From Desulfovibrionales bacterium (GTDB lineage: Bacteria > Desulfobacterota > Desulfovibrionia > Desulfovibrionales > Desulfonatronaceae): a stretch of DNA of 64,000 nt. Under the pieces are notes generated by a model, which did no database searches, was not told the DNA's origin, and worked only from the letters and a program-made list of their open reading frames with translations. The stretch is from positions 1 through 64,000 of the forward strand of contig REDL01000075.1 of the NCBI GenBank assembly GCA_007693505.1, written 5' to 3'. Shown here in pieces: positions 1-64,000 of the stretch (position 1 is its first letter; each line of letters begins with the position of its first letter). The translations under genes and the position numbers were made by a program.

Positions 1-177
1 CTAATGATACTCTTCAGACAGAATCAATTGCGTAGCCAGGACCGCAGTCGAGAATCAAATCGGAATAACAGGTGTCCTCATGGATGAATGCGGTTACGAT
101 CTTGTATGCGATTGCACTCAGGCTCTTTGCACCATGTCATATGCAAGTTGATGCGAACATCACTGACATGCAGACAA
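1..177. other. Left-edge intergenic stretch, no gene seen
   Basis: No open frame here has a recognisable protein or a good ribosome binding site. The one plus-strand frame that begins inside it runs straight through the amtB terminator palindrome, which argues against it being real. It is probably the spacer between amtB and a neighbour outside the window. Confidence 0.5.
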
Positions 178-217
178 GAAAACGGGCGGGCGGCACATGT
201 GCCGCCCGCCCGTTTTC
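178..217 (-). terminator. Rho-independent terminator of glnK-amtB, perfect palindrome
   Basis: These 40 bases are a perfect inverted repeat centred between 197 and 198, with GC-rich arms (GGGCGGGCGGC and its complement) and AAAA/TTTT ends. Read on the minus strand the hairpin ends in TTTTCTTG shortly after the amtB stop, which is the layout of an intrinsic terminator. The perfect symmetry also allows it to act on transcripts entering from the left. Confidence 0.8.
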
Positions 218-243
218 TTCAAGGGGAATCAAGGACCTGATTG

Positions 244-1503
244 TTATTTTCGGGTAACAGCGGATCCAGAGAATTCCGGGTACGCCTCCAGGCCGCATTC
301 GGCAAGGTCCATACCCTGGTATTCCATCTCCTCGTCCACGCGAATCCCCATGGTCACTTTCAGGATCAACCAGACTATCAAGCTGGCGACAAAGACGAAA
401 CCGAAAATGCACGCAATACCCACCAACTGACCCGTCAAGGTCGCATCGCCATTGGAGAGCAGCACGGCAAGCAGTCCCCAGATGCCGACGACACCGTGCA
501 CGGAAATGGCACCAACAGGGTCGTCAATACGCAGCTTGTCCAAGGTAACGATGGAAAAGACGACAATGGTTCCGCCGACAGCCCCAATGATGGTCGCCAA
601 AAGCATGGACGGTGTGTCCGGTCCGGCAGTGATGGCCACCAATCCGGCCAGAGCGCCATTGAGGCCCATGGTCAAATCCGCCTTGCCAAACAGCAACCGA
701 GCCGTAATCAGGCCGGCGACCACGCCCCCGGCAGCAGCCAGATTGGTGTTGGCAAAGACCATTGCCACAGCATTGGCAGACTCCACATCAGACACTTTCA
801 GCTCTGATCCACCATTGAAACCGAACCAGCCCATCCACAGGATAAACGTTCCCAGTGTGGCCAACGGCATATTTGCGCCGGGAATTGGATTGATTTGGCC
901 ATCGGGGCCGTACTTGCCCTTGCGTGGTCCAAGCAACAAGACCGCCGCCAAGGCCGCCGTGGCGCCAGCCATATGTACGATGCCGGATCCAGCGTAATCC
1001 ATGTACCCCAACTCGTCGAGAAAGCCTTCACCCCAGCTCCAGTACCCCTGAATGGGATAGATAAACCCGGTCATGGCCACGGCAAAAATAAAGAATGTCC
1101 ACAATTTCATCCGCTCGGCAACGGCACCGGAAATGATGGACATGGCCGTGGCGACAAAAACAACCTGGAAGAAAAAGTCGGAAATATTTGAGTAATAGGG
1201 TGCGTCTTCGCCTCCGGCAACAACATCAGCGACAGAATTGTCGCCACCGACCAGAAAACTCAATCCAGGAATGATCGAACTGGAGGAATCGCCATACATA
1301 ATATTGTATCCCACAAGCATGTACATGATGCACGCGATGGAATACAAGCCGATATTCTTGGTAAGAATTTCAACGGTATTTTTCGATCGGACCAAGCCGG
1401 ACTCCAACATGGTGAACCCGGCAGCCATCCACATGACCAGCAACCCAGACATCAGAAAATAAAATGTATCGAGAGCATAGCTGACTTCAAGCAACATTTC
1501 CAC
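244..1503 (-). CDS. amtB: Ammonium transporter (Amt family)
   Basis: This 419-aa integral membrane protein is a trimeric ammonium channel of the Amt/MEP/Rh family, bringing NH4+/NH3 into the cytoplasm under nitrogen limitation. The N-terminus carries a hydrophobic segment around residues 10-34, followed by the family pattern FTMLESGLVRSKN, and further segments such as WSWGEGFLDELGYMDYAGSG and GGSELKVSD near the pore. About eleven membrane helices can be read, and the length is normal. It lies 67 bases downstream of the PII gene in the same direction, the usual glnK-amtB pair in which uridylylated or free GlnK gates the channel. A strong terminator follows. Confidence 0.95.
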   Translation of the reverse strand: MEMLLEVSYALDTFYFLMSGLLVMWMAAGFTMLESGLVRSKNTVEILTKNIGLYSIACIMYMLVGYNIMYGDSSSSIIPGLSFLVGGDNSVADVVAGGEDAPYYSNISDFFFQVVFVATAMSIISGAVAERMKLWTFFIFAVAMTGFIYPIQGYWSWGEGFLDELGYMDYAGSGIVHMAGATAALAAVLLLGPRKGKYGPDGQINPIPGANMPLATLGTFILWMGWFGFNGGSELKVSDVESANAVAMVFANTNLAAAGGVVAGLITARLLFGKADLTMGLNGALAGLVAITAGPDTPSMLLATIIGAVGGTIVVFSIVTLDKLRIDDPVGAISVHGVVGIWGLLAVLLSNGDATLTGQLVGIACIFGFVFVASLIVWLILKVTMGIRVDEEMEYQGMDLAECGLEAYPEFSGSAVTRK

Positions 1504-1570
1504 GGCAACTTCCCTCCATTATCAAATTGTACCAGATTTCCACAGTGAAGTATCTTCAACCAAATAGTAG

Positions 1571-2559
<989 letters not shown>

Positions 2560-2907
2560 ATGATCTTTGATCCAAGCTTGGCCTATGCCATGGGAACTTC
2601 CGGAGCCGAGGCCCAGGGCAATCCGATCACTGCCTTTGTCCCGCTGATCGTCATGTTCGCGATTTTTTATTTTCTGCTCATCCGTCCTCAGCAGAAAAAG
2701 GCCAAGCAGCATCGCGAAGTGCTCGCCAACCTGAAAAAAGGCGACCGGGTCCTGACTGCCGGTGGAGTTTACGGCCGCATCCATTCATTGAACGACGATG
2801 TCCTGACCCTGGAGGTTGCCGACAATCTGAAAATCCAGGCCAACCGCAACTACATTGCCGGTTTGGCCGAATCGGATGTCAAGCCAGTGAGCAGGGAACC
2901 GAAATAG
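2560..2907 (+). CDS. yajC: Preprotein translocase subunit YajC
   Basis: A 115-aa single-pass inner membrane protein that accompanies SecDF in the holo-translocon. One hydrophobic helix lies at about residues 22-44 (VPLIVMFAIFYFLLIRPQQK). It is followed by the family pattern NLKKGDRVLTAGGVYGRI and a short cytoplasmic tail. AAGGAG precedes the ATG. It is upstream of secD and secF on the same strand, the classical order. A 194-base spacer with a weak hairpin separates it from secD. Confidence 0.95.
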   Translation: MIFDPSLAYAMGTSGAEAQGNPITAFVPLIVMFAIFYFLLIRPQQKKAKQHREVLANLKKGDRVLTAGGVYGRIHSLNDDVLTLEVADNLKIQANRNYIAGLAESDVKPVSREPK

Positions 2908-2972
2908 CCCATTCTTCACCTCCTTTCGCATCGCGTCTGCTGTCCACGAATTCACCGAGAAACGGGGACTAG

Positions 2973-3004
2973 ACCGCTTCCGAAACTTGCGGGAAGTGGT
3001 TTTC
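2973..3004 (+). terminator. Weak hairpin between yajC and secD
   Basis: ACCGCTTCC and GGAAGTGGT can pair (one G-U) around a ten-base loop, followed by TTTTC. It could be a partial terminator or attenuator that lowers secDF relative to yajC. The T tract is short, so this is tentative. Confidence 0.3.
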
Positions 3005-3101
3005 TCGAAGCCGTATTGCGGCCTTCCGGAGTTCCCTGCACCGCTCATTGTACTTCCCGGACAGCAATCCCGCCTTATTGGAATCATACAGAGGAATGAC
3101 C

Positions 3102-4703
3102 ATGAAGATCACGTTGCGCATCCGGATCGTCCTGGCCTTGATCGGCCTGTTCTTGGGCGGTTTGTATGCCTTGCCTGCTCTGACCAACCTTCAGGGCACG
3201 TTTCTGGAAAAAATCCTGCCGGAAAGCGAAATTCGCCTTGGCTTGGACCTGCGGGGAGGGATGCATCTGACACTGGGCGTTGATATCCCCCGGGGAATTG
3301 CCAACACCATGGCCCAGTTTGGACAGGAAATCCGTTCTGAAGCCCAGGAGGAAGGACTGTTCATTCTCAGACCACAGGTCGTGAACGACACGGAATTAGC
3401 CTTTACCCTGGCTCGTGGCGCTCAACAGGACCAATTGGAACGGATGCTTGGCAACCGCTTTGTAAATCTGCAGATTCTCGCCAAGGAAACACAGGATGCG
3501 GGGCAGATCCGCTACACCGTGGGCATGACGCAGCAATACCGGGCCCATATCGAGGATCTGCTTGTCGAGCAGGCTATCAAGACCATCCGTAACAGAATTG
3601 ACCAGTTCGGCGTGGCTGAACCGGACATCCGTCGCCAAGCCGACGGTCGGATTCAGGTTCAACTACCTGGGCTGCAGGATCCCGAACGGGCCGTGGCCAT
3701 CATTGGTCGCACCGCTCACCTGGAATTCAAGCTGGTGGATGATGAAGCGGACATCGAGCGGGCCCTGCGCGGAATTCTCCCCACTGACGCGGAACTGAGC
3801 ACCCTGCAGACGCGTAATCCCGATGGCTCACTCTCCCAGTCGCCCATTGTCCTCAAGCGGGATACCCTGATGACCGGCGAGTTTATCACTGATGCCCGGG
3901 TCAGCTTCGATCAATTCAACCAGGCCTATGTGGGTATGAATTTCAATGCCCGGGGAGCCAGAATCTTCGAGCGGATCACTGCGGAAAACACCGGCCGACG
4001 ATTGGCCATTGTCCTGGACGGCAATGTTCATTCAGCTCCGGTCATCCAGGAACGCATCGCCGGTGGGCGCGCCAGCATTACCGGCCGATTCACGACCGAA
4101 GAAGCCACTGACTTGGCGCTGGTGCTCAGAGCCGGGGCCCTGCCCGCGCCGGTGCACATCATGGAAGAACGAACGGTCGGCCCATCTCTGGGCCAGGAGT
4201 CCATCGAACGCGGTCTTCGTGCGGCCCTGATCGGCGGAGCACTGATCCTTCTCTTCATGCTTGTCTATTACAGCATGTCCGGGATGGTAGCCAACACGGT
4301 CCTGTGCTTGAACATTCTACTGGTCATGGCCGGATTGGCCGGCTTCGGCGCAACACTGACCCTGCCTGGCATTGCGGGCATCATTCTGACAATTGGTATC
4401 GCCGTGGACGCCAACGTGCTTATTTTCGAACGGATACGGGAAGAAATACGCCGCGGACTAACCCCGGCCATCGCCATTGACGAAGGCTACAGGCGGGCGC
4501 TGAAAGCCATTCTGGACGCCAACATCACGACCATTATCGCAGCCATTGTCCTTTACCAGTTCGGTACCGGTCCGATCCGCGGATTTGCCGTAACCCTGTC
4601 TTTGGGCATCTTGGCGTCCATGTTTACCGCGGTTTTCGTTTCACGAATATTTTTCGATTTCTGGCTGAAATGGCGCAAGCCCGGCACGCCGTTGAGCATA
4701 TAA
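3102..4703 (+). CDS. secD: Protein translocase subunit SecD
   Basis: A 533-aa inner membrane protein that uses proton flow to help pull secreted proteins out of the SecYEG channel on the periplasmic side. The N-terminal helix (residues 5-25) is followed by the D1 motif GLDLRGGMHLTLGVD. The large periplasmic P1 domain then runs to about residue 360. Five membrane helices follow, containing the RND-type motif GIAVDANVLIFERIREE. The ATG at 3102 was chosen because GAGGA sits six bases upstream; the ATG at 3096 is too close to that site. secF follows after 15 bases. Confidence 0.95.
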   Translation: MKITLRIRIVLALIGLFLGGLYALPALTNLQGTFLEKILPESEIRLGLDLRGGMHLTLGVDIPRGIANTMAQFGQEIRSEAQEEGLFILRPQVVNDTELAFTLARGAQQDQLERMLGNRFVNLQILAKETQDAGQIRYTVGMTQQYRAHIEDLLVEQAIKTIRNRIDQFGVAEPDIRRQADGRIQVQLPGLQDPERAVAIIGRTAHLEFKLVDDEADIERALRGILPTDAELSTLQTRNPDGSLSQSPIVLKRDTLMTGEFITDARVSFDQFNQAYVGMNFNARGARIFERITAENTGRRLAIVLDGNVHSAPVIQERIAGGRASITGRFTTEEATDLALVLRAGALPAPVHIMEERTVGPSLGQESIERGLRAALIGGALILLFMLVYYSMSGMVANTVLCLNILLVMAGLAGFGATLTLPGIAGIILTIGIAVDANVLIFERIREEIRRGLTPAIAIDEGYRRALKAILDANITTIIAAIVLYQFGTGPIRGFAVTLSLGILASMFTAVFVSRIFFDFWLKWRKPGTPLSI

Positions 4704-4718
4704 GGAGCAGGGAAGAGC

Positions 4719-5810
4719 ATGGGACTGCAAATTATACGTCCGGATACCCGGATCAATTTTTTGAAATTGCGCTACGGGGCGTTTCTCATATCCGCCCTGT
4801 TGATCCTGGCCGGCTTGACCTCCCTGGTGATCAAGGGCGGACCCCAGTTGGGCATCGACTTTTCCGGCGGGATGATCATTCAGATCAAGTTCGACCAGCA
4901 GATTGAACTCCCCCGAGTCCAGGAAGCTCTTCAGGGAACAGACCTCCCCGGTCTGGGTGTCCAGCAATTCGGTGGCGCCCAGGATAACGAGATTCTTGTG
5001 CGCACCTCAGCTACGGACCTGGCATCGGATGTGGTGCGCCGTAATGTTCAGGGCAATCTTGAACAGCATTTGGTCAATGTCGGATTTGAAATCCAACGCC
5101 TGGAAATGGTTGGCCCACGGGTTGGCGCAGACCTGCGCGCCCAGGCAATGGAAGCACTGTTCTACGCCATCTTGCTCATTGCGATCTACATTTCCGGCAG
5201 ATTCGAGCAGCGGTGGTTCCCGGCTGTAGTCATGGCCGCTGGACTTGCCGGAGGTATCGCAATATTGCGCTGGCTGGGCCTGCCTCTGGAACTCTTGGTC
5301 GTCGCTGCCTTGCTCATCACCATCGGCTTATGCTGGAAGCTCAAGCTTTCCTATGCCCTGGGAGCCGTGGTTGCCCTGGTTCATGATGTCTTCATCACCT
5401 TCGGCCTTTTTTCCGTGCTGAACAAAGACTTGGACTTGGCCATTATCGCTGCCTTTCTGACCATTATCGGCTACTCTCTCAATGACACCATTATTGTCTA
5501 CGATCGCATTCGGGAGAATATCCGGAGCAATGTCGACATGACGCTGCCCAAGGTCATCAATCTCAGCATCAATCAAACCCTGAGCCGGACCATCATTACC
5601 TCAGGAACGACCCTCCTTGTCGTGCTTTGCCTGGTTCTTTTAGGCGGTGGAGTCATTCACGACTTTGCGCTGGCCCTGCTTATCGGTATTGCCGTAGGCA
5701 CCTTTTCCTCCATTTTCATCGCCAGCCCGATTCTTCTGGGACTTTCCAAGATTGCCGACGTGGATCTTGAAGCTGACGCCAACCGTGACTCGGAACCTGC
5801 AACCGTATGA
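4719..5810 (+). CDS. secF: Protein translocase subunit SecF
   Basis: A 363-aa partner of SecD in the SecDF complex. It has the N-terminal helix, the motif GIDFSGGMIIQIKF, a periplasmic region and then a membrane bundle with GYSLNDTIIVYDRIREN, the conserved signature of SecF. The length is typical for a separate SecF; SecDF is not fused here. GGAAGAG precedes the ATG. It is transcribed with secD and probably with the small tautomerase gene 43 bases downstream. Confidence 0.95.
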   Translation: MGLQIIRPDTRINFLKLRYGAFLISALLILAGLTSLVIKGGPQLGIDFSGGMIIQIKFDQQIELPRVQEALQGTDLPGLGVQQFGGAQDNEILVRTSATDLASDVVRRNVQGNLEQHLVNVGFEIQRLEMVGPRVGADLRAQAMEALFYAILLIAIYISGRFEQRWFPAVVMAAGLAGGIAILRWLGLPLELLVVAALLITIGLCWKLKLSYALGAVVALVHDVFITFGLFSVLNKDLDLAIIAAFLTIIGYSLNDTIIVYDRIRENIRSNVDMTLPKVINLSINQTLSRTIITSGTTLLVVLCLVLLGGGVIHDFALALLIGIAVGTFSSIFIASPILLGLSKIADVDLEADANRDSEPATV

Positions 5811-5853
5811 TTCCAGACAGGAAATTGCCCCTTGCCCAACTGGACACGAGCCA

Positions 5854-6051
5854 ATGCCCATCATTCAATGTGACATCCGAGCCGGTCGCACACCGGAGCA
5901 GAAAGATGCACTGGCTCGGGAAATCACCCGTGTGGTTCACGAAACCATTGATGCGCCTTTGGAATACATCTATGTGCTGATCCGGGAGACACCCGGGGCG
6001 CATCACATCAAGGCGGGTGAACCGCTTCCTGAGTTTCAACAACGCGATTGA
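5854..6051 (+). CDS. 4-oxalocrotonate tautomerase family protein
   Basis: A 65-aa cytoplasmic protein of the 4-OT fold. The start MPIIQCDIRAGRTPEQKDAL leaves Pro1 as the N-terminal catalytic base after Met removal, as in this family, and the length matches single-domain tautomerases. A longer frame upstream runs inside the end of secF and lacks the Pro-1 arrangement, so the ATG at 5854 was chosen. The physiological substrate cannot be told from sequence. A strong terminator follows, so it ends the yajC-secD-secF unit. Confidence 0.85.
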   Translation: MPIIQCDIRAGRTPEQKDALAREITRVVHETIDAPLEYIYVLIRETPGAHHIKAGEPLPEFQQRD

Positions 6052-6076
6052 CGCACTTCGTGCTGCATTCTTTCAA

Positions 6077-6118
6077 AACGGCCCGGCGGATATTTCCGCC
6101 GGGCCGTTCTGTTTTTTT
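6077..6118 (+). terminator. Rho-independent terminator after the tautomerase gene
   Basis: AACGGCCCGGCGGA pairs perfectly with TCCGCCGGGCCGTT across a four-base loop and is followed by CTGTTTTTTT. This is a strong intrinsic terminator for the sec operon. Confidence 0.9.
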
Positions 6119-6333
6119 CAATCACCCAAAACCGTGTCGACGGACGGACGGAAAAAATCGGTTTTAAGCTCCCCTTGAAAGACCAGATCTATACGACTGC
6201 ATGATTGTGTATCAAAGATGCCTTCAATGGCCATTTCCAGCAAATGTTGTCATCACAATTGACCATTGCTTATCAGGTCTTACCTTCTGCCTGCAAAGAG
6301 GGTTTCTGACACCTTTCAACGAAGGACAACATC

Positions 6334-7380
6334 ATGCTCAAGCACACACCGGAAATCCGTTCACGCCTCTCCGGCGCTCTTTACGGCTCATTGATAGCGG
6401 ATGCCTTGGCCATGCCCACACACTGGTACTATGATCAACTTTCCCTGCATGTGGACTACGGCCTGGTCCGAGACTACAAACAACCCCATAACCCGCACCC
6501 GGACAGCATTTTGTGGCGTTCCCGCTATCGTCCGCCAAGCCCGGAAGCGGACATCTTGCACAACCAGGCCATGTTCTGGGGGGAGCGCGGAGTCCATTAC
6601 CATCAGTTTCTCCGGGCTGGAGAAAATACCTTGAATTTGAAACTTACACGACTGCTCATGGAGCACCTCCTGGAGTCGGACACGTATGAGCCAAACCGCT
6701 ATCAGGAGCAATATATCTCCTTTATGACCACCCCAGGCTCCCACAACGACACATACATCGAAGAGTGCCACAGGGAATTCTTCAAAGCCTGGGTCCTAGG
6801 CAAGAGAGGAGACCCTGCGGTCGTTCCGGAGGAAAAACATATTGGCGGACTCTGCCTACCAATCCCAATCCTGCTGTTTTTCCATAATCAGCCGGACAAC
6901 GGCTTTCAGTTCGGACTGCATCACCTGGAAATGACGCATCCAGGGCCGCTGATGCGTGATGCCTTCACCGCCTTTGCACTGGTTCTGCAGCAGGTTCTGG
7001 ACGGTATGGACATCCGCCAGGCCCTGGAACAGGATTTCCCGGAACAGCCGCACTGCTTCACCAACCATGCCTTTGAGGACCTGACCCAACGCGACGACAA
7101 GGACGTGGCGCTCAATGTCTTCAGTACGGCCTGCTATGTTCAGAAATCCCTCCCACTGACCTTTTATCTGGCCTGGAAGTACCAGGATGACCCGGAACAG
7201 GCGCTCATCGTGAACACCGCTCTCGGAGGTGACAATTGTCACCGAGGTGCGTTGCTCGGGGCTCTGTTGGGGGCAATGCACGGGGAACGAGCTTGGCCGG
7301 AACGGTGGATCGACGGATTGCTTGATCCGCCGCACCGTTTTTTGGGCTGTCTGACCGATGACACACGAATCCACGCATAA
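6334..7380 (+). CDS. ADP-ribosylglycohydrolase family protein
   Basis: A 348-aa protein of the DraG/ARH family, whose known members remove ADP-ribose from proteins or small molecules using paired metal ions. Family hallmarks are the N-terminal GALYGSLIADALAMPTHWYY, in place of the usual GxxxGDALGxPxE, and the C-terminal NTALGGDNCHRGALLGALLGA with Asp near residue 300. The usual GDxDTxxA string is GGDNCHRGA here, which is closer to the J1-crystallin/SelJ-like branch, so activity is less certain. AAGGA lies about ten bases before the ATG. No ADP-ribosyltransferase or nitrogenase gene is visible nearby. Confidence 0.8.
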   Translation: MLKHTPEIRSRLSGALYGSLIADALAMPTHWYYDQLSLHVDYGLVRDYKQPHNPHPDSILWRSRYRPPSPEADILHNQAMFWGERGVHYHQFLRAGENTLNLKLTRLLMEHLLESDTYEPNRYQEQYISFMTTPGSHNDTYIEECHREFFKAWVLGKRGDPAVVPEEKHIGGLCLPIPILLFFHNQPDNGFQFGLHHLEMTHPGPLMRDAFTAFALVLQQVLDGMDIRQALEQDFPEQPHCFTNHAFEDLTQRDDKDVALNVFSTACYVQKSLPLTFYLAWKYQDDPEQALIVNTALGGDNCHRGALLGALLGAMHGERAWPERWIDGLLDPPHRFLGCLTDDTRIHA

Positions 7381-7504
7381 CAGTCCGTTAAAAAACTCCC
7401 AATTGCTGCGTCGCTGCAAAAAGTTCAAACGCTCACGTATGAATAACGACGCTTCGACCCTGCACTTTTTTTGCTCCTAGCACTTGGATTTTTTGCACGG
7501 ACTG
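7381..7504. repeat. Dispersed imperfect hairpin repeat, about 124 bp
   Basis: The element begins CAGTCCGTTAAAAAACTCCC and ends TTTTTTGCACGGACTG. The outer arms are imperfect inverted repeats of about 25 bases, and inner segments (GCAAAAAGTT against TGCACTTTTTTT) also pair. It starts on the base after the stop codon of the ADP-ribosylglycohydrolase gene. A partial copy of one arm occurs at 38517-38541. From memory, this resembles a non-coding repeat family scattered through sulfate-reducer and related genomes; I could not check this. Confidence 0.7.
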
Positions 7505-7559
7505 TGGATTAGGACTTCTTCACCACGCAGCTCAGTCGTTCTCCAGGAAATAATACCAT

Positions 7560-8678
7560 ATGCGCACCAACGGGGCTGAAGTCGTGCTTGGCTTCAGCCC
7601 CCATTATCTTGAGGCCGTTCCCAGCATACTCTCCGCCATGGAGAAAGCCGACACCATTGCGCTGGAGGAACCCAGGACACCAGGATTCTCGGAAATGTTG
7701 CTTGGGGATTTCTCCATCTCCGAATATCTGTTGCAAATGGATACGGACTTTCCCCGATTCGCGGCTGCTCTCTGCGAAGGATTGCAAATCCTTCATGCCC
7801 AGGGAAAGCATGTCCTCCAAGTAGACCCTTTCCTGGATCGCCTGGTGACCATCCATGAGTGTTTCGCGGACAACCTGACACCGGAAGAGGTCCTCTCCCG
7901 CCCCGAATTACGGGATATCTACCTTGCGGAAAAGCAGGCCACCGGAGCGCTGCTTCGCTTTTACGAGCTGAGTAGCGGCCAGGATTTTCGGTCTATTGTG
8001 GATTGCGTGAAACAATTCGCCAAGCTGGATGCCGCCCGTATTCGTCTTCGGGATGAGCTCCGGGCCGAGGCAATCCTTTCCCTGGTTGTCCCTGGGCAAA
8101 AAGTCTATGTTGAAGCCGGCTACATGCATTTCGGCATCCTGGGAATGTTGCAATGCCGGACCTCGCCACGGAGCACGGACCGTTACGCCTCAGCTCGAAA
8201 GCGCGAACCAGACTCCTTGCCGACATTCAAGGTGCAACCAAAGTTCATTCTCCAACCGATTACACGTCGGTTGCATGTCAGGCAGAGAAACATGGGGCCA
8301 GGGGACCTGCTCACCCTGCACTTCGTCTTTCACCCGGATATGGACCATGACCGTACGGATTTGCTGGCAGCCCGTAGCCTAATCGCCATTCAACTGGTCA
8401 CCAAGGAGGAACTGATCCCAGCCCCGAATCGCTATCCGCAGTCCGAGGACGACGCGACCGTGAACAACCTTGTACATCGCCTGGATTATGATCAGTGCCG
8501 CGTGCTCTACGAGCGGATTCGCCGCGCACCACGCCCCACGGCCTTACGCTATACCCGTCAGATGGTTGCTGGTGACCGTTCCTTGCAATTCGGTCCATCA
8601 CGAACACCTCCAGGGAGTAACCTCTCCTCCCAAAAACACATTGGGACACAGACAGAAGCAAGAGAGGAGCTCGCATGA
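7560..8678 (+). CDS. Hypothetical protein, unrecognised family
   Basis: A 372-aa protein with no signal peptide and no membrane helix. The first half is acidic and includes GAEVVLGFSPHYLEAVPS, ALEEPRTPGFSEMLLGDFS and PGQKVYVEAGYMHFGILG. The last of these is faintly like TraB/ChaN-type proteins, too weak to assign. The C-terminal 170 residues are Arg-rich and end in a low-complexity tail. AGGA precedes the ATG at nine bases. Its stop overlaps the start of the HNH gene by four bases, so the two are translationally coupled. I do not know its function. Confidence 0.6.
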   Translation: MRTNGAEVVLGFSPHYLEAVPSILSAMEKADTIALEEPRTPGFSEMLLGDFSISEYLLQMDTDFPRFAAALCEGLQILHAQGKHVLQVDPFLDRLVTIHECFADNLTPEEVLSRPELRDIYLAEKQATGALLRFYELSSGQDFRSIVDCVKQFAKLDAARIRLRDELRAEAILSLVVPGQKVYVEAGYMHFGILGMLQCRTSPRSTDRYASARKREPDSLPTFKVQPKFILQPITRRLHVRQRNMGPGDLLTLHFVFHPDMDHDRTDLLAARSLIAIQLVTKEELIPAPNRYPQSEDDATVNNLVHRLDYDQCRVLYERIRRAPRPTALRYTRQMVAGDRSLQFGPSRTPPGSNLSSQKHIGTQTEAREELA

Positions 8679-8986
8679 AAGAGCTCGGCCCATGCCCGAT
8701 CTGTGGTCGGCCAATGCTGGACGGGGCCAGCGTGGACCGACACCACTGGATTCCAAAGTCCCATGGCGGAACATTCGCCCAGTCCTTGCACCGCATCTGC
8801 CACAACAAACTGCATACCCTGTTCTCCGAGCGGGAACTTGCATTGGTCTACTCGTCACCCGATACCCTCCGCAACCACCCGGATATCCGTAAATTCATTG
8901 TTTGGGTGCGCCGAATGCCCCCGGAATATATCGGCTCGAACCATCCACCCCGCCGAGACCGCCGCCTCTCACCCACCACCTTGTAA
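8675..8986 (+). CDS. Small HNH-type zinc/nuclease-fold protein
   Basis: A 103-aa protein. A CPICG knuckle at residues 7-11 is followed by VDRHHWIPKSHGG (His23, His24) and then ICHNKLHTLF (Cys42, His47). This order, CxxC, HH, then CHNxxH, is that of the HNH/McrA-type betabetaalpha-metal fold. Such short HNH proteins may be nucleases or structural zinc proteins. The ATG overlaps the stop of the upstream 372-aa gene, and a DUF2237 gene follows after 20 bases. The C-terminal 20 residues are basic and look disordered. Confidence 0.75.
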   Translation: MKELGPCPICGRPMLDGASVDRHHWIPKSHGGTFAQSLHRICHNKLHTLFSERELALVYSSPDTLRNHPDIRKFIVWVRRMPPEYIGSNHPPRRDRRLSPTTL

Positions 8987-9006
8987 CTTCATGAAGGATC
9001 CTGACC

Positions 9007-9396
9007 ATGCCTCCAGCCATGAATGTCCTCGGCCAAGCTTTGCAGGTCTGCGGCGCATCGCCACAGACCGGATTTTTCCGCGACGGATATTGCCACACCG
9101 GACCATCCGACACCGGCAGCCATGTGGTTTGCGCGCAGGTTACAGCAAAATTCCTCGCATTCACTAAATCCCAGGGCAATGATCTGACCACTCCGGCTCT
9201 GGAGTTCGGCTTTCAAGGCTTGCAGCCTGGCGATCATTGGTGCCTCTGTGCCCTGCGCTGGAAGGAGGCACTGCTTGCCGGCGTTGCCCCACCGGTATTT
9301 CTTGCCGCGACCCACGAAGCCGTCCTGCGCTACGTGTCACTCGAAGACCTGCTCAGCCATGCCCTGGACCGTCCTGAACCCACCCCTGCTTCTTGA
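9007..9396 (+). CDS. DUF2237 family protein
   Basis: A 129-aa protein matching the DUF2237 pattern along its whole length. It has CGASPQTGFFRDGYCHTGPSD near the start, then HVVCAQVTAKFL, GNDLTTPALEFGFQGLQPGD and WCLCALRWKEALLAGVAPPV. Conserved cysteines and histidines suggest a metal- or cofactor-binding role, but no function is established. A weak AAGGA site precedes the ATG. It follows the HNH gene on the same strand and is followed after 12 bases by a transporter gene. Confidence 0.85.
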   Translation: MPPAMNVLGQALQVCGASPQTGFFRDGYCHTGPSDTGSHVVCAQVTAKFLAFTKSQGNDLTTPALEFGFQGLQPGDHWCLCALRWKEALLAGVAPPVFLAATHEAVLRYVSLEDLLSHALDRPEPTPAS

Positions 9397-9408
9397 TAGC
9401 GCCGCAAG

Positions 9409-10857
9409 GTGAACCAAACGGCATTAACGCAAACCACCATGTCCAGTCCGGCCCAACGATTGTCGCGCGGCACAATCCTGGCCTATGCCCTACCTGGGGT
9501 GATGCTCTCCATGGCCGGGGTTCCTCTGTTCGTGTATCTCCCGAAATTCTACACGGACACCCTCGGCGCGGGCGCCGGCATTGTCGGGCTGTTCATCTTC
9601 GCGGCCCGGATCCTGGATGGTCTGGCCGATCCCTTCATCGGTCGTTTGTCCGACGGCACCCTTACCCGCTGGGGACGTCGTCGACCTTACCTCATTTTCG
9701 CCTCGCCGTTTCTGGGCCTTTGCCTTCTGGCCCTCTATGCACCGCCGGAACTCAGCCCGAACCAGGCAGGAATCTGGTTCGGGCTGCTGCTCTTGGTGCT
9801 CTCCGTAACCTGGACCCTGGTCAACGTTCCCTGGGAAGCCCTGGGTCCGGAATTGAGCGGTGATTACCACCAACGGAACACACTGTTTGCCTGGCGAGAT
9901 GGATTTTGGATCACGGGGATTTTCGGAGCCGTTACCCTGCCATTGGCGTTGTCCTGGCTTCTCGGACTTCCTGATACGCCTTCCGGCGAACGCCAAAAAT
10001 TTCTGCATTATGCCCTGGTCGTTGCCCCAGCAACGGTGATACTTTGCTGGCTTTGTGCCGCACTGATCCGCGAACGACATTCGACATCGATTTCGTCCCT
10101 GGGACAAGCTACCAGTGAATCCCCCAGGCACGCTGAATTGCGACAGGGGCTTGCGCTGCTATGGCGCAACAAACCATTTCGAATCCTGACGGCTGCATTT
10201 GCCGTCGCAGCCATTGGTGCCAACCTCCCAGCCACATTAATCCTTTATTACGTCGAACATGTGCTTCTCGACACCCGGGCTGAAGGCTATCTCCTGCTCT
10301 ACTTTCTGACCGGAATCGCCTTTCTCCCCCTCTGGGTCAGAATCGCGGCACATTGGGGCAAGAAACCAACATGGATGGCAGCCATGGCCGTGAATGCCGG
10401 AGCGTTTTTCGGTGTCTTTTTCCTTGGTCCTGGCCAAGGCACGGCCTTTGCCCTGTTGGCTGCCATTTCCGGCATTGGCTTCGGGGCTGGAATGGCCTTG
10501 CCGTCCTCCATGCAGGCAGACGTCATTGACTATGATCAAGTGCTCTCCGGTCGACGTCGCGAGGGAGCGTTCATCGGGCTGTGGTCAATCATCAAGAAAA
10601 CGTCCTCGGCTCTCGGCCTGGGCATTGCCTTGCCCCTGCTTGCCCTTGCCGGATACCAGCCCGGTACGGAGCAATCTGAATCCGTGGTCGTGCTGCTCCG
10701 GTTCCTCTATGCCGGACTGCCCTGCATCTGTACCTTGCTTGCGTTGCTGATCATTGCCAGATACCCGTTAGACGCGGATGAACACGCCCGTATCCGTGCA
10801 ATCCTGGCCGAATCCGGTGCCCAAGGGGCTGGGGACCCCAGCCCCAGGCCGGCTTGA
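9409..10857 (+). CDS. MFS transporter of the GPH (glycoside-pentoside-hexuronide:cation symporter) type
   Basis: A 482-aa inner membrane protein with about twelve helices. The signature DGLADPFIGRLSDGTLTRWGRRRPY, here split over residues 65-90, is that of the melibiose-permease-like GPH family. The start is uncertain: GTG at 9409 gives the longest frame, and an ATG at 9439 is an alternative; neither has a strong ribosome site. It precedes DUF1295, CFA-like and amine-oxidase-like genes on the same strand. As I recall, a GPH-type gene accompanies similar lipid genes in Rhodobacter, so it may move a lipid or cofactor rather than a sugar (inference). Confidence 0.8.
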   Translation: MNQTALTQTTMSSPAQRLSRGTILAYALPGVMLSMAGVPLFVYLPKFYTDTLGAGAGIVGLFIFAARILDGLADPFIGRLSDGTLTRWGRRRPYLIFASPFLGLCLLALYAPPELSPNQAGIWFGLLLLVLSVTWTLVNVPWEALGPELSGDYHQRNTLFAWRDGFWITGIFGAVTLPLALSWLLGLPDTPSGERQKFLHYALVVAPATVILCWLCAALIRERHSTSISSLGQATSESPRHAELRQGLALLWRNKPFRILTAAFAVAAIGANLPATLILYYVEHVLLDTRAEGYLLLYFLTGIAFLPLWVRIAAHWGKKPTWMAAMAVNAGAFFGVFFLGPGQGTAFALLAAISGIGFGAGMALPSSMQADVIDYDQVLSGRRREGAFIGLWSIIKKTSSALGLGIALPLLALAGYQPGTEQSESVVVLLRFLYAGLPCICTLLALLIIARYPLDADEHARIRAILAESGAQGAGDPSPRPA

Positions 10858-10914
10858 TGTCCGCCATGGCTTGGTGATAGAGATTGCATAATCTCTAAAT
10901 CAAAAGGAATTGTC

Positions 10915-11697
10915 ATGCCTCTTTCCACCGTTCTCTGCACCAGTTTTCAGTATATTCTCCTGCTGATGATCGTGGCCTGGATCGTTTCCTTGGTTCGCGG
11001 CAAGGCCTGCGTTGTCGACTCCTTTTGGGGACTGGGCTTTATTATTGCCGCCTGGACCGCCTATATCCATGGTCCAGGCACCTCGCGCGGTCTGCTGGTC
11101 GCCCTCCTTGTCACCATCTGGGCTCTCCGATTGATAGCCCACGTCACCCACCGCAACTGGGGCAAGCCCGAAGATCGTCGCTACCAGGCCATGCGCGACC
11201 ATCACGGTCCCCGGTTCTGGTTGGTCAGCCTGTTTACCGTCTTTCTCCTTCAGGCCGCCATCCTCTGGGTTGTGTCCCTGGGGCCGCAACTGGCCCAGCT
11301 CGCCCCCCGGCCGGAGCACCTGACCTGGCTGGATGGCCTGGGTATCCTCATTTTTGTCGTTGGCCTCACCTTTGAGGCGGTCGGCGACTGGCAGATGGAG
11401 CGGTTCAAGCAAGATCCGGGCAACGTCGGCAAGGTCATGGACCAGGGACTCTGGGCCTATACCCGACACCCCAATTACTTCGGAGAAAGTCTGGTCTGGT
11501 GGGGCATCTTCTGCATCGCCCTGGCCACGCCTTACTGGTGGGCGGCCTGGATCAGCCCGGTGCTGATCACCTTGCTGCTGCTCAAGGTTTCCGGCGTGGC
11601 CATGCTGGAAAAAGATATTGCCGACCGGCGCCCCGGCTACGCGGTCTATAAACGCAAGGTCAACGCTTTTATTCCTGGATTTCCCTCGAAATGGTGA
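10915..11697 (+). CDS. DUF1295 membrane protein (steroid 5-alpha-reductase-like)
   Basis: A 260-aa inner membrane protein with six or seven helices. The C-terminal motif [20 protein letters not shown] is the hallmark of the DUF1295/steroid 5-alpha-reductase and isoprenylcysteine-methyltransferase fold, which binds NADPH or SAM at the membrane. The N-terminal part has [14 protein letters not shown], also typical. AAAGGAATTGTC precedes the ATG. It is the first enzyme gene of the putative lipid-modification run and overlaps the next long reading frame. A reductase role on acyl chains is inferred, not shown. Confidence 0.85.
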
Positions 11698-11819
11698 CGA
11701 TCAAAGCGTTATTTGACCCAAAATCCTCATGCAGTCTTCCGAGAACCTTTAGCCATACCAGGCCACAACTCGGCCTCGCTGTGTTGCCGAGGGTGAAGCT
11801 GATTGCTGCACAATTCTCC

Positions 11820-12878
11820 ATGCAGAACCTGATCTCCCTGGCCGAACACGGCCGATTACCCGATGCGTTGATTCGCCTGGGCATTCGTCAGCGCCATGCC
11901 GAGGTGCTGCGCGGACAACGTGGGCCTGATGCCGTTGCGGAGCTGGAGCGCAAACGGGCCTTTATCAAGGCCATGAATGCCGCGCCTGTCGCCCTGGTTC
12001 CGGAAGCGGCCAATGATCAGCATTACGAAGTCCCTCCGGATTTCTTCCGGCTGATGCTTGGACCGGCCATGAAATACAGTTGCTGCCTCTTCCCGGATCA
12101 GGATGCCACGATGGCTGATATGGCCGGAGCTGAAAAGGCCATGCTGGAACTGATGGCTGGCCGGGCAGGCCTGGTGGACGGCATGGATGTACTGGAGCTG
12201 GGCTGCGGATGGGGATCCTTCTCACTCTGGCTGGCCCGCCAGCATCCCAACTCCCGAATTACAGCGGTCTCCAACGCCCAGAACCAGATCGACTTCATCA
12301 ACACTACGGCCCGTGACTTCGGCTTGACCAACCTGCGGGCCCTGCGCGCGGACATGAATCATTTTCAACCGGATGGACGGTACAACCGGATTGTCAGCGT
12401 GGAGATGTTCGAGCACATGCGCAACTGGCGCCTGCTCTTGCATCGGATCGCTGGCTGGCTTCGTCCGGATGGGGCCTTTTTTCTGCACATTTTCAGTCAC
12501 GAGCAATACGCATATCTCTTTGACCAGGGATCGGATGACTGGATGGGCCGCCATTTCTTCTCCGGAGGAATGATGCCCTCGGACGACCTGCTGCTCTATT
12601 TTCAGGAACATTTGTTCGTCCAGGACCATTGGCGGGTCAATGGCCGCCATTATGCCCGCACACTGGAAGCCTGGCTGGAGCAGCTGGACACCCGGCGTGA
12701 TGCGGCCCTGCATGTTCTGCATGGTGCCCTGCCGGCCGCCAGCGAAGATTCGGCAGAAGTCGCCTTGCAGCGCTGGCGGATCTTTCTGATGGCCTGCGCC
12801 GAACTGTTCGCCTGGAACCGGGGCAATTCCTGGTTTGTATCCCATTATTTGCTTACACCGAGTCCTGCCGCCCAATGA
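11820..12878 (+). CDS. CFA-synthase-like SAM-dependent methyltransferase
   Basis: A 352-aa class I methyltransferase of the cyclopropane-fatty-acid synthase superfamily. SAM-binding motif I is [36 protein letters not shown] is the CFA-type cap before it, and [12 protein letters not shown] follows. The N-terminus [23 protein letters not shown] is the usual family beginning, so ATG 11820 was chosen. The frame stays open to an ATG at 11691 that overlaps the DUF1295 stop, so a 395-aa product is possible. Its stop overlaps the next start by four bases. Likely substrate is an unsaturated phospholipid acyl chain. Confidence 0.85.
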
Positions 12879-14179
12879 CCCGACGCAAAATCGCCGTTGT
12901 CGGTGCTGGAGCAGCGGGCATCGTTGCGGCCCACTACCTCAGCCGCGTACATGAAGTTCTGCTTTTTGAAGCGGCTCCCCAACTCGGTGGGCATGTCCAG
13001 ACCGTCATGGTTCCAGATACGGGACCTGATACAACAGGCAACGGCACGAGCAGCACCCTGCCCGTGGACATGGGTTTTATCGTGTTCAACGACCGCACCT
13101 ACCCGAATTTTCGCCGTTTCATCGGGGAACTGGGCGTACAGGCCGCGGCTACGGAAATGTCCTTTTCCTACAGTGAGCCCTCAACCGGTTTTGCCTATGC
13201 CGGAACCAGTCTCTCCGGACTCTTTGCCCGCCGCGCCAACCTGATCGACCCGGCATTCTGGCGAATGCTCCTGGCCCTGCGCCGTTTTTGCCGCTCCATC
13301 ACCCAGGATCTGGAACAGAACCGACTGGGCGAGGAAACCCTGGGTGCCTACCTCCTGGCCGGCGCCTACCCGGACATCCTCTTTCGCCGCTATCTCGAGC
13401 CCATGGTCCGGGCCATCTGGTCTGCTGAAAGCCGCGATGCTCGAACCTTTCCCATCCGGCGTTTCGCCCGTTTCTTTGCCAACCACGGCCTGCTGAGCAT
13501 TCGCGGCGGTCCGCAATGGCTGTATCTGCCCGGAGGCAGCCACACCTACGTCCAGGCCTTTGCCCGCGTATTCTCCGGAACCGTCCACCGGAACAGTCCG
13601 GTCCAGGCTGTAACGCGAGCCGGGCATGGGGCGACCCTGCACGTCAACGGTTCAGAATGCATCGTGGATGCCGTGGTCCTGGCCTGCCATGCGGATACCA
13701 CCCTGAATCTGCTTACGGATGCCGATGAGCTGGAACGGGAGTGCCTCAGCCCCTGGCGTTATGTGGCCAATGACGTCGTCTTGCACACCGATACAACCTT
13801 TCTTCCGGCCAATCGCAGAGCCTGGGCCTGCTGGAACGTGATCGCGGACACGACGACCAAAGTTGCAAACCATATGTCCGCAGACGATCGGGTCCATGTC
13901 CACTATTGGATGAACCGCCTGCAGAACCTTGCCGCGCGAAACACCCATGTGGTCACCTTGAATCCCCGGCGACCTATCCACCAGCCCCATGAAAACCGCC
14001 GCATGGAACTGCACCACCCCCAGTTTTCACTGCAGGCACTGCGCGCGCAGTCCCGCTTCCCGGAACTGCAGGGTCGGCGGGAGACCTATTTCTGCGGCAG
14101 CTATCACGGCAACGGGTTTCACGAAGATGCTGCCGCATCCGGGGTCCGCGTGGCCCAGGCTCTGGGAATCAAGGCATGA
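12875..14179 (+). CDS. FAD-dependent amine-oxidase-like oxidoreductase
   Basis: A 434-aa flavoprotein. The N-terminal dinucleotide-binding motif is [21 protein letters not shown], shown here as a GxGxxG at residues 9-14, followed by an acidic residue in [12 protein letters not shown]. The family signature [16 protein letters not shown] is present. The C-terminal end ([23 protein letters not shown]) carries the FAD-contacting glycines of this group. It overlaps genes on both sides by four bases. Relatives next to CFA genes are thought to desaturate or oxidise methylated acyl chains; that role is inferred from context. Confidence 0.85.
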
Positions 14180-16206
14180 ACTCCCGCATCATCCCCGCCA
14201 CCGTGGCCCACAAACGCCTTGCCCCCAAAAACCATGCCTTCGAATACACCTACCTTTGTGTGCTGCTGGATCTGGATGAGTTGGAAGAACTGGACCGTTC
14301 CAGCCGTCTCTTCGGCCTGAACAGGTCCCGGGCCGTAGCCGTTCACAATGCCGACTATCTCACCACCGGGCCGGAATCCATACGGTCCAAGCTGTCGAAC
14401 TTGCTCGCCGCGAACCATCTTGAGGTTCCCTTCCCACGGTACCGTATCCTGCTGCTCACAGCGGCACGCATCTTCGGCCATGTTTTCAATCCGGTCAGTT
14501 TCTACTTCTGCTTCAATCCAGACGATGATCTTGAACTCTGCATCGTCGAGGTGAACAACACGTTCGGGGACAAGCATGTCTACCTGCTTTCCCGATCTAA
14601 CGAAACTGGTGAATTTCCGGCTACCTACCGTTCCCCCAAGGCCTTTCATGTCTCTCCGTTTTTCAACATGGACGGCGAGTATGTCTTTCGTTTCGGGGAC
14701 ATTCGCGAAGAACTGAACATATCCGTGACGTTGTTCCAGCAGGACCGCCCCGTACTGGAAGCCAGTCTGCGCCAACATGCTCCAGCCCGGGAACTGACGG
14801 ATGCGGCCCTGCTGGCTGCCTGGGTCAGACATCCCTTGGCCCCGAATCTGACCTATCCGCGCATTCTGCGTCAGGCCATTGCCCTGTATCTGCACAAGGG
14901 GCTGGCCGTCTTTTCCCGCCCCGAACCAACCAACCCCATGACCATCCGAACCATGCCGACACCTGCACCATGGCGAAACCGAATTGCCCAGCGACTGGTC
15001 CTCTGGAACTTCAGCAAAATACGCAATGGGACGCTCCGGATGGACCTTCCCGACGGCAGCCGACGCATTTTCGGCGGCGAAGCACACGGACCATCATGCA
15101 CCATGCGCATCTCAAACCCGCGTTTTTTTTGGGATCTGCTGAAAGGCGAAGACGTAGCCCTGGGAGAGGCCTATACTGCAGGACTCTGGTCCACGGACGA
15201 TTTACCCCGGTTGATGGAATTGCTGATTATGAATATGGACCGGATGGCCTATCTGGAAAACCTGGGACGCTTAGGTCGCATCCTGCACCGAAGCCTCGTC
15301 CTGGCCAAAAAAGTGATCCCAGCCAATACTCGAACCGGCAGCCGGGCCAACATCAAGGCCCATTACGACCTGTCCAACGATTTTTTCCGGTTGTTTCTTG
15401 ATCCGACGGTAACGTACTCCTGCGCGGTCTTTGATGACCTGCCAAGACGTCTCTGTTGCCCCGCGCCCATTTCCGATCAGGAGTTGCACCAGGCCCAGGA
15501 GCGAAAATTCCAAATGATCGCCGAATCCCTGGATATCCCCCTGGGTGGGGAAATCCTGGAAATCGGTTGCGGCTGGGGCGGTCTTGCCTGTTATTTGGCT
15601 GCAAATTCCTCCTGCAAGGTCCAGGCTGTAACCATTTCCCAACAACAATACGACCATGTCCGTGAACTGGTCCACAAGCGCGGCTTGCAGAACCGGATCC
15701 ATGTTCTGCTGGAGGACTATCGCAACCTCCAGGGACAGTACGACGCCCTGATCTCCATCGAGATGCTGGAGGCCGTTGGTCACGCCTATCATCCTCGTTT
15801 TTTCGAGGCCGTGGACAGCCTGCTCAAACCCGGGGGCAAGGCCTGCATCCAGACCATCACCATTCTGGATCAACGCTATGATATCTACCGCCAGACCCAG
15901 GACTGGATCAGCACCCATATTTTTCCCGGCGGACTGTTGCCGTCCCTGAACAGGATCACCCAGGTTCTCGCCCGGAATACATCTCTGGTGGTGTCAGATG
16001 TCCGGGACATCGGCCCACACTACGCACTGACCCTGAAAGCCTGGCGTGAACGATTCACAGCCAACTGGGAACGTATTGCGGCCCTGGGTTTTGATCAGTC
16101 TTTTCGCCGCACCTGGGAATACTACTTCGCCGTATGCGAAGCTGCTTTTGCCCAACGTCACATCCGGGACCTGCAGATCGTTCTGGATCGGCCAAAATAC
16201 CTCTAA
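14176..16206 (+). CDS. DUF1365 - cyclopropane-fatty-acyl-phospholipid synthase fusion
   Basis: A 676-aa two-domain protein. Residues 1 to about 245 are a DUF1365 domain (FEYTYLCVLLDLDEL, FGHVFNPVSFYFCF, EVNNTFGDKH). Residues from about 280 to the end are a full CFA synthase: NIKAHYDLSNDFFRLFLD, EIGCGWGGLACYL, SIEMLEAVGH, HIFPGGLLPS and the C-terminal CEAAFAQRHIRDLQIVL. The two are normally separate adjacent genes. The reading frame is open throughout the linker, so this is a true fusion in this sequence. CFA synthases transfer a methylene or methyl from SAM to unsaturated acyl chains at the membrane. The gene is coupled to the flavoprotein by a four-base overlap. Confidence 0.88.
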   Translation: MNSRIIPATVAHKRLAPKNHAFEYTYLCVLLDLDELEELDRSSRLFGLNRSRAVAVHNADYLTTGPESIRSKLSNLLAANHLEVPFPRYRILLLTAARIFGHVFNPVSFYFCFNPDDDLELCIVEVNNTFGDKHVYLLSRSNETGEFPATYRSPKAFHVSPFFNMDGEYVFRFGDIREELNISVTLFQQDRPVLEASLRQHAPARELTDAALLAAWVRHPLAPNLTYPRILRQAIALYLHKGLAVFSRPEPTNPMTIRTMPTPAPWRNRIAQRLVLWNFSKIRNGTLRMDLPDGSRRIFGGEAHGPSCTMRISNPRFFWDLLKGEDVALGEAYTAGLWSTDDLPRLMELLIMNMDRMAYLENLGRLGRILHRSLVLAKKVIPANTRTGSRANIKAHYDLSNDFFRLFLDPTVTYSCAVFDDLPRRLCCPAPISDQELHQAQERKFQMIAESLDIPLGGEILEIGCGWGGLACYLAANSSCKVQAVTISQQQYDHVRELVHKRGLQNRIHVLLEDYRNLQGQYDALISIEMLEAVGHAYHPRFFEAVDSLLKPGGKACIQTITILDQRYDIYRQTQDWISTHIFPGGLLPSLNRITQVLARNTSLVVSDVRDIGPHYALTLKAWRERFTANWERIAALGFDQSFRRTWEYYFAVCEAAFAQRHIRDLQIVLDRPKYL

Positions 16207-16235
16207 TGCCCAGAGCATCAACATAAAAGGCCGCC

Positions 16236-16637
16236 ATGTACATTCCTCTCCTTGCCACCCTCGCCTTGAGCATGGGCACTCTGGACTGCCCCTCCAGCCC
16301 CAACTGTGTCTCCAGCCTGGCCTCGGATCCGGCCCGGCGTGTCGAGCCCCTGCGCTATTCCGAAAACCAGCGGGAACTGGCCATGCACACTCTGCTCAAC
16401 CTGCTCCGGAACCTGCCCAGAACCGAGATTGTCCACGAAGAGACAACCATCATCCAGGCCGTGGTCAGCAGTGCCCTGTTCCGCTTCAAGGATGACCTGG
16501 AGTTTCACTTTGATCCCAAGGTACCGCTCATCCACCTCCGTTCCGCGTCGCGCACCGGTCACTGGGACCTGGGAGTGAATCGCAATCGGATAGAACGGCT
16601 CCGGAAGGACTTTGACCAGCAAATGCAGAATACTTGA
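16236..16637 (+). CDS. DUF1499 family protein
   Basis: A 133-aa protein with the DUF1499 signatures CPSSPNCVSSLASD near residue 18, RVEPLRYS, and a C-terminal FKDDLEFHFD followed by HLRSASRTGHWDLGVNRNRIERLR. The last string is very characteristic of the family. The hydrophobic N-terminus may be a short signal or anchor. It lies 29 bases behind the fusion gene and seems to close the lipid operon. The function of the family is unknown; it is often found near membrane-lipid genes. Confidence 0.85.
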   Translation: MYIPLLATLALSMGTLDCPSSPNCVSSLASDPARRVEPLRYSENQRELAMHTLLNLLRNLPRTEIVHEETTIIQAVVSSALFRFKDDLEFHFDPKVPLIHLRSASRTGHWDLGVNRNRIERLRKDFDQQMQNT

Positions 16638-16738
16638 TACGGCATCCTTTTTTGGGCACAACTGGAGCGGTGCCCACCGATTCGGGAATGTGCGGACCCC
16701 GTAATCGCTGAAGACCGAGTACGCAACGGAGGTTCATC

Positions 16739-17812
16739 GTGGAAATGTGGCAAGAGCAAATGCGGAATCAGGTCAATACATTGGCCAGTTTGAAGAACTA
16801 CATCAATGTCACGGAGCAGGAAGAGCGGGCCATCACGCAAATGCCGACCCGATGGGGGACCACCCCCTACTTTGCCGCGCTGATGGACCGGGACGACCCC
16901 AACTGTCCGATCCGCCGCCAGGTCGTACCCAGCCTGATGGAACAACAAAACACCTACGGTGTTCCCAATTATCTGATTTGGAAGGAAAACAGGGACACTT
17001 CGGAGGTCCGGCCGGACTCCATCGCCAGGCAGTACGTCGACCGTGTAGCCTTTACGGTTTCCGACGTTTGCTCCATCTATTGCCGGCACTGTTTCCGCAA
17101 GGAACTGGTCGTGAACCAGGACTTGCAACTGCGTTTCGACGTCGAAGAAGGGCTGCAGTGGATCGGTGAACACCCGGAAATCCGGGATGTGCTGATTACC
17201 GGTGGGGATCCTTTTTTGTTTTCCGACGAAAAGCTGGACTACCTCATCCGCAAGTTACGAGAAATGCCGCATGTCCAGATGATCCGCTTCGGAACCCGCA
17301 CGCCGATCGTCCTGCCGCACCGCATTACCGAGGGGCTGAAAAAGGTTCTGGCCGGCCACCATCGCGTGCCCATCTGGATCAATACCCAGTGCAACCATCC
17401 CACGGAACTCACCGAAAAAACCGCCCAGGCGGTCTACGATTTGCTGACCTGTGGGGTCAACGTCGGCAACCAGGCGGTGCTGCTCAAGGGCATCAACGAC
17501 GACCCGGCAACGTTCCGTGAACTGCACCAGAAGTTGCTAACCGTGCGCATCCGGCCCTACTATGTCTTCTATTGCGAGCCTGCCCCAGGCATAGACCACT
17601 TCCGAACTCCGGTGGAAAAGGGGGCGGAATTGATCCGGGACGCCATTCGCGGCCACACCACCGGCCTAGCCCAACCCATGTACGTCATTGCCACGAACAT
17701 TGGAAAAATTCCTCTGATGCCGGACTACTCGATCCAGGACAAGGACGAGACGGCATACACCCTGCGCAACTACCAGGGAAAAACCACCCAGTGGCCCAAT
17801 ATACCGGAGTAG
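16739..17812 (+). CDS. KamA-family radical SAM protein (aminomutase-like)
   Basis: A 357-aa radical SAM enzyme related to lysine 2,3-aminomutase. The iron-sulfur motif is CSIYCRHC (Cys111, Cys115, Cys118), and the GGDPF SAM contact is at about 155-159. The PLP lysine is kept at Lys323 (NIGKIPLMPDY). However, the glycine-rich PLP loop (usually DAPGGGGK) is shortened to ATNIGK, and the two Asp residues that hold the lysine substrate in the clostridial enzyme read Glu280 (YCE) and Ala318. A different substrate is therefore likely. The GTG start has GGAGG seven bases upstream. It faces the glutamine-synthetase-like gene. Confidence 0.85.
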   Translation: MEMWQEQMRNQVNTLASLKNYINVTEQEERAITQMPTRWGTTPYFAALMDRDDPNCPIRRQVVPSLMEQQNTYGVPNYLIWKENRDTSEVRPDSIARQYVDRVAFTVSDVCSIYCRHCFRKELVVNQDLQLRFDVEEGLQWIGEHPEIRDVLITGGDPFLFSDEKLDYLIRKLREMPHVQMIRFGTRTPIVLPHRITEGLKKVLAGHHRVPIWINTQCNHPTELTEKTAQAVYDLLTCGVNVGNQAVLLKGINDDPATFRELHQKLLTVRIRPYYVFYCEPAPGIDHFRTPVEKGAELIRDAIRGHTTGLAQPMYVIATNIGKIPLMPDYSIQDKDETAYTLRNYQGKTTQWPNIPE

Positions 17813-17946
17813 TATTGGCGTTGAGAGTGCAACAGATCCGCTTTTTGCACGAAGCGGTGAGACCTGATCTGCGTATTTTTGCGGCGCTTATCTGCGCAAG
17901 ACCATGCGTACTATGACGTCAATCCGCGATGATCATCGGTCCTGGT

Positions 17947-17970
17947 CCAGGGGCTGAAGTTCGCCCCTGG
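17947..17970. terminator. Hairpin between convergent kamA-like and glnA-like genes
   Basis: CCAGGGGC and GCCCCTGG form a perfect eight-base stem with an eight-base loop. It lies in the 174-base gap between two converging genes, so it may end transcripts from either side. There is no T tract, so it is only a moderate call. Confidence 0.4.
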
Positions 17971-17986
17971 AGCCGGATAGCCTCGA

Positions 17987-19339
17987 TCAGCAGCTCAAAT
18001 AATTCCCCAGCTCCCGCGGGGTAACGTGGGTGCGATGTTCTTCCCAGCTGGCGATTTTCAGGCAAAGATAGTGGTTGTAGATGCTCTCGCCCAGGAGGTT
18101 GCGTAAAAAATCGCTGCGCTCCGCCTCCACCAGTGCCTCGTACATGCTCCGGGGAAGAAACCGTTCATCCCAGACCCGGCACTCATGGAGGCTGCGATAG
18201 ACACTGCCCATATCCGGAGGACCACATGCAGTCCCCTCCCGAAGCCCCTGCAGCCCCATTTCAATCAAGGCCGCCATCTGGAGATACACATTCCCCGAAG
18301 GGTCCGGGCTGCGCAGTTCCAGGCGGGTGCTTTCCGGACTCGTGCAATGGGGCAGACGAACCATGGAGCTACGATTCTTGATTCCCCAGCCCACGACCAT
18401 GGGCGCTTCACGTTCCGCCACATAGGCCTTGTAGGAATTGTACGTGGAGGCCATGATAATGGAAGTCTGGCGGGCGTACTTCAGAATGCCGGCGATAAAT
18501 TGACGGGCCCGTCCGCTCAAGCGATGTTCATCCTGGGCATCATGAAAGAGATTCACCCCGTTCTGATCCCACATGGATATATGCAGGTGAAAGGCATTGC
18601 GATTTTGGCCGTCAAAAGGCTTGGGCATCAGGGTCATGTGCATGCCTTCTTCAGCAGCCACCCGTTCGGCCACATAGTTAAACAGCAGCGTCCTGTCCGC
18701 GGCGGAAAGGGCGTCGGTATGCTCCAGGTTGATCTCGTGCTGGGAAGCCGTCACTTCATGGTGGGTCTTTTCATGGCGGATACCACAGCCCTTGAGGGTG
18801 CGGATGATCTGATTGCGCACAAAACCGCCCTTGTCATGCGGATCGGAATGAAAATATCCGGCCTTGTCCGAGTGGATATTTTTGGTGAAGTCGTCACTTT
18901 TGAGCAAAAAAAACTCATGTTCAGGCGCTACCTGGAAGCGAACACCGAATTCGTCCATCGCCCGCTCCAGAGTCCGCTCCAGAACGGCCCGCGGGTCAGA
19001 CAGGGATCTTCCGCCCATAAGGTTGAGGATGCGGGCAATACAAAAACCTATACGATCACTGTTGAACTCCAGTACACGATAGCTCTCCGGAACCGGAAGC
19101 AACAGCCGGTCACTGTCATCCACCGTTGTGATTCCAGCTATGGAACTGCCATCAAATCCAATACCTTTTTCCGCAATCTGGTCCATGAACTCCGGATTGA
19201 CCGTCAAGGCCCGGAGACGTCCATTCAGATCCGTGAAAAAAATCTTGATGAATTCGACGGATTCATTTTTCCAGGGGGCGCTTAGGGTTAATGTATGCCC
19301 TGTGTCCGATGCCGCTCTCTCTTCCAGTCCCTCCCGCAC
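17987..19339 (-). CDS. Glutamine-synthetase-family ligase (GSI-like)
   Basis: A 450-aa protein of the type I glutamine synthetase fold. Recognisable parts are GFDGSSIAGI (62-70), APEHEFFLL (138-146), HHEVTASQHEINLEHTDAL (193-211) and NRSSMVRLP (322-330). Two usual glutamate-binding motifs differ: NGSGxHxHxSL reads NRNAFHLHISM (246-256), and the NSYKR arginine is Ala (NSYKAY, 301-306). The adenylylation NLYDLP motif is also absent. The GTG start has AGGAGG at six bases. It may be a true GSI-alpha enzyme with relaxed motifs or a gamma-glutamyl ligase for another amine; sequence alone does not decide. Confidence 0.8.
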   Translation of the reverse strand: MREGLEERAASDTGHTLTLSAPWKNESVEFIKIFFTDLNGRLRALTVNPEFMDQIAEKGIGFDGSSIAGITTVDDSDRLLLPVPESYRVLEFNSDRIGFCIARILNLMGGRSLSDPRAVLERTLERAMDEFGVRFQVAPEHEFFLLKSDDFTKNIHSDKAGYFHSDPHDKGGFVRNQIIRTLKGCGIRHEKTHHEVTASQHEINLEHTDALSAADRTLLFNYVAERVAAEEGMHMTLMPKPFDGQNRNAFHLHISMWDQNGVNLFHDAQDEHRLSGRARQFIAGILKYARQTSIIMASTYNSYKAYVAEREAPMVVGWGIKNRSSMVRLPHCTSPESTRLELRSPDPSGNVYLQMAALIEMGLQGLREGTACGPPDMGSVYRSLHECRVWDERFLPRSMYEALVEAERSDFLRNLLGESIYNHYLCLKIASWEEHRTHVTPRELGNYLSC

Positions 19340-19457
19340 GTTGTCCTCCTTGCTTTCGAATTGCCGACGACCTGTTACGGATCAAATTGGCCATTATTTT
19401 TAGGCTTTGGAATTACTGCACAAGACAACCTTTCTCAACGTTTTTCCCTGGATTATC

Positions 19458-19910
19458 ATGCTGCATAACCTGACCCGAAGCCACCATCTGTCACTGTCCC
19501 CTGAACAGGCGTGGTCCTTTTTCTCCGACCCGGCCAATCTCTGCCGGATAACACCATCATGGCTGGACTTCCGCATGACCTGTCCGCCACCAGTGGCCAT
19601 GTATGCCGGACAGATCCTGACATATACGATTCGCCCCTTGCCCGGCTTGCGACTGCGCTGGGTCACGGAAATAACGCATGTCCGGGAACCGGATTATTTT
19701 GTGGATGAACAACGCCTCGGTCCTTACCGGTTTTGGCACCATCAGCACCTGTTCCAGAAAAGCTCTCGCGGCCTGAAAATGACCGATATCGTCCACTATG
19801 CTTTGCCCCTGGGACCACTTGGCGACATGGTCCACACCCTCTGGGCCCGGCAGAGGCTGAACACGATCTTCAACCATCGCCAAAAAGCCCTTGCAGCCAT
19901 GTTTTCCTGA
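19458..19910 (+). CDS. SRPBCC family protein
   Basis: A 150-aa protein of the START/polyketide-cyclase-like SRPBCC fold, which binds hydrophobic ligands. Family features are SHHLSLSPEQAWSFFSDPANL at the N-terminus, ITPSWLDFRMT, and the C-terminal DIVHYALPLGPLGD with LNTIFNHRQKAL. The frame is open further upstream, but only with a TTG; the ATG at 19458 gives the usual family start. There is no obvious ribosome site. It is divergent from the glutamine-synthetase-like gene and stands alone. Confidence 0.8.
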   Translation: MLHNLTRSHHLSLSPEQAWSFFSDPANLCRITPSWLDFRMTCPPPVAMYAGQILTYTIRPLPGLRLRWVTEITHVREPDYFVDEQRLGPYRFWHHQHLFQKSSRGLKMTDIVHYALPLGPLGDMVHTLWARQRLNTIFNHRQKALAAMFS

Positions 19911-19925
19911 ACCCTTCGGTTCGGG
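19906..19925. terminator. Hairpin between SRPBCC gene and copZ-like gene
   Basis: CCTGAACC pairs with GGTTCGGG (one G-U) around the loop CTTC, overlapping the SRPBCC stop codon. It lies between two converging genes. No T tract follows, so termination is only suggested. Confidence 0.3.
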
Positions 19926-19978
19926 AATCAATGGCCCCGGGACAGAAGCCATCCAGGTCGGTTACTTCCGCCCACGAC

Positions 19979-20176
19979 CTAGCCCAGGTCATGCCCTGCT
20001 TTTTTAAGAGCCTCACGCAACGCATCCTGGGAGACCGGCTTGGCTTCTGTGAACCGTGCTTCTCCCTTTTCCAAAGACACCTCAACGTCCTGGATTCCAT
20101 CGATACCGCTGAGTGCTTTGGTCACCGCGTTCACGCAATGCTGGCAAGACATGCCTGCTACTTTGATCGTCGTCAT
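19979..20176 (-). CDS. copZ: Heavy-metal-associated domain protein (CopZ-like copper chaperone)
   Basis: A 65-aa single HMA domain. The metal site is GMSCQHC at residues 8-14, followed by the ferredoxin-like betaalphabeta-betaalphabeta pattern. The family binds Cu(I) and hands it to P-type ATPases. AAGGAGAT lies six bases before the ATG. No copper ATPase or CueR/CsoR regulator gene is visible next to it, so its partner must be elsewhere. Mercury or another soft metal is possible, but the motif favours copper. Confidence 0.85.
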   Translation of the reverse strand: MTTIKVAGMSCQHCVNAVTKALSGIDGIQDVEVSLEKGEARFTEAKPVSQDALREALKKAGHDLG

Positions 20177-20857
20177 TGTGGATCTCCTTTAGTTTGACAA
20201 TGTTGACCTGTTCACCATCTACCACCTTTACCCTTCTTGTCTTCCTCACCTTCCAGATGCATCAGGGACTGGATGGACACATTATGCATTTTTTGATGCA
20301 CCCCACCCTTGCCGGCCGCCCATTCAGGGCTGGATAAAATAACTCATTGATATCCCAGGGCGTTGCACTGGGATAAGGATGGGAAGGCAGGAAGAGCCCT
20401 TTAAGGGCGACCTCTCTCGACGAACGCCGAATTATGTCATAAACGCGTAATGCTCCCTCAAGGACGATCATGCTCTTCAAAAATCGAGCGGCAAAGCATC
20501 CCCTCGTTGCTCTTGCCCAAATCCATTGTAAGCAGAACAGATAAAAAGGGCCGCAGACTCCGGCCATTTCCTGGTGAATGGACCTTCACACCGAGAACCC
20601 TCTCAATCATGCCAACCTATGGGCAACTCTCCGTGCCAGCCTATATTTGCAGCGGCGCATCCGCTTTCATGCGTGAACGAAAAACGCCGTATGCCGAAGA
20701 CGATGATTGCAGTCTGATCGGTGAAAATGATGCCATGCAGGCCCAGAGGTCAACACGGAAATTATCGTCAGAAATGAAAGGACAAACCGGTGCGAGGGGG
20801 AACATCGGAAAATCGGAATGGTCACCAAATGGTGGATTCTGGTTTCGACAAATTGCT
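20177..20857. other. Long intergenic region, no gene recognised
   Basis: About 680 bases between the copZ-like gene and hisA, both transcribed leftwards. A minus-strand frame of 101 codons exists at 20262-20567, but I recognise no family and see no good start signal. A plus-strand frame that crosses it is the antisense of hisA. I looked for tRNA, 6S, RNase P and riboswitch landmarks and saw none. It should contain the copZ promoter and the end of the his transcript. Confidence 0.45.
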
Positions 20858-21619
20858 TCAGGCTGGGCACGACCAAGCTTCCGGGGGCGGCCCCTGGGCT
20901 GCTATCCAGGCCAAGGCTTCCTGAAAATCCAGGGTCCCTTCATAAATGGCCCGACCAGTGATGATGCCCTCCAAGCCATGCGCCGAGAGCGGAAAAAGTG
21001 TCTGGACATCTTCCAAACGGGTCACCCCACCCGCGGCGATAACGGGGATGTCGGTGTGTTGCACCAGAAACTCCATGGCCGGCAGATTCACTCCGCTGTG
21101 CATGCCGTCACGGCTGATGTCCGTGTAGATCAAAAACGCAGCTCCCTGTTCTTTCAGACGGGGCAGAACCTGATCCACGGTCAGGCCGCTATCCGCCACC
21201 CAACCCTTGGTTTTCAACACACCATCCACGGCATCCAAAGAAACACCGATCCGCCCGGAGAAGGCGGCGCACAATGTCCCGAAGGCATCCGGCTGCTCCA
21301 GGGCCATGGTCCCAATGATCAGCCGACGCACTCCCGCTTCCAGATACCGCCTCGCGGTCTCCAGGTCCCGGATGCCGCCACCAAGCTGCACCGGCAAGGC
21401 CACCTCGGCGCAAATTCGCTTGATCAGCTCAAAATTCACCGGCAAACCGTCAAATGCGCCATCCAGGTCCACCAGGTGCAGCCAGGCTGCGCCCAGATCG
21501 GCCCAGTGTCGGGCCATGGCCACCGGATCTGGAGAAAATACCGTGACGTCCTCGGCCCGGCCTTGGCGCAACCTCACGCATTGGCCATTCTTGATATCCA
21601 CCGCAGGGAAAAGGATCAT
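20858..21619 (-). CDS. hisA: Phosphoribosylformimino-5-aminoimidazole carboxamide ribotide isomerase
   Basis: A 253-aa betaalpha8-barrel isomerase of histidine synthesis (step 4, ProFAR to PRFAR). It starts [17 protein letters not shown] with the N-terminal catalytic Asp8. It has [20 protein letters not shown] and IGTMALE for the first phosphate site, and [13 protein letters not shown] with the second Asp. [12 protein letters not shown] is the second phosphate site. The ATG at 21619 overlaps the stop of the upstream lipoprotein gene by four bases, preceded by GGGAGAT. Longer in-frame starts were rejected because they extend beyond the conserved beginning. Confidence 0.95.
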
Positions 21620-22266
21620 AAACCCATCTCCCGCAACCCGATTTCCAGGCCGTCGCGAGCAAGCTCCTTGGCGGGCAGCCACCTTCCTCCCCGGCGGAAG
21701 AAGCGCCCGGCCTGCAACAGGTCTTCACTCAAGGAGCGCTGCTGCTCGTCATACTGAAACCGCCTGGCAACAAACTGGTTTTCGATGTCCAGCAAGGTCA
21801 ACTCCAGGACAACCCGTCCCGGTTCGGTCACTCCCCACTCCCCGCCCTCGCGCTCCCTCCAATCCAGAACTTGCGGGATCAAGAGATAGTCCGTCTGGAC
21901 ACACTGGCCGACATCCATCCAGTACCGCAGACCAGAGACACCGGCACGCTCCCAGCCAGCCCTGGCCAAAACCAACTCCTGGCACTGCCTTGTGGCTTCA
22001 ATTCCGAGAAACGGTCGATCCTCTTCCCCCCGGAGCAGTTCAGCAAACATGTCGTCCAACTCTGCCAACTGTTCCGGTGTGAGAAGGGCGGATTGGTCCG
22101 CACGGGTCCTGGTCATCATCTGCCAACCATGCAGGGGTTGATGGAATTCGGCAACGGCCAAGGTCGCCTGCGGCGGCACCGGTGTTCCTGCTGGCCTGGG
22201 AGCACACGCGCCCAGGGTGAGCAGTCCAAACAACAAGACAATGGCCGCTGAAAAACGGATGAGCAT
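21616..22266 (-). CDS. Predicted lipoprotein of unknown function embedded in the his operon
   Basis: A 216-aa protein with a lipoprotein signal: [21 protein letters not shown], shown here as residues 1-21 with lipobox LGAC and Cys21. The mature part is mostly charged and soluble, with [30 protein letters not shown] and [15 protein letters not shown]. The last stretch recalls periplasmic proteins that report on envelope components, but I cannot name a family. hisB ends one base before its start and hisA begins inside its stop, so it is co-expressed with histidine enzymes. Confidence 0.75.
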
Positions 22267-22267
22267 T

Positions 22268-22855
22268 TCAACAACTTCCTTTGGTGCTCGGCACACCGGT
22301 ACGGGTCCTGGATACAGCCTGGCGCAATGCCATGCCAAGGGCCTTGAACGCCCCTTCAACGAGGTGATGGCCGTTGCGGCCATAACGATAATGAACATGC
22401 AGGTTCATGCGGGCTTCCTGGGCCAAGGACTTGAAAAATTCCCTCCAGATATCCTTTTCCTCGCCCGCGATCATGGCCGGTAACGGGTCGTCGGCATAGA
22501 CAAGGTATGGTCGACCGGAAAGATCCACAACCACCTCCACCAGGGCCTCATCCATGGGAACCAACGCTGATCCAAGCCGAACGATTCCTGCCTTGTCGCC
22601 CAGGGCGTCCAGCAAGGCCTTTCCCAGGATAAGCCCGACATCCTCCAGGCTGTGATGTGTGTCGATGTGCAGATCTCCGGAGCATTGCAGTGTGAGGTCA
22701 AAATCCGCCCAGAAGCTGAGCAGATTGAGCATGTGGTCGGCAAATCCCACACCGGTCTGAATATTGGTTGCCCCGGAACCGTCCAGGACGAGTTCCAGGG
22801 CGATAGACGTTTCCCGAGTTGTTCTTTCGGCAACGACCTTTCGAATTTCAGGCAT
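22268..22855 (-). CDS. hisB: Imidazoleglycerol-phosphate dehydratase
   Basis: A 195-aa HisB, monofunctional dehydratase (step 7 of histidine synthesis), manganese dependent. Metal and active-site motifs are [39 protein letters not shown] and the C-terminal [16 protein letters not shown]. The length is typical for the single-domain form, without the phosphatase domain of E. coli. ATG 22855 was chosen because it gives the family start [16 protein letters not shown]; an ATG three codons upstream is also possible. It heads a hisB-lipoprotein-hisA unit. Confidence 0.95.
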
Positions 22856-22980
22856 GTGCTGCATTCCGCCTTGTTGCTGGGTGAAAAGGACGTTTTGTCC
22901 CGGAAGCCTCTTGCTGTCAATCCGCACAAGTGCGAGCCATTCCGATAGCTGTTGACGCCCTGTCCGTCACCAAAACCGGG

Positions 22981-23517
22981 TCATTCGCAGCAAATACCCA
23001 TTTTCACCCGGTATCCATGACGCAAGATGGTCAATTGCTCCTGCAAAGCGGGATCTGCGTAATCGCGAAACGTCCAGGGGAGACATTGCCATCGACCGGC
23101 CTGATAGATCAGGGTCAGGTCGGCAAAAACGCCATGGCCGAGATAGATGCGGTGGGTAAAATTTTTGCCGGTAGCCAGCACGAATCGCTCTTGAGTGAGC
23201 AGGCCCGGATCGAGGTTGAACAAACGCCTCCCACAGTGGACATGCTCCTGCTCAAGGTCATGGGCCCACAGCTTGATTTCCCGGAGCCGATCCTGGGACA
23301 CGACCTGGGCGAAACCGAGGAGCCTGCGCTCCAAAGCCGCTCCAAACTCCTCCTGATAATATGTCGTTACATCGAACGGTATCGGCTTGCCTACCATATC
23401 CAGCGGGCCAAGATATGCCTCCAGCCTGCACTGCAAAGCCGGCCAAAAATCATCCCATTTGGCGCTGAACAGCGACAGCACAACCAACGCCGGCAACGGC
23501 TCCCTCGGAATACTCAT
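22981..23517 (-). CDS. DUF4416 family protein
   Basis: A 178-aa protein. The family pattern includes LVVLSLFSAKWDDFWPA at the N-terminus, PFDVTTYYQEEFG, RRLFNLDPGLLTQERFVLATGKN and HRIYLGHGVFADLTL. DUF4416 is common in deltaproteobacteria and has no known function. ATG 23517 gives the family-like start; longer in-frame starts enter sequence with no resemblance. It lies upstream of hisB in the same direction with a gap of 125 bases, so cotranscription is possible. Confidence 0.85.
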   Translation of the reverse strand: MSIPREPLPALVVLSLFSAKWDDFWPALQCRLEAYLGPLDMVGKPIPFDVTTYYQEEFGAALERRLLGFAQVVSQDRLREIKLWAHDLEQEHVHCGRRLFNLDPGLLTQERFVLATGKNFTHRIYLGHGVFADLTLIYQAGRWQCLPWTFRDYADPALQEQLTILRHGYRVKMGICCE

Positions 23518-23704
23518 ACTGCGGCACGCTCCAAGGCGGAATCCCAGCAAAAGTTGCCGGGTCCCGTTTCCATTCGCCCACCATAAACCTGAAAACAACG
23601 ACCACCATGGGAATGCATGTGCATTGACACGCCATCCTTTAGCAAGGGACATTGATGCATTGATGGGGAGCAAAATGTATACAACCAGAAAAATGGCTTC
23701 GGTG

Positions 23705-25288
23705 TCACGACGCCGCGGTAACTTTATTGCGGCCTTGGCACTTGCTCTCATACAAGGCCTGATCGACCCGTTTGCATAAGCTGTCAAACCCTTCGCCGGG
23801 CATCAGCCCGGCTACCCCGACGCTGACGGTGAGGTGCCCGGCAACGGAAAAGGGTTGCGCCTCCACGAGCCGGCGAAGCTTTTCAGCCAAAACATGTGCT
23901 GACTCAAGACCATCATCAGGCAGGAGAACCACGAACTCTTCTCCTCCCCATCGGGCAAAAACGTCGGTGGACCGAATCGCTCCCTGAAGACGCCGCCCCA
24001 GTTCGCGCAAAACCAGATCACCCACATCATGGCCAAAAGTGTCATTGATCTGCTTGAAGTGGTCAATATCCAGCATGATCAGCGCCAAGCTCCCCGGATG
24101 ACGCTTTTTCCGATCCAGGCTGCTGTGAGCAACCTCATTGAAATACATCCGATTGTGCAGACCCGTCAGTCCGTCCGTATAGGCGAGGCGCTCCTTTTCC
24201 TTCAACAACCGTTCAGCGGCATTCAAAAGGCCGTTGAAGCCGTTCACAATGACCCGAATCTCTCCACGGGGTTGACTTGGAATACGTCTGGAAAAGTCTC
24301 TGCTCGCTATTATGCTGTTGATATGCCCTGTCAGCATGTCCAGAGTTCGCAACACATTTCGCATGCTGTAAACCACAAGGATCAGCACAAGTCCGCCAAT
24401 TCCGAAGATTCCCAGGGCATTGCGGATAAGTTCAGTGCGGACGGTATTCACCCTGCCTTCCATCTCCGTCGTAAAAAACGACAACATGGCCTGCTCTACC
24501 TGTCGAAGTCCGTCAATGGGCAAGCCAGCGTCATGGTACCAGGTTTTCAAGTCAACCATGGCGTCCTTGTACAAGAAAGATCCAACCAGGACGATCAGGT
24601 CCATGCTATCCCGCACACGTGCCGGAGACATGGCCTGGTCAAGCTCACTGAGAAACTTGTTGGAAGCCAGAAGGCTGAACATCTCCAGACGCACACGTCT
24701 GCTGGTTTCGAAATTGGCCACCGCATAGCTGGTTTCAAGATCCAGGCCGCCCAGTTCCTGTAGGGAACGGTTCACAGCGGAACGAATCTGACCTAAATAC
24801 TCTTTAGCCATGATCAAATGAGCAAACGCCTGCAAGTCCTCGGCAAACACAGCGCAATTCTTGTCTATTTCCGTCAAACCCCGCAAGATCCCCGCAATCA
24901 GGCTGGAGTAGAGCGTATGGGATATATCCCAGGACAACCAGTCCGCATCAACCTGCGAACGGATTGTCAACAGATCGATTTGCAGTTGTTCAATTCCTTT
25001 GCCTGATAGCGGATGCCTTTCCAGGGTTTCATCGGTCCGCAATCTCTGATCGCGCATCAACACGGCATGTTCCGGGGAGTCAACTCCCGGATAGCCGGAA
25101 GACATGTCTCGTTCTTGCTGCAATTCGTGAACTATGGCCGACAGCGAGGTCTTCAGGTGCATCTCCGCTGCCATGGCTTGCTGCATTCGATAAACGGACA
25201 TTTTTCTCAGTCCGGTGCCACCCAGCAAATAGGCCAAGCAAATGGTGGCTATTGCACCAAGGAGAAGGATACCTTGCCGAATGGTCAT
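23705..25288 (-). CDS. Diguanylate cyclase with NIT-type sensor, HAMP and GGDEF domains
   Basis: A 527-aa inner membrane enzyme that makes cyclic di-GMP. A first membrane helix lies at about residues 6-26. The periplasmic region contains the nitrate/nitrite-sensing signature HELQQERDMSSGY. A second helix (GIFGIGGLVLILVVYSM) leads into a HAMP-like linker and the C-terminal GGDEF domain. The active site reads GGEEF, and RSTD five residues before it is an intact inhibitory I-site. ATG 25288 has GAGGAGG seven bases upstream. The NIT domain suggests control by nitrate, nitrite or a related ion. Confidence 0.88.
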   Translation of the reverse strand: MTIRQGILLLGAIATICLAYLLGGTGLRKMSVYRMQQAMAAEMHLKTSLSAIVHELQQERDMSSGYPGVDSPEHAVLMRDQRLRTDETLERHPLSGKGIEQLQIDLLTIRSQVDADWLSWDISHTLYSSLIAGILRGLTEIDKNCAVFAEDLQAFAHLIMAKEYLGQIRSAVNRSLQELGGLDLETSYAVANFETSRRVRLEMFSLLASNKFLSELDQAMSPARVRDSMDLIVLVGSFLYKDAMVDLKTWYHDAGLPIDGLRQVEQAMLSFFTTEMEGRVNTVRTELIRNALGIFGIGGLVLILVVYSMRNVLRTLDMLTGHINSIIASRDFSRRIPSQPRGEIRVIVNGFNGLLNAAERLLKEKERLAYTDGLTGLHNRMYFNEVAHSSLDRKKRHPGSLALIMLDIDHFKQINDTFGHDVGDLVLRELGRRLQGAIRSTDVFARWGGEEFVVLLPDDGLESAHVLAEKLRRLVEAQPFSVAGHLTVSVGVAGLMPGEGFDSLCKRVDQALYESKCQGRNKVTAAS

Positions 25289-25598
25289 GACCTGACCTCC
25301 TCGCAATCCATTCCGTGCCATGAGCACTCTCTATTTTCCAATCGCGTCGTTCCGGACCGTCTCGCTCTGCTCGTGCCAAGCACAGAAAACAAACGGCTCA
25401 TTGGATCGAAGAGTGCATCGAATCCTTGGTCAAGACAACATGAATTCGTGATTTGTACATTGACTTTTTTTTCAGGTCCGTCTAGATAGTGATGATTCGA
25501 TTTGCAACGATGGAATTCTGTTCAGCACTGGACACCGGGGTGTGCCCGGCTTCAGGATGAAAGAATATCCATCTCAACCTTTTTTTGGAGTTATTCGC
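25289..25598. promoter_or_regulatory. Divergent region with possible promoter of the RRM gene
   Basis: About 310 bases, AT-rich towards the right. TTGACT at 25460-25465 and TAGATA at 25483-25488 are 17 bases apart and resemble a vegetative promoter, with a good -35 and poor -10. It would give a leader of about 100 bases before the RNA-binding protein. No gene is seen here. Confidence 0.35.
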
Positions 25599-25901
25599 AT
25601 GTCAAGTAAGTTGTATGTTGGGAATCTGCCTTTTACCGCCCAGGAAGACGATGTTCGCGATCTGTTCGCCACCTACGGCGAAGTTCTTTCCGTGGCTTTG
25701 ATCAGTGATCGTGAAACAGGACGTCCCCGCGGCTTCGGCTTTGTCGAAATGAATGAAGCCGGTGCCCGTTCCGCCCAGGAGGCGTTGGACGGAAAAGATT
25801 TCCAGGGCCGCAGCCTGCGCATCAACGAGGCTCAGGAACGCTCCCCCCGCCCCAGTGGCGGCGGCTACGGGGACAGGAACCGTCAGTCCAAGCGTTGGTA
25901 G
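25599..25901 (+). CDS. RRM-type RNA-binding protein
   Basis: A 100-aa protein with one RNA recognition motif. RNP2 is LYVGNL (residues 5-10) and RNP1 is RGFGFVEM, followed by a short Arg/Gly/Ser-rich tail (PRPSGGGYGDRNRQSKRW). Small bacterial RRM proteins of this type are often abundant and cold-induced. GGAG lies eight bases before the ATG; a longer frame upstream lacks this signal. A strong terminator follows at once, so it is monocistronic. Confidence 0.92.
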   Translation: MSSKLYVGNLPFTAQEDDVRDLFATYGEVLSVALISDRETGRPRGFGFVEMNEAGARSAQEALDGKDFQGRSLRINEAQERSPRPSGGGYGDRNRQSKRW

Positions 25902-25940
25902 TGGCTCCCCAACTGCATTGATTCAATAAGGCCCTTGCGA

Positions 25941-25978
25941 AGCCCCGTCCTCTTTCTTCGTGAGGGCGGGGCTTTTTT
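25941..25978 (+). terminator. Rho-independent terminator of the RRM gene
   Basis: AGCCCCGTCCTC pairs with GAGGGCGGGGCT (one G-U) across a nine-base loop, followed by TTTTTT. Confidence 0.9.
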
Positions 25979-26050
25979 GCATCCACATGCGTTTTGCAAC
26001 CCAATATAATATGGTTCCATGATGGATCCGGTATCCAAAAGAGTAAAACC

Positions 26051-26085
26051 TCGCTCCAAAATTATTGTGAAACACTTTGGAGCGA
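26051..26085 (+). promoter_or_regulatory. Stem-loop in the infA leader
   Basis: TCGCTCCAAA and TTTGGAGCGA are perfect ten-base complements separated by 15 bases, ending 32 bases before the infA start codon and 20 before its ribosome site. A TATAAT at 26005-26010 could place the transcript start just upstream, so the stem would sit in the 5' leader. There is no T tract, so a terminator is unlikely. It may control translation or stability. Confidence 0.5.
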
Positions 26086-26117
26086 TGCGCAATACCAGCA
26101 CAACCTGAGGAGGTTCA

Positions 26118-26336
26118 ATGGCCAAGGAAGAATGTATCGAAATGAGCGGCATTGTCCAGGAAGCTTTGCCGAGCACCCTTTTTTCCATCGAACTGGAGAC
26201 AGGGCATACCATTTTAGGACATCTCTGTGGAAAAATGCGCAAGTTTCGCATCCGTATCCTGCCCGGAGACAAAGTCCGCGTTCAGTTGTCACCCTACGAT
26301 CTGACCAAGGGGCGCATCGTCTTTCGCGAAAAATAG
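26118..26336 (+). CDS. infA: Translation initiation factor IF-1
   Basis: A 72-aa OB-fold protein that binds the A site of the 30S subunit during initiation. The sequence follows the family: [40 protein letters not shown] and the C-terminal [16 protein letters not shown]. Compared with the usual MRKxxIRI core it is standard, with normal length. GAGGAGG lies six bases before the ATG. It is a single gene here, not in a ribosomal protein operon. Confidence 0.95.
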
Positions 26337-26704
26337 TCTCCTGAGATCTCTGTGGGCTTGGGGATGACACCGTCCGGCAAAGGGTCGGCTACCCAAAGCT
26401 CTTGTCCCGGCTCACCTCCAGCGACCTTTCCTCCCTGACGCGTTGCCTGCCCGGGGGTTGCGAAGAAGCGGTGCGTCCTGGCACCCTTTTGCCGCCGGCC
26501 AGGATCCCGGGGCGCCTTGCGCCCCATTGCGGACGAACAGCTTGGGTCCGCGCGGAGTCGAGGGAGAGATCGAAATTGTCAAAGCCTTGAGGGGCACCTG
26601 CAACCTTCCTTTGATTTCGATCTCAACACCGACTTAGTCCGTCACCAGGCCTTGTGTTGAGGTTACCCAATGGCAACGCACGGCGGAACAACACCCTGTT
26701 GTAC
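26337..26704. other. GC-rich intergenic region between infA and typA with two inverted repeats
   Basis: About 370 bases between two genes that converge. GGGGCGC-CTT-GCGCCCC at 26509-26525 is a tight hairpin. GAGATCGAAAT...CAAAG at 26566-26584 is complementary, with a three-base bulge, to CTTTGATTTCGATCTC at 26609-26624. Neither has a T tract. Short frames on both strands look like chance. No protein family or RNA gene was recognised. Confidence 0.45.
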
Positions 26705-28528
26705 CTATTTCCCACCCAAAACATGCCGCCTGGACGCGGAGAGAGTCGTTTTGCGCAGTCGGATGGAGTGCGGCGTGACCTCCACCAATTCGTCCTCCCG
26801 AATAAAATGCAGGGCCCATTCCAGGGTGAGCGGCAGGACGGGCGTCAAAATGATCGACTCGTCTTTGCCGGATGCGCGCATGTTGGTCAGTTTCTTTTCC
26901 TTGCAAGGATTAACGTTCAGGTCGCTCTCCCGGTTGTGCTCGCCCACGATCATCCCTTCGTAAACCGGCTCGCCCGGAGAGATGAAGAGCCGGCCACGGG
27001 GCTCCAGGTTGAACAGGGCATACGGCACCGCGGTCCCGGACCGATCGGCCACGATGGAGCCCAGGAAACGGGTGGGAAAGTCACCGCGGTAGTCCTCGTA
27101 GCCTGAAAAGTAGGAATTCATCACCCCAGTGCCTTTGGTGTCCGTCAGGAATTCGTCCCGGTAGCCGATCAGCCCCCGAGATGGGATGGAGAATTCCACT
27201 CGAACCCGACCGGTCCCCTTGTTCACCAGGTTGGACATCCGCCCCTTGCGGATGGACAGCTTTTCCGTAACCACGCCCAGAAAAATCTCCTCGCAGTCCA
27301 CGAAGAGATGTTCCATGGGCTCCTGGCGCTGGCCCCCGACCTCCCTGTAGATCACCTCGGGCCGGCCCACGCTGAGTTCATATCCTTCGCGACGCATGGT
27401 TTCGATCAGGATGGCCATCTGAAACTCACCGCGACCCTTGACCAGAAAACTGTCCCGGTCTTCGGTCTCCTCCACCCGAATGGCCACGTTGCGCAGGGTC
27501 TCCTTGACCAGGCGGTCCCAGATTTTCCGGGACTGGACGAACTTGCCCTCCCGTCCGGCCAATGGCGAGGTATTTATCGTGAACTTCATGGCCACGGTGG
27601 GTTCGTCCACGGCGATCCGCCGCAAAGCCGAAGGCTCGGCCTTGGTGCAAATGGTATCACCGATATGCACGTTTTCAATCCCGGCCAACACCGCGATATC
27701 CCCAGGCTCAACCTCGGCCACCTCCTGCAGGCTCAGCCCGGCGTAGGTCTGCAGTTTCGTGACCCGCAACGGAAGATGCTCCGAGGCCGCATCGATGCAG
27801 ACCAACTGCTCGTTCTGTCGCGCGGATCCGTTGACCACCCGGCCAATGGCCAGTCGCCCGAGGTAGTCTGAATACCCCAGGTCCGCCACCAGCATCTGAA
27901 ACGGTTTGCCGGCCTCATAGGCCGGTCCGGGGATGGTCTGTAAAATTGCTTCAAACAGCGGGTGCAGATTTTCTCCCGGACCTACCAGAGACGTCTTGGC
28001 CACTCCGTCCCGGGCAATGGCGTACAGAACAGGAAAATCAAGCTGGTCCTCAGAGGCGTCCAGATCAATGAACAGATCGTAGACCTCATTGAGCACTTCC
28101 TCCACCCGGGCATCCTGACGATCAATCTTGTTGATGACCACGATGACCTTCAACTTGGCCTCCAGAGTCTTCTTCAACACGAAGCGGGTCTGGGGCAGTG
28201 GGCCTTCGGAGGCGTCCACCAGGAGCACCGCGCCATCAGCCATGGACAGGGAGCGCTCCACCTCCCCGCCAAAGTCCGCGTGACCCGGAGTATCGATAAT
28301 ATTGATTTTTACCCCCTCCCAGAACACGGCGCAGTTCTTGGCCGCAATGGTGATCCCGCGTTCCCGCTCCAGGTCCATGGAGTCCATGATCCGTTCGGCC
28401 ACTTCCTGATTGTCTCGAAACAGCCCGCTTTGCCGGAACAAGGCATCGACAAGGGTCGTCTTGCCGTGGTCTACGTGGGCGATGATTGCGATGTTCCTGA
28501 TGGCTGAATTGGTCGTATGTTGTGTCAT
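26705..28528 (-). CDS. typA: GTP-binding protein TypA/BipA
   Basis: A 607-aa translational GTPase that binds the 70S ribosome and assists 50S assembly, mostly at low temperature or under stress. G-domain motifs are AHVDHGKTT (17-25), [12 protein letters not shown] and NKIDR. The TypA-specific C-terminal domain ends with [15 protein letters not shown] 28528 gives 607 residues, equal to E. coli BipA. In-frame starts at 28558 and further upstream remain possible because no clear ribosome site is visible. It is convergent with infA and divergent from gspF. Confidence 0.93.
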
Positions 28529-28793
28529 GTGTGATGTGGTTGAAGGGTTGATGTGCATGGTCCCACGATTGCCGTTTGGCCCGTTGTCGTGATTTTCGTG
28601 ACGGCAATCATTCCGCCCTGGCAAGAACAGAACTGCCCTTTTTATTATCATGACGGACTTGGCGGCGATTGTAAATGCGCTGCCTTGGCGAAGACGGGGG
28701 TATCCGTCATTTTCTTTTGCCATTTTCTTGTTGGACATCCGCGGCCCAAGCGGGCAAAATTACGAGGACGTTTTCTTTTGGAAAAGGAACTCC

Positions 28794-29999
28794 GTGCCGA
28801 CATTTCACTACCTGGCCCTGGATCACCGGGGCGAACAGCGCAAGGGGTTGTGCGAGGCCGAGAGCCAGGCGACAGCCTATGCAAAGCTTCAAGAGCAGGG
28901 GCTGTTGCCGATCCGGCTCGGCAACGCCGGTCAAACGCAGGGCCGATTCCTGCCCAAGCTCTCAGCATACAGCTCCTGGTCGCGGCGTATTCGTCTGGAC
29001 GAATCCTTCTACTCCCTGGGCATGATGCTTCAGGGCGGTGGGTCCCTGGCTCAGAGCCTGGACCTGTTGGCCCGGATGTCCTCCGGTGGTGCAGCCGCAT
29101 TCTGGCTGCGCATCCGGGACGCCGTGGAAAGCGGGGAAGCGTTTTCCACGGCCTTGCGGGCCCACCCCGGCATCGTCTCTCCGGTGTACGCGGCCATGAT
29201 CCAGGTCGCGGAGCAGGTGGGTCGGCTGGGCGAAGTGCTGGAACGCATCGCCCGGTACGAAGAGGGCCGCCGAGACTTCCGGGAAAAGCTGCTGACCTCC
29301 CTGGGCTATCCCCTGACCATCCTGATCATCGGCCTGGGAGCGGTTTTTTTCCTGCTCTCCCGGGTTCTGCCGCGCATTGCGGACATAGTCACCACCTCGG
29401 CCGGAGAACTGGCCTGGGACACCAGACTGCTGCTGCATATCGGAACATGGATGGAGACATGGGGCGTCCTGATGTTGCTGGGTTTGGCCGGAACGGTTTT
29501 TTTCGGTGTTACAGCCTGCAAACACCGGCCGAAATTGCGCTTGCGCCTGGATCGCCTGCTCTGGCGATTGCCGGTGGTCCAAAAAGGCGTCCTGGCCCGC
29601 TTCTGTGGACTGGTTTCCTTTCAAATCCAGGCCGGGATCCCGCTGGTCCAGGCCTTGCAAAGCTCAGCCCAGGGCGTAGGGTCGCTTTTTTTTCGGGAAA
29701 AAATGCTTCAGGCCGCCAGAGACGTCTCCACGGGTCAGCCTTTGGACGGCGTGCTCTGGAAGCAAGGCGTATATCCGGACGTTTTTCTGACCGCCATCAG
29801 TGCCGGCCGGACAGCCGGGAAGCTCGGCCCATTCCTGGAGCGTCTGGGCAAGCTCCTGGAACGCGAAACCGACGCTGCCCTGAAACGCTTCGCGGCCCTG
29901 ATCGAACCGGCCTTGATCCTGGCACTGGGTCTTCTGGTGGGCTTTTTGGTTCTGGCCGTGATGGGACCGATCTTTGACCTGACCTCCCAGGTCGGATGA
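28794..29999 (+). CDS. gspF: Type II secretion inner membrane platform protein GspF
   Basis: A 401-aa polytopic protein of the T2SS inner membrane platform, the partner of the GspE ATPase. It holds two copies of the T2SSF fold. The first is around residues 65-190, with FYSLGMMLQGGGSLAQSL and GIVSPVYAAMIQVAEQVGRL. The second is around 270-390, with FCGLVSFQIQAGIPLVQAL and ISAGRTAGKL. Three membrane helices are visible. The GTG at 28794 was chosen because AAGGA lies five bases before it and MPTFHYLALDHRG is the usual GspF start; a longer frame begins at 28650. It is cut off from the other gsp genes by a gene on the other strand. Confidence 0.92.
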   Translation: MPTFHYLALDHRGEQRKGLCEAESQATAYAKLQEQGLLPIRLGNAGQTQGRFLPKLSAYSSWSRRIRLDESFYSLGMMLQGGGSLAQSLDLLARMSSGGAAAFWLRIRDAVESGEAFSTALRAHPGIVSPVYAAMIQVAEQVGRLGEVLERIARYEEGRRDFREKLLTSLGYPLTILIIGLGAVFFLLSRVLPRIADIVTTSAGELAWDTRLLLHIGTWMETWGVLMLLGLAGTVFFGVTACKHRPKLRLRLDRLLWRLPVVQKGVLARFCGLVSFQIQAGIPLVQALQSSAQGVGSLFFREKMLQAARDVSTGQPLDGVLWKQGVYPDVFLTAISAGRTAGKLGPFLERLGKLLERETDAALKRFAALIEPALILALGLLVGFLVLAVMGPIFDLTSQVG

Positions 30000-30012
30000 A
30001 CATCCGCGCATC

Positions 30013-30771
30013 TTAACGCAGAATCAGATACAGCACGCCCATGAACAATGGTTGGTGGAGCAGATAAATCAACAGGCTGTTGCGTCCCATCCAGGACAGC
30101 ATCCTGAAACCGGGTAGCGACAGGGCCGTCGAGAGAAAGGGCTGGCCTCGTCGAAGCATGGACTGGCCGATGTACACCCCCAGAAGCAGAACCCCGAGCC
30201 AGGGCAGAACCGGGACGTAGTCCTCCGTAAACGGCTTGTGGGTCATCATGCCCAGCCAGTGCAGCCAGGGATGATTGAAGACCGGATGCTGAACGGACAG
30301 CCCGACAAGGATGAACGCCACGCCCAAGACCATATTGAGGACATACAGACGAAGAAAAGGCAGGGCCAGTATCCGAGCCACGAAAATGAAGTGCAAAACA
30401 CCGAAGACCACCCAGGTCAGGGGAAAAATCAGGTAGGTACCCAGCGATACCAGACCTGCCGCCATGCCCAAGACGGCTTGACGTCGAACAAACCGCCAAA
30501 GGTTCAATCCATTCCGGGTGGACAGGGCTAGGCTTACGCCCACCGCCAACACGAAGCCACCCACGATCACCGCCCGCAGGCTCAACCAGAACGGGTCGGT
30601 CTGGAACCGGATGGAAACGACCCCGAAATAGTTGAGATCGAAAAAGAAATGATAGACGAGCATCAGCAGAACGGCCCCTCCTCGAAACAGATCCAGCACC
30701 GGCAGGCGCAGGGGGAAAGGGCCTTCCCGTTGCGGCGGGGCCAAAACAGTGTCAGAATCAACGTGATGCAT
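30013..30771 (-). CDS. DUF1624 (heparan-alpha-glucosaminide N-acetyltransferase-like) membrane protein
   Basis: A 252-aa inner membrane protein with about seven helices. It starts with LPVLDLFRGGAVLLMLVYHFFFD, the hallmark of DUF1624/acyltransferase-3-like proteins, in which the Arg and His lie in the acyl-transfer region. GVLHFIFVARILALPFL and GRNSLLIYLLHQPLFMG are also typical. Family members are thought to pass acetyl groups across the membrane to sugars. ATG 30771 was chosen; the much longer open frame is antisense to the neighbouring lipoprotein gene. It lies between gspF and the remaining plus-strand gsp genes. Confidence 0.85.
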   Translation of the reverse strand: MHHVDSDTVLAPPQREGPFPLRLPVLDLFRGGAVLLMLVYHFFFDLNYFGVVSIRFQTDPFWLSLRAVIVGGFVLAVGVSLALSTRNGLNLWRFVRRQAVLGMAAGLVSLGTYLIFPLTWVVFGVLHFIFVARILALPFLRLYVLNMVLGVAFILVGLSVQHPVFNHPWLHWLGMMTHKPFTEDYVPVLPWLGVLLLGVYIGQSMLRRGQPFLSTALSLPGFRMLSWMGRNSLLIYLLHQPLFMGVLYLILR

Positions 30772-30906
30772 TGTGGCGATGTCAGAGATTGGAGAACGCT
30801 TGTCAGGCCGCCCGCCAGAGCCTTCAAAACTTCCAGGAGCAAGACCGGACCCCGCAGTACAAGTTTTTTCAGCAAAGGCCAACAATTTCATCACGGTCTC
30901 TGGGGC

Positions 30907-32541
30907 ATGATAGTGGGCCTGAGCATGCTCTTGTTGCTCTCTTCCTGCACCCCGCGCGTGACGCATCCCCCCAGGGCAACTCCCCTGCTCACGGAACAGA
31001 CCCCCTTCGGGCCGGGCCTGACGCTGTCCGAGATGCTCGAACAGACACTGCGTGCCCAGTATCCGCCCCCAAGAATCGTTTTTCCCGTGCCGGAACAACT
31101 GCGGAATGCCTCGCCATCCTCCAACACCAAGATCGATGCATCGTCCGGCGATCCGCCCACCAAACATCCATGGGGCTACTTCATGGAAATAAGCCGGGAA
31201 CCGGTCACAGTGAGCCTGGTTTCCGATGCCACCGCTTTTGTCCTTGGGCCGGCAGCCCGTTCCAGCCGGCATGCCCAGGGCATGGACAGAATGGCCGGCA
31301 TACCCGAAGCCGGACTCGCCGTGGGCCAGGCCAATGGCGACATCCGGATCTGGAGTGAATGGCCGTGCACCTCCTTGACCCTGCCGACGCAGACACCGGT
31401 CACCCTGCTGACATGGGACGGCACTGGGCCGCTACTCGGTGCCGGCAATGCCCAAAGCGGTGAACTCCATGTTTTTGATCTGCGCCACTGCGCCCGGGTG
31501 GCCACGGTACCCAAAGAGCGACCGCTGCGCCAGGCGGCCCTGTCCTCCGCGCTGACCTGGGCCGCTGTGACGGATACCGGGCAACGACTGTTCGTCGGGC
31601 CGATCAGTGACCCGTTGTCCGACCCAGCGCTCACCTCCCCAATTCCGGAAAACAGCTCCATGCGGCACGTCGGCACCCTGCGCTTTCCGCCCCTGGCCCT
31701 GGCTTTCAGCCCCCGGGAGGGCCTGCTCCAGAGCGTGGACCAGGCCGGGTGGCTGCTGATCTGGACCTTGCCGGACATGAACCTTTTGGAGCAGGTCCTG
31801 GTTCCAGGCGGCCCTTTTGTCGACGGGCTGTTCCATGGCGAACACCTGCTCCTGCGCTCCGCCGATGAAACCTCCGAAACCCAGCACCCTGCGGACCGAG
31901 CATCCCTCAATGGGGTTGTGGTCTGGGATATCCCCAATTCCCGGATTGTTGACGCCAAGGAACTTTGGCCGCTCCAGAACGCATCGTCACCAGACCATGC
32001 CTCTCCTTGGAATCTGCTGCAGTTCTTCGCCCAGTTCAGTCTGGATGCCGGGTTACTGACCTTTCGCACGGGCCAGGAGCACTGGTTGCGCAAACTGCAT
32101 TTCGGTGCACCCCGGCTCAGCGTGCATGCCGCCGAAGACATCGGCATGCTGCGGGTCACCGAACCGGACCAGACCCAGCGATGGTACCATGCGACAACCG
32201 GCATGCCCGCCAAGACACCTTGTCCGGAACCAACGCGCCTGACACCTCTTGCCGTCACCCAGGACGGCATGGTGGACTGGGGTGAGCGGACCTTCGTTCT
32301 GGCTGATCCGCTCTTCCACAGAGATGGTTTCGTGCTCCTGGCCCGCCATGTTCCGGAATATCGTTTTTTCCTCTGGTGGGCGCCCTCCCGCGAGGTTTCA
32401 CGGGATTTGCACGACGTTATCTCGCTGGAAGAAGCCGGTGCAACCGACCGCCTGCCCCTGCGCAACAGCCTGTCCCAGGAAACGCCGCCCACCTGGATAT
32501 CCATTTCCGATCAACCTGAATATCTTGGAGATACAAAATGA
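30907..32541 (+). CDS. Predicted lipoprotein with beta-propeller-like repeats, T2SS-associated
   Basis: A 544-aa protein. The first 13 residues are hydrophobic and end in the lipobox LLLLSSC, giving lipidation at about Cys14. The mature part has several blocks resembling WD40/YVTN blades: [56 protein letters not shown] and [14 protein letters not shown]. The C-terminal third has no known match. ATG 30907 was chosen for the signal; longer starts overlap the DUF1624 gene. Its stop overlaps gspG by four bases, so it is made with the pseudopilins. It may be a secretin pilot, assembly scaffold or exported subunit; none is proven. Confidence 0.7.
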
Positions 32542-32975
32542 GACAGCAATCCGGCTTCAGCCTGATCGAATTGATGATCGTCGTGGTCATTCTCGGGCTG
32601 ATGGCCACGCTCCTCGTTCCCCGGGTCATGGATCGCCCGGACGAGGCCCGAGTGGCCAAGGCCAAAATGGACATCCGCACTCTTGAATCCGCCCTGCGCC
32701 TGTACCGCCTGGACAACGGCGCCTATCCCACCACCGAGCAGGGTCTCGCCGCCTTGATTCGCAAACCGGAGATTGCCCCACTGCCTCGAAACTTCCGTGA
32801 CGGCGGCTACCTGGAATCATCCACCGTGCCCAGAGACCCCTGGGGGAACGAATACCGCTATCGCTCTCCAGGTCAGCAGGGTCGTGGCTATGAAATCACT
32901 AGCCTGGGTGCGGACGGCAAGGAGGGGGGAACCGGTTTCGCTCAAGACATCAACAGCTGGGAACTGGACAATTGA
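32538..32975 (+). CDS. gspG: Major pseudopilin GspG
   Basis: A 145-aa major pseudopilin of the T2SS. The prepilin site is [12 protein letters not shown], cleaved after Gly6 with Glu at +5, followed by a 20-residue hydrophobic helix. The globular part has the GspG hallmarks [34 protein letters not shown] and the C-terminal calcium-site region [10 protein letters not shown]. The length is typical. It overlaps the lipoprotein gene upstream and the gspH gene downstream by four bases each. Confidence 0.95.
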
Positions 32976-33415
32976 GCCGTGTTATTGTGCACCGCCGTGC
33001 TTCTGAAGGCCTGACCATGGTGGAATTGCTCATCGTGCTCTTCATCGTCAGTTTAGGCTGGTTCACCTTGCTGCCCAGGCTTGACCCCACCCGCCCCTCA
33101 GCCAGGGAAACGCCGTTGCATCAGGTAAACACGCTGCTGGCCCAGGCACACGACGCGGCCCTGCAAACCGGAGTATTTCAGACTATTCGCCTGGACCCGG
33201 TTTCCGGCGCCCTGTCCTGGAATGAGACAGTACAGCGCATGCCGCATCCTCCGAGCCGCTGTCTCGTGAACGGGGCGCCGTGTCCCCACCCTTTGAGCGA
33301 ATTCCGCATCTATCCCCAAGGGCATATGGACCGGCTTGAGCTGCACTTTCCGGGTGGCGAGCGCTGGACCACCATGGACCTGGCCACCCGGTTGAGCCCG
33401 GAGCATCGCCCATGA
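32972..33415 (+). CDS. gspH: Minor pseudopilin GspH
   Basis: A 147-aa minor pseudopilin. The cleavage site is EG-LTMVELL at residue 13, followed by a hydrophobic helix. The rest fits the small GspH/FimT fold, with [18 protein letters not shown]. The TTG start overlaps the gspG stop; a GTG five codons later is an alternative. Assigned to GspH by order (G-H-I-J-K) and by the non-classical +1 Leu motif. Confidence 0.85.
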
Positions 33416-33840
33416 CCAGGGCCCTAGCCAGGAGACGCGCGTCCTGCACCATCCACCCCAATCCTGCCCCGGACGCCGCAAGGGGATTCACCCTGGTGGA
33501 GGTCCTGGTTGCCCTGGTCATTGCCGCCATCCTGGCCTCCGGCTTGCTCGCCATGCAACAGCACGGTCTGAACCAGGCCAGCCGGGCCGATGTCCTCTGG
33601 CTGCACCTGAACACGGCCCAGGAGGCGCTCATGGGCCGAAATATCGGCCTCGAAACTTCCAGCCTGGTCTCATCCAATGGGCTTGCCTCCGGTGCGACAC
33701 CACCCGGTGGCATGGCCCCTTCCTCCGTCTGGATCACCACCAGCCCGCCAACCCCGAAGTGGCCATCTCCATGGCTGACACTGACCACCCGTGTGCAGGG
33801 ACAGGAAACACAATGGTCCTGGCCGGTGACTTCGCCATAA
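33412..33840 (+). CDS. gspI: Minor pseudopilin GspI
   Basis: A 142-aa minor pseudopilin. A 25-residue leader ends in ARG-FTLVEVLVALVIAAILA, the prepilin peptidase site with Glu at +5. The globular domain is short and Pro-rich at its end (TPKWPSPW). GspI forms the tip complex with GspJ and GspK. It overlaps gspH by four bases. The leader is longer than usual, so a later start is possible, but none with a good signal is visible. Confidence 0.85.
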   Translation: MTRALARRRASCTIHPNPAPDAARGFTLVEVLVALVIAAILASGLLAMQQHGLNQASRADVLWLHLNTAQEALMGRNIGLETSSLVSSNGLASGATPPGGMAPSSVWITTSPPTPKWPSPWLTLTTRVQGQETQWSWPVTSP

Positions 33841-33882
33841 GGCTGTTACCGGAGCTGTGACCGGGAAAATTGACCAGGACCG

Positions 33883-34506
33883 ATGACCAGGACCTTCAAA
33901 ACCATTTCGCGACAAACCGCCGCAAGATTGGACCTGGGCCTCCGCGCCAGGCACCTCCACCCAGGCTTTACCCTGGTGGAAATCCTGGTGGCGCTGGTGG
34001 TGGCCGGACTGCTTACCGCCCTGCTTGCGACGGTCCTTGGACGTGGGCTTGTGGCCTCTTCGGCCTTGGAGGACACCGTGGAACGCCAGCGCTCCCGGAT
34101 TGTTCTGCACCGATTATTGAGCCTGGATCTCCGTGGAAAAATCCCGGAAACGGAACTGACCATCACGGAGCACGGGTTTACACTCGAAACCGTGGCCAAT
34201 CATCTGGTTCCCGGCCCTTTGCCCGTGACCGTCACCTGGGACTTTTCACGTCGCCAGGTCCGCCGTATCGAGGAACAGCCGGAACTGGACTATGCCCTGG
34301 AGCTGCTGGTGATCGCGGACCTGCAAGGTGCGACGCTGGCCTTCCACGACCTGAGCGAGGACCGCTGGGTGCCTGCAAGGTCGTGGCTGCTGGAATCACA
34401 GCGTCCGGCTCCGGCCGGCCTGCGCCTTGAGCTGCTCCCCACCGGTGCGCGAACCGCCTGGGAGATCATCCACCGCTTGCCTTTGGAACACGATGCACCG
34501 CATTGA
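33883..34506 (+). CDS. gspJ: Minor pseudopilin GspJ
   Basis: A 207-aa minor pseudopilin. The cleavage site is HPG-FTLVEILVALVVAGLLTA after a leader of 28 residues. The C-terminal domain includes VTVTWDFSRRQVRR and LVIADLQGATLAFHD, consistent with GspJ. It forms the pseudopilus tip with GspI and GspK. Its end overlaps the start of gspK by 14 bases. Confidence 0.88.
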   Translation: MTRTFKTISRQTAARLDLGLRARHLHPGFTLVEILVALVVAGLLTALLATVLGRGLVASSALEDTVERQRSRIVLHRLLSLDLRGKIPETELTITEHGFTLETVANHLVPGPLPVTVTWDFSRRQVRRIEEQPELDYALELLVIADLQGATLAFHDLSEDRWVPARSWLLESQRPAPAGLRLELLPTGARTAWEIIHRLPLEHDAPH

Positions 34507-35509
34507 CCGCTCACCCCGCTGCGCTGGTTCCGTGCTGGTCCTGGTGCTTGTCACCCTGCTCCTGTTCAGCACCGTGGCCCTGCGGGTCGTCCACCTCGCC
34601 GCTCTGGCTGAAGAAGAGCACGTTCTGCTTCTGCAGTCGGCCAACGCCGCTTTTCAGGCCGAAGCCGCGGTGCACAAAGCCCTGGAAATCATCACCAGCT
34701 TCTCCGATCACATCGGTGCTCCAGATACCCCCCTAAGCCGGCCCCAATGGCAAGAGGACGGCATCCGCATCACCATCGCGCCCATCAACACCAGGTTGAA
34801 CCTCAACGCCTTGCATCCGCCCTTCTTGCCGCCGCAGGCCATGGCCAGGATGCAGGAAGGTCTGGAACGTTTCTTCAGGACAGCAGAGCTCCACGGCCGC
34901 TTCCCGGAAAATCATCGCCAGGAATTCGGCGGTGAAATACGCAATATTCTGCTCTGGCTGGGTGAGGGGTATGATCCGGGACAGCCTGATTCCGCCCACA
35001 TGGCCGACGCCCCCTACTCCGGCTTCCAACCCTCCTATCGTCCCAGAAAAGGCCCCATGCAGCGCCCGGAGGAATTGCTTCTGGTCGCCGGCTTCTCCGG
35101 ACTTGACCCGGAATGGGTCCGTCAATCCTTCACGGTTTGGGGGACGGACGGCCGGATCAATCTGAATCTGGCCGAGGAAGCGTTGATCCTGGCCCTGGCT
35201 CCGGAACTGACAAGCTACTGGCCGGCAATTTTGCGACACCGCACGGAAAATGGCTTCCAGCGCCTGGACGAGCTGATCACCCGCGTGGGGCTGCCCATGG
35301 ACCTCTATCAGCGTGTCCTGCCCCATCTGACCATCAGTGTCGACATCCTGGAGGTCTTGATTGAGGTCCGCCAGCCAGCATGGTATGAACAGCATCGGCT
35401 CATTGTGGAACGGCCCTCCATCCTCACCAACATCCCACCAAGAATTCTGGCCAGGGATATTATTGTGTCCAGACCAATCCGGGATAGAGCTCCGCTCCCA
35501 TTCCGGTAA
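34493..35509 (+). CDS. gspK: Pseudopilus tip protein GspK
   Basis: A 338-aa minor pseudopilin, the largest one, capping the pseudopilus. The N-terminal site is CAG-SVLVLVLVTLLLFS, lacking the +5 Glu as GspK normally does. The T2SSK features INTRLNLNALHPPFLPP, GRINLNLAEEALILALAPEL and the SAM-like segment FQRLDELITRVGL are clear. ATG 34493 was chosen because it gives the short leader expected; an upstream in-frame ATG lies inside gspJ. Confidence 0.9.
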   Translation: MHRIDRSPRCAGSVLVLVLVTLLLFSTVALRVVHLAALAEEEHVLLLQSANAAFQAEAAVHKALEIITSFSDHIGAPDTPLSRPQWQEDGIRITIAPINTRLNLNALHPPFLPPQAMARMQEGLERFFRTAELHGRFPENHRQEFGGEIRNILLWLGEGYDPGQPDSAHMADAPYSGFQPSYRPRKGPMQRPEELLLVAGFSGLDPEWVRQSFTVWGTDGRINLNLAEEALILALAPELTSYWPAILRHRTENGFQRLDELITRVGLPMDLYQRVLPHLTISVDILEVLIEVRQPAWYEQHRLIVERPSILTNIPPRILARDIIVSRPIRDRAPLPFR

Positions 35510-36029
35510 CTCTTTTCCCGGAAACAAATGCCAACCTCTATCCATCTCGTGCTCAGCAGGACATCCTTTCCGGGGCCACATGCCGTGGTGCTGAGTTTGG
35601 AATCGGGGCGGCATTGGCAAACATCAACAAGAGGACATGCCGAAGGCAAAAAATGATACCATTGATGACCGCACGAAACCATGACCATCCCGACCGCCGC
35701 CAGGGCAATCTTGCTCTCACGTAAATATTTGAATTTTTTGAAGATTATTTGCCCTGCTTGGGACGGATCGACTGTTTGACTGAACCCGGAATCGGTCATC
35801 AAGCCGTTGCCGGGCGCCAAAGGCACAACTTCCTGTTTTTATGGGGCGACGGCGTGATGTTCCGCGACCGGTGAAGCAGTTTCGAACCGTCCCAGGCAGG
35901 GCAAACCAGCCGTCTTTGCAAGAACAATTGGTGAGAACAAAAATGCCCTGCAACCGCCGCTCCCGGTATGCCTCGATTTGCCAGGACACATTGATCACAA
36001 ACTAAACCAGATCGTTATCGAGTTGCCCG
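35510..36029. other. 520-base gap between gspK and gspL, no gene
   Basis: No convincing frame is visible, and base composition is less GC-rich than the flanking genes. GCAGGGCA at 35896-35903 is complementary to TGCCCTGC at 35944-35951, which could fold a long hairpin enclosing ACCA/TGGT. GGGCAAACC recalls part of a c-di-GMP-I riboswitch, but the rest of that consensus is missing. It may hold a leader or promoter for gspL-M-N. Confidence 0.45.
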
Positions 36030-37172
36030 TTGTTCCGCACCGCTGCCCGCAACCAGTTTTTCCTGATCCGATTCGTCAAGGATGTCCCCACCTGGGAACA
36101 TTTTGACGGTCATGCCCTCCACCCGGCCGAGCCCCCGGGGTCATCGCGATCCCTGCCGATACTGGCGCTGGTGCCGGACCGGCTGTTCTTTTTCTACCAG
36201 CCGGAAAGCGACCACCACTTTGGCAGTTTCCGGCAACGCTCCGCCGCGGCCCGCCTGGAACTCGAGCAGATCTTCCCCGGCAGAAAGCCGGAATACGCCC
36301 CCAGCATCGTGCACAACACCGCAGGCACCCACATGCTGGGTTGCTTTTCCCACCCGGAGCTGACCGAGTTCTTCCAACGTCACCAGGCTGTTCTGGCTCA
36401 GGCCAACGCCGTGACCACAGCGTCTTTTCTGGCCTGGAGCGCGAGCCATCAGCGGCACCACTCCAACTGGCTCTGGAGCAATCCCGAAGACGGGATCACG
36501 GCAGCGATGTTCGACGGCCGGATGACCTATTTCCCCGGCAAGGCAACGGAGCTGTCAGCAAGACGATCCTCCGCAGATAGCGGAGTCGACGCAAGGGAAA
36601 AACCCACCGATGCTGTCAGGGAATGGCGCTTGCCCGAACTCCTCCAGGCCGCGCCGGAGATCGGCTGGTCCCAGCTGCGCCTGCCCCTGCCCGCCGCGAC
36701 CACTGGTGCATCCACCACGCGCCGCCTGGTTCGCTGGTGGGCTGCCATGGTGCTCCTGGGCGCACTGATCTGCAGTGGCCAGTTCTTCCGCCTGAGCACC
36801 CACCAGGCCCAGGCTGAGCACTGGGAACGAGCCACCAGCCGGCACTACGCCGAAGTGCTTACCCCGCCCCTGGGGGCAGATCCCTTTGGCCGCCTGCTGT
36901 TTCGCCACAGCCAACTCCAGCGCCCAATCCAATCCGGGCCGGACGCCCTGGCCATTCTGGGGCTGCTCAGCACCTCGGCGCCTCCGGAATTCCATGTGGA
37001 GAACTTTTCTTTGGGTCCGAATTCCGGCATCATCCGGGCCAGATTGGCCAGCTATGAACAACTGGAGAGCCTGCTCAACGCCTTGGAAGGTCATGACCGG
37101 CTCCGCTTCGACCTGGACCAGGCCACCAGCACCGATGATGCCATACTGGCGACCCTGCGGGTCAGTTACTAA
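36030..37172 (+). CDS. gspL: Type II secretion protein GspL-like
   Basis: A 380-aa bitopic inner membrane protein. A cytoplasmic actin-like region (residues 1 to about 230) is followed by one membrane helix, WWAAMVLLGALICSGQF at about 237-253, and then a periplasmic ferredoxin-like domain. This is the GspL plan. It joins GspE to the platform. Sequence similarity is weak, and the call rests on architecture and position before gspM-like and gspN-like genes. The start is a TTG and may be wrong; no good ATG is available. Confidence 0.7.
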   Translation: MFRTAARNQFFLIRFVKDVPTWEHFDGHALHPAEPPGSSRSLPILALVPDRLFFFYQPESDHHFGSFRQRSAAARLELEQIFPGRKPEYAPSIVHNTAGTHMLGCFSHPELTEFFQRHQAVLAQANAVTTASFLAWSASHQRHHSNWLWSNPEDGITAAMFDGRMTYFPGKATELSARRSSADSGVDAREKPTDAVREWRLPELLQAAPEIGWSQLRLPLPAATTGASTTRRLVRWWAAMVLLGALICSGQFFRLSTHQAQAEHWERATSRHYAEVLTPPLGADPFGRLLFRHSQLQRPIQSGPDALAILGLLSTSAPPEFHVENFSLGPNSGIIRARLASYEQLESLLNALEGHDRLRFDLDQATSTDDAILATLRVSY

Positions 37173-37201
37173 CGTTCCGTCAACCCCTTCGTGCATACCT
37201 C

Positions 37202-37729
37202 ATGAACCAAGCCTCCCCGCTCTCCGTCCGGTTCAGGCTCCAGGCCGTGACCTTCTGGCACGACTGGCCGCCGGGCCGTCAACGTGCTGCGCTCTGTCTG
37301 CTCCTGGCCCTGACCGCATTGGGCGTCGTGACGATCTGGCTCTGGCTGCTCACCGCGACACTGCGCGCGGCTGAGCGCGAGGCGGCGGCCATGGAACGAC
37401 ACCATCAGGTATCCGAATTGGCAACTGAAATTCGCGGACTGGAGCGAGCGGCTGTTCCGGAACAGACCAACCTGCCGATCCTGCTGGCAACCCGGCAGAT
37501 CAGCAGGGACATCGGTCTGGAAGAAAAACTGATCTCCGTCAGGCCGGCCTTGCAGGCCGCCGGCCGGGACGGGGTCCAACTCTACTTTGAACGCCTGACC
37601 TTGCCGGACCTGCTCTCCCTGCTGGAAGCCCTGCAACGGGACGGCGGTTTGCATACCTCCACCCTGACATTCAACCGGCGTTTGGACAATCCGTCCCTGG
37701 CCGATATCCAAGTGGTGCTCCATCGATGA
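37202..37729 (+). CDS. gspM: Type II secretion protein GspM-like
   Basis: A 175-aa single-pass inner membrane protein. Residues 28-50 (ALCLLLALTALGVVTIWLWL) are the helix, followed by a coiled-coil-like segment rich in Ala and Glu and a small periplasmic domain with VQLYFERLTLPDLLSLLEAL. Size and plan fit GspM, which binds GspL. It lies 29 bases after gspL and overlaps the next gene by four bases. Confidence 0.75.
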   Translation: MNQASPLSVRFRLQAVTFWHDWPPGRQRAALCLLLALTALGVVTIWLWLLTATLRAAEREAAAMERHHQVSELATEIRGLERAAVPEQTNLPILLATRQISRDIGLEEKLISVRPALQAAGRDGVQLYFERLTLPDLLSLLEALQRDGGLHTSTLTFNRRLDNPSLADIQVVLHR

Positions 37730-38505
37730 CCCCTCCCGACCGGCTTCACAATCCTCGCTTCAGCGACAACGACCATCCTCCTGCCAACCCGGGCCTGCTC
37801 CGTCGTTTCGGCCCAGCCGGCACGATTTTCCTCGTCGGTCTGTTGATCGGCCTGCTCTTCTTTCTGTCCAGGGAACTGCTTTGGAGCCAGATTCTGCGCC
37901 AGACCCTCGGCCACCTGCCCAACGCTTCCTGGAGCTGGCAAACCGTCGGGGACAGGGGTTTGACCCACATCACCTTCCAACACTTTGAATTGCATGTGGA
38001 CCAAACCCGGTTCTTTGTTCCGGAACTGACCATCCAGCTCGGCACAACCCGCCCAGTGACCATGACCGCGGTCACCGGACCGACCCTGGTCGCCGACGTG
38101 AGCTGGAACAGGGATCTGTATCTTGCCGGTGGGATCGACCTGCGACGACTGATGCCGGAACAACGGGTCCAGGGAACACTGGAGCTTGACGGATTCGTCC
38201 GCTGGCAAACCTGGGATCAGCCGCCGCATCGCGGAGAACTGGACATCCAGGCTCCGGGCCTGCTTGTGTTGGCTCCGGGAATCATGACCATCAACCTCCG
38301 TGCTCAAGCCACCCTGGACGGCAATCATTTGCGACTGACGCCGCTGCAGGCCGACGGGCCGGTGGGCGTTACAGCCGATGCAGAAGGGTTCCTGGATTGG
38401 AATCGCCTGGAAAACACCACCTATTCCATTTCCGGCACCCTGACCGGACTGGGCAATTTACCCTTTTCGGCCTCGGGACGGCTGGGGAGTCTCTGGGGCA
38501 GATAG
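37726..38505 (+). CDS. gspN: Type II secretion protein GspN-like
   Basis: A 259-aa inner membrane protein with one N-terminal helix (GTIFLVGLLIGLLFFL, about residues 32-47) and a periplasmic region of repeated beta strands (ELTIQLGTTRPVTMTAVTGPTL, LDGNHLRLTPLQADGPVGVT). The plan resembles GspN, and it follows gspM. Similarity to enteric GspN is low. It ends the plus-strand block; a fragment of the dispersed repeat and the end of gspE follow. Confidence 0.65.
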   Translation: MTPPDRLHNPRFSDNDHPPANPGLLRRFGPAGTIFLVGLLIGLLFFLSRELLWSQILRQTLGHLPNASWSWQTVGDRGLTHITFQHFELHVDQTRFFVPELTIQLGTTRPVTMTAVTGPTLVADVSWNRDLYLAGGIDLRRLMPEQRVQGTLELDGFVRWQTWDQPPHRGELDIQAPGLLVLAPGIMTINLRAQATLDGNHLRLTPLQADGPVGVTADAEGFLDWNRLENTTYSISGTLTGLGNLPFSASGRLGSLWGR

Positions 38506-38516
38506 ACTGAAAAAAC

Positions 38517-38541
38517 TTGGGAGTTTTTCAACGGACGGTTA
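38517..38541. repeat. Partial copy of the dispersed hairpin repeat
   Basis: CTTGGGAGTTTTTCAACGGA is the reverse complement, with one or two mismatches, of the left arm of the element at 7381-7504. It lies between gspN and gspE, which converge here. GAAAAAC/GTTTTTC around it can form a small hairpin. Confidence 0.6.
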
Positions 38542-40002
38542 CAGACTGGTTACGCGCAACAACTCTTCCATGGTGGTTTTGCCTTGGGCGACAAGGCGCA
38601 GGCCATGGTCGTGCATGGTCTGAAAGCCCGTTTCCGCGAGATGGGCTCGCAGTTGCTCCACCGAGGCTTTTTGCACAACCAGGCTGCGCAAGGCTTCGCC
38701 CACGGGCATCAGTTCGAAGATTCCCTGGCGGCCCCGATAGCCGCTGTTTCGGCAGACCTCGCAGCCAAGATCGGCGGATTGAGACTGGGGAGATGAAGGA
38801 GGAGAGCAGGATGAACAGGTCAAGCGCACCAGGCGCTGACCAATAACCAGGTGCAGGGAGGAGGCCAGAAGAAATGGCTCCACGCCCATCTCCAGCAATC
38901 GGGTGACCGCGGTCGGTGCGTCATTGGTGTGCAGCGTGGCCAGGACCAGGTGGCCGGTCAGTGAAGCCTGGACAGCGGTACTGGCGGTTTCCTGGTCCCG
39001 GATTTCCCCCACCAGGATAATGTCCGGATCCTGACGCAAAAACCCGCGGATGGCCGTGGCGAATGTCACCCCCGCGGCCCGGTTTACCTGAACCTGATTC
39101 ACCCCGGGCAGATGATATTCCACCGGGTCTTCCACGGTCATGATGTTCCGGGATTCGCGGATCAGTTCGCGCAGGGCCGCGTACAGCGTGGTGGTCTTGC
39201 CGCTGCCCGTGGGCCCGGTGACCAGAATGATCCCATGGGGCGCGGCGATCATCCGGGTGATCACGGCCACGGCTTCCGGCTCCAGACCCAGATCGGAGAG
39301 GGGCAGGATGTTCTTGGAGCGATCCAGGATACGCAACACGGCCTTTTCGCCGTTGAGCGTGGGCATGGTGGAAACCCGGACGTCCACGTCCTTGCGGCCC
39401 ACCCGCACCTGGAATCGCCCGTCCTGGGGAGCGCGGCTCTCGGCCACGTCCATCTGCCCCATGACCTTGATGCGCGCCAGAACCGTCGGCTGCACCGCCA
39501 AATCCAGGCGCCGCTCGGTGCGCAGTTCCCCGTCCACCCGGAAGCGGACCTGAAAGCCGCTTTCCCGGCCCTCGAAATGGATGTCGCTGGCCCCCTGACT
39601 GACCGCCTGATGCAGAACCCGATTCACCAACCGGACAATGGGTGCGTCTTCATGGGACCAGCCCAAGAGCTCCCGACCGAAGTCTTCTCCGCCAGGCTCC
39701 GCCGCGTCCTCGCCGGCTTCGTCCGCCGCGGCATCCGGTTCCCACAGCGTCAGGGCCTGTTCCAGGGCTGGGAAAAACAGCTCGTTGCGCACCAGTTCGG
39801 TTTGTACGGTCAAGCCCAGTTCCCAGGCCAAAAAATCTGCCAAGGGCCTGGCTCTGGGGGTCAGCAGCCAGACCTGAAGTCGTCCGTCCTGGAGTTCCAC
39901 GGGCAAAAATTCGTTGCGCCGGGGAAACGCCAGGTAGCGCCCTACGAGATCCTGGGGCAGGCGGGCCAAATCCGGGGAAGCGGATCTCAGGGCACTGCTC
40001 AT
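38539..40002 (-). CDS. gspE: Type II secretion ATPase GspE
   Basis: A 487-aa hexameric ATPase that powers pseudopilus assembly from the cytoplasm. The N1E-like domain comes first (about 1-100). Then come GASDIHFEG (137-145), Walker A GPTGSGKTT (263-271), the Asp box EDPVEYHLPG, Walker B DIILVGEIRD and the His box TLHTNDAPTAVTRL. The tetracysteine zinc domain (Cys396, 399, 414, 417) separates it from PilB/PilT types. It overlaps the gspD stop by four bases. All catalytic residues are present. Confidence 0.95.
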   Translation of the reverse strand: MSSALRSASPDLARLPQDLVGRYLAFPRRNEFLPVELQDGRLQVWLLTPRARPLADFLAWELGLTVQTELVRNELFFPALEQALTLWEPDAAADEAGEDAAEPGGEDFGRELLGWSHEDAPIVRLVNRVLHQAVSQGASDIHFEGRESGFQVRFRVDGELRTERRLDLAVQPTVLARIKVMGQMDVAESRAPQDGRFQVRVGRKDVDVRVSTMPTLNGEKAVLRILDRSKNILPLSDLGLEPEAVAVITRMIAAPHGIILVTGPTGSGKTTTLYAALRELIRESRNIMTVEDPVEYHLPGVNQVQVNRAAGVTFATAIRGFLRQDPDIILVGEIRDQETASTAVQASLTGHLVLATLHTNDAPTAVTRLLEMGVEPFLLASSLHLVIGQRLVRLTCSSCSPPSSPQSQSADLGCEVCRNSGYRGRQGIFELMPVGEALRSLVVQKASVEQLRAHLAETGFQTMHDHGLRLVAQGKTTMEELLRVTSL

Positions 40003-41966
40003 CGCGGCTCCATTGGCACATCCGAACCAAAGCCCAGTTCCTGATCAAGATCAATGCCTCGCTGCTCCCCACCTTGCCAGAACTCACGCTGGAGCAGTTC
40101 CCGGCTGGTTCGCTGCCCTTCGCGCAGATCGTCCATGCGCTGCCTGGTCAATGCCTCGGCCTGCTCGACGGTATTGATGATCCTGGCCGAGAGAAAAACC
40201 ATCAGGGTCTGTTTCTCCGCCGAAATCCCCTCACGGCGGAACAGCCATCCCAGGCCGGGCACTTTGGACAAGCCCGGCACGGCCCGCCTGGACTGTCCGA
40301 ACTCGTTCTGCATCAACCCGCTGATCACCATGGTAAATCCGTCCGGGATCTGGACATTGGTCCGGGTATTCCGGCTCCTGGTGGTGGGCTGGTCGGTCTC
40401 CCGCCCTGGATCAATTACGTTGCGCACCTCCTGCTCCACCTGCATACGGATGACGCCGGTCTCGACATTGATATGCGGGGTGACCTTCAGCCGAATGCCC
40501 ACATCCCGGTACTCGAACGTTCGCACGGGATTGTTCTGGGCATCAAATTTTTCACTGACCGCAAAGGGCCGGTTCTCGCCCACGAAGATTTCCGCCTCGG
40601 CATTGTCCAGGGTCATGATCTGCGGCGTGGATAAAATATTGAAATCCTGAGCGGTCTTCAAAAAACTGACCAGGGCTCCCAGGGTGGAAAAGGTTTGGCC
40701 GGCATAGGTGATGGCATTGCCCAGCGCCCCCACGGTAAAGCCTCCCGGCGCAATGGGTGGCGCCGGCGCCGTGAGCAACGGGCCAAGGGCGGAGGGCGAT
40801 GCCAGAAAGCCGCCCGTAGCCACCCCGTCCGCCCCGCCGCCGCCAACCACCCACTCCACACCAAAGTCCTGGCTGTTGCGCAGGCTGGTCTCGACAATCA
40901 ACGCCTCCACGAAAACCTGGTCCAGAGGGCGGTCAAGGTGGGTGATGATGGACTCCACCTGTCGCTGGACTCTGGGATCGGCCAGCACCAGGATGGAATT
41001 GGTCTCCGAGTCCGCGGCCACCAGGGCGGTGCGCGCGCCACCATTCTCCTGTGCGCCGCCACGATCGCCCTGGAGCAGGGTGCGCAGGACTTCGGCGGCG
41101 GAGGCGGCCTTGGCGTTGCGCAGAGCGTACATGCTCATGTCCGTATCGGAGTCGGTGATCCGATCCAAATTGTCCAGCACGCCGCGCACGGCATGGCGCT
41201 GTTCCTCGGAACCGGCCACCAACAAGGAATTGGACCACTCCACGGGCAGGACGACCGGAATTTCGGCCAGATGGCCCCGGGATGCCAATGCATCATAAAG
41301 CTCGATAACTTTCCCTGCCGCGACCCCGGCCTGGGCTTGGTGCAATGGCAGCAGTTCCACGTCCCATCGGGTTTCCAGAGCCAGCACTGCTTCCAGGACC
41401 TCCTTCATCTTGCGCACTCTGGCCCGGGTGTCGCGGAGCAGCAGCGCGCGAGCCTGAGGTATTTCCCTTATGGTTCCGAACCGGGAGGCAAAGGGCTGCA
41501 GCAGTTCGCCCACCTGCTCCCGGGGCAGCCGCTGGTGCAGGCGGATAACCGTGGTCATCAACTCCGCGTCCTCCCCCGGCTCGAGCCCCGGTCGCAGCGC
41601 ATCGAGCATATCCGCTGCCTGGGGGGACGACAGGATGTAGAACAGGTCGCCTTGCGCCACCAGATCCAGGTTGTTGCTGGCCAGCACCCGTTCCAGAACG
41701 GCCAAAAGCTCCGGTTCGGTCATGGGGGTGTGCGAATGCAGGGAAACCTGTACAGGCGGGACCTGGTCTTCACGAAACACCATGTTCCGCCCGGTGAACT
41801 GGCCGACGAACAAAATGAACTCCCGGAGCGTGATGCCTTCCAGGTTCGCGGTCATCCGCTGCTCCGCGACTCCTTCCGCCTCCAGGGCCAAAACCGCCCC
41901 AGACGGGAAAAGGGTCACCATGGCCAACAGACACAAGGCGCCAAAGCCTGCCGTAACTTTCTTCAT
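39999..41966 (-). CDS. gspD: Type II secretion outer membrane secretin GspD
   Basis: A 655-aa secretin forming the outer membrane channel. A Sec signal peptide occupies about residues 1-28 (GFGALCLLAMVTLFPSGAVLA). It is followed by N0 (TLREFILFVGQFTGRNMVF), N1-N3 repeats, and the secretin core with VEALIVETSLRNSQDFGVEW, IMTLDNAEAEIFVGENRPF and the C-terminal VPGLSKVPGLGWLFR. No pilotin-binding S-domain is obvious. ATG 41966 was chosen; ATGs at 41975 and 41984 are in frame. It overlaps gspE by four bases and lies 55 bases after gspC. Confidence 0.95.
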   Translation of the reverse strand: MKKVTAGFGALCLLAMVTLFPSGAVLALEAEGVAEQRMTANLEGITLREFILFVGQFTGRNMVFREDQVPPVQVSLHSHTPMTEPELLAVLERVLASNNLDLVAQGDLFYILSSPQAADMLDALRPGLEPGEDAELMTTVIRLHQRLPREQVGELLQPFASRFGTIREIPQARALLLRDTRARVRKMKEVLEAVLALETRWDVELLPLHQAQAGVAAGKVIELYDALASRGHLAEIPVVLPVEWSNSLLVAGSEEQRHAVRGVLDNLDRITDSDTDMSMYALRNAKAASAAEVLRTLLQGDRGGAQENGGARTALVAADSETNSILVLADPRVQRQVESIITHLDRPLDQVFVEALIVETSLRNSQDFGVEWVVGGGGADGVATGGFLASPSALGPLLTAPAPPIAPGGFTVGALGNAITYAGQTFSTLGALVSFLKTAQDFNILSTPQIMTLDNAEAEIFVGENRPFAVSEKFDAQNNPVRTFEYRDVGIRLKVTPHINVETGVIRMQVEQEVRNVIDPGRETDQPTTRSRNTRTNVQIPDGFTMVISGLMQNEFGQSRRAVPGLSKVPGLGWLFRREGISAEKQTLMVFLSARIINTVEQAEALTRQRMDDLREGQRTSRELLQREFWQGGEQRGIDLDQELGFGSDVPMEPR

Positions 41967-42020
41967 GGACTCCATTCCTGTCATGCCCGCGGGATCGAGG
42001 GCATCTATCCAACCTTGCCG

Positions 42021-42866
42021 TTACTCTCGCAATTCCACGATAAATCTCTGCATCTGGGAGGCGCGTTGCACATCCAGGCTGATTACGGAAGACCGGTCCA
42101 TGCCGGCATAGGCCTGCAGCAACTGCGTGGGGCCGGTCAATGTCTGGCCGTTGATACGGGCCAGAACATCACCATTACGCAGCCCGACCTGGTATAAAAC
42201 CGAGTCGGGACGGATACTCAGCACCTGAAATCCACTGACCCGGCCATCAATGGTGAACGGCTTGAAACTGGCCATCTGCAGCAGTGCATTCGGATCGGAC
42301 AACAGGGGCTGGGCTTCCTGCCTGGACAGGCTGACCCGGGTGCCGCCATCGGGGGCGGACCAGGACCGGACTTCTTGCGCCACCCCGGACGTGTCCAGGC
42401 TCATCGTCTCCGGAGGGCCGGCCCAAAGCCGAACTTCCTCCCGCCAACCTCTGAGAACAAACACGGCTGACCGGGCACGCACCTCCTCCAGTGTCCATCC
42501 GTCAAGTACATCCCCTGGTCTGACGATGCTGAAGTCCTCCTCGCGCCGAACGATGGCCCGGGGTGCTTGCCCGGTGACCGTTCCCAGAAGTCGCCAATCA
42601 AAGCCCGGTGCTTCCCCGGTCGGCTCTGGCGCAGTCGGCTCCAGTTCCGGAATGTCCAAGCCCAGAATATTGGCGTCCAGAATGACCGCGGTCCAGGACT
42701 CGACACTGGCGGCATCTACGGTGATTGGACTGGGGCTGGAAAACATGGGCACGGTGAGGGAGTATCGCTGCCACGCTCCCGTAAGCACGAACGCGACTGC
42801 CAGGCCGAATGCCAGGGGCAGGAGCACCCGCAGCGCCCGTAAGGGGTATGTCCACGGAGAGTTCAC
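42021..42866 (-). CDS. gspC: Type II secretion protein GspC with PDZ domain
   Basis: A 281-aa bitopic inner membrane protein linking the platform to GspD. The N-terminal helix is LRVLLPLAFGLAVAFVL. The homology region follows (FDWRLLGTVTGQAPRAIVRR, IVRPGDVLDGWTLEEV), and a C-terminal PDZ domain reads GFQVLSIRPDSVLYQVGLRNGD. The start is uncertain: GTG 42866 puts the helix near the N-terminus, while an ATG at 42935 is further upstream. It is the first of gspC-D-E and lies 179 bases behind fliQ on the same strand. Confidence 0.85.
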   Translation of the reverse strand: MNSPWTYPLRALRVLLPLAFGLAVAFVLTGAWQRYSLTVPMFSSPSPITVDAASVESWTAVILDANILGLDIPELEPTAPEPTGEAPGFDWRLLGTVTGQAPRAIVRREEDFSIVRPGDVLDGWTLEEVRARSAVFVLRGWREEVRLWAGPPETMSLDTSGVAQEVRSWSAPDGGTRVSLSRQEAQPLLSDPNALLQMASFKPFTIDGRVSGFQVLSIRPDSVLYQVGLRNGDVLARINGQTLTGPTQLLQAYAGMDRSSVISLDVQRASQMQRFIVELRE

Positions 42867-43044
42867 GAAGTGTAAAGGAAGGTGAGAATGGAAGGCACAG
42901 GAATGAAAACTAAACCATTCATCTGTTCCGGGCAAGAAGGTCCGCCCCGAGGATCAAGGCGGATAAGTTTGCCAGCCACGGATGCCCTGGGTCGGCATCG
43001 AAATCAAAATCGTGATTGCAATCGATTTCTGGCATTTTTCCGAT

Positions 43045-43314
43045 CTACCCGACGTAGTTGGGCAGATTCAGGAACACCTCACGGGTAAAAGTAACCAGCT
43101 TGTCCATGATCCATGGAAAGGAGATGAGCAATGCCAAAAAGATGGAAATGATTTTCGGCACAAAAGTCAGGGTCATTTCCTGGATTTGGGTGGCGGCCTG
43201 AATGATGCTGACCAAAACACCCACTATCAGGCCAATTCCCAGCATGGGCAGCGCGATCATCAAGGTCAACTCAATGGACTGCCGGGCAAAACCGATCACG
43301 AATTCAGGGGTCAT
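43045..43314 (-). CDS. fliQ: Flagellar export protein FliQ
   Basis: An 89-aa protein of the flagellar type III export gate (FliPQR). It has two membrane helices with TPEFVIGFARQSIELTLMIA and GLIVGVLVSIIQAATQIQEMTLTFVPKI, both family signatures. TGGAGG precedes the ATG at good distance. fliP is upstream on the same strand after a gap of 127 bases. Unusually, gspC follows rather than fliR or flhB. Confidence 0.95.
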   Translation of the reverse strand: MTPEFVIGFARQSIELTLMIALPMLGIGLIVGVLVSIIQAATQIQEMTLTFVPKIISIFLALLISFPWIMDKLVTFTREVFLNLPNYVG

Positions 43315-43441
43315 GCAAACCTCCAGGCAAGGCGGGAAGAGGATTCAGAAAGCACTAGGGCATCGAGGCGTTGCTCGAACCGGTAAAAAAACGTCAGACA
43401 GGCCACGGACGGCAACTTCCACATTCCGACGCCGCGCCACG

Positions 43442-44248
43442 TCAGGCAAATCCGTTTACCAGGGAGAAAATCAGCAAATTCCAGCCATCCACCATGACGA
43501 ACAACAACAGCTTGAACGGCAGGGAGATCATCACCGGCGGCAGCATCATCATGCCCATGGAGAGCAGAATACTGGCCACCACCATGTCCAGGATCAGAAA
43601 TGGAATATAAATCAAGAATCCCATCTGAAAGGCGGTTTTCAGTTCACTGATCACGAATGCCGGCACCAGAATGAGGGTCGGCACTTCGTCCCGGTTGGCC
43701 GGGCGATCCATGTTGGTAATGGAGTAGAAAAGGGAAAGATCCTTCTCCCGGGTATGCTTGAACAAAAAGGCCCGCATCGGCTGCTCGGCCCTGTTCAGGG
43801 CCTCCTGAAAACCGATATCCTCGGCCAGATAGGGTTGCAGGGCGGTGTCGTTGATTTCCTTGCCTACGGGCATCATGATCACGAACGTCAAAAAAATGGC
43901 CAAACTGGCCAACACCTGGTTGGGCGGCATCTGCTGGGTGCCCATGGCCTGGCGGATGAACGAAAAGACGATGACGATGCGGGTGAAGCAGGTGGCGGTC
44001 AGCAAGATCGCTGGAGCCACTGAAAGGATTGTGAGGAGAAAAAGAATTTCCAGGGCAATGGAAATGTTGTCCGGCTCGCTGGCTCCGCCGCTTAAGGTCA
44101 GGTTCAGGCTCGGCGCTCCGGCCTGGGCACCGGCCAGCGTGGCCAGGAAGGGAAGAAAAAAAAGAACCAGGACCGCGAAACCGACTTTAGCCGGCTTTGG
44201 TCCGCGAATGCTCCAAATGCGTCGAAAAATCCGTGTTGTTTTGGTCAT
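43442..44248 (-). CDS. fliP: Flagellar export protein FliP
   Basis: A 268-aa core protein of the flagellar export gate. A cleavable signal peptide is likely at about residues 20-42 (AVLVLFFLPFLATLAGAQA). The mature protein has SLNLTLSGG, FTRIVIVFSFIRQAMGTQQMPPNQV and the terminal DGWNLLIFSLVNGF, typical of FliP. It overlaps the end of fliO by 62 bases in another frame. Length and motifs are normal. Confidence 0.95.
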   Translation of the reverse strand: MTKTTRIFRRIWSIRGPKPAKVGFAVLVLFFLPFLATLAGAQAGAPSLNLTLSGGASEPDNISIALEILFLLTILSVAPAILLTATCFTRIVIVFSFIRQAMGTQQMPPNQVLASLAIFLTFVIMMPVGKEINDTALQPYLAEDIGFQEALNRAEQPMRAFLFKHTREKDLSLFYSITNMDRPANRDEVPTLILVPAFVISELKTAFQMGFLIYIPFLILDMVVASILLSMGMMMLPPVMISLPFKLLLFVMVDGWNLLIFSLVNGFA

Positions 44249-44543
44249 GGTGCGTCTCCGTGAGCAGCGTGATGGAGGAATCCGTCACTCCCAGCACCAT
44301 GTCTTTATTCAAATACCGGACCACAACCACACTTTTGCGTGGACCAAGGGCCATCTGGGCCACAAGCTTGAGGTCCGAGGACAACTGCCGGGTCAGTCCG
44401 GCCTTGTGCCCATACCGCTTGAGCAAATACAAAAGCAGGAACAGCAGCCCCAGAACCAGGAACAGGCCGCCAACCATTTTCAACGCCGCAAGCCCGAAAT
44501 CCCAGGCCGGTGCGGCGGCATTCGGATCAACGGGATCAGGCAA
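44187..44543 (-). CDS. fliO: Flagellar biosynthesis protein FliO
   Basis: A 118-aa single-pass protein that helps FliP assemble. One helix (ALKMVGGLFLVLGLLFLLLYLLKRY) is shown here as residues 20-44. It is followed by the FliO pattern LKLVAQMALGPRKSVVVVRYLNKDMVLGVT, residues 59-88. It overlaps fliN by eight bases and fliP by 62. Sequence similarity in this family is low, so the call also uses position. Confidence 0.88.
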   Translation of the reverse strand: MPDPVDPNAAAPAWDFGLAALKMVGGLFLVLGLLFLLLYLLKRYGHKAGLTRQLSSDLKLVAQMALGPRKSVVVVRYLNKDMVLGVTDSSITLLTETHHDQNNTDFSTHLEHSRTKAG

Positions 44544-45096
44544 GTTGCTTCACCCTCTCGATGGGGCTGATGATATCCGTCAGGCGCACCCCGAACTTTT
44601 CGTTGATCACCACGGCCTCACCCCGGGCCACCAGCTTGCCGTTGACGTAGATCTCCAGGGGCTCACCCGCCAGCTTGTTCAGCTCCACCACGGACCCCTG
44701 GCCCAGCTGCAACAATTCGTTGATCAAGAGTTTCGTCCGCCCCAGCTCCGCGGAAACGTCCAAAGGGATGTCCAGAATGAAGTCCAGATCCCGCTTGGTC
44801 TTCTCCTTGGGAGTTTTGGCATCGGACGTCAAATCTTTGAACTTGGGGTCCTCGGTCTTGGCGGCAAAGGACTTCTGCTGCCGCTCTTTCTTCAGCTGGT
44901 TTTCCTCTTCCATGGCCAGGGCCTTGGCCCATTCGTCTGCCATGTCCTCCTGGCTGTCGCTTGCCGCGCCGGCCTGGCTCGCGGCCTTGGTCGCCGCCTC
45001 GAAAGGGTCTTCCGGCTCGCCCCCTTGATCCATCTCCTCCAGGGCCTTGGCCCACTCTTCAGCCAATTTGTCCTGGTCCATCCCCTCGTCGCTCAT
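44536..45096 (-). CDS. fliN: Flagellar motor switch protein FliN
   Basis: A 186-aa C-ring protein. The C-terminal SpoA domain is well conserved: DFILDIPLDVSAELGRTK, LLQLGQGSVVELNKLAGEPL, YVNGKLVARGEAVVINEKFG and VRLTDIISP. The N-terminal 90 residues are acidic and carry the short helix LAEEWAKAL at 11-19 and again ADEWAKAL at 53-60; one such helix is normal. The product is therefore longer than the 137-aa enteric FliN. It is 151 bases downstream of fliM, with a 13-bp tandem repeat in the gap. Confidence 0.93.
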   Translation of the reverse strand: MSDEGMDQDKLAEEWAKALEEMDQGGEPEDPFEAATKAASQAGAASDSQEDMADEWAKALAMEEENQLKKERQQKSFAAKTEDPKFKDLTSDAKTPKEKTKRDLDFILDIPLDVSAELGRTKLLINELLQLGQGSVVELNKLAGEPLEIYVNGKLVARGEAVVINEKFGVRLTDIISPIERVKQLA

Positions 45097-45163
45097 GCGG
45101 AACCTCGATGCTGTCTCTGCCGCCCGGCTCGGCGGGCTGTTGGTTGATTGCGGACTGTTCCGT

Positions 45164-45251
45164 GTCTGCCAGTCGTGTCTGCCAATCCTGTCTGTCAGTC
45201 GTGCCTGCTAGTCATGTCTGTCAGTCATGTCTGTCAGTCATGTCTGGTCAG
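45164..45251. repeat. 13-bp tandem repeat between fliM and fliN
   Basis: Six full units and a partial one of GTCTGTCAGTCAT (plus strand) run head to tail: 45164, 45177, 45190, 45203, 45216, 45229 and the partial at 45242. The last two full units are identical and earlier ones differ at one to four bases. On the coding (minus) strand the unit is ATGACTGACAGAC, so each carries ATG and TGA. The fliM stop codon lies in the terminal unit. Confidence 0.9.
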
Positions 45252-46225
45252 TAGCGCACATCCGCTTCCTTGACCACCTGAAAGGCCCTGTTGGCCTTGA
45301 CGAAGCCGGGGAGGCAGAAGAACTTTTCCACCCCCTGGATCTTCACCTCCAGCGACTGGTCCGTGTCCGTGTCCAGCAGGAGAATATCCCCAATCTCCAG
45401 ATTCAAGAGCTGGCGACCGGTGATGGCGGTCCGCCCCAGGGGCACTACCAGTTCCACGGGAATTTCCAGCAACCGTTCCTTGAACCGGGAAAGCCAGGCA
45501 TGGTCCACTTCCAGCCGTTCGGATTGAAACGAGGCGTACAGTTTGGAGCGAATCGGTTCAATGGTGGAGTATGGCAGGCAGAAAACCAGGGAGCCGATGG
45601 CATTTTCCAGTTCCACTTCCATGGAAACCACAATGACCACATCGCTGGGGGGAACAATACTGGCAAACTGGGGGTTGATCTCCGTGCGCATGAGTTCGAC
45701 ATGGACATCATGCACCGGGGTCCAGGCCTGTTCCATGGAGGCCAAAAAAATCTTCACCACCCGTTCGATCACGGACTGTTCAATGGGCGTGAAATCGCGT
45801 CCCTCGACCTTGGGCTGACTGCCCTGGCCACCGAAAAAATTTTCCACCAGGGCGAATACCAGTCTGGTGTCCACCACCAGAATGGCATTGCCGCGCAAGG
45901 GGTCGATCTTGAAAATATTGATACTGGTCGGCACGGGCAGGGAGCGCATGAAGTCCCCGAACTTGGACATGTCGATGGACACCGGGTTGACATCGACCTT
46001 TTTGCGCATGGAATTGGCCAGGGCACTGGAGGCCAGCCGGGCAAACCGGTCATTGACAATCTCCAGGACCGGCATCCGGCCACGAATGATCCGGTCCTGG
46101 TTGGCCAAATCAAAGGAGATGATCCCGCTGTCGTCTCCGGCCACCGCGGCCTCGGTTTCAATCTCGCCACCGGTCAACCCCCGCAGCAGCGAATCGACTT
46201 CATCCTGGGACAGTATTTTGGTCAT
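45248..46225 (-). CDS. fliM: Flagellar motor switch protein FliM
   Basis: A 325-aa C-ring protein that binds CheY-P and reverses the motor. The N-terminal CheY-binding peptide is ILSQDEVDSLLRGL. The middle domain has LVFALVENFFGGQG, and the C-terminal SpoA domain has VELVVPLGRTAITGRQLLNLEIGD, residues 257-280. The length is normal. It lies 55 bases behind fliL on the same strand. Confidence 0.95.
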   Translation of the reverse strand: MTKILSQDEVDSLLRGLTGGEIETEAAVAGDDSGIISFDLANQDRIIRGRMPVLEIVNDRFARLASSALANSMRKKVDVNPVSIDMSKFGDFMRSLPVPTSINIFKIDPLRGNAILVVDTRLVFALVENFFGGQGSQPKVEGRDFTPIEQSVIERVVKIFLASMEQAWTPVHDVHVELMRTEINPQFASIVPPSDVVIVVSMEVELENAIGSLVFCLPYSTIEPIRSKLYASFQSERLEVDHAWLSRFKERLLEIPVELVVPLGRTAITGRQLLNLEIGDILLLDTDTDQSLEVKIQGVEKFFCLPGFVKANRAFQVVKEADVRY

Positions 46226-46280
46226 ACAGCTCCCGCTCGTGATGCACCCATGATTCCAACCTCCAGCCTATTCACGGGAA

Positions 46281-46793
46281 TCACTGGACCACGAATTCCG
46301 TGAAGTACACGTTGGTTACCCTGCCGCCCCCAACGATCTGGTTCAACCGCTCCACAATCTCGTTTTTCAGGGTGATCTTGCCCTCCATGCTGGCCAGATC
46401 GGCAAACGATTTCCCGGCCAAAAGCAGGATCACGGCGTCCCGGATGCGTGATGTGGATCGCTGCACCTCGCCCACCGCGGCCCGATCCCGCACCTCCACG
46501 TCCAGGGTCATGCGCAGAAACCGCCTGCCCAGAGGGTCGGCCAGATTGACAATAAAGGGGTCCAGCCTCACGATTTCCGGTGTAAAATCCGCTCTGGTTC
46601 CTGTCGCTTCCGCCCCGGGAACAGCCTGCTCCCCGGCCTGCTCCCCGGATTCGGCCCCCGGCCCCATCAAAAACCAGTAGGCAGCAGCCCCGCCGCCGCC
46701 CAACAGCAACAACACCAGCAGCAGGACGATCCATTTCGCCTTGCCGCCCTTTTTCGGTTCTTCCTCCACAGGAGCTGCGTTCTTTTTTGCCAT
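46281..46793 (-). CDS. fliL: Flagellar basal body protein FliL
   Basis: A 170-aa single-pass inner membrane protein that surrounds and supports the stator. The helix lies at about residues 20-43 (AKWIVLLLVLLLLGGGGAAA). A periplasmic domain follows, with LDPFIVNLADPLGRRFLRMTL and the C-terminal VYFTEFVVQ, both family features. A negatively charged linker with repeated GEQAGEQA lies between. It is between motB1 and fliM. Confidence 0.93.
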   Translation of the reverse strand: MAKKNAAPVEEEPKKGGKAKWIVLLLVLLLLGGGGAAAYWFLMGPGAESGEQAGEQAVPGAEATGTRADFTPEIVRLDPFIVNLADPLGRRFLRMTLDVEVRDRAAVGEVQRSTSRIRDAVILLLAGKSFADLASMEGKITLKNEIVERLNQIVGGGRVTNVYFTEFVVQ

Positions 46794-46867
46794 GCTTCAC
46801 CTCGTCGCCAAGTCAGTGGGAGTGCTTCCCGGACCGGTCAGTTGTCCTCGCCTCGGCAAGAGCCGCG

Positions 46868-47587
46868 CTACAATGCGGTTTTAAAGAGAATTTCCACCCG
46901 TCGATTCAGGGCCCGTCCTTCAGCTGTTCGATTGTCACCCACCGGCATGCGCTCCGCGTACGCCGAGACGGTCAGCTGGGCATCCGGAAGCCCGGCGGCC
47001 AGGAGGACCTCCAGCACGGATAAAGCCCGCAATGCGGACAGGGTGTCGTTGTCCATGGTTCGGCCCACCAGGCTGTCCGTGTGCCCGGAGACGTTCACCA
47101 CGTTGGGAACGAAGAGAACCAGGGGCGCCAATATTTCCAAAAGCCGCTTGGCGGGATCGTCCAACGTGTAGCCTCCCAAGGGAAAAAGCAGATCCTCGGT
47201 GAGCAGGATGGCCACCCCTTCCGGACGTTCCAGGAGCCGAAGGTTCTCGTCCAGTGTGGAACGGGGAATCTCCCGCGGCAACACGTCGTCCGGGAACAAT
47301 AAATCCCGGATGCGCTGTTCATTGTCCCGGAATTCCCAGGGACGTTCCAGCAGTTCCACGACCATTTCCACCTTGGTGGGAATACGACCGGCGGTCTGTC
47401 TGGAAACAACCCCCAGGTTGGCTCCAAAAAGCGTCATGGCCTCGGTGATCACCTGGCGATCCATGGACGACATGCTCAACAGCAAGACAAAAAAGGTCAA
47501 GAGCAGGGTGATCAAATCGGAGAACGTGGTCAACCACCCCATGGGATCAACCTTGCTCCCTCCGCCCTTTTTCTTTCGCTTGGCCAC
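46868..47587 (-). CDS. motB: Flagellar stator protein MotB (canonical copy)
   Basis: A 239-aa stator subunit. The N-terminal helix reads TTFSDLITLLLTFFVLLLS, with the proton-carrying Asp at residue 24. The C-terminal OmpA-like domain binds peptidoglycan (VNVSGHTDSL, LSVLEVLLAAGL, EGRALNRRVEILF). It pairs with MotA to form the ion channel that drives rotation. A second motB-like gene lies directly upstream. Proton versus sodium use cannot be told with certainty. Confidence 0.92.
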   Translation of the reverse strand: MAKRKKKGGGSKVDPMGWLTTFSDLITLLLTFFVLLLSMSSMDRQVITEAMTLFGANLGVVSRQTAGRIPTKVEMVVELLERPWEFRDNEQRIRDLLFPDDVLPREIPRSTLDENLRLLERPEGVAILLTEDLLFPLGGYTLDDPAKRLLEILAPLVLFVPNVVNVSGHTDSLVGRTMDNDTLSALRALSVLEVLLAAGLPDAQLTVSAYAERMPVGDNRTAEGRALNRRVEILFKTAL

Positions 47588-47650
47588 TCTCGCTCCGTTC
47601 AGGCCCAGTGCTCAGCCCATCCGCTCTGGCCCTGCGGCAAAGTCATTCAG

Positions 47651-48487
47651 TTACGGGCGGACCGGATCCGGGGCCGGATCATCCGGAAACCTGAAGATGA
47701 AGTCCCGGTAGATGAACTGCTCCGGCGTGACCATGACCTCTGGGCGGGCCAATCGCGGCGCCCAGGACTCGGCCCGCCGGTCCAGGATGAACTCCACCCG
47801 CCTGTTGGCTCGGCGTCCCTCGGGCGTTTGGGGATTCCCGCGTGGCTGAAAGCGCCCCAGCCCTTCCATCCGGAGATTGCCCACCGGAACGCCCTGCTCC
47901 AGCAAAAATTGATAAACGCTCATTGTCCGGAACAGGGACAGTGCCCAGGACGGGTCCGGAATCTCGTCCTGCATCACGACCAGATAGTCCGCTACAAACT
48001 CGTCGCGCAAAATCGAGGTATGCCCGGCAATCTGCACCGGCGAAGCCACGGTCTGCAACACCGGGACCACCTGCTCCAGAAACACCCGGCCCTCGGAGGA
48101 GAGCTCGGTCTGACCCGGTTCGAACAAAACAGCCGTGTTGACGCTAAAAATCTGAACGAACCGGTTGCTGACGAACTGCAGGTCCTCCTCGATATCGTCC
48201 CAGAGCAGGTCCTTGAGCGCGGCCAAGTCGTGATCCGGCGGGATCGGCCCGGGATGAACGGTATCCACCATTTCCCGAACCCCCAAAACATCCGGCTTGG
48301 CCGGGGCCATGCCAAAAGTGCCGAGTAGCGAACCAATGGCCAAACGGATTCGTCGCTCATCCATCAACGATGCATTGGTCACCAGGTAGACAAAAAACGC
48401 CATGATCAGAATCATCAACCCCGTGAAGGTCAACAGCCATCCCGGAGTTTGCGGCGGCGCCTTTTTTTTTTCCCGCTTCCTGGCCAT
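47651..48487 (-). CDS. MotB-like protein lacking the channel Asp
   Basis: A 278-aa protein with the MotB plan: basic N-terminus, one helix, plug-like linker, and a C-terminal OmpA-like domain ending EGRRANRRVEFIL. In the helix (LLTFTGLMILIMAFFVYLV) the essential Asp of MotB is Gly23, encoded by GGG at 48419-48421. The peptidoglycan motif GHTD reads GHTS. It therefore cannot carry protons in the usual way. It sits between motA and the canonical motB, in the same operon. It may be a structural stator partner, regulator or decoy. Confidence 0.88.
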   Translation of the reverse strand: MARKREKKKAPPQTPGWLLTFTGLMILIMAFFVYLVTNASLMDERRIRLAIGSLLGTFGMAPAKPDVLGVREMVDTVHPGPIPPDHDLAALKDLLWDDIEEDLQFVSNRFVQIFSVNTAVLFEPGQTELSSEGRVFLEQVVPVLQTVASPVQIAGHTSILRDEFVADYLVVMQDEIPDPSWALSLFRTMSVYQFLLEQGVPVGNLRMEGLGRFQPRGNPQTPEGRRANRRVEFILDRRAESWAPRLARPEVMVTPEQFIYRDFIFRFPDDPAPDPVRP

Positions 48488-48524
48488 GGGGGCTCTCCCG
48501 GCATATTGCCCGCCAAATCAACGC

Positions 48525-48566
48525 GACAGGGTCAATCCGACAGGGTCAATTCAACTGGATCAGTCC
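48525..48566. repeat. Degenerate 14-bp tandem repeat at the motA 3' end
   Basis: GACAGGGTCAATCC, GACAGGGTCAATTC and AACTGGATCAGTCC are consecutive 14-base units, the first two nearly identical. The motA stop codon lies within the third. This is the second short repeat array in this flagellar operon. Confidence 0.6.
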
Positions 48567-49321
48567 GACTGCGTCCGCATTTTCGGAGGCAGGTATCCGT
48601 TGAGTTTTTCCTCAATGATCCTTGGATTTTCACCACGGGAGATGGACAAGATCCCCTCCAGAGCCAACTCCCGGAGCAGCACTTCCTCCTTGCTCCGGGT
48701 ACGCAACTTCCCGGAAAGCGGATTGAAAACCAGGTTGGCCAGGACAGCGCCGTAGAACGTGGTGATCAAGGCCACGGCCATGGCCGGTCCAATGGCTGCC
48801 GGGTCGTCCATGCTTTGCAGCATCTGCACCAGGCCGATAACCGTGCCGATCATGCCCAGGGCCGGAGCGTACATGCCCATGGCCGCGAAAATATCCGCCC
48901 CGGTCTCATGGCGTTCCTGGAGATAGGCAATCTCCGTTTCCATGATGTCCTGGATCATCTGCGGTTCCACCCCGTCCACCGTCAGCTGCATGGCTTTGCG
49001 CAGATAGGGGTCGTCGATTTCCTTGAGCAGGGGCTCCAGGGAGAGAATGCCTTCCTTGCGGGCCCGGTTGGCGTATTCCAAAAACTGGCCAATGGTCTCT
49101 GACGGCTTGGGCAGCTGGGCAAAAAAACAATTCTTGACCACACCGGCCACGCCGAGAATGTGCCCCAAAGGGTAGTGGACCAGCGTTGCCCCCAGGGTGC
49201 CGCCAAGAACGATCAATGCGGAAGGGATGGATACGAACACGAACAGGCTGCTGCCCATCATGATCGCGGAAATGACCAGCCCGAAGGAAAGCACTACCCC
49301 GATGATCGTCGCCAGATCCAT
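48560..49321 (-). CDS. motA: Flagellar stator protein MotA
   Basis: A 253-aa stator subunit with four membrane helices. Family features are IIGVVLSFGLVISAIMMG, FVSIPSALIVLGGTLGATLVHYP, the cytoplasmic loop, and GMYAPALGMIGTVIGLVQML with the conserved channel proline, followed by ALITTFYGAVLANLVFNPLSGKL. It is the first gene of the minus-strand flagellar operon. Its 3' end runs into short 14-bp repeats (48525-48566). Confidence 0.95.
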   Translation of the reverse strand: MDLATIIGVVLSFGLVISAIMMGSSLFVFVSIPSALIVLGGTLGATLVHYPLGHILGVAGVVKNCFFAQLPKPSETIGQFLEYANRARKEGILSLEPLLKEIDDPYLRKAMQLTVDGVEPQMIQDIMETEIAYLQERHETGADIFAAMGMYAPALGMIGTVIGLVQMLQSMDDPAAIGPAMAVALITTFYGAVLANLVFNPLSGKLRTRSKEEVLLRELALEGILSISRGENPRIIEEKLNGYLPPKMRTQSD

Positions 49322-49506
49322 GAGGTTCCCTCAACTCCTCTTGCCGCGTGAAGGCCTCTTGCGTCCCCACGCATTGACGCATTCCACCTGATGGAGATTT
49401 CCGGTCCGTGTCCTCGGAACCCCAAAGACAAAACAGAAAAGCAAAACCATTCCAAACAATTCATTTCTCCAATAATGGCCGCTTGGCGCCACGATCGCCC
49501 TGCGGC

Positions 49507-50205
49507 TCATGAACCGTGCACCGGGCGATCCCCGAATATCCGGGTCCCGATGCGCACCATGGTCGCCCCCTCGGCAATGGCCTGGGGAAAATCGTCCGTT
49601 GTGCCCATGGAAAGCTCTGGCAAGGACCATCCGGTTCGGGCCTGCTCAACATCCCGCAAATTGCGCAGTGCGGAAAAAAAACGTTGCTTGTCCGCCAGAT
49701 CCACGTCAAAGGGCGGCAAGGCCATCAGTCCTCGCAGCATCAGAGCAGGCATCGCCTCAAGCTGGTCGACCAGGTTCGGCACGTCCTCCGGCAAAACCCC
49801 GCCTTTTTGGTGCTCATCCCCAACATTCACCTGGATAAGTACTTCCAGGGCTTGATTGACTGCGTGGAATTTTCTATGCAAATCAAGCGCCAACTTCGCA
49901 CTGTCCAAGGCGTGAAACATGCTGAAATGGCCTGGTAGGTACTTGACCTTGTTGCGTTGCAACCTGCCCAGAAAGTGCCAGCGCAGGTCAGATCGGCCAA
50001 CCTCGTGTTGCTTGCGTAGCGCTTCCTGAACGTAATTCTCTCCAAAGTCGCGCTGGCCCTTTTCGGCCACCGTCGCTACCGCCGCTGCCGGCTGGTACTT
50101 GGAAACCGCGATGATCCGGACCTCGTTTGGCCTGCGGCCATGTCGCAACGCAAGTTCATCCACATACTGCCGGGTTCGAGCATACCGTTCACCCACGTCA
50201 TCCAT
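49507..50205 (-). CDS. yggS: PLP homeostasis protein YggS/PLPBP
   Basis: A 232-aa single-domain PLP-binding barrel protein. The PLP lysine is in IIAVSKYQPA. GQRDFGENYVQEAL, WHFLGRLQRNKVKYL, VLIQVNVGDEHQKGG and ELSMGTTDDFPQAIAEGATMVRIGTRIFG follow the family exactly, the last with the usual GMSxD read as GTTDD. It buffers free PLP and protects vitamin B6 and amino acid balance. The second base of GMSxD differing is common enough not to doubt function. It is transcribed away from the aminotransferase gene. Confidence 0.93.
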   Translation of the reverse strand: MDDVGERYARTRQYVDELALRHGRRPNEVRIIAVSKYQPAAAVATVAEKGQRDFGENYVQEALRKQHEVGRSDLRWHFLGRLQRNKVKYLPGHFSMFHALDSAKLALDLHRKFHAVNQALEVLIQVNVGDEHQKGGVLPEDVPNLVDQLEAMPALMLRGLMALPPFDVDLADKQRFFSALRNLRDVEQARTGWSLPELSMGTTDDFPQAIAEGATMVRIGTRIFGDRPVHGS

Positions 50206-50499
50206 GGGCGATTACTCCTGTTTTCATGTGCACAACCACAACCGACTCCCAACTGGACCTGTTTTCAAACCCCGAATACTCCCTCCACCTGACTCCTGAC
50301 ATTCAACTTGCAACTTTGAACCCCCACTCCCCCGGCACACCTTGAAGTGTTCATCCCTTCTGGTCAATACTTGCGCCTGAAAAGGGTCGCGTCGATGCTT
50401 GTGCTCAGCCGACCTTTGGAGTTACAAAATCCGGAGTCAGGGGCTGCCCTCTCGCTTGCGGCCATTAATGTCCAAACCTCGTCTTTTTCAGGAGTTCCC

Positions 50500-51678
50500 A
50501 TGCGCATTGCTCAAAAAATCCTTTCCATCCCCCCTTCGGCCACCCTGGCGGTGAATGCCAAGGCCCAGGAACTGGCGGCTCAAGGGAGGAAGATCATCAG
50601 CCTGGCCGTCGGCGAGCCGGATTTCCCTACCCCGGAACATGTTCGTCAGGCGGCCAAGGACGCGCTGGATGAAGGATTCACCCGGTATACACCGGTTCCC
50701 GGCATACCGGCTCTGCGCAAGACCGTGGCCGCTTATTTCGCCGGGATCAGCGGTCAGGACGAACTGCCCGCCGAGGCGATCATGATCTGCAACGGAGGGA
50801 AACATGCCCTGTACAACCTGTTCCAGGCGCTGCTGAATCCCGGCGAGACGGTGCTCATCCCGGCCCCGTACTGGGTCAGTTATCCGCCCATGGTTTTGCT
50901 GGCCGAAGGCAAACCGGTGATCATTCCGTCCACCCCGGAAAAACGCTTCCTGGTCACCGTGGACGACCTGGAAGGTCATGCCCCGCCCACATCCCGCATC
51001 CTGGTGCTCAACTCCCCCTCCAACCCCACCGGCTGCCATTACACCCAGGACGAGTTGGATGCCCTGATCGGTTGGGCCATGGAGCGGGATATCTTCGTGA
51101 TCTCCGATGAAATCTATGATCAACTGGTCTATGCGCCGGCTCGGCCCAGCAGCGCTGTTTCCTGGTGGGCTCGGTTCCCGGACAAGGTCGCGGTGGTCAA
51201 CGGTCTGTCCAAATCCATGGCCATGACCGGATGGCGGATCGGCTACGTCCTGGCCCATCCGGACCTGATCAAGGCCATGGTTCGCATCCAAGGCCAAAGC
51301 ACCTCCAACGTCTGCTCCATCACCCAGAAAGCAGCGCTGGCTGCCCTGACCGGCCCCATGGACAGTGTGCGGGAGATGCGTACCGCGTTTCAGCGCCGCC
51401 GGGATCTGGCCCTGGATCGGATCACCTCCTGGCCCGGCGTGGTCTGCCCGCGTCCGGACGGCGCATTCTACCTGTTCCCGCGGCTGGACGCCCTGTACAC
51501 GCCGCAGCGAAATACGTCCGAGGCCTTGTGCACCCATGTCCTGGAGCAGGCCGGAGTGGCCCTGGTCCCCGGCGCGGCCTTTGGCGACGACCGCTGCGTC
51601 CGCTTCTCCTACGCCCTGGATGACCAGACCCTGCTCACGGCTCTGGATTTGGTCCAGGACGCCCTGCTGAGCGGCTGA
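50500..51678 (+). CDS. Class I PLP-dependent aminotransferase (aspartate aminotransferase type Ib)
   Basis: A 392-aa cytoplasmic enzyme of the fold I aminotransferases. It has SLAVGEPDFPTPEHV, the RYTPVPGIPALRKTVAAYF region, LNSPSNPTGCHYT, SDEIYDQLVY and the PLP lysine motif NGLSKSMAMTGWRIGY. This matches aspartate/prephenate aminotransferases of the thermophile/Rhizobium type. The ATG at 50500 has AGGAG five bases upstream; the longer open frame was not chosen. The substrate range (Asp, Phe/Tyr or prephenate) is not certain. Confidence 0.92.
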   Translation: MRIAQKILSIPPSATLAVNAKAQELAAQGRKIISLAVGEPDFPTPEHVRQAAKDALDEGFTRYTPVPGIPALRKTVAAYFAGISGQDELPAEAIMICNGGKHALYNLFQALLNPGETVLIPAPYWVSYPPMVLLAEGKPVIIPSTPEKRFLVTVDDLEGHAPPTSRILVLNSPSNPTGCHYTQDELDALIGWAMERDIFVISDEIYDQLVYAPARPSSAVSWWARFPDKVAVVNGLSKSMAMTGWRIGYVLAHPDLIKAMVRIQGQSTSNVCSITQKAALAALTGPMDSVREMRTAFQRRRDLALDRITSWPGVVCPRPDGAFYLFPRLDALYTPQRNTSEALCTHVLEQAGVALVPGAAFGDDRCVRFSYALDDQTLLTALDLVQDALLSG

Positions 51679-51815
51679 TTCCGCCCTGTTCCCAAATCAA
51701 ATCGGAATCGACAAATTCCATGAAATCCTCCTTTGACCTCCAAACAGTTTTCAACATGATCCCGACCAGGCCCCGGCACTGCGCATCATGATGAACGGCA
51801 CGTAGAAGAACCGTC

Positions 51816-53261
51816 TTGGGAACCAAGATTCCTTTCGGCCCCAGGCCGTTTCAGCCCGTCAAATTCCTGTCATGGAGTTCCCTGGTCCTGATCCTGGCGG
51901 TGAACCTGATGCTTTCGGTGTTCATCGCCAACTCCGCCCGCCAGACCATGCTGGAAAAAAATCAGGAGTTTGCCATCCTTTTGGCGGAGAATCTCAATCA
52001 TCAGATATTTCAACGCTTCACCCTGCCCACGGTCATCGGCTTCGGCCGGATTGAGCTGCGCCAGCCAGCCCAGTTCGAGCGGCTGGACCAGATCGTCCTT
52101 TCCACGATTCACAGCTTTCACGTTCGGGAAGTGCGCATCTACGACTTTGACCACGAAATCGCCTATTCCACCAACCATGAGCTGGTGGGCAAACGCGAGG
52201 CCGCGGGCAAGGCCGTGCGCCAGGCCCTGGACCCGGGCATCTCCAGTTTCGAGCTGATCAGCCGGGTTTCCTCCTGGTGGGCCATGTTCACCCTGGAGCT
52301 TGCCCCGGAAAGCTTTGTCCTGCGAACAACGTATCCCCTGCGGGCCGAACGTGGTTTCGACCCGGTCGCCGGCCCGGGGCCGATCATGGGCGCCCTGGAG
52401 TTCACCCAGGACATCACCGACGACTATGAAGCGGTCCTGCTCTTCCAGATTTTGATTCTGGCCGCCTCCTTTGCCTCCTCCCTGCTGCTTTTTTCGGTAC
52501 TCTACCTGATCATCCGCCGGGCAGCGGGAACCATCGCCAAGCGGGCCGATGAAAAGGAACGCCTGGAGCGGGAACTGCACCAAAACGAGAAACTGGCCAG
52601 CATGGGCCGCACCGTGGCCAGCATTGCCCATGAAATCCGCAATCCCCTGGGCATCATCCGGAGCACGGCCGAGCTGTTGATGAAGCGGTCCCAATCCCGG
52701 AACGAGGAGGCGGACCCGCAGCAGACCCGCCTGCTTAAGGCCATCTACGACGAGTCCATCCGGCTCTCGCAAACCGTGAACGATTTTCTGGATTACGCCC
52801 GGCCCAGGTCTCCGAATAAAAGCCGTGTCGTCCTCTCCCAGATTCTGGATCAGGTCCTGGCGTTCTGGGAACACGAAATGGGGCGCAATCAGGTGGTGGT
52901 GCTTCGCGAGGAAATCGAGGGGCTGTCGGTCATGGGCGACAAGGACCTGCTCTACCGGGCGGTCTACAACGTTCTCGCCAACGCCCTGCAAGCCATGAAC
53001 GGCCCGGGAACGATCCGCATCAGCACGCAAGAAGATGCCGCCCATGTGACGTTGTCCATCCACGACTCCGGCCCGGGCATCCCGCCTCAGCTTGCGGACA
53101 AAATCCAGGATCCCTTTTTCACCACCAAAGAAAAGGGCACTGGTCTTGGCCTGTCCATTGTCAGCAGCATTTTACGCAGCCACAACGCCCGCCTCGAAAT
53201 GACCAATCACCCCCAAGGCGGCGTGGAAGTCCGGATGATTTTTCCGGCCAACGAGGATTGA
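51816..53261 (+). CDS. Membrane sensor histidine kinase
   Basis: A 481-aa two-helix sensor kinase. Helices lie at about 21-40 and 207-232, enclosing a periplasmic sensor of about 165 residues with no named family. The kinase core has the H box IAHEIRNPLG (His272), N box YNVLANALQAM, G1 HDSGPGIPP and G2 KGTGLGLSIVSSIL. The type is NtrB/AtoS/ZraS. The start is a TTG at 51816; the next ATG is inside the first helix. The sigma-54 response regulator gene follows after two bases, so the two form one system. The signal is unknown. Confidence 0.9.
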   Translation: MGTKIPFGPRPFQPVKFLSWSSLVLILAVNLMLSVFIANSARQTMLEKNQEFAILLAENLNHQIFQRFTLPTVIGFGRIELRQPAQFERLDQIVLSTIHSFHVREVRIYDFDHEIAYSTNHELVGKREAAGKAVRQALDPGISSFELISRVSSWWAMFTLELAPESFVLRTTYPLRAERGFDPVAGPGPIMGALEFTQDITDDYEAVLLFQILILAASFASSLLLFSVLYLIIRRAAGTIAKRADEKERLERELHQNEKLASMGRTVASIAHEIRNPLGIIRSTAELLMKRSQSRNEEADPQQTRLLKAIYDESIRLSQTVNDFLDYARPRSPNKSRVVLSQILDQVLAFWEHEMGRNQVVVLREEIEGLSVMGDKDLLYRAVYNVLANALQAMNGPGTIRISTQEDAAHVTLSIHDSGPGIPPQLADKIQDPFFTTKEKGTGLGLSIVSSILRSHNARLEMTNHPQGGVEVRMIFPANED

Positions 53262-53263
53262 AC

Positions 53264-54637
53264 ATGTCCACTCACATACTCGTTCTTGACGACGAGCAGA
53301 ACTACCTGCTCCTGCTGGAAACCTTGTTGGGCGACGAAGGCCACACCGTCACGGCGCTCCAGGATCCGGAATTGGCCCTGGCGTTCCTGGAAGAATCCGA
53401 GGTGGACGTGGTCATCACGGACATGAAAATGCCCAAAATGTCCGGCCAGGAGGTTTTGGAGCACGTCCAGAAGAATTACCCGCACATCCCGGTACTGATC
53501 ATGACCGCCTACGGGTCCATCGACGCCGCGGTGGTGGCCATGCGCCACGGGGCCTTCGACTACATCACCAAGCCGTTTGCCAATGATGAACTGGTCCTCT
53601 CCGTACGCAAGGCCGTGCAGCTGGCCCAGGTCCAACGTCGCTACAGCCTGCTTTCGGAAAATCTGGAACAGCGCTACGGCGTGCACCAGATCATCGGGCG
53701 CAGCAAGCCCATGCTCCGGGTCCTGGAATTGGTGGACCGGGCCGCGCCCAGCAAAAGCACGGTGCTGATCTCCGGCGAGTCCGGAACCGGCAAGGAGCTG
53801 ATAGCCAAGGCCATCCATTTTGCCTCTCCCCGCAAGAAAGGACCGTTCATCTCCGTGAACTGCATGGCCCTGAACCCCGGTGTTCTGGAAAGTGAACTGT
53901 TCGGCCATGAAAAGGGCTCCTTCACCGGAGCCGTGGCCCGCAAGCGGGGACGCTTCGAGCTGGCCCACGGCGGCACGCTGTTTCTGGACGAGGTGGGCGA
54001 ACTGTCCCAGGAATTGCAGGTCAAACTGCTGCGCGTGCTCCAGGAACGCAGCTTCGAGCGGGTCGGCGGCACCGAGTCCATCAGCGTGGACATCCGGATC
54101 GTCACGGCCACCAACAAGGACCTCCAGGCGGCGGTCCAGGGCGGGAACTTCCGGGAGGACCTCTTTTACCGCCTGAACGTGGTCCAGATCCATCTGCCCT
54201 CCCTGCGGGAACGCCGGGAAGACATTCCGTTGTTGGCCGCCCACTTTCTGAAAAAATTCACCGAAGATGAGGCCTGCAGGGTGAAGGGCTTCACCGCGGA
54301 CGCCATCGACTTCCTCACCGCCTACGAGTGGCCGGGCAATGTCCGGCAACTGGAGAACGTGGTGGAGCGTTGCGTGGTCATGGCCGGGGACGACATGATC
54401 CGGGTGGACGACCTGCCCCCGGAGATCAGGGACGAAGAGGCCCAGTTCAAAAGCGCCGTGGACCTGCTCCCGGCCCGTCTGGATCTGGCCGACACCCTGG
54501 AGAAGATCGAAGCCGCCCTGATCCGCCGCGCCCTGGTCCGCACCAACTTCGTCCAGGTCAAAACCGCGGACATGCTCGGCATTTCCAAGAGCTTGCTGCA
54601 GTACAAGCTGAAAAAGTACAAGTTGACGGGAAACTAG
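53264..54637 (+). CDS. Sigma-54-dependent response regulator (NtrC family)
   Basis: A 457-aa transcription activator. The receiver domain (about 1-120) has the phospho-acceptor Asp53 in ITDMKMPKMSG. The AAA+ domain follows with Walker A GESGTGKE, the sigma-54 contact loop GSFTGA (usually GAFTGA), and Walker B GGTLFLDEVGEL. The C-terminal Fis-type helix-turn-helix is KTADMLGISKSLLQYKLKKY. GAGG precedes the ATG at eight bases. It is paired with the upstream kinase. Target genes cannot be named; the adjacent aminotransferase or any sigma-54 promoter is possible. Confidence 0.93.
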   Translation: MSTHILVLDDEQNYLLLLETLLGDEGHTVTALQDPELALAFLEESEVDVVITDMKMPKMSGQEVLEHVQKNYPHIPVLIMTAYGSIDAAVVAMRHGAFDYITKPFANDELVLSVRKAVQLAQVQRRYSLLSENLEQRYGVHQIIGRSKPMLRVLELVDRAAPSKSTVLISGESGTGKELIAKAIHFASPRKKGPFISVNCMALNPGVLESELFGHEKGSFTGAVARKRGRFELAHGGTLFLDEVGELSQELQVKLLRVLQERSFERVGGTESISVDIRIVTATNKDLQAAVQGGNFREDLFYRLNVVQIHLPSLRERREDIPLLAAHFLKKFTEDEACRVKGFTADAIDFLTAYEWPGNVRQLENVVERCVVMAGDDMIRVDDLPPEIRDEEAQFKSAVDLLPARLDLADTLEKIEAALIRRALVRTNFVQVKTADMLGISKSLLQYKLKKYKLTGN

Positions 54638-54658
54638 TCGAAACCAAAAACGCGGTGA

Positions 54659-55042
54659 TCAATCAAGCAGAAGGACGGGATCGCCATACGCAGCGACACG
54701 TTCGTCCGCCGTCAAGAAACCGACCTCCTCACTACGGGCTTGGGCGATCAAAAGACGATCAAACGGGTCATGATGCAGAAGCGGTAAATCGCCGATTGAA
54801 GCTGCGTGATTGGCGGAGATGGGCAACAGAATCATCCGGGTTTTTTGAATGGATGCCAAAAGCTGATGAGGCGGAATGTGGAGCTTGCCCAGCCTGAATT
54901 TGATCGCAACCTCCCAAATGGAGACGACGCTGACAAGGCACGTCGCCTCGGTGATTCTTTTGCAAGTGGACGGGCTCAAGCGCGGATGCCCGGCAAGCCA
55001 CCAGAGAATGACGTGCGCATCCAGCAAAAGCCGTGCAGTCAT
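54659..55042 (-). CDS. vapC: PIN-domain toxin (VapC type)
   Basis: A 127-aa PIN-domain ribonuclease. Acidic residues are at the expected places: LLLDAHVILWW (Asp8), SIWEVAIK (Glu in WE), and the C-terminal HHDPFDRLLIAQA with FLTADE. The chain length is normal. It overlaps the upstream antitoxin gene by four bases, the usual order of antitoxin then toxin. As a toxin it would cut RNA when the antitoxin is lost. RNA target is unknown. Confidence 0.88.
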   Translation of the reverse strand: MTARLLLDAHVILWWLAGHPRLSPSTCKRITEATCLVSVVSIWEVAIKFRLGKLHIPPHQLLASIQKTRMILLPISANHAASIGDLPLLHHDPFDRLLIAQARSEEVGFLTADERVAAYGDPVLLLD

Positions 55043-55296
55043 GAAGCGCCTTGAGCATGTAGATTGAACAGGTCCGCGACCTCTGCATCCACCTCTGGAG
55101 AGAACGCCGCGTCAAGTTCATCGACAGCAATGTCCAAGGAGCGATACCCCGTGGTACGATGGGCGGCTTCCTCCAGCGGGGTCAGCCTGACCAGGGGCCT
55201 ACCGGAGCTGAAAAGCAGGACGTGTTCTCCAGCCAACGCCGCCTGCATCAATTGAAAAATCTGTGTATCATGATCATCAACATGAACTTCCAACAT
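55039..55296 (-). CDS. Phd/YefM-like antitoxin
   Basis: An 85-aa small protein. The N-terminal pattern LEVHVDDHDTQIFQLMQAALAGEHVLLFSSGRPLVRLTPL, residues 2-41, resembles the Phd/YefM fold that binds DNA and represses its own promoter. The C-terminal acidic half should wrap the PIN toxin. The ATG at 55296 has AAGGGGG at five bases; a longer frame upstream was rejected. It is the first gene of the toxin-antitoxin pair. Similarity is modest, so the call rests on context too. Confidence 0.8.
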   Translation of the reverse strand: MLEVHVDDHDTQIFQLMQAALAGEHVLLFSSGRPLVRLTPLEEAAHRTTGYRSLDIAVDELDAAFSPEVDAEVADLFNLHAQGAS

Positions 55297-55402
55297 ACAT
55301 TCCCCCTTTTCTCCGAGTGTATGGGGAACCGATCTGAAGCCAACCCAGCCCCCAAATAAGCTCCAAAAATTGTCAACTGAACAGCCACCTGAGCAGCCCG
55401 TC

Positions 55403-57640
55403 ATGCCTGACCTTACCTCCTCTCACCCAAAGACACTCGATCAACCAACACGTGGCCAGCCTCTCCCCGTCACCCTGCACGCCGAAGTTACCGGAGTGAC
55501 CTTCTTCAACCCGGAGAACGGCTACGCCGTGTTGCGGATCAAGGTCCGGGACGAGCCGGGAATCGTGACAGCGGTGGGCAACGTGGTCCAGGTCAAGCCC
55601 GGGGAGATGCTCAATCTGACCGGACAGTGGAAGGAGCATCCCAAGTATGGACGGCAGTTCCAGATCGCGACCCTTGAACCGCTGTTGCCGGCCGGGGTCA
55701 ACGCCATCCGGCGCTACCTGGCCTCCGGGCAGCTCAAGGGCGTGGGCCCGACCCTGGCCGAGCGACTGATCAAGGAGTTCAAGGAAAAGACCCTGGACAT
55801 CATCGACACGGATCCGGATCAACTCCTGCGCGTGGAGGGCATTGGTCCGTCCAAGCTGAAAAAGATTGTCCAGTCCTGGGAAGAACAGCATCATGTCCGG
55901 GCCCTGATCCTCTTCCTCCAGGAGCACGACGTCTCTCCGGCCATGGCCGCGCGCATCCACCGCCACTATGGCCCCCAGGCCTTGCACAAGGTCCGCGAAA
56001 ATCCCTATGACCTAGCCTACGAGGTCCACGGTATCGGCTTCAAGACCGCGGACGTCATCGCCCTGAAGCTGGGGTTCGCCCCGGACTGCCGGGAACGACT
56101 GGAAGCGGCCCTGGTCTTCGTGCTGTTCCAGTTCAGCGAATCAGGGCATCTTTTCGCGCCCCTGGACGATCTGCTGGAAAAAACCTCTACCCTGCTCGGC
56201 AACGCATCGGCGGAGTCTCTGCAAGGAGCCCTGGAGGTTCTCAGGGAGCGCAAGCGGGTGATTCTGGAGGAGCTCCCGGCCCAGGGACTGGGCCTGGTCG
56301 TCTACCTGGGCCACTTTCATCGCTGGGAAAGAGAAATCGTCCAGCGTCTGCAGGGACTCATCGAGCACCCTACGGCCCTGGATGCCAAGAAACTGCGCGT
56401 CGTACTCAAGCAATTGGAGGCCCGGCATCGGATCTCCCTTTCGCCCCAGCAACGCCAGGCCGTGGAGGACGCCTGTCTGAACAAGGTCTTCATCCTCACC
56501 GGCGGCCCCGGCACGGGCAAGACCACCATCACCCGGTTCGTGGTCGAGGCCATTGCCGAACTGGGCATCACGGTCAAGCTGGCCGCCCCCACGGGCCGGG
56601 CCGCCAAGCGTCTCTCCGAGGCCACCCGCGCTCCGGCCTCCACCCTGCACCGCCTCCTCCAGTACGCGCCGGACGGCGGGTTCGCCATCAACGACACCAA
56701 AATGCTCAAGACCGGCATGCTCGTGGTGGACGAGGCCTCCATGCTGGACTGCCACCTTTTCCTGGCTGTGCTCCGGGCCCTGCCCCTGACCGCGCGCCTG
56801 GTTCTGGTGGGGGACGTAAACCAGCTCCCCTCGGTGGGACCGGGCAACGTCCTGGGCGACCTGCTCCACAGCGGCGCCCTGCCCAGCACCGAGCTGACCC
56901 ACATCTACCGCCAGGCCCAGGAAAGCATGATCGTGGTCAACGCCCACCGCATCAACCAGGGGCAGTTTCCCCTGCATTCTCCCCAGGCCGCGCCCGAGGC
57001 CGATTTTTTCTGGATCGAACAGGACGACTCGACCCGGGTCCAGGAAATGATCCTGCGCATGGTCTGCGAGCGCATCCCGGCGGGCTTCGGCCTGGACCCG
57101 CGCCAGGACGTCCAGGTGCTCACGCCCATGCACAAGGGCGAGGTGGGCACCCAGCAGCTGAACGCCCTGCTCCAGCAACGCCTCAACCCCAAAGGCCGGG
57201 AGTTCGCCGTGGGCTTTCGCAAGCTGCGCGTGGGGGACCGGGTGCTCCAGACGCGCAACAACTACGACAAGGACGTGTTCAACGGCGACCTGGGCTGGAT
57301 CGCTTCGGTGGACCTGGAAGAAGCCCAGGCCGTGGTGGAGTTTGACGGCCGGGGCGTGACCTACGAACTGACCGAACTGGACGAACTCAGCCTGGCCTAT
57401 GCCGTGAGCGTGCACAAATCCCAAGGCAGCGAATACCCGGCCGTGGTCATGCCCCTGCTCACCCAGCACTTCATGCTCCTGCAACGCAACCTGATCTACA
57501 CCGGCCTGACCCGGGCCCGTCGCTTGGCCGTGATCCTGGGGGAGAAGAAGGCCCTGGCCATCGGCCTGAAAAACGCCACGGCCCGGACCCGCTACACCAA
57601 CCTGGCGCACCGGATCATGGAGGTAATGAGCAGGGAATGA
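55403..57640 (+). CDS. recD2: RecD2-type ATP-dependent DNA helicase
   Basis: A 745-aa SF1B 5'-3' helicase, separate from RecBCD. After a flexible start comes an N-terminal OB-like region (EVTGVTFFNPENGYAVLRIKV), then helix-hairpin-helix modules (GVGPTLAERL, VEGIGPSKLKKI, GIGFKTADVIALKLG). The motor has Walker A GGPGTGKTT near residue 367, VDEASMLD, GDVNQLPSVGPGNVLGD and the C-terminal SVHKSQGSEYPAVV. This is a normal RecD2. ATG 55403 is used; a TTG at 55370 would add 11 residues. Its role in DNA repair or replication restart is known from family members. Confidence 0.94.
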   Translation: MPDLTSSHPKTLDQPTRGQPLPVTLHAEVTGVTFFNPENGYAVLRIKVRDEPGIVTAVGNVVQVKPGEMLNLTGQWKEHPKYGRQFQIATLEPLLPAGVNAIRRYLASGQLKGVGPTLAERLIKEFKEKTLDIIDTDPDQLLRVEGIGPSKLKKIVQSWEEQHHVRALILFLQEHDVSPAMAARIHRHYGPQALHKVRENPYDLAYEVHGIGFKTADVIALKLGFAPDCRERLEAALVFVLFQFSESGHLFAPLDDLLEKTSTLLGNASAESLQGALEVLRERKRVILEELPAQGLGLVVYLGHFHRWEREIVQRLQGLIEHPTALDAKKLRVVLKQLEARHRISLSPQQRQAVEDACLNKVFILTGGPGTGKTTITRFVVEAIAELGITVKLAAPTGRAAKRLSEATRAPASTLHRLLQYAPDGGFAINDTKMLKTGMLVVDEASMLDCHLFLAVLRALPLTARLVLVGDVNQLPSVGPGNVLGDLLHSGALPSTELTHIYRQAQESMIVVNAHRINQGQFPLHSPQAAPEADFFWIEQDDSTRVQEMILRMVCERIPAGFGLDPRQDVQVLTPMHKGEVGTQQLNALLQQRLNPKGREFAVGFRKLRVGDRVLQTRNNYDKDVFNGDLGWIASVDLEEAQAVVEFDGRGVTYELTELDELSLAYAVSVHKSQGSEYPAVVMPLLTQHFMLLQRNLIYTGLTRARRLAVILGEKKALAIGLKNATARTRYTNLAHRIMEVMSRE

Positions 57641-57650
57641 TCGTATCCAG

Positions 57651-57707
57651 ACGTCAGGATTCAGAAGTCAGGAGAACAGATTCTGAATTCTGTCTCCTGA
57701 ATTCTTT
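57651..57707. repeat. Degenerate TCAGGA/GAATTC short repeat cluster (left copy)
   Basis: GTCAGGATTCAGAAGTCAGG is followed by ATTCTGAATTCTGTCTCCTGAATTC. The units are about 15 bases long and partly palindromic. The last codons of the RlmM-like gene lie within it. A related array is at 59651-59690. Confidence 0.55.
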
Positions 57708-58621
57708 CCCCAAATCCAGGTCAGTTCGTGCTTGTTGTGGGCGAGATGCAGGAGACGGGAGTTGGGAATGGACCGAAACCGGTCAAGAACCTGGAAGTCC
57801 GTCTCCCCTTGGAACTTGATGGTGCAGACCATATTCCGGACCGTCCCGGCCTCCAGCCAGCGGCGGGCCAGGGCCAGCAACCGCTCGGGATAGCAGACCA
57901 CGTCCGAGAACAGCCAGTCCACCAGGCCAAAGGCGTGTGGGTCCTGGGCAAAGGCGCTTTCAGCCCGAAAGGTGATCCCCGGCAGTCCTTCCAGCCGGGT
58001 ATCCAGCGGGGCCTTGTCCACGCTGATCACCCGTGCGCCGAGTTTGTGCAGCACCCAGGTCCATCCACCGGGGCTGGAGCCCAGGTCCAGGCAGAGTTGG
58101 CCTGGCTCCGGGCGGCGGTTCAGCAGGGTAAAGGCTTCCCACAATTTCAGATAGGCCCGACTGGGCGGGCCGGATCTGTCCTCCGCGAACAGTGCTTCGC
58201 CATGGGCAAAGGGGCTGGTGCATTGGGGTGAGGCCAGCAGGGTGGTGTCGTCCAGCAAGGTCCAGGAACCAAGGGGCATTGTCGGCAAGGAATCGCCAAA
58301 GCCCAGAGGGCGGGACGAGGGACCGCGCAGCCGCTGCTGGATCAGGCGGGCCCGACCCCGGCGCGGCAGATGTTCATCGTAGAGAGCCCAACGCGGCCCC
58401 AGCATCTTGAGCGCGGAGGCGGCCTGGTTTATGGAGGTAAACGGGATCACCCGCGGATTGCACCAGATATTCCGGACCCAGGCCGGCTGGACCATCGACC
58501 CGGTGCGCAGTGCCAATCGCCCCAGATTGGTTGCAACCGGTCCCAACTCATGCAACAGTTCAGGCAAAAAGCCCTGGGGTGCAAGATAGCCGACGCAGTC
58601 CTCCAATGCGACCATGTCCAT
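57668..58621 (-). CDS. RlmM-like 23S rRNA 2'-O-methyltransferase (FtsJ fold)
   Basis: A 317-aa protein. An N-terminal THUMP-like half is followed by an FtsJ/RrmJ-type methyltransferase. SAM motif I is LCLDLGSSPGGWTWVL. The catalytic K-D-K-E set is plausible: a Lys in RAYLKLWEAF, Asp in WLFSDVVCYPERL, Lys in MVCTIKFQGETD and Glu in KHELTWIWG. This is the plan of RlmM (YgdE), which methylates C2498. ATG 58621 was chosen; a TTG precedes it by one codon. It is divergent from thiD, with 32 bases between the starts. Confidence 0.8.
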   Translation of the reverse strand: MDMVALEDCVGYLAPQGFLPELLHELGPVATNLGRLALRTGSMVQPAWVRNIWCNPRVIPFTSINQAASALKMLGPRWALYDEHLPRRGRARLIQQRLRGPSSRPLGFGDSLPTMPLGSWTLLDDTTLLASPQCTSPFAHGEALFAEDRSGPPSRAYLKLWEAFTLLNRRPEPGQLCLDLGSSPGGWTWVLHKLGARVISVDKAPLDTRLEGLPGITFRAESAFAQDPHAFGLVDWLFSDVVCYPERLLALARRWLEAGTVRNMVCTIKFQGETDFQVLDRFRSIPNSRLLHLAHNKHELTWIWGKNSGDRIQNLFS

Positions 58622-58653
58622 CAACTCAACCCGTAGTCAAGGAGAAACCCGTC

Positions 58654-59448
58654 ATGCCCACTCCGCCCTGCCTGCTGACCATTGCCGGCTCCGATTCCAG
58701 CGGAGGCGCCGGCATCCAGGCTGACCTGAAGACCTTCACCATGCTGGGTGGCTATGGCGCTTCGGTTGTCACCGCGCTCACGGCCCAAAACACCCAGGGG
58801 GTCCAGGATATCTTTCCCGTGCCGGAGACCTTCGTGGCCCGCCAGCTGCGCTCGGTCCTGGACGACCTGCCCATCCGCGCGGCCAAAACCGGCATGCTCT
58901 TCTCCGTACCGCTCATCCGCACCCTGGCCCGAGACCTGGAAGGAAAGTCCTTTCCCCTGGTGGTGGATCCGGTCTGCGTCAGCAAGAGCGGTCACAGCCT
59001 GCTCCTGCCCGAGGCCGTGGAAACCCTGAAGGCGGTCTTCCTGCCTCTGGCCGACCTGATCACCCCCAATCGGCCGGAAGCCGAACTCCTGGCCGGGGTG
59101 GCCATTGCCGCGGAAGCGGACGTTCCCAAGGCCCTGGATCGCCTGCTGGCCCTGGGCCCCAAGGCCGTGCTGCTCAAAGGCGGCCATTTTTCCGGCGAAG
59201 TGCTCACGGACTGGCTGGCCGTGCCCGGCCAAAAGCCACGCGCCTATCAGCATCCCCGCCTGCCCAACCCAAACACCCACGGCACGGGCTGCACCCTGTC
59301 GGCGGCCATTGCCGCGGGCCTGGGCCGCGGCCTGGACCTGGAAACCGCGGTGGGCCAGGCCGTGGACTACCTTCACGAGGCCATCCGTACGGCGTTCCCC
59401 CTGGGCCACGGCATCGGACCGGTCAACCACCTGCATCCGCTGGGGTGA
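58654..59448 (+). CDS. thiD: Hydroxymethylpyrimidine/phosphomethylpyrimidine kinase
   Basis: A 264-aa ribokinase-fold enzyme that makes HMP-PP for thiamine synthesis. It has LLTIAGSDSSGGAGIQADLKTF at the N-terminus, shown here as residues 7-28. KTGMLFS, VVDPVCVSKSG, TPNRPEAELL and the anion-hole motif NTHGTGCTLSAAIAA with catalytic Asp replaced by the Cys of GTGC complete the family pattern. The ATG has AAGGAGA nine bases upstream; a longer open frame is the antisense of the RlmM-like gene. It is alone; no other thi gene is visible. Confidence 0.95.
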   Translation: MPTPPCLLTIAGSDSSGGAGIQADLKTFTMLGGYGASVVTALTAQNTQGVQDIFPVPETFVARQLRSVLDDLPIRAAKTGMLFSVPLIRTLARDLEGKSFPLVVDPVCVSKSGHSLLLPEAVETLKAVFLPLADLITPNRPEAELLAGVAIAAEADVPKALDRLLALGPKAVLLKGGHFSGEVLTDWLAVPGQKPRAYQHPRLPNPNTHGTGCTLSAAIAAGLGRGLDLETAVGQAVDYLHEAIRTAFPLGHGIGPVNHLHPLG

Positions 59449-59650
59449 ACAAACCAGACCATGAGCCCGCTCAGCAATACAAGGAAGAACAACAGCGACA
59501 TTTTGGGAAAACAGCCGGCAGCGCAGAAGATGGAACCACGGGGAGCACCGGGGACACGGGGAGCATTCCGCAACACCAGCTTTTCTTTCCCCCTGATCCC
59601 CGTGTGGCTGTAGTCCAGGCAATGATTTTGGAAACGGTGGGGTCATCCGC

Positions 59651-59690
59651 CTCCTGAATTCTGGCTCCTGAGTTCTGACTCCTGCCCTCT
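59651..59690. repeat. Degenerate TCAGGA/GAATTC short repeat cluster (right copy)
   Basis: CTCCTGAATTCTGGCTCCTG is followed by AGTTCTGACTCCTG. It shares CTCCTGAATTCT with the cluster at 57651-57707. The two arrays flank the RlmM-like and thiD genes. Confidence 0.55.
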
Positions 59691-59696
59691 GCCCCC

Positions 59697-60635
59697 TCAC
59701 GCAGCCCCATACACCTCGGCCAAAATCTCCCGCCCGCCGCGATCCAGAATCGCCTGGGCCACCCGACGGCCCAGCTCTTCGGCATCCCGGGGCTTGGCCG
59801 TGTCCTCCTCGATGATCAATTCTTTCCCATCCACGTCAGCCACCAGGCCGCGCAGGGTCATCCGGTTCGGGGCGCTGAGCTGCGCAAATCCGGCAATGGG
59901 CACCTGGCATCCCCCTTCCAGGGTGTGCAAAAAAGCCCGCTCCGCCCGGACACAGCAATGCGTTTCCGGATGGTTCAAAAAGCCCAACAGTTCCACCAGA
60001 TCCGCGCGATCCTGGGCATATTCCAACCCCAACGCTCCCTGACCCACCGCGGGCAAAAACAGCGGCGGCCCCAGGGGTGTGGACTGGGGAACGCTGATCC
60101 CGAGCCGGTTCATTCCAGCCTGGGCCACGATGATCGCATCATAGTCTCCGGCGAGCAGCTTGCCCACCCGGGTATCCAGATTGCCGCGCAGGTTCAGAAT
60201 TTCCAGATCCGGACGCAAGGCCAAAAGCTGGCAGCGACGCCGCAAACTGCTGGTGCCCACCCGGGCGCCCTGGGGCAGGCTGTCCAGGCCCTCGTACTGC
60301 ACGGACAACAGGGCGTCGGCCATGCTTTCCCGCTGCGGGATAACACCGAGGACCAATCCCTGCGGCAATTCAGCCGGCACGTCCTTCATGCTGTGCACGG
60401 CCAGATCGGCCCGACCGTCTAAAATGGCTTCCTCGATTTCCTTTACGAACAGCCCCTTGCCGCCGACCTTGGCCAGGGGCACGTCCAGGATCTTGTCCCC
60501 CATGGTCTTCACCAGCAACAGCTCGACCTCGATGCCGGGATAGCGGTCTCGCAGGCAGGACCTGATGTGCTCTGCCTGCCAGAGGGCCAACTTGCTGCCG
60601 CGGGTGGCAATGGTCAACCGTTTGGGAATGGTCAT
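59697..60635 (-). CDS. hemC: Hydroxymethylbilane synthase (porphobilinogen deaminase)
   Basis: A 312-aa enzyme of tetrapyrrole synthesis that joins four porphobilinogens. It has [32 protein letters not shown] with the catalytic Asp, [31 protein letters not shown] and the cofactor-binding Cys in [19 protein letters not shown]. The length is normal. ATG 60635 is chosen as the family start [13 protein letters not shown]. It lies five bases behind the fmdB-like gene and is cotranscribed with it. Confidence 0.95.
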
Positions 60636-60640
60636 GATGG

Positions 60641-60880
60641 CTACCGACACCCGGCGCAGCTGGATGCCGCGCAACCGGAGCAGGAAGACCCGGCGCCCGA
60701 ACCTGCGGCAGCGGCGGTCCCCACCGGCTCGCTCGCACCTCCCCGCTTATGTCGGCACCGGGACATCAGTTTGTCGGTCCGGGCAGACCCGCAATGCGGG
60801 CAAAGCACCGCCGGGTCACCGAAAACCAGTTCCTCGAACTCCTTGTCGCAATCTTCACACATATACTCATAAAGTGGCAT
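60641..60880 (-). CDS. FmdB family zinc-ribbon regulatory protein
   Basis: A 79-aa small protein. The zinc ribbon is [16 protein letters not shown] with a second pair in VLCPHCGS, typical of FmdB. The tail is low in complexity ([13 protein letters not shown]) and ends in a second Cys-rich string, [12 protein letters not shown], giving another possible metal site. FmdB proteins are suspected regulators of amide-related or redox genes. AAGGAG lies six bases upstream. It leads a two-gene unit with hemC. Confidence 0.9.
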
Positions 60881-60935
60881 ATCTTCTCCTTATAGGGACG
60901 ACGAGCTTTCACCCGGCATCCTCGCCGTGTTCGGC

Positions 60936-61559
60936 CTACTCTTCTCCAAACAGTATTGCATCCGTCAACAAGCACAGCAAATGCCCCACCGTGATATGTA
61001 TTTCCTGGATCAATGGCGTTTGCCGTGACGGCACGGCCAGCAGATGGTCGCAGAGGTCCCGCATGGCGCCGCCACCTTCGCCGGTCAACCCCATGGTGAC
61101 CATTCCCAGGGCCCGGCCGACCTCCAGGGCCGCAAGCACATTCGGGCTGTTGCCGGAAGTGGAAAATCCCAGAAGCACGTCGCCTTCCCGGCCCAGGGCC
61201 TGAACCTGTTTGGCAAACACCTGGGCAAAGCCGAAATCATTGCCCACCGCCGTCAGAATGGATGTGTCCGTGGTCAGGGCCAGGGCCGGAAGCGGTCGGC
61301 GGTCGATCAGGAACCGGTTCACGAATTCCGCGGCCAAATGCTGGGCATCCGCGGCACTGCCGCCGTTGCCGCACAACAGGATCTTTCGTCCCTGGCCCAG
61401 GGCGTCGGCCAGCACCTGGGCCAGGCGGGCCACCTCCTGGCCCTGCACGGAAAAAAACGCCTCCCGCAACGCACTGCCCTGGGCAACGTACTCCTCCAGG
61501 CACGACGTGACCCGCTGCGAACAAGTACCATGCCCGACAACCGGACTCTCTACACCCAT
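60936..61559 (-). CDS. gmhA: Sedoheptulose-7-phosphate isomerase
   Basis: A 207-aa SIS-domain isomerase that makes D-glycero-D-manno-heptose 7-phosphate for LPS inner core. It has ILLCGNGGSAADAQHLAAEFVNRF, GFSTSGNSPNVLAALE, GLTGEGGG and the C-terminal PLIQEIHITVGHLLC with the catalytic Glu and His. The length is typical. It is on the minus strand between the fmdB-hemC unit and the unknown 247-aa gene. Confidence 0.94.
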   Translation of the reverse strand: MGVESPVVGHGTCSQRVTSCLEEYVAQGSALREAFFSVQGQEVARLAQVLADALGQGRKILLCGNGGSAADAQHLAAEFVNRFLIDRRPLPALALTTDTSILTAVGNDFGFAQVFAKQVQALGREGDVLLGFSTSGNSPNVLAALEVGRALGMVTMGLTGEGGGAMRDLCDHLLAVPSRQTPLIQEIHITVGHLLCLLTDAILFGEE

Positions 61560-61577
61560 GCTTTTCTCCCCTTGCGC

Positions 61578-62321
61578 TCATCCCTGCGCTGTCATCCCCA
61601 TCGCCCTGCCGCTTTCACGCTTCACCATCTCCCCTTCTTTCTCGGCCTGGGCCGCTTCGCGCTCCCAGCCGCCCAGCAGCAGACTGTGCGCGGCGAGTTC
61701 GTACATCCGTTCTGGACGGTCTCCATACAGCACGGCGATCAATGCCGGATAATCCTGGGCAAATGCCGTACGGACCAGATTGTTCTGGTCGTAGAGCAGG
61801 CGGGCCAGCAGGGCGTTGTCCCGGTGGTCGGGCAGATAGCGGAGAAACAGCCCGCGGGAGGTGGCAATGATGAACCGGATCCGGGCCACTTCCCGGCGCA
61901 TGCTTTCCCGGGTCTGGTCCACCACCTTGGAAAGCTCCCCGATAATCCCCCGCTCTTCCGGCAACAGGCCGATTTCCCGAAACTCCAGAAACCGCCCTCC
62001 ATAGATTTCCCGTTGGTAGGCGTCTTCTTTCAGCTTCATGGTTTCGTGAAAAATATATCCGAGACACCAGCCCAGCAACTGGCCGTGGACCACCGGGGCC
62101 TGCTCCGTGCGGAAAAGATGATGCGCGGTATCCTTCAGCCGCCAGAGCAGCCCCTTGTTCATCTCCACGCCGAGCACCTCCCGGAGGACTTCAAAATCCA
62201 GACGCTCCTCAGCGTCAAAAAGCCGGAATTGATTTTCCAGAACCTGCTGGCTCAGGCAAAAGTCCCGCAAGGTGTCCCGAACAAATTCCGCGCGTTTGGA
62301 TCGAATCCAGGCTCGATACAT
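61578..62321 (-). CDS. Conserved-looking hypothetical protein
   Basis: A 247-aa soluble protein with no signal peptide, cysteine-poor and rich in Arg, Glu and Leu. It should be largely alpha-helical (DFEVLREVLGVEMNKGLLWRLKD, GGRFLEFREIGLLPEERGIIGELSKVVDQ, shown as residues 42-64 and 107-135). I do not recognise a family. It lies 18 bases upstream of gmhA on the same strand, so a link to LPS or to the same transcript is possible. Confidence 0.6.
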   Translation of the reverse strand: MYRAWIRSKRAEFVRDTLRDFCLSQQVLENQFRLFDAEERLDFEVLREVLGVEMNKGLLWRLKDTAHHLFRTEQAPVVHGQLLGWCLGYIFHETMKLKEDAYQREIYGGRFLEFREIGLLPEERGIIGELSKVVDQTRESMRREVARIRFIIATSRGLFLRYLPDHRDNALLARLLYDQNNLVRTAFAQDYPALIAVLYGDRPERMYELAAHSLLLGGWEREAAQAEKEGEMVKRESGRAMGMTAQG

Positions 62322-62399
62322 GATCCACGTCAGCCTATTGTGGTTGAAGGTTGAATCCGCATTGACCGACGCCTTGCGACTAGGCTAATCAATGCCACG

Positions 62400-62426
62400 G
62401 CGCAAAGGGCGCAAAAGACGCAAAAG
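62400..62426. repeat. 9-bp tandem repeat upstream of tolC-like gene
   Basis: GCGCAAAGG, GCGCAAAAG and ACGCAAAAG follow head to tail, with a partial ACGCGAATG after them. It is a short slippage-type repeat in the divergent region between the 247-aa gene and the outer membrane gene. Confidence 0.6.
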
Positions 62427-62468
62427 ACGCGAATGTGTAACCCCAAGCCGGTAAAAAATCAAAAGAGC

Positions 62469-63836
62469 ATGTTCTCCAAAAATTTCTGTCCCGTGTTGCT
62501 GGCATTTCTGCTCTGTGCCGCGGGCCTGATCGCCTCGCCCGCAAGAGTCCCGGCCATGCCTCCGTCCTCGGTCTCGGCCTCGGAAACTCCGGCCCAACCT
62601 GCTGCCGAATCCCTGACCTTCACCCTGGAACAGGCCGTCCAGCAGGGCCTGCGGGCCAATCCGCGGATGACCGCGGTCCGCGCGGCCTTGCGGGGCTCGG
62701 AGTTCGGCGAGAAATCGGCCGGGGCCGCCCGCTTGCCGGCTCTCTCCGCCAACTACGGCTTTGCCTACGACGACAAGCCCGTGGCCGGCGGAGACCGGGA
62801 GGCCTGGACCCTGAACGTCAACCTCAACCAGCCCCTGTTCACCGGCTGGCGGCTCCTGAGTACCCAGCAGCGGGCCCAACTGTTCATCGAACAGGTGCAG
62901 GCCGAAGTGGCCAACATCGAGCTGAACCTGATCCTGATCATCCAGGAACAGTTCCTGGAACTGCTCAAGGCCCGGGAAAACGTGCGCAGCGCCGAGGATT
63001 CCGTCATCCGGCTGCAGTCCCAGCTGCAAAACGCCCAGGCCTTTTTCGACGTGGGCCTGCGGCCCAAGCTGGACGTGCTTCAGGCCGAGGTGGATTTGGC
63101 CCAGGCCGAACAGGTCCTGCTCATTGCCCGAAACGCCGTGGCCACCCAGAATGCCCGGCTGAACACCCTGCTCAACCTGGATCTCACCTCCCCGGTGGAG
63201 TATGCCGGGGAACTGCTCTACCTGCCGTACCAGCCTGACCTGGACGATTCCCTGGACCGGGCCTTCCGGCAACGGCCGGACATCGCCCTGGCTCGCAAGG
63301 CCGAGGAAATCGCGGACAAGGACGTGACGATCACCGCCAGTGACCGGTATCCCCAGGTCAGCGCGAACCTGGATTACTTCCGCCGCGGGGATGACCCCGG
63401 AACGTCCGGTTCCCGCTCCCGGCCCGACCCCTGGTGGACCGCCGGAGTCAACCTGCGCTGGCAGGCCTTTGACTGGGGCCGAACCCGCTACGCCACGGAA
63501 CAGGCCCGCCAGAACGTGCTCCGGCTGCGCGAAGAGACAGCCAACCTGCACCTGGAAGTCTCCTTTGACGTCAAATCCCTGCACCTCAAGCTGGAGGAGG
63601 CCGCTGCGCGCATCGCCGTGGCCCAGAAGGCCGTGGAAGAAGCCCGGGAAGGCTTCCGCATCGCCCAGGCCCGGTTCCAGGCCCAGGTGGGCACCAATAC
63701 GGACGTCCTGGACGCCCAGGCCCGCCTGACCCGCAGCGAGGCCGACCTCACCGACGCCATGGCCGACTATCAGCTGACCCTGGCCCGCCTCTTCGCCGCC
63801 ACCGGGGAACGCAATCCAGGATTATTGGTTCCGTAA
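62469..63836 (+). CDS. TolC family outer membrane channel protein
   Basis: A 455-aa outer membrane efflux protein. A signal peptide is clear at the N-terminus (PVLLAFLLCAAGLIASPARVPA). Two repeated halves follow: TLEQAVQQGLRANP with AQAFFDVGLRPKLDVLQAEVDLAQAE, then DIALARKAEEIADKDVTI, FDWGRTRY and FQAQVGTNTDVLDAQARLTRSEADL, typical of TolC coiled barrels. It would give the outer channel for a type I secretion or RND pump. ATG 62469 was used; an ATG at 62433 adds 12 residues ahead of the signal. The next gene begins 60 bases later. Confidence 0.92.
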   Translation: MFSKNFCPVLLAFLLCAAGLIASPARVPAMPPSSVSASETPAQPAAESLTFTLEQAVQQGLRANPRMTAVRAALRGSEFGEKSAGAARLPALSANYGFAYDDKPVAGGDREAWTLNVNLNQPLFTGWRLLSTQQRAQLFIEQVQAEVANIELNLILIIQEQFLELLKARENVRSAEDSVIRLQSQLQNAQAFFDVGLRPKLDVLQAEVDLAQAEQVLLIARNAVATQNARLNTLLNLDLTSPVEYAGELLYLPYQPDLDDSLDRAFRQRPDIALARKAEEIADKDVTITASDRYPQVSANLDYFRRGDDPGTSGSRSRPDPWWTAGVNLRWQAFDWGRTRYATEQARQNVLRLREETANLHLEVSFDVKSLHLKLEEAAARIAVAQKAVEEAREGFRIAQARFQAQVGTNTDVLDAQARLTRSEADLTDAMADYQLTLARLFAATGERNPGLLVP

Positions 63837-63896
63837 CGGCCCCAAGGGAGCCGACATAAGGGGCCAACCGAACATGCCCCACGAAGGACGACAACC

Positions 63897-64000
63897 ATGC
63901 AGACGGAACAGATCACCAGGGAAATCCTCGAAAGCCAGGCCTTTCGAGACCTGCTGGACAAGCATGTCGCGGACAGCCTGGCCGCCTTCGTGGAACATCA
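63897..64000 (+). CDS. Start of a gene cut off by the window end
   Basis: AAGGA lies ten bases before an ATG. The frame then stays open to the window end (MQTEQITREILESQAFRDLL and on). It is too short to identify. Its position just after a TolC-family gene suggests a secretion or efflux component, but that is only context. Confidence 0.5.
   Translation, partial: MQTEQITREILESQAFRDLLDKHVADSLAAFVEH

Follow-up and report, generated by a model that had tools for sequence, protein, structure and literature searches.

Why would a flagellar motor operon keep, directly between its motA and its canonical motB, a second intact MotB from which the ion-binding aspartate has gone? The question is raised by a minus-strand operon in the window analysed here (the whole stretch of DNA, 64,000 nucleotides), which lies in the genome of a Desulfonatronum, a sulfate reducer of the soda-lake type. 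We refer to the Asp-less gene (ORF 47651-48487, minus strand) as MotB1 and to the neighbouring canonical motB (46868-47587, minus strand) as MotB2. The operon runs motA, MotB1, MotB2, fliL, fliM and fliN, followed by export genes, all on the minus strand, and the first four genes are separated by gaps of 72, 63 and 74 nt:

48560..49321, minus strand: motA, the sole motA of the operon, with pore residues P153, T160, T187 and T188 conserved (Pfam, alignment)
47651..48487, minus strand: MotB1, an Asp-less MotB paralogue of 278 aa (ORF, Pfam, orthologues equally placed in about 100 loci of the order)
46868..47587, minus strand: MotB2, a canonical motB with Asp24 (47516-47518) and GHTD (ORF, Pfam, alignment)
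46281..46793, minus strand: fliL (place in the conserved motA-motB1-motB2-fliL-fliM-fliN order), a name that we take from established flagellar gene order

The initial annotation, made from the window alone, had described an intact MotB paralogue carrying Gly23 for Asp between motA and the canonical motB, and the ORF, Pfam matches and alignment agree with it. The MotB1 frame begins with ATG, downstream of a ribosome-binding-like GGGAGAG, and is open through all 278 aa. Its product passes the Pfam cut-offs of both MotB_plug (PF13677; 31.4 bits, cut-off 24) and OmpA (PF00691; 40.2 bits, cut-off 27.2), so that an OmpA-like periplasmic domain is present; because the matches are to these two families and not to ExbD, a protein of the ExbD/TolR type is excluded. 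A monomer structure prediction from four sequences was poor (pLDDT 48, pTM 0.47). Two further features lie around the 5' end of the gene: the gap between motA and MotB1 (48488-48559) holds TTGACCCTGTCG twice in close tandem, and at 48462-48472, where MotB1 begins with a Lys-rich stretch, a run of T on the plus strand (A in the gene) might allow slippage.

The transmembrane helix reads WLLTFTGLMILIMAFFVYL in MotB1 and WLTTFSDLITLLLTFFVLL in MotB2, and two features of the former are central to what follows:

48368..48439, minus strand: MotB1 transmembrane helix, residues 17-40, with its ion-facing side rewritten (G23, I26, A30, Y34, N38)
48419..48421, minus strand: Gly23, codon GGG, in the place of the MotB ion-binding Asp (alignment, codons of congeners)

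The ion-binding residue is D32 in E. coli MotB and D24 in Vibrio PomB (PMC9093738); residues 17-42 of MotB1 include no acidic residue. Gly occupies position 23 in 8/8 Desulfonatronum genomes (all those of the genus and family examined, our own included), and its codon varies among the species between GGG, GGC, GGT and GGA. A local mutation or sequencing error is ruled out by this sharing of Gly among eight congeners through four different codons.

The change extends along the helix. Scoring departures at columns at least 80% conserved in the remaining orthologues (70 columns, 16 of them in the helix), we found six that are fixed in the genus, D23G, T26I, L29M, T30A, L34Y and M38N, every one inside the helix (hypergeometric p = 6e-5, a value that ignores phylogeny, since all six changes share one branch, though the concentration in the helix is still clear). 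On a 100-degree helix model, all but one of the six fall no more than 60 degrees from residue 23, and the side facing away from the ion is conserved (W17, L27, F31, F32, L35). In Desulfonatronum MotB1, then, the ion-facing side of the helix is rewritten and the remainder of the gene is kept. No compensating changes were found in the MotA pore, the genus-specific changes of MotA falling outside the conserved TM3/TM4 pore motifs. Within the genus, dN/dS (Nei-Gojobori) is about 0.05-0.24 for MotB1, near the 0.05-0.15 of MotB2, and these ratios are rough because several dS values approach saturation; among the four closest species compared (L001, L006, L007, L117), dN in the MotB1 helix is 0, with dS of 0.24-0.8 for the pairs computed. 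MotB1 is under purifying selection, and its Asp-less helix is maintained. As an intact, selected paralogue without the ion-binding Asp, the Desulfonatronum MotB1 is probably non-conducting.

Is the loss old or recent? A MotB1 orthologue was found in about half of 297 genomes of the class, and many genomes of the order are without the motB1-motB2 tandem altogether. We fetched 100 loci of the order for comparison (in L079 the contig ends before motA; in L074 MotB1 and MotA are listed swapped, an effect of reading the open frame stop to stop), among which the order motA-motB1-motB2-fliL is nearly universal. The channel residue of MotB1 is Asp in 90 of these loci, Gly in 8, Ser in 1 and cut off in one, and that of MotB2 is Asp in all 100. 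Since the eight Gly-bearing MotB1 all belong to Desulfonatronum and orthologues elsewhere in the order have Asp in 90 of 92, the loss is, on this comparison, derived and fixed in the genus rather than local. The conservation of Gly that the initial annotation had wished to see examined thus holds throughout Desulfonatronum and ends there, the other families of the order having Asp. A separate loss within the order, in a different family, occurs at L111 (genome G149; 4079-4921, minus strand), where Ser stands at the channel site and T has become L three residues on.

The periplasmic part of MotB1 has a history of its own, for which two further features are needed:

48014..48025, minus strand: GHTS, residues 155-158, in the place of the wall-binding GHTD (without Asp in 100/100 MotB1 of the order)
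47687..47713, minus strand: MotB1 C-terminal tail IYRDFIFRF, with FxF (alignment A1)

In OmpA-like domains, the Asp of GHTD and the Arg of the RA motif are the peptidoglycan-binding pair. Desulfonatronum MotB1 has Ser158 in place of that Asp, and Arg187 of the RA motif is present; across the order, the Asp position in MotB1 holds Ser, Ala, Gly or Thr in 100/100, the second-motif Arg is invariant, and most MotB2 have the Asp. As read from these alignments, GHTS is a paralogue-wide property in the order, older than the loss of the channel Asp and different from it in history. Being an order-wide trait of MotB1, it is ruled out as part of the Asp-loss change. GHTS had been listed beside Gly23 in the initial annotation; the motif is there, with a history apart from the loss of the channel Asp. 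The further suggestion made there, that MotB1 could anchor stators, is unlikely for Desulfonatronum, in which the wall-binding Asp is absent as well through that much older loss. Twelve tandems of the order are without the canonical wall-binding Asp in both MotB1 and MotB2, so the motif is not strictly needed. At the C-terminus, F256 and F258 of alignment A1 are invariant in 40/40 MotB1; the FxF tail is nearly invariant through the order and can still be made out in most MotB1 of tandems elsewhere in the phylum, whether or not they have the channel Asp, and the MotB1 periplasmic domain is under constraint equal to that on MotB2's.

A search outside the order with the MotB1 profile (alignment A1) uncovered motB1-motB2 tandems in many families of the phylum. 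Across 168 tandems (these and the following counts being of genomes or loci, not of loss events), the channel Asp is present in MotB2 in 168/168 and in MotB1 in 105, leaving 63 MotB1 without it (48 Ser, 8 Gly, 4 Thr, 3 Ala); at single-MotB loci it is present in 60/60. The Thr three residues past the channel site has become Leu or Ile in all 63 Asp-less MotB1, as against 1 of the 105 with Asp. By family, the MotB1 channel residue is Ser at all loci seen in f38, Ser or Thr in f87 (30 loci), Ala or Ser in f21 and Ser at one f73 locus, and Asp in f39, f43, f54, f76 and f96. Some tandems of f43, f76 and f96 (L224-L233) have no motA within about 3 kb on either side, and carry Asp in both MotBs.

When MotB1 and MotB2 were concatenated for a tree, with the MotB1 helix left out, the Asp/non-Asp character changed at least four times on it. 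AU tests on subsets of the 90-row tree reject one shared origin for the Desulfonatronum and G149 losses (p-AU 0.0008) and do not reject a single origin of all losses outside the order (p-AU 0.33). We would therefore count at least three independent losses as the safe minimum: in Desulfonatronum, in G149 and, once or more, outside the order. This recurrent loss of Asp, always beside an intact copy, suggests motors built of two unequal halves.

How the two Asp motifs are shared out between the paralogues differs among lineages. In the host's order the GHTD Asp has gone from MotB1 and the channel Asp mostly survives there, with the Desulfonatronum protein lacking both; in f38, a MotB1 with GHTD and no channel Asp stands next to a MotB2 that nearly always has the two. 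In f87 (L215-L218, L260-L289), the channel Asp is absent from all MotB1 and the GHTD Asp is kept in nearly all; MotB2 there has the channel Asp in all and Asn at the GHTD place in 23/29 (GHTN, CHTN, FTN). Because of these reciprocal losses, neither f87 copy alone looks complete on canonical motifs, and if MotB1 and MotB2 homodimers were the working units, the f87 operon would be without a canonical complete stator. We infer that a MotB1-MotB2 heterodimer would explain the reciprocal losses simply.

In known stators a ring of five MotA encloses two MotB, and each MotB has one ion-binding Asp (PMC9389320). We propose that MotB1 and MotB2 may together form an unequal axle inside one MotA ring of a flagellar stator, in which MotB2 alone would carry ions, a reading to which we give an even chance. 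In its support, one motA serves two motB genes, and Asp is missing in MotB1 alone, always alongside an Asp-bearing MotB2. Against it count the twelve tandems of the order without a wall-binding Asp in either copy, the chance that the losses outside the order were one event, and the other stator loci of Desulfonatronum. The heterodimer would be housed in a single MotA ring; MotB2 alone would bind and pass the ion and grip the cell wall canonically, and MotB1 would complete the two-helix axle and, via the conserved FxF tail, retain a periplasmic role. The two Asp of an ordinary stator alternate; here one site would be used in place of two, so that ion binding would be expected to happen fewer times in each turn of the MotA ring. 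More tentatively, and at somewhat less than an even chance, stators with an obligate heterodimeric axle could exist across the phylum, with ion conduction and wall binding divided between MotB1 and MotB2, both where one channel Asp is left (Desulfonatronum, several families) and where the losses are reciprocal (f87).

It is possible that MotB1 instead works outside the MotA ring, as a structural or regulatory motor part such as a MotB-derived periplasmic scaffold or a stator-recruiting factor, the channel Asp having been lost where conduction was unneeded. The conservation of the FxF tail in MotB1 with and without Asp is in keeping with such a role, as is a periplasmic domain constrained as strongly as that of MotB2; OmpA-domain accessories (MotY) exist in known motors, and the MotB1 profile weakly matches MotY in the PDB. 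However, most MotB1 of the order, and those of several other families, have retained Asp along with the entire MotB helix, and the conserved W17, L27, F31, F32 and L35 are what is expected of a helix packing in a MotA-like setting, and we consider a place outside the ring unlikely, if a serious contender. A poorer prospect, which takes up the torque tuning suggested in the initial annotation, is that non-conducting MotA-MotB1 homodimeric units fill places in the stator ring, where they would act as a brake or be kept in reserve and so tune torque. A shared MotA and the full MotB layout of MotB1 agree with it, but the absence of the GHTD Asp makes independent anchoring doubtful in Desulfonatronum, and in f87 the conducting copy is mostly without the wall-binding Asp, which leaves no canonical complete unit.

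Two other accounts seem to us very improbable. Were MotB1 decaying, with the Asp lost through relaxed constraint on a redundant paralogue, the complete absence of the tandem from many genomes of the order would be easily understood; yet the gene is intact in 8/8 congeners with dN/dS of about 0.1, its helix has hardly varied since the change, Gly is retained although four synonymous codons are used for it, and elsewhere whole families are fixed for the absence of Asp. We give as little credence to conduction by the Asp-less helix through another residue or with another coupling ion (Tyr34, Asn38): Tyr34 and Asn38 were gained on the same helix side in Desulfonatronum, but they are absent from the other Asp-less lineages, in all of which the ion-facing Thr is Leu or Ile.

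MotB1 is like MotB, PomB and MotS in its motA neighbour, its single N-terminal helix with plug region and its OmpA-like periplasmic domain, and unlike them in being without the ion-binding Asp, in having GHTS for GHTD and in its extra C-terminal FxF tail. The MotB1 family profile matches PDB entries 8ucs, 6ysf and 3khn by sequence; 8ucs, the best match and the only one whose alignment was viewed, carries the helix Asp, unlike MotB1. Aquifex aeolicus has a motA/motB1/motB2 operon, likewise with one motA and two motB, in which the MotB helix regions are 97% identical with one difference, Gly20/Ser20, and each, made into a chimera, is functional together with MotA in E. coli (PMC4525482); going by this published description, the Desulfonatronum MotB1 and MotB2 helices differ from those of Aquifex in not being nearly identical. 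AglR-AglQ-AglS, the Myxococcus gliding motor, combines one MotA/TolQ-like and two ExbD/TolR-like proteins encoded in one cluster (PMC3169522), and whether AglQ and AglS form a heterodimer has been called not known in a review (PMC9389320). Likened by description, AglRQS differs from the MotB1 operon in its ExbD/TolR-type B subunits and in driving gliding rather than flagellar rotation. In the literature searched, mostly outside subscription journals, neither a natural MotB without the Asp nor a heterodimer of MotBs was found described. The one-motA/two-motB operon is already known from Aquifex.

Flagellar stator models assume two equal MotB helices that alternate in ion binding. Natural one-Asp axles, fixed family-wide, would, if real, show whether torque needs two sites, and would be ready-made material for trapping the cycle at a defined step. 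The MotB1/MotB2 pattern also bears on the AglRQS question of whether paired B subunits act as heterodimers.

Besides the operon described here, the genome to which the window belongs (G000) has two more MotA-MotB loci (C64, C80), with Asp in their MotBs. Because Desulfonatronum has these other complete stator loci, motility need not depend on the motA-MotB1-MotB2 operon, and the Desulfonatronum motor may hold mixed stators. A fifth MotB_plug match in G000 lies on C24.
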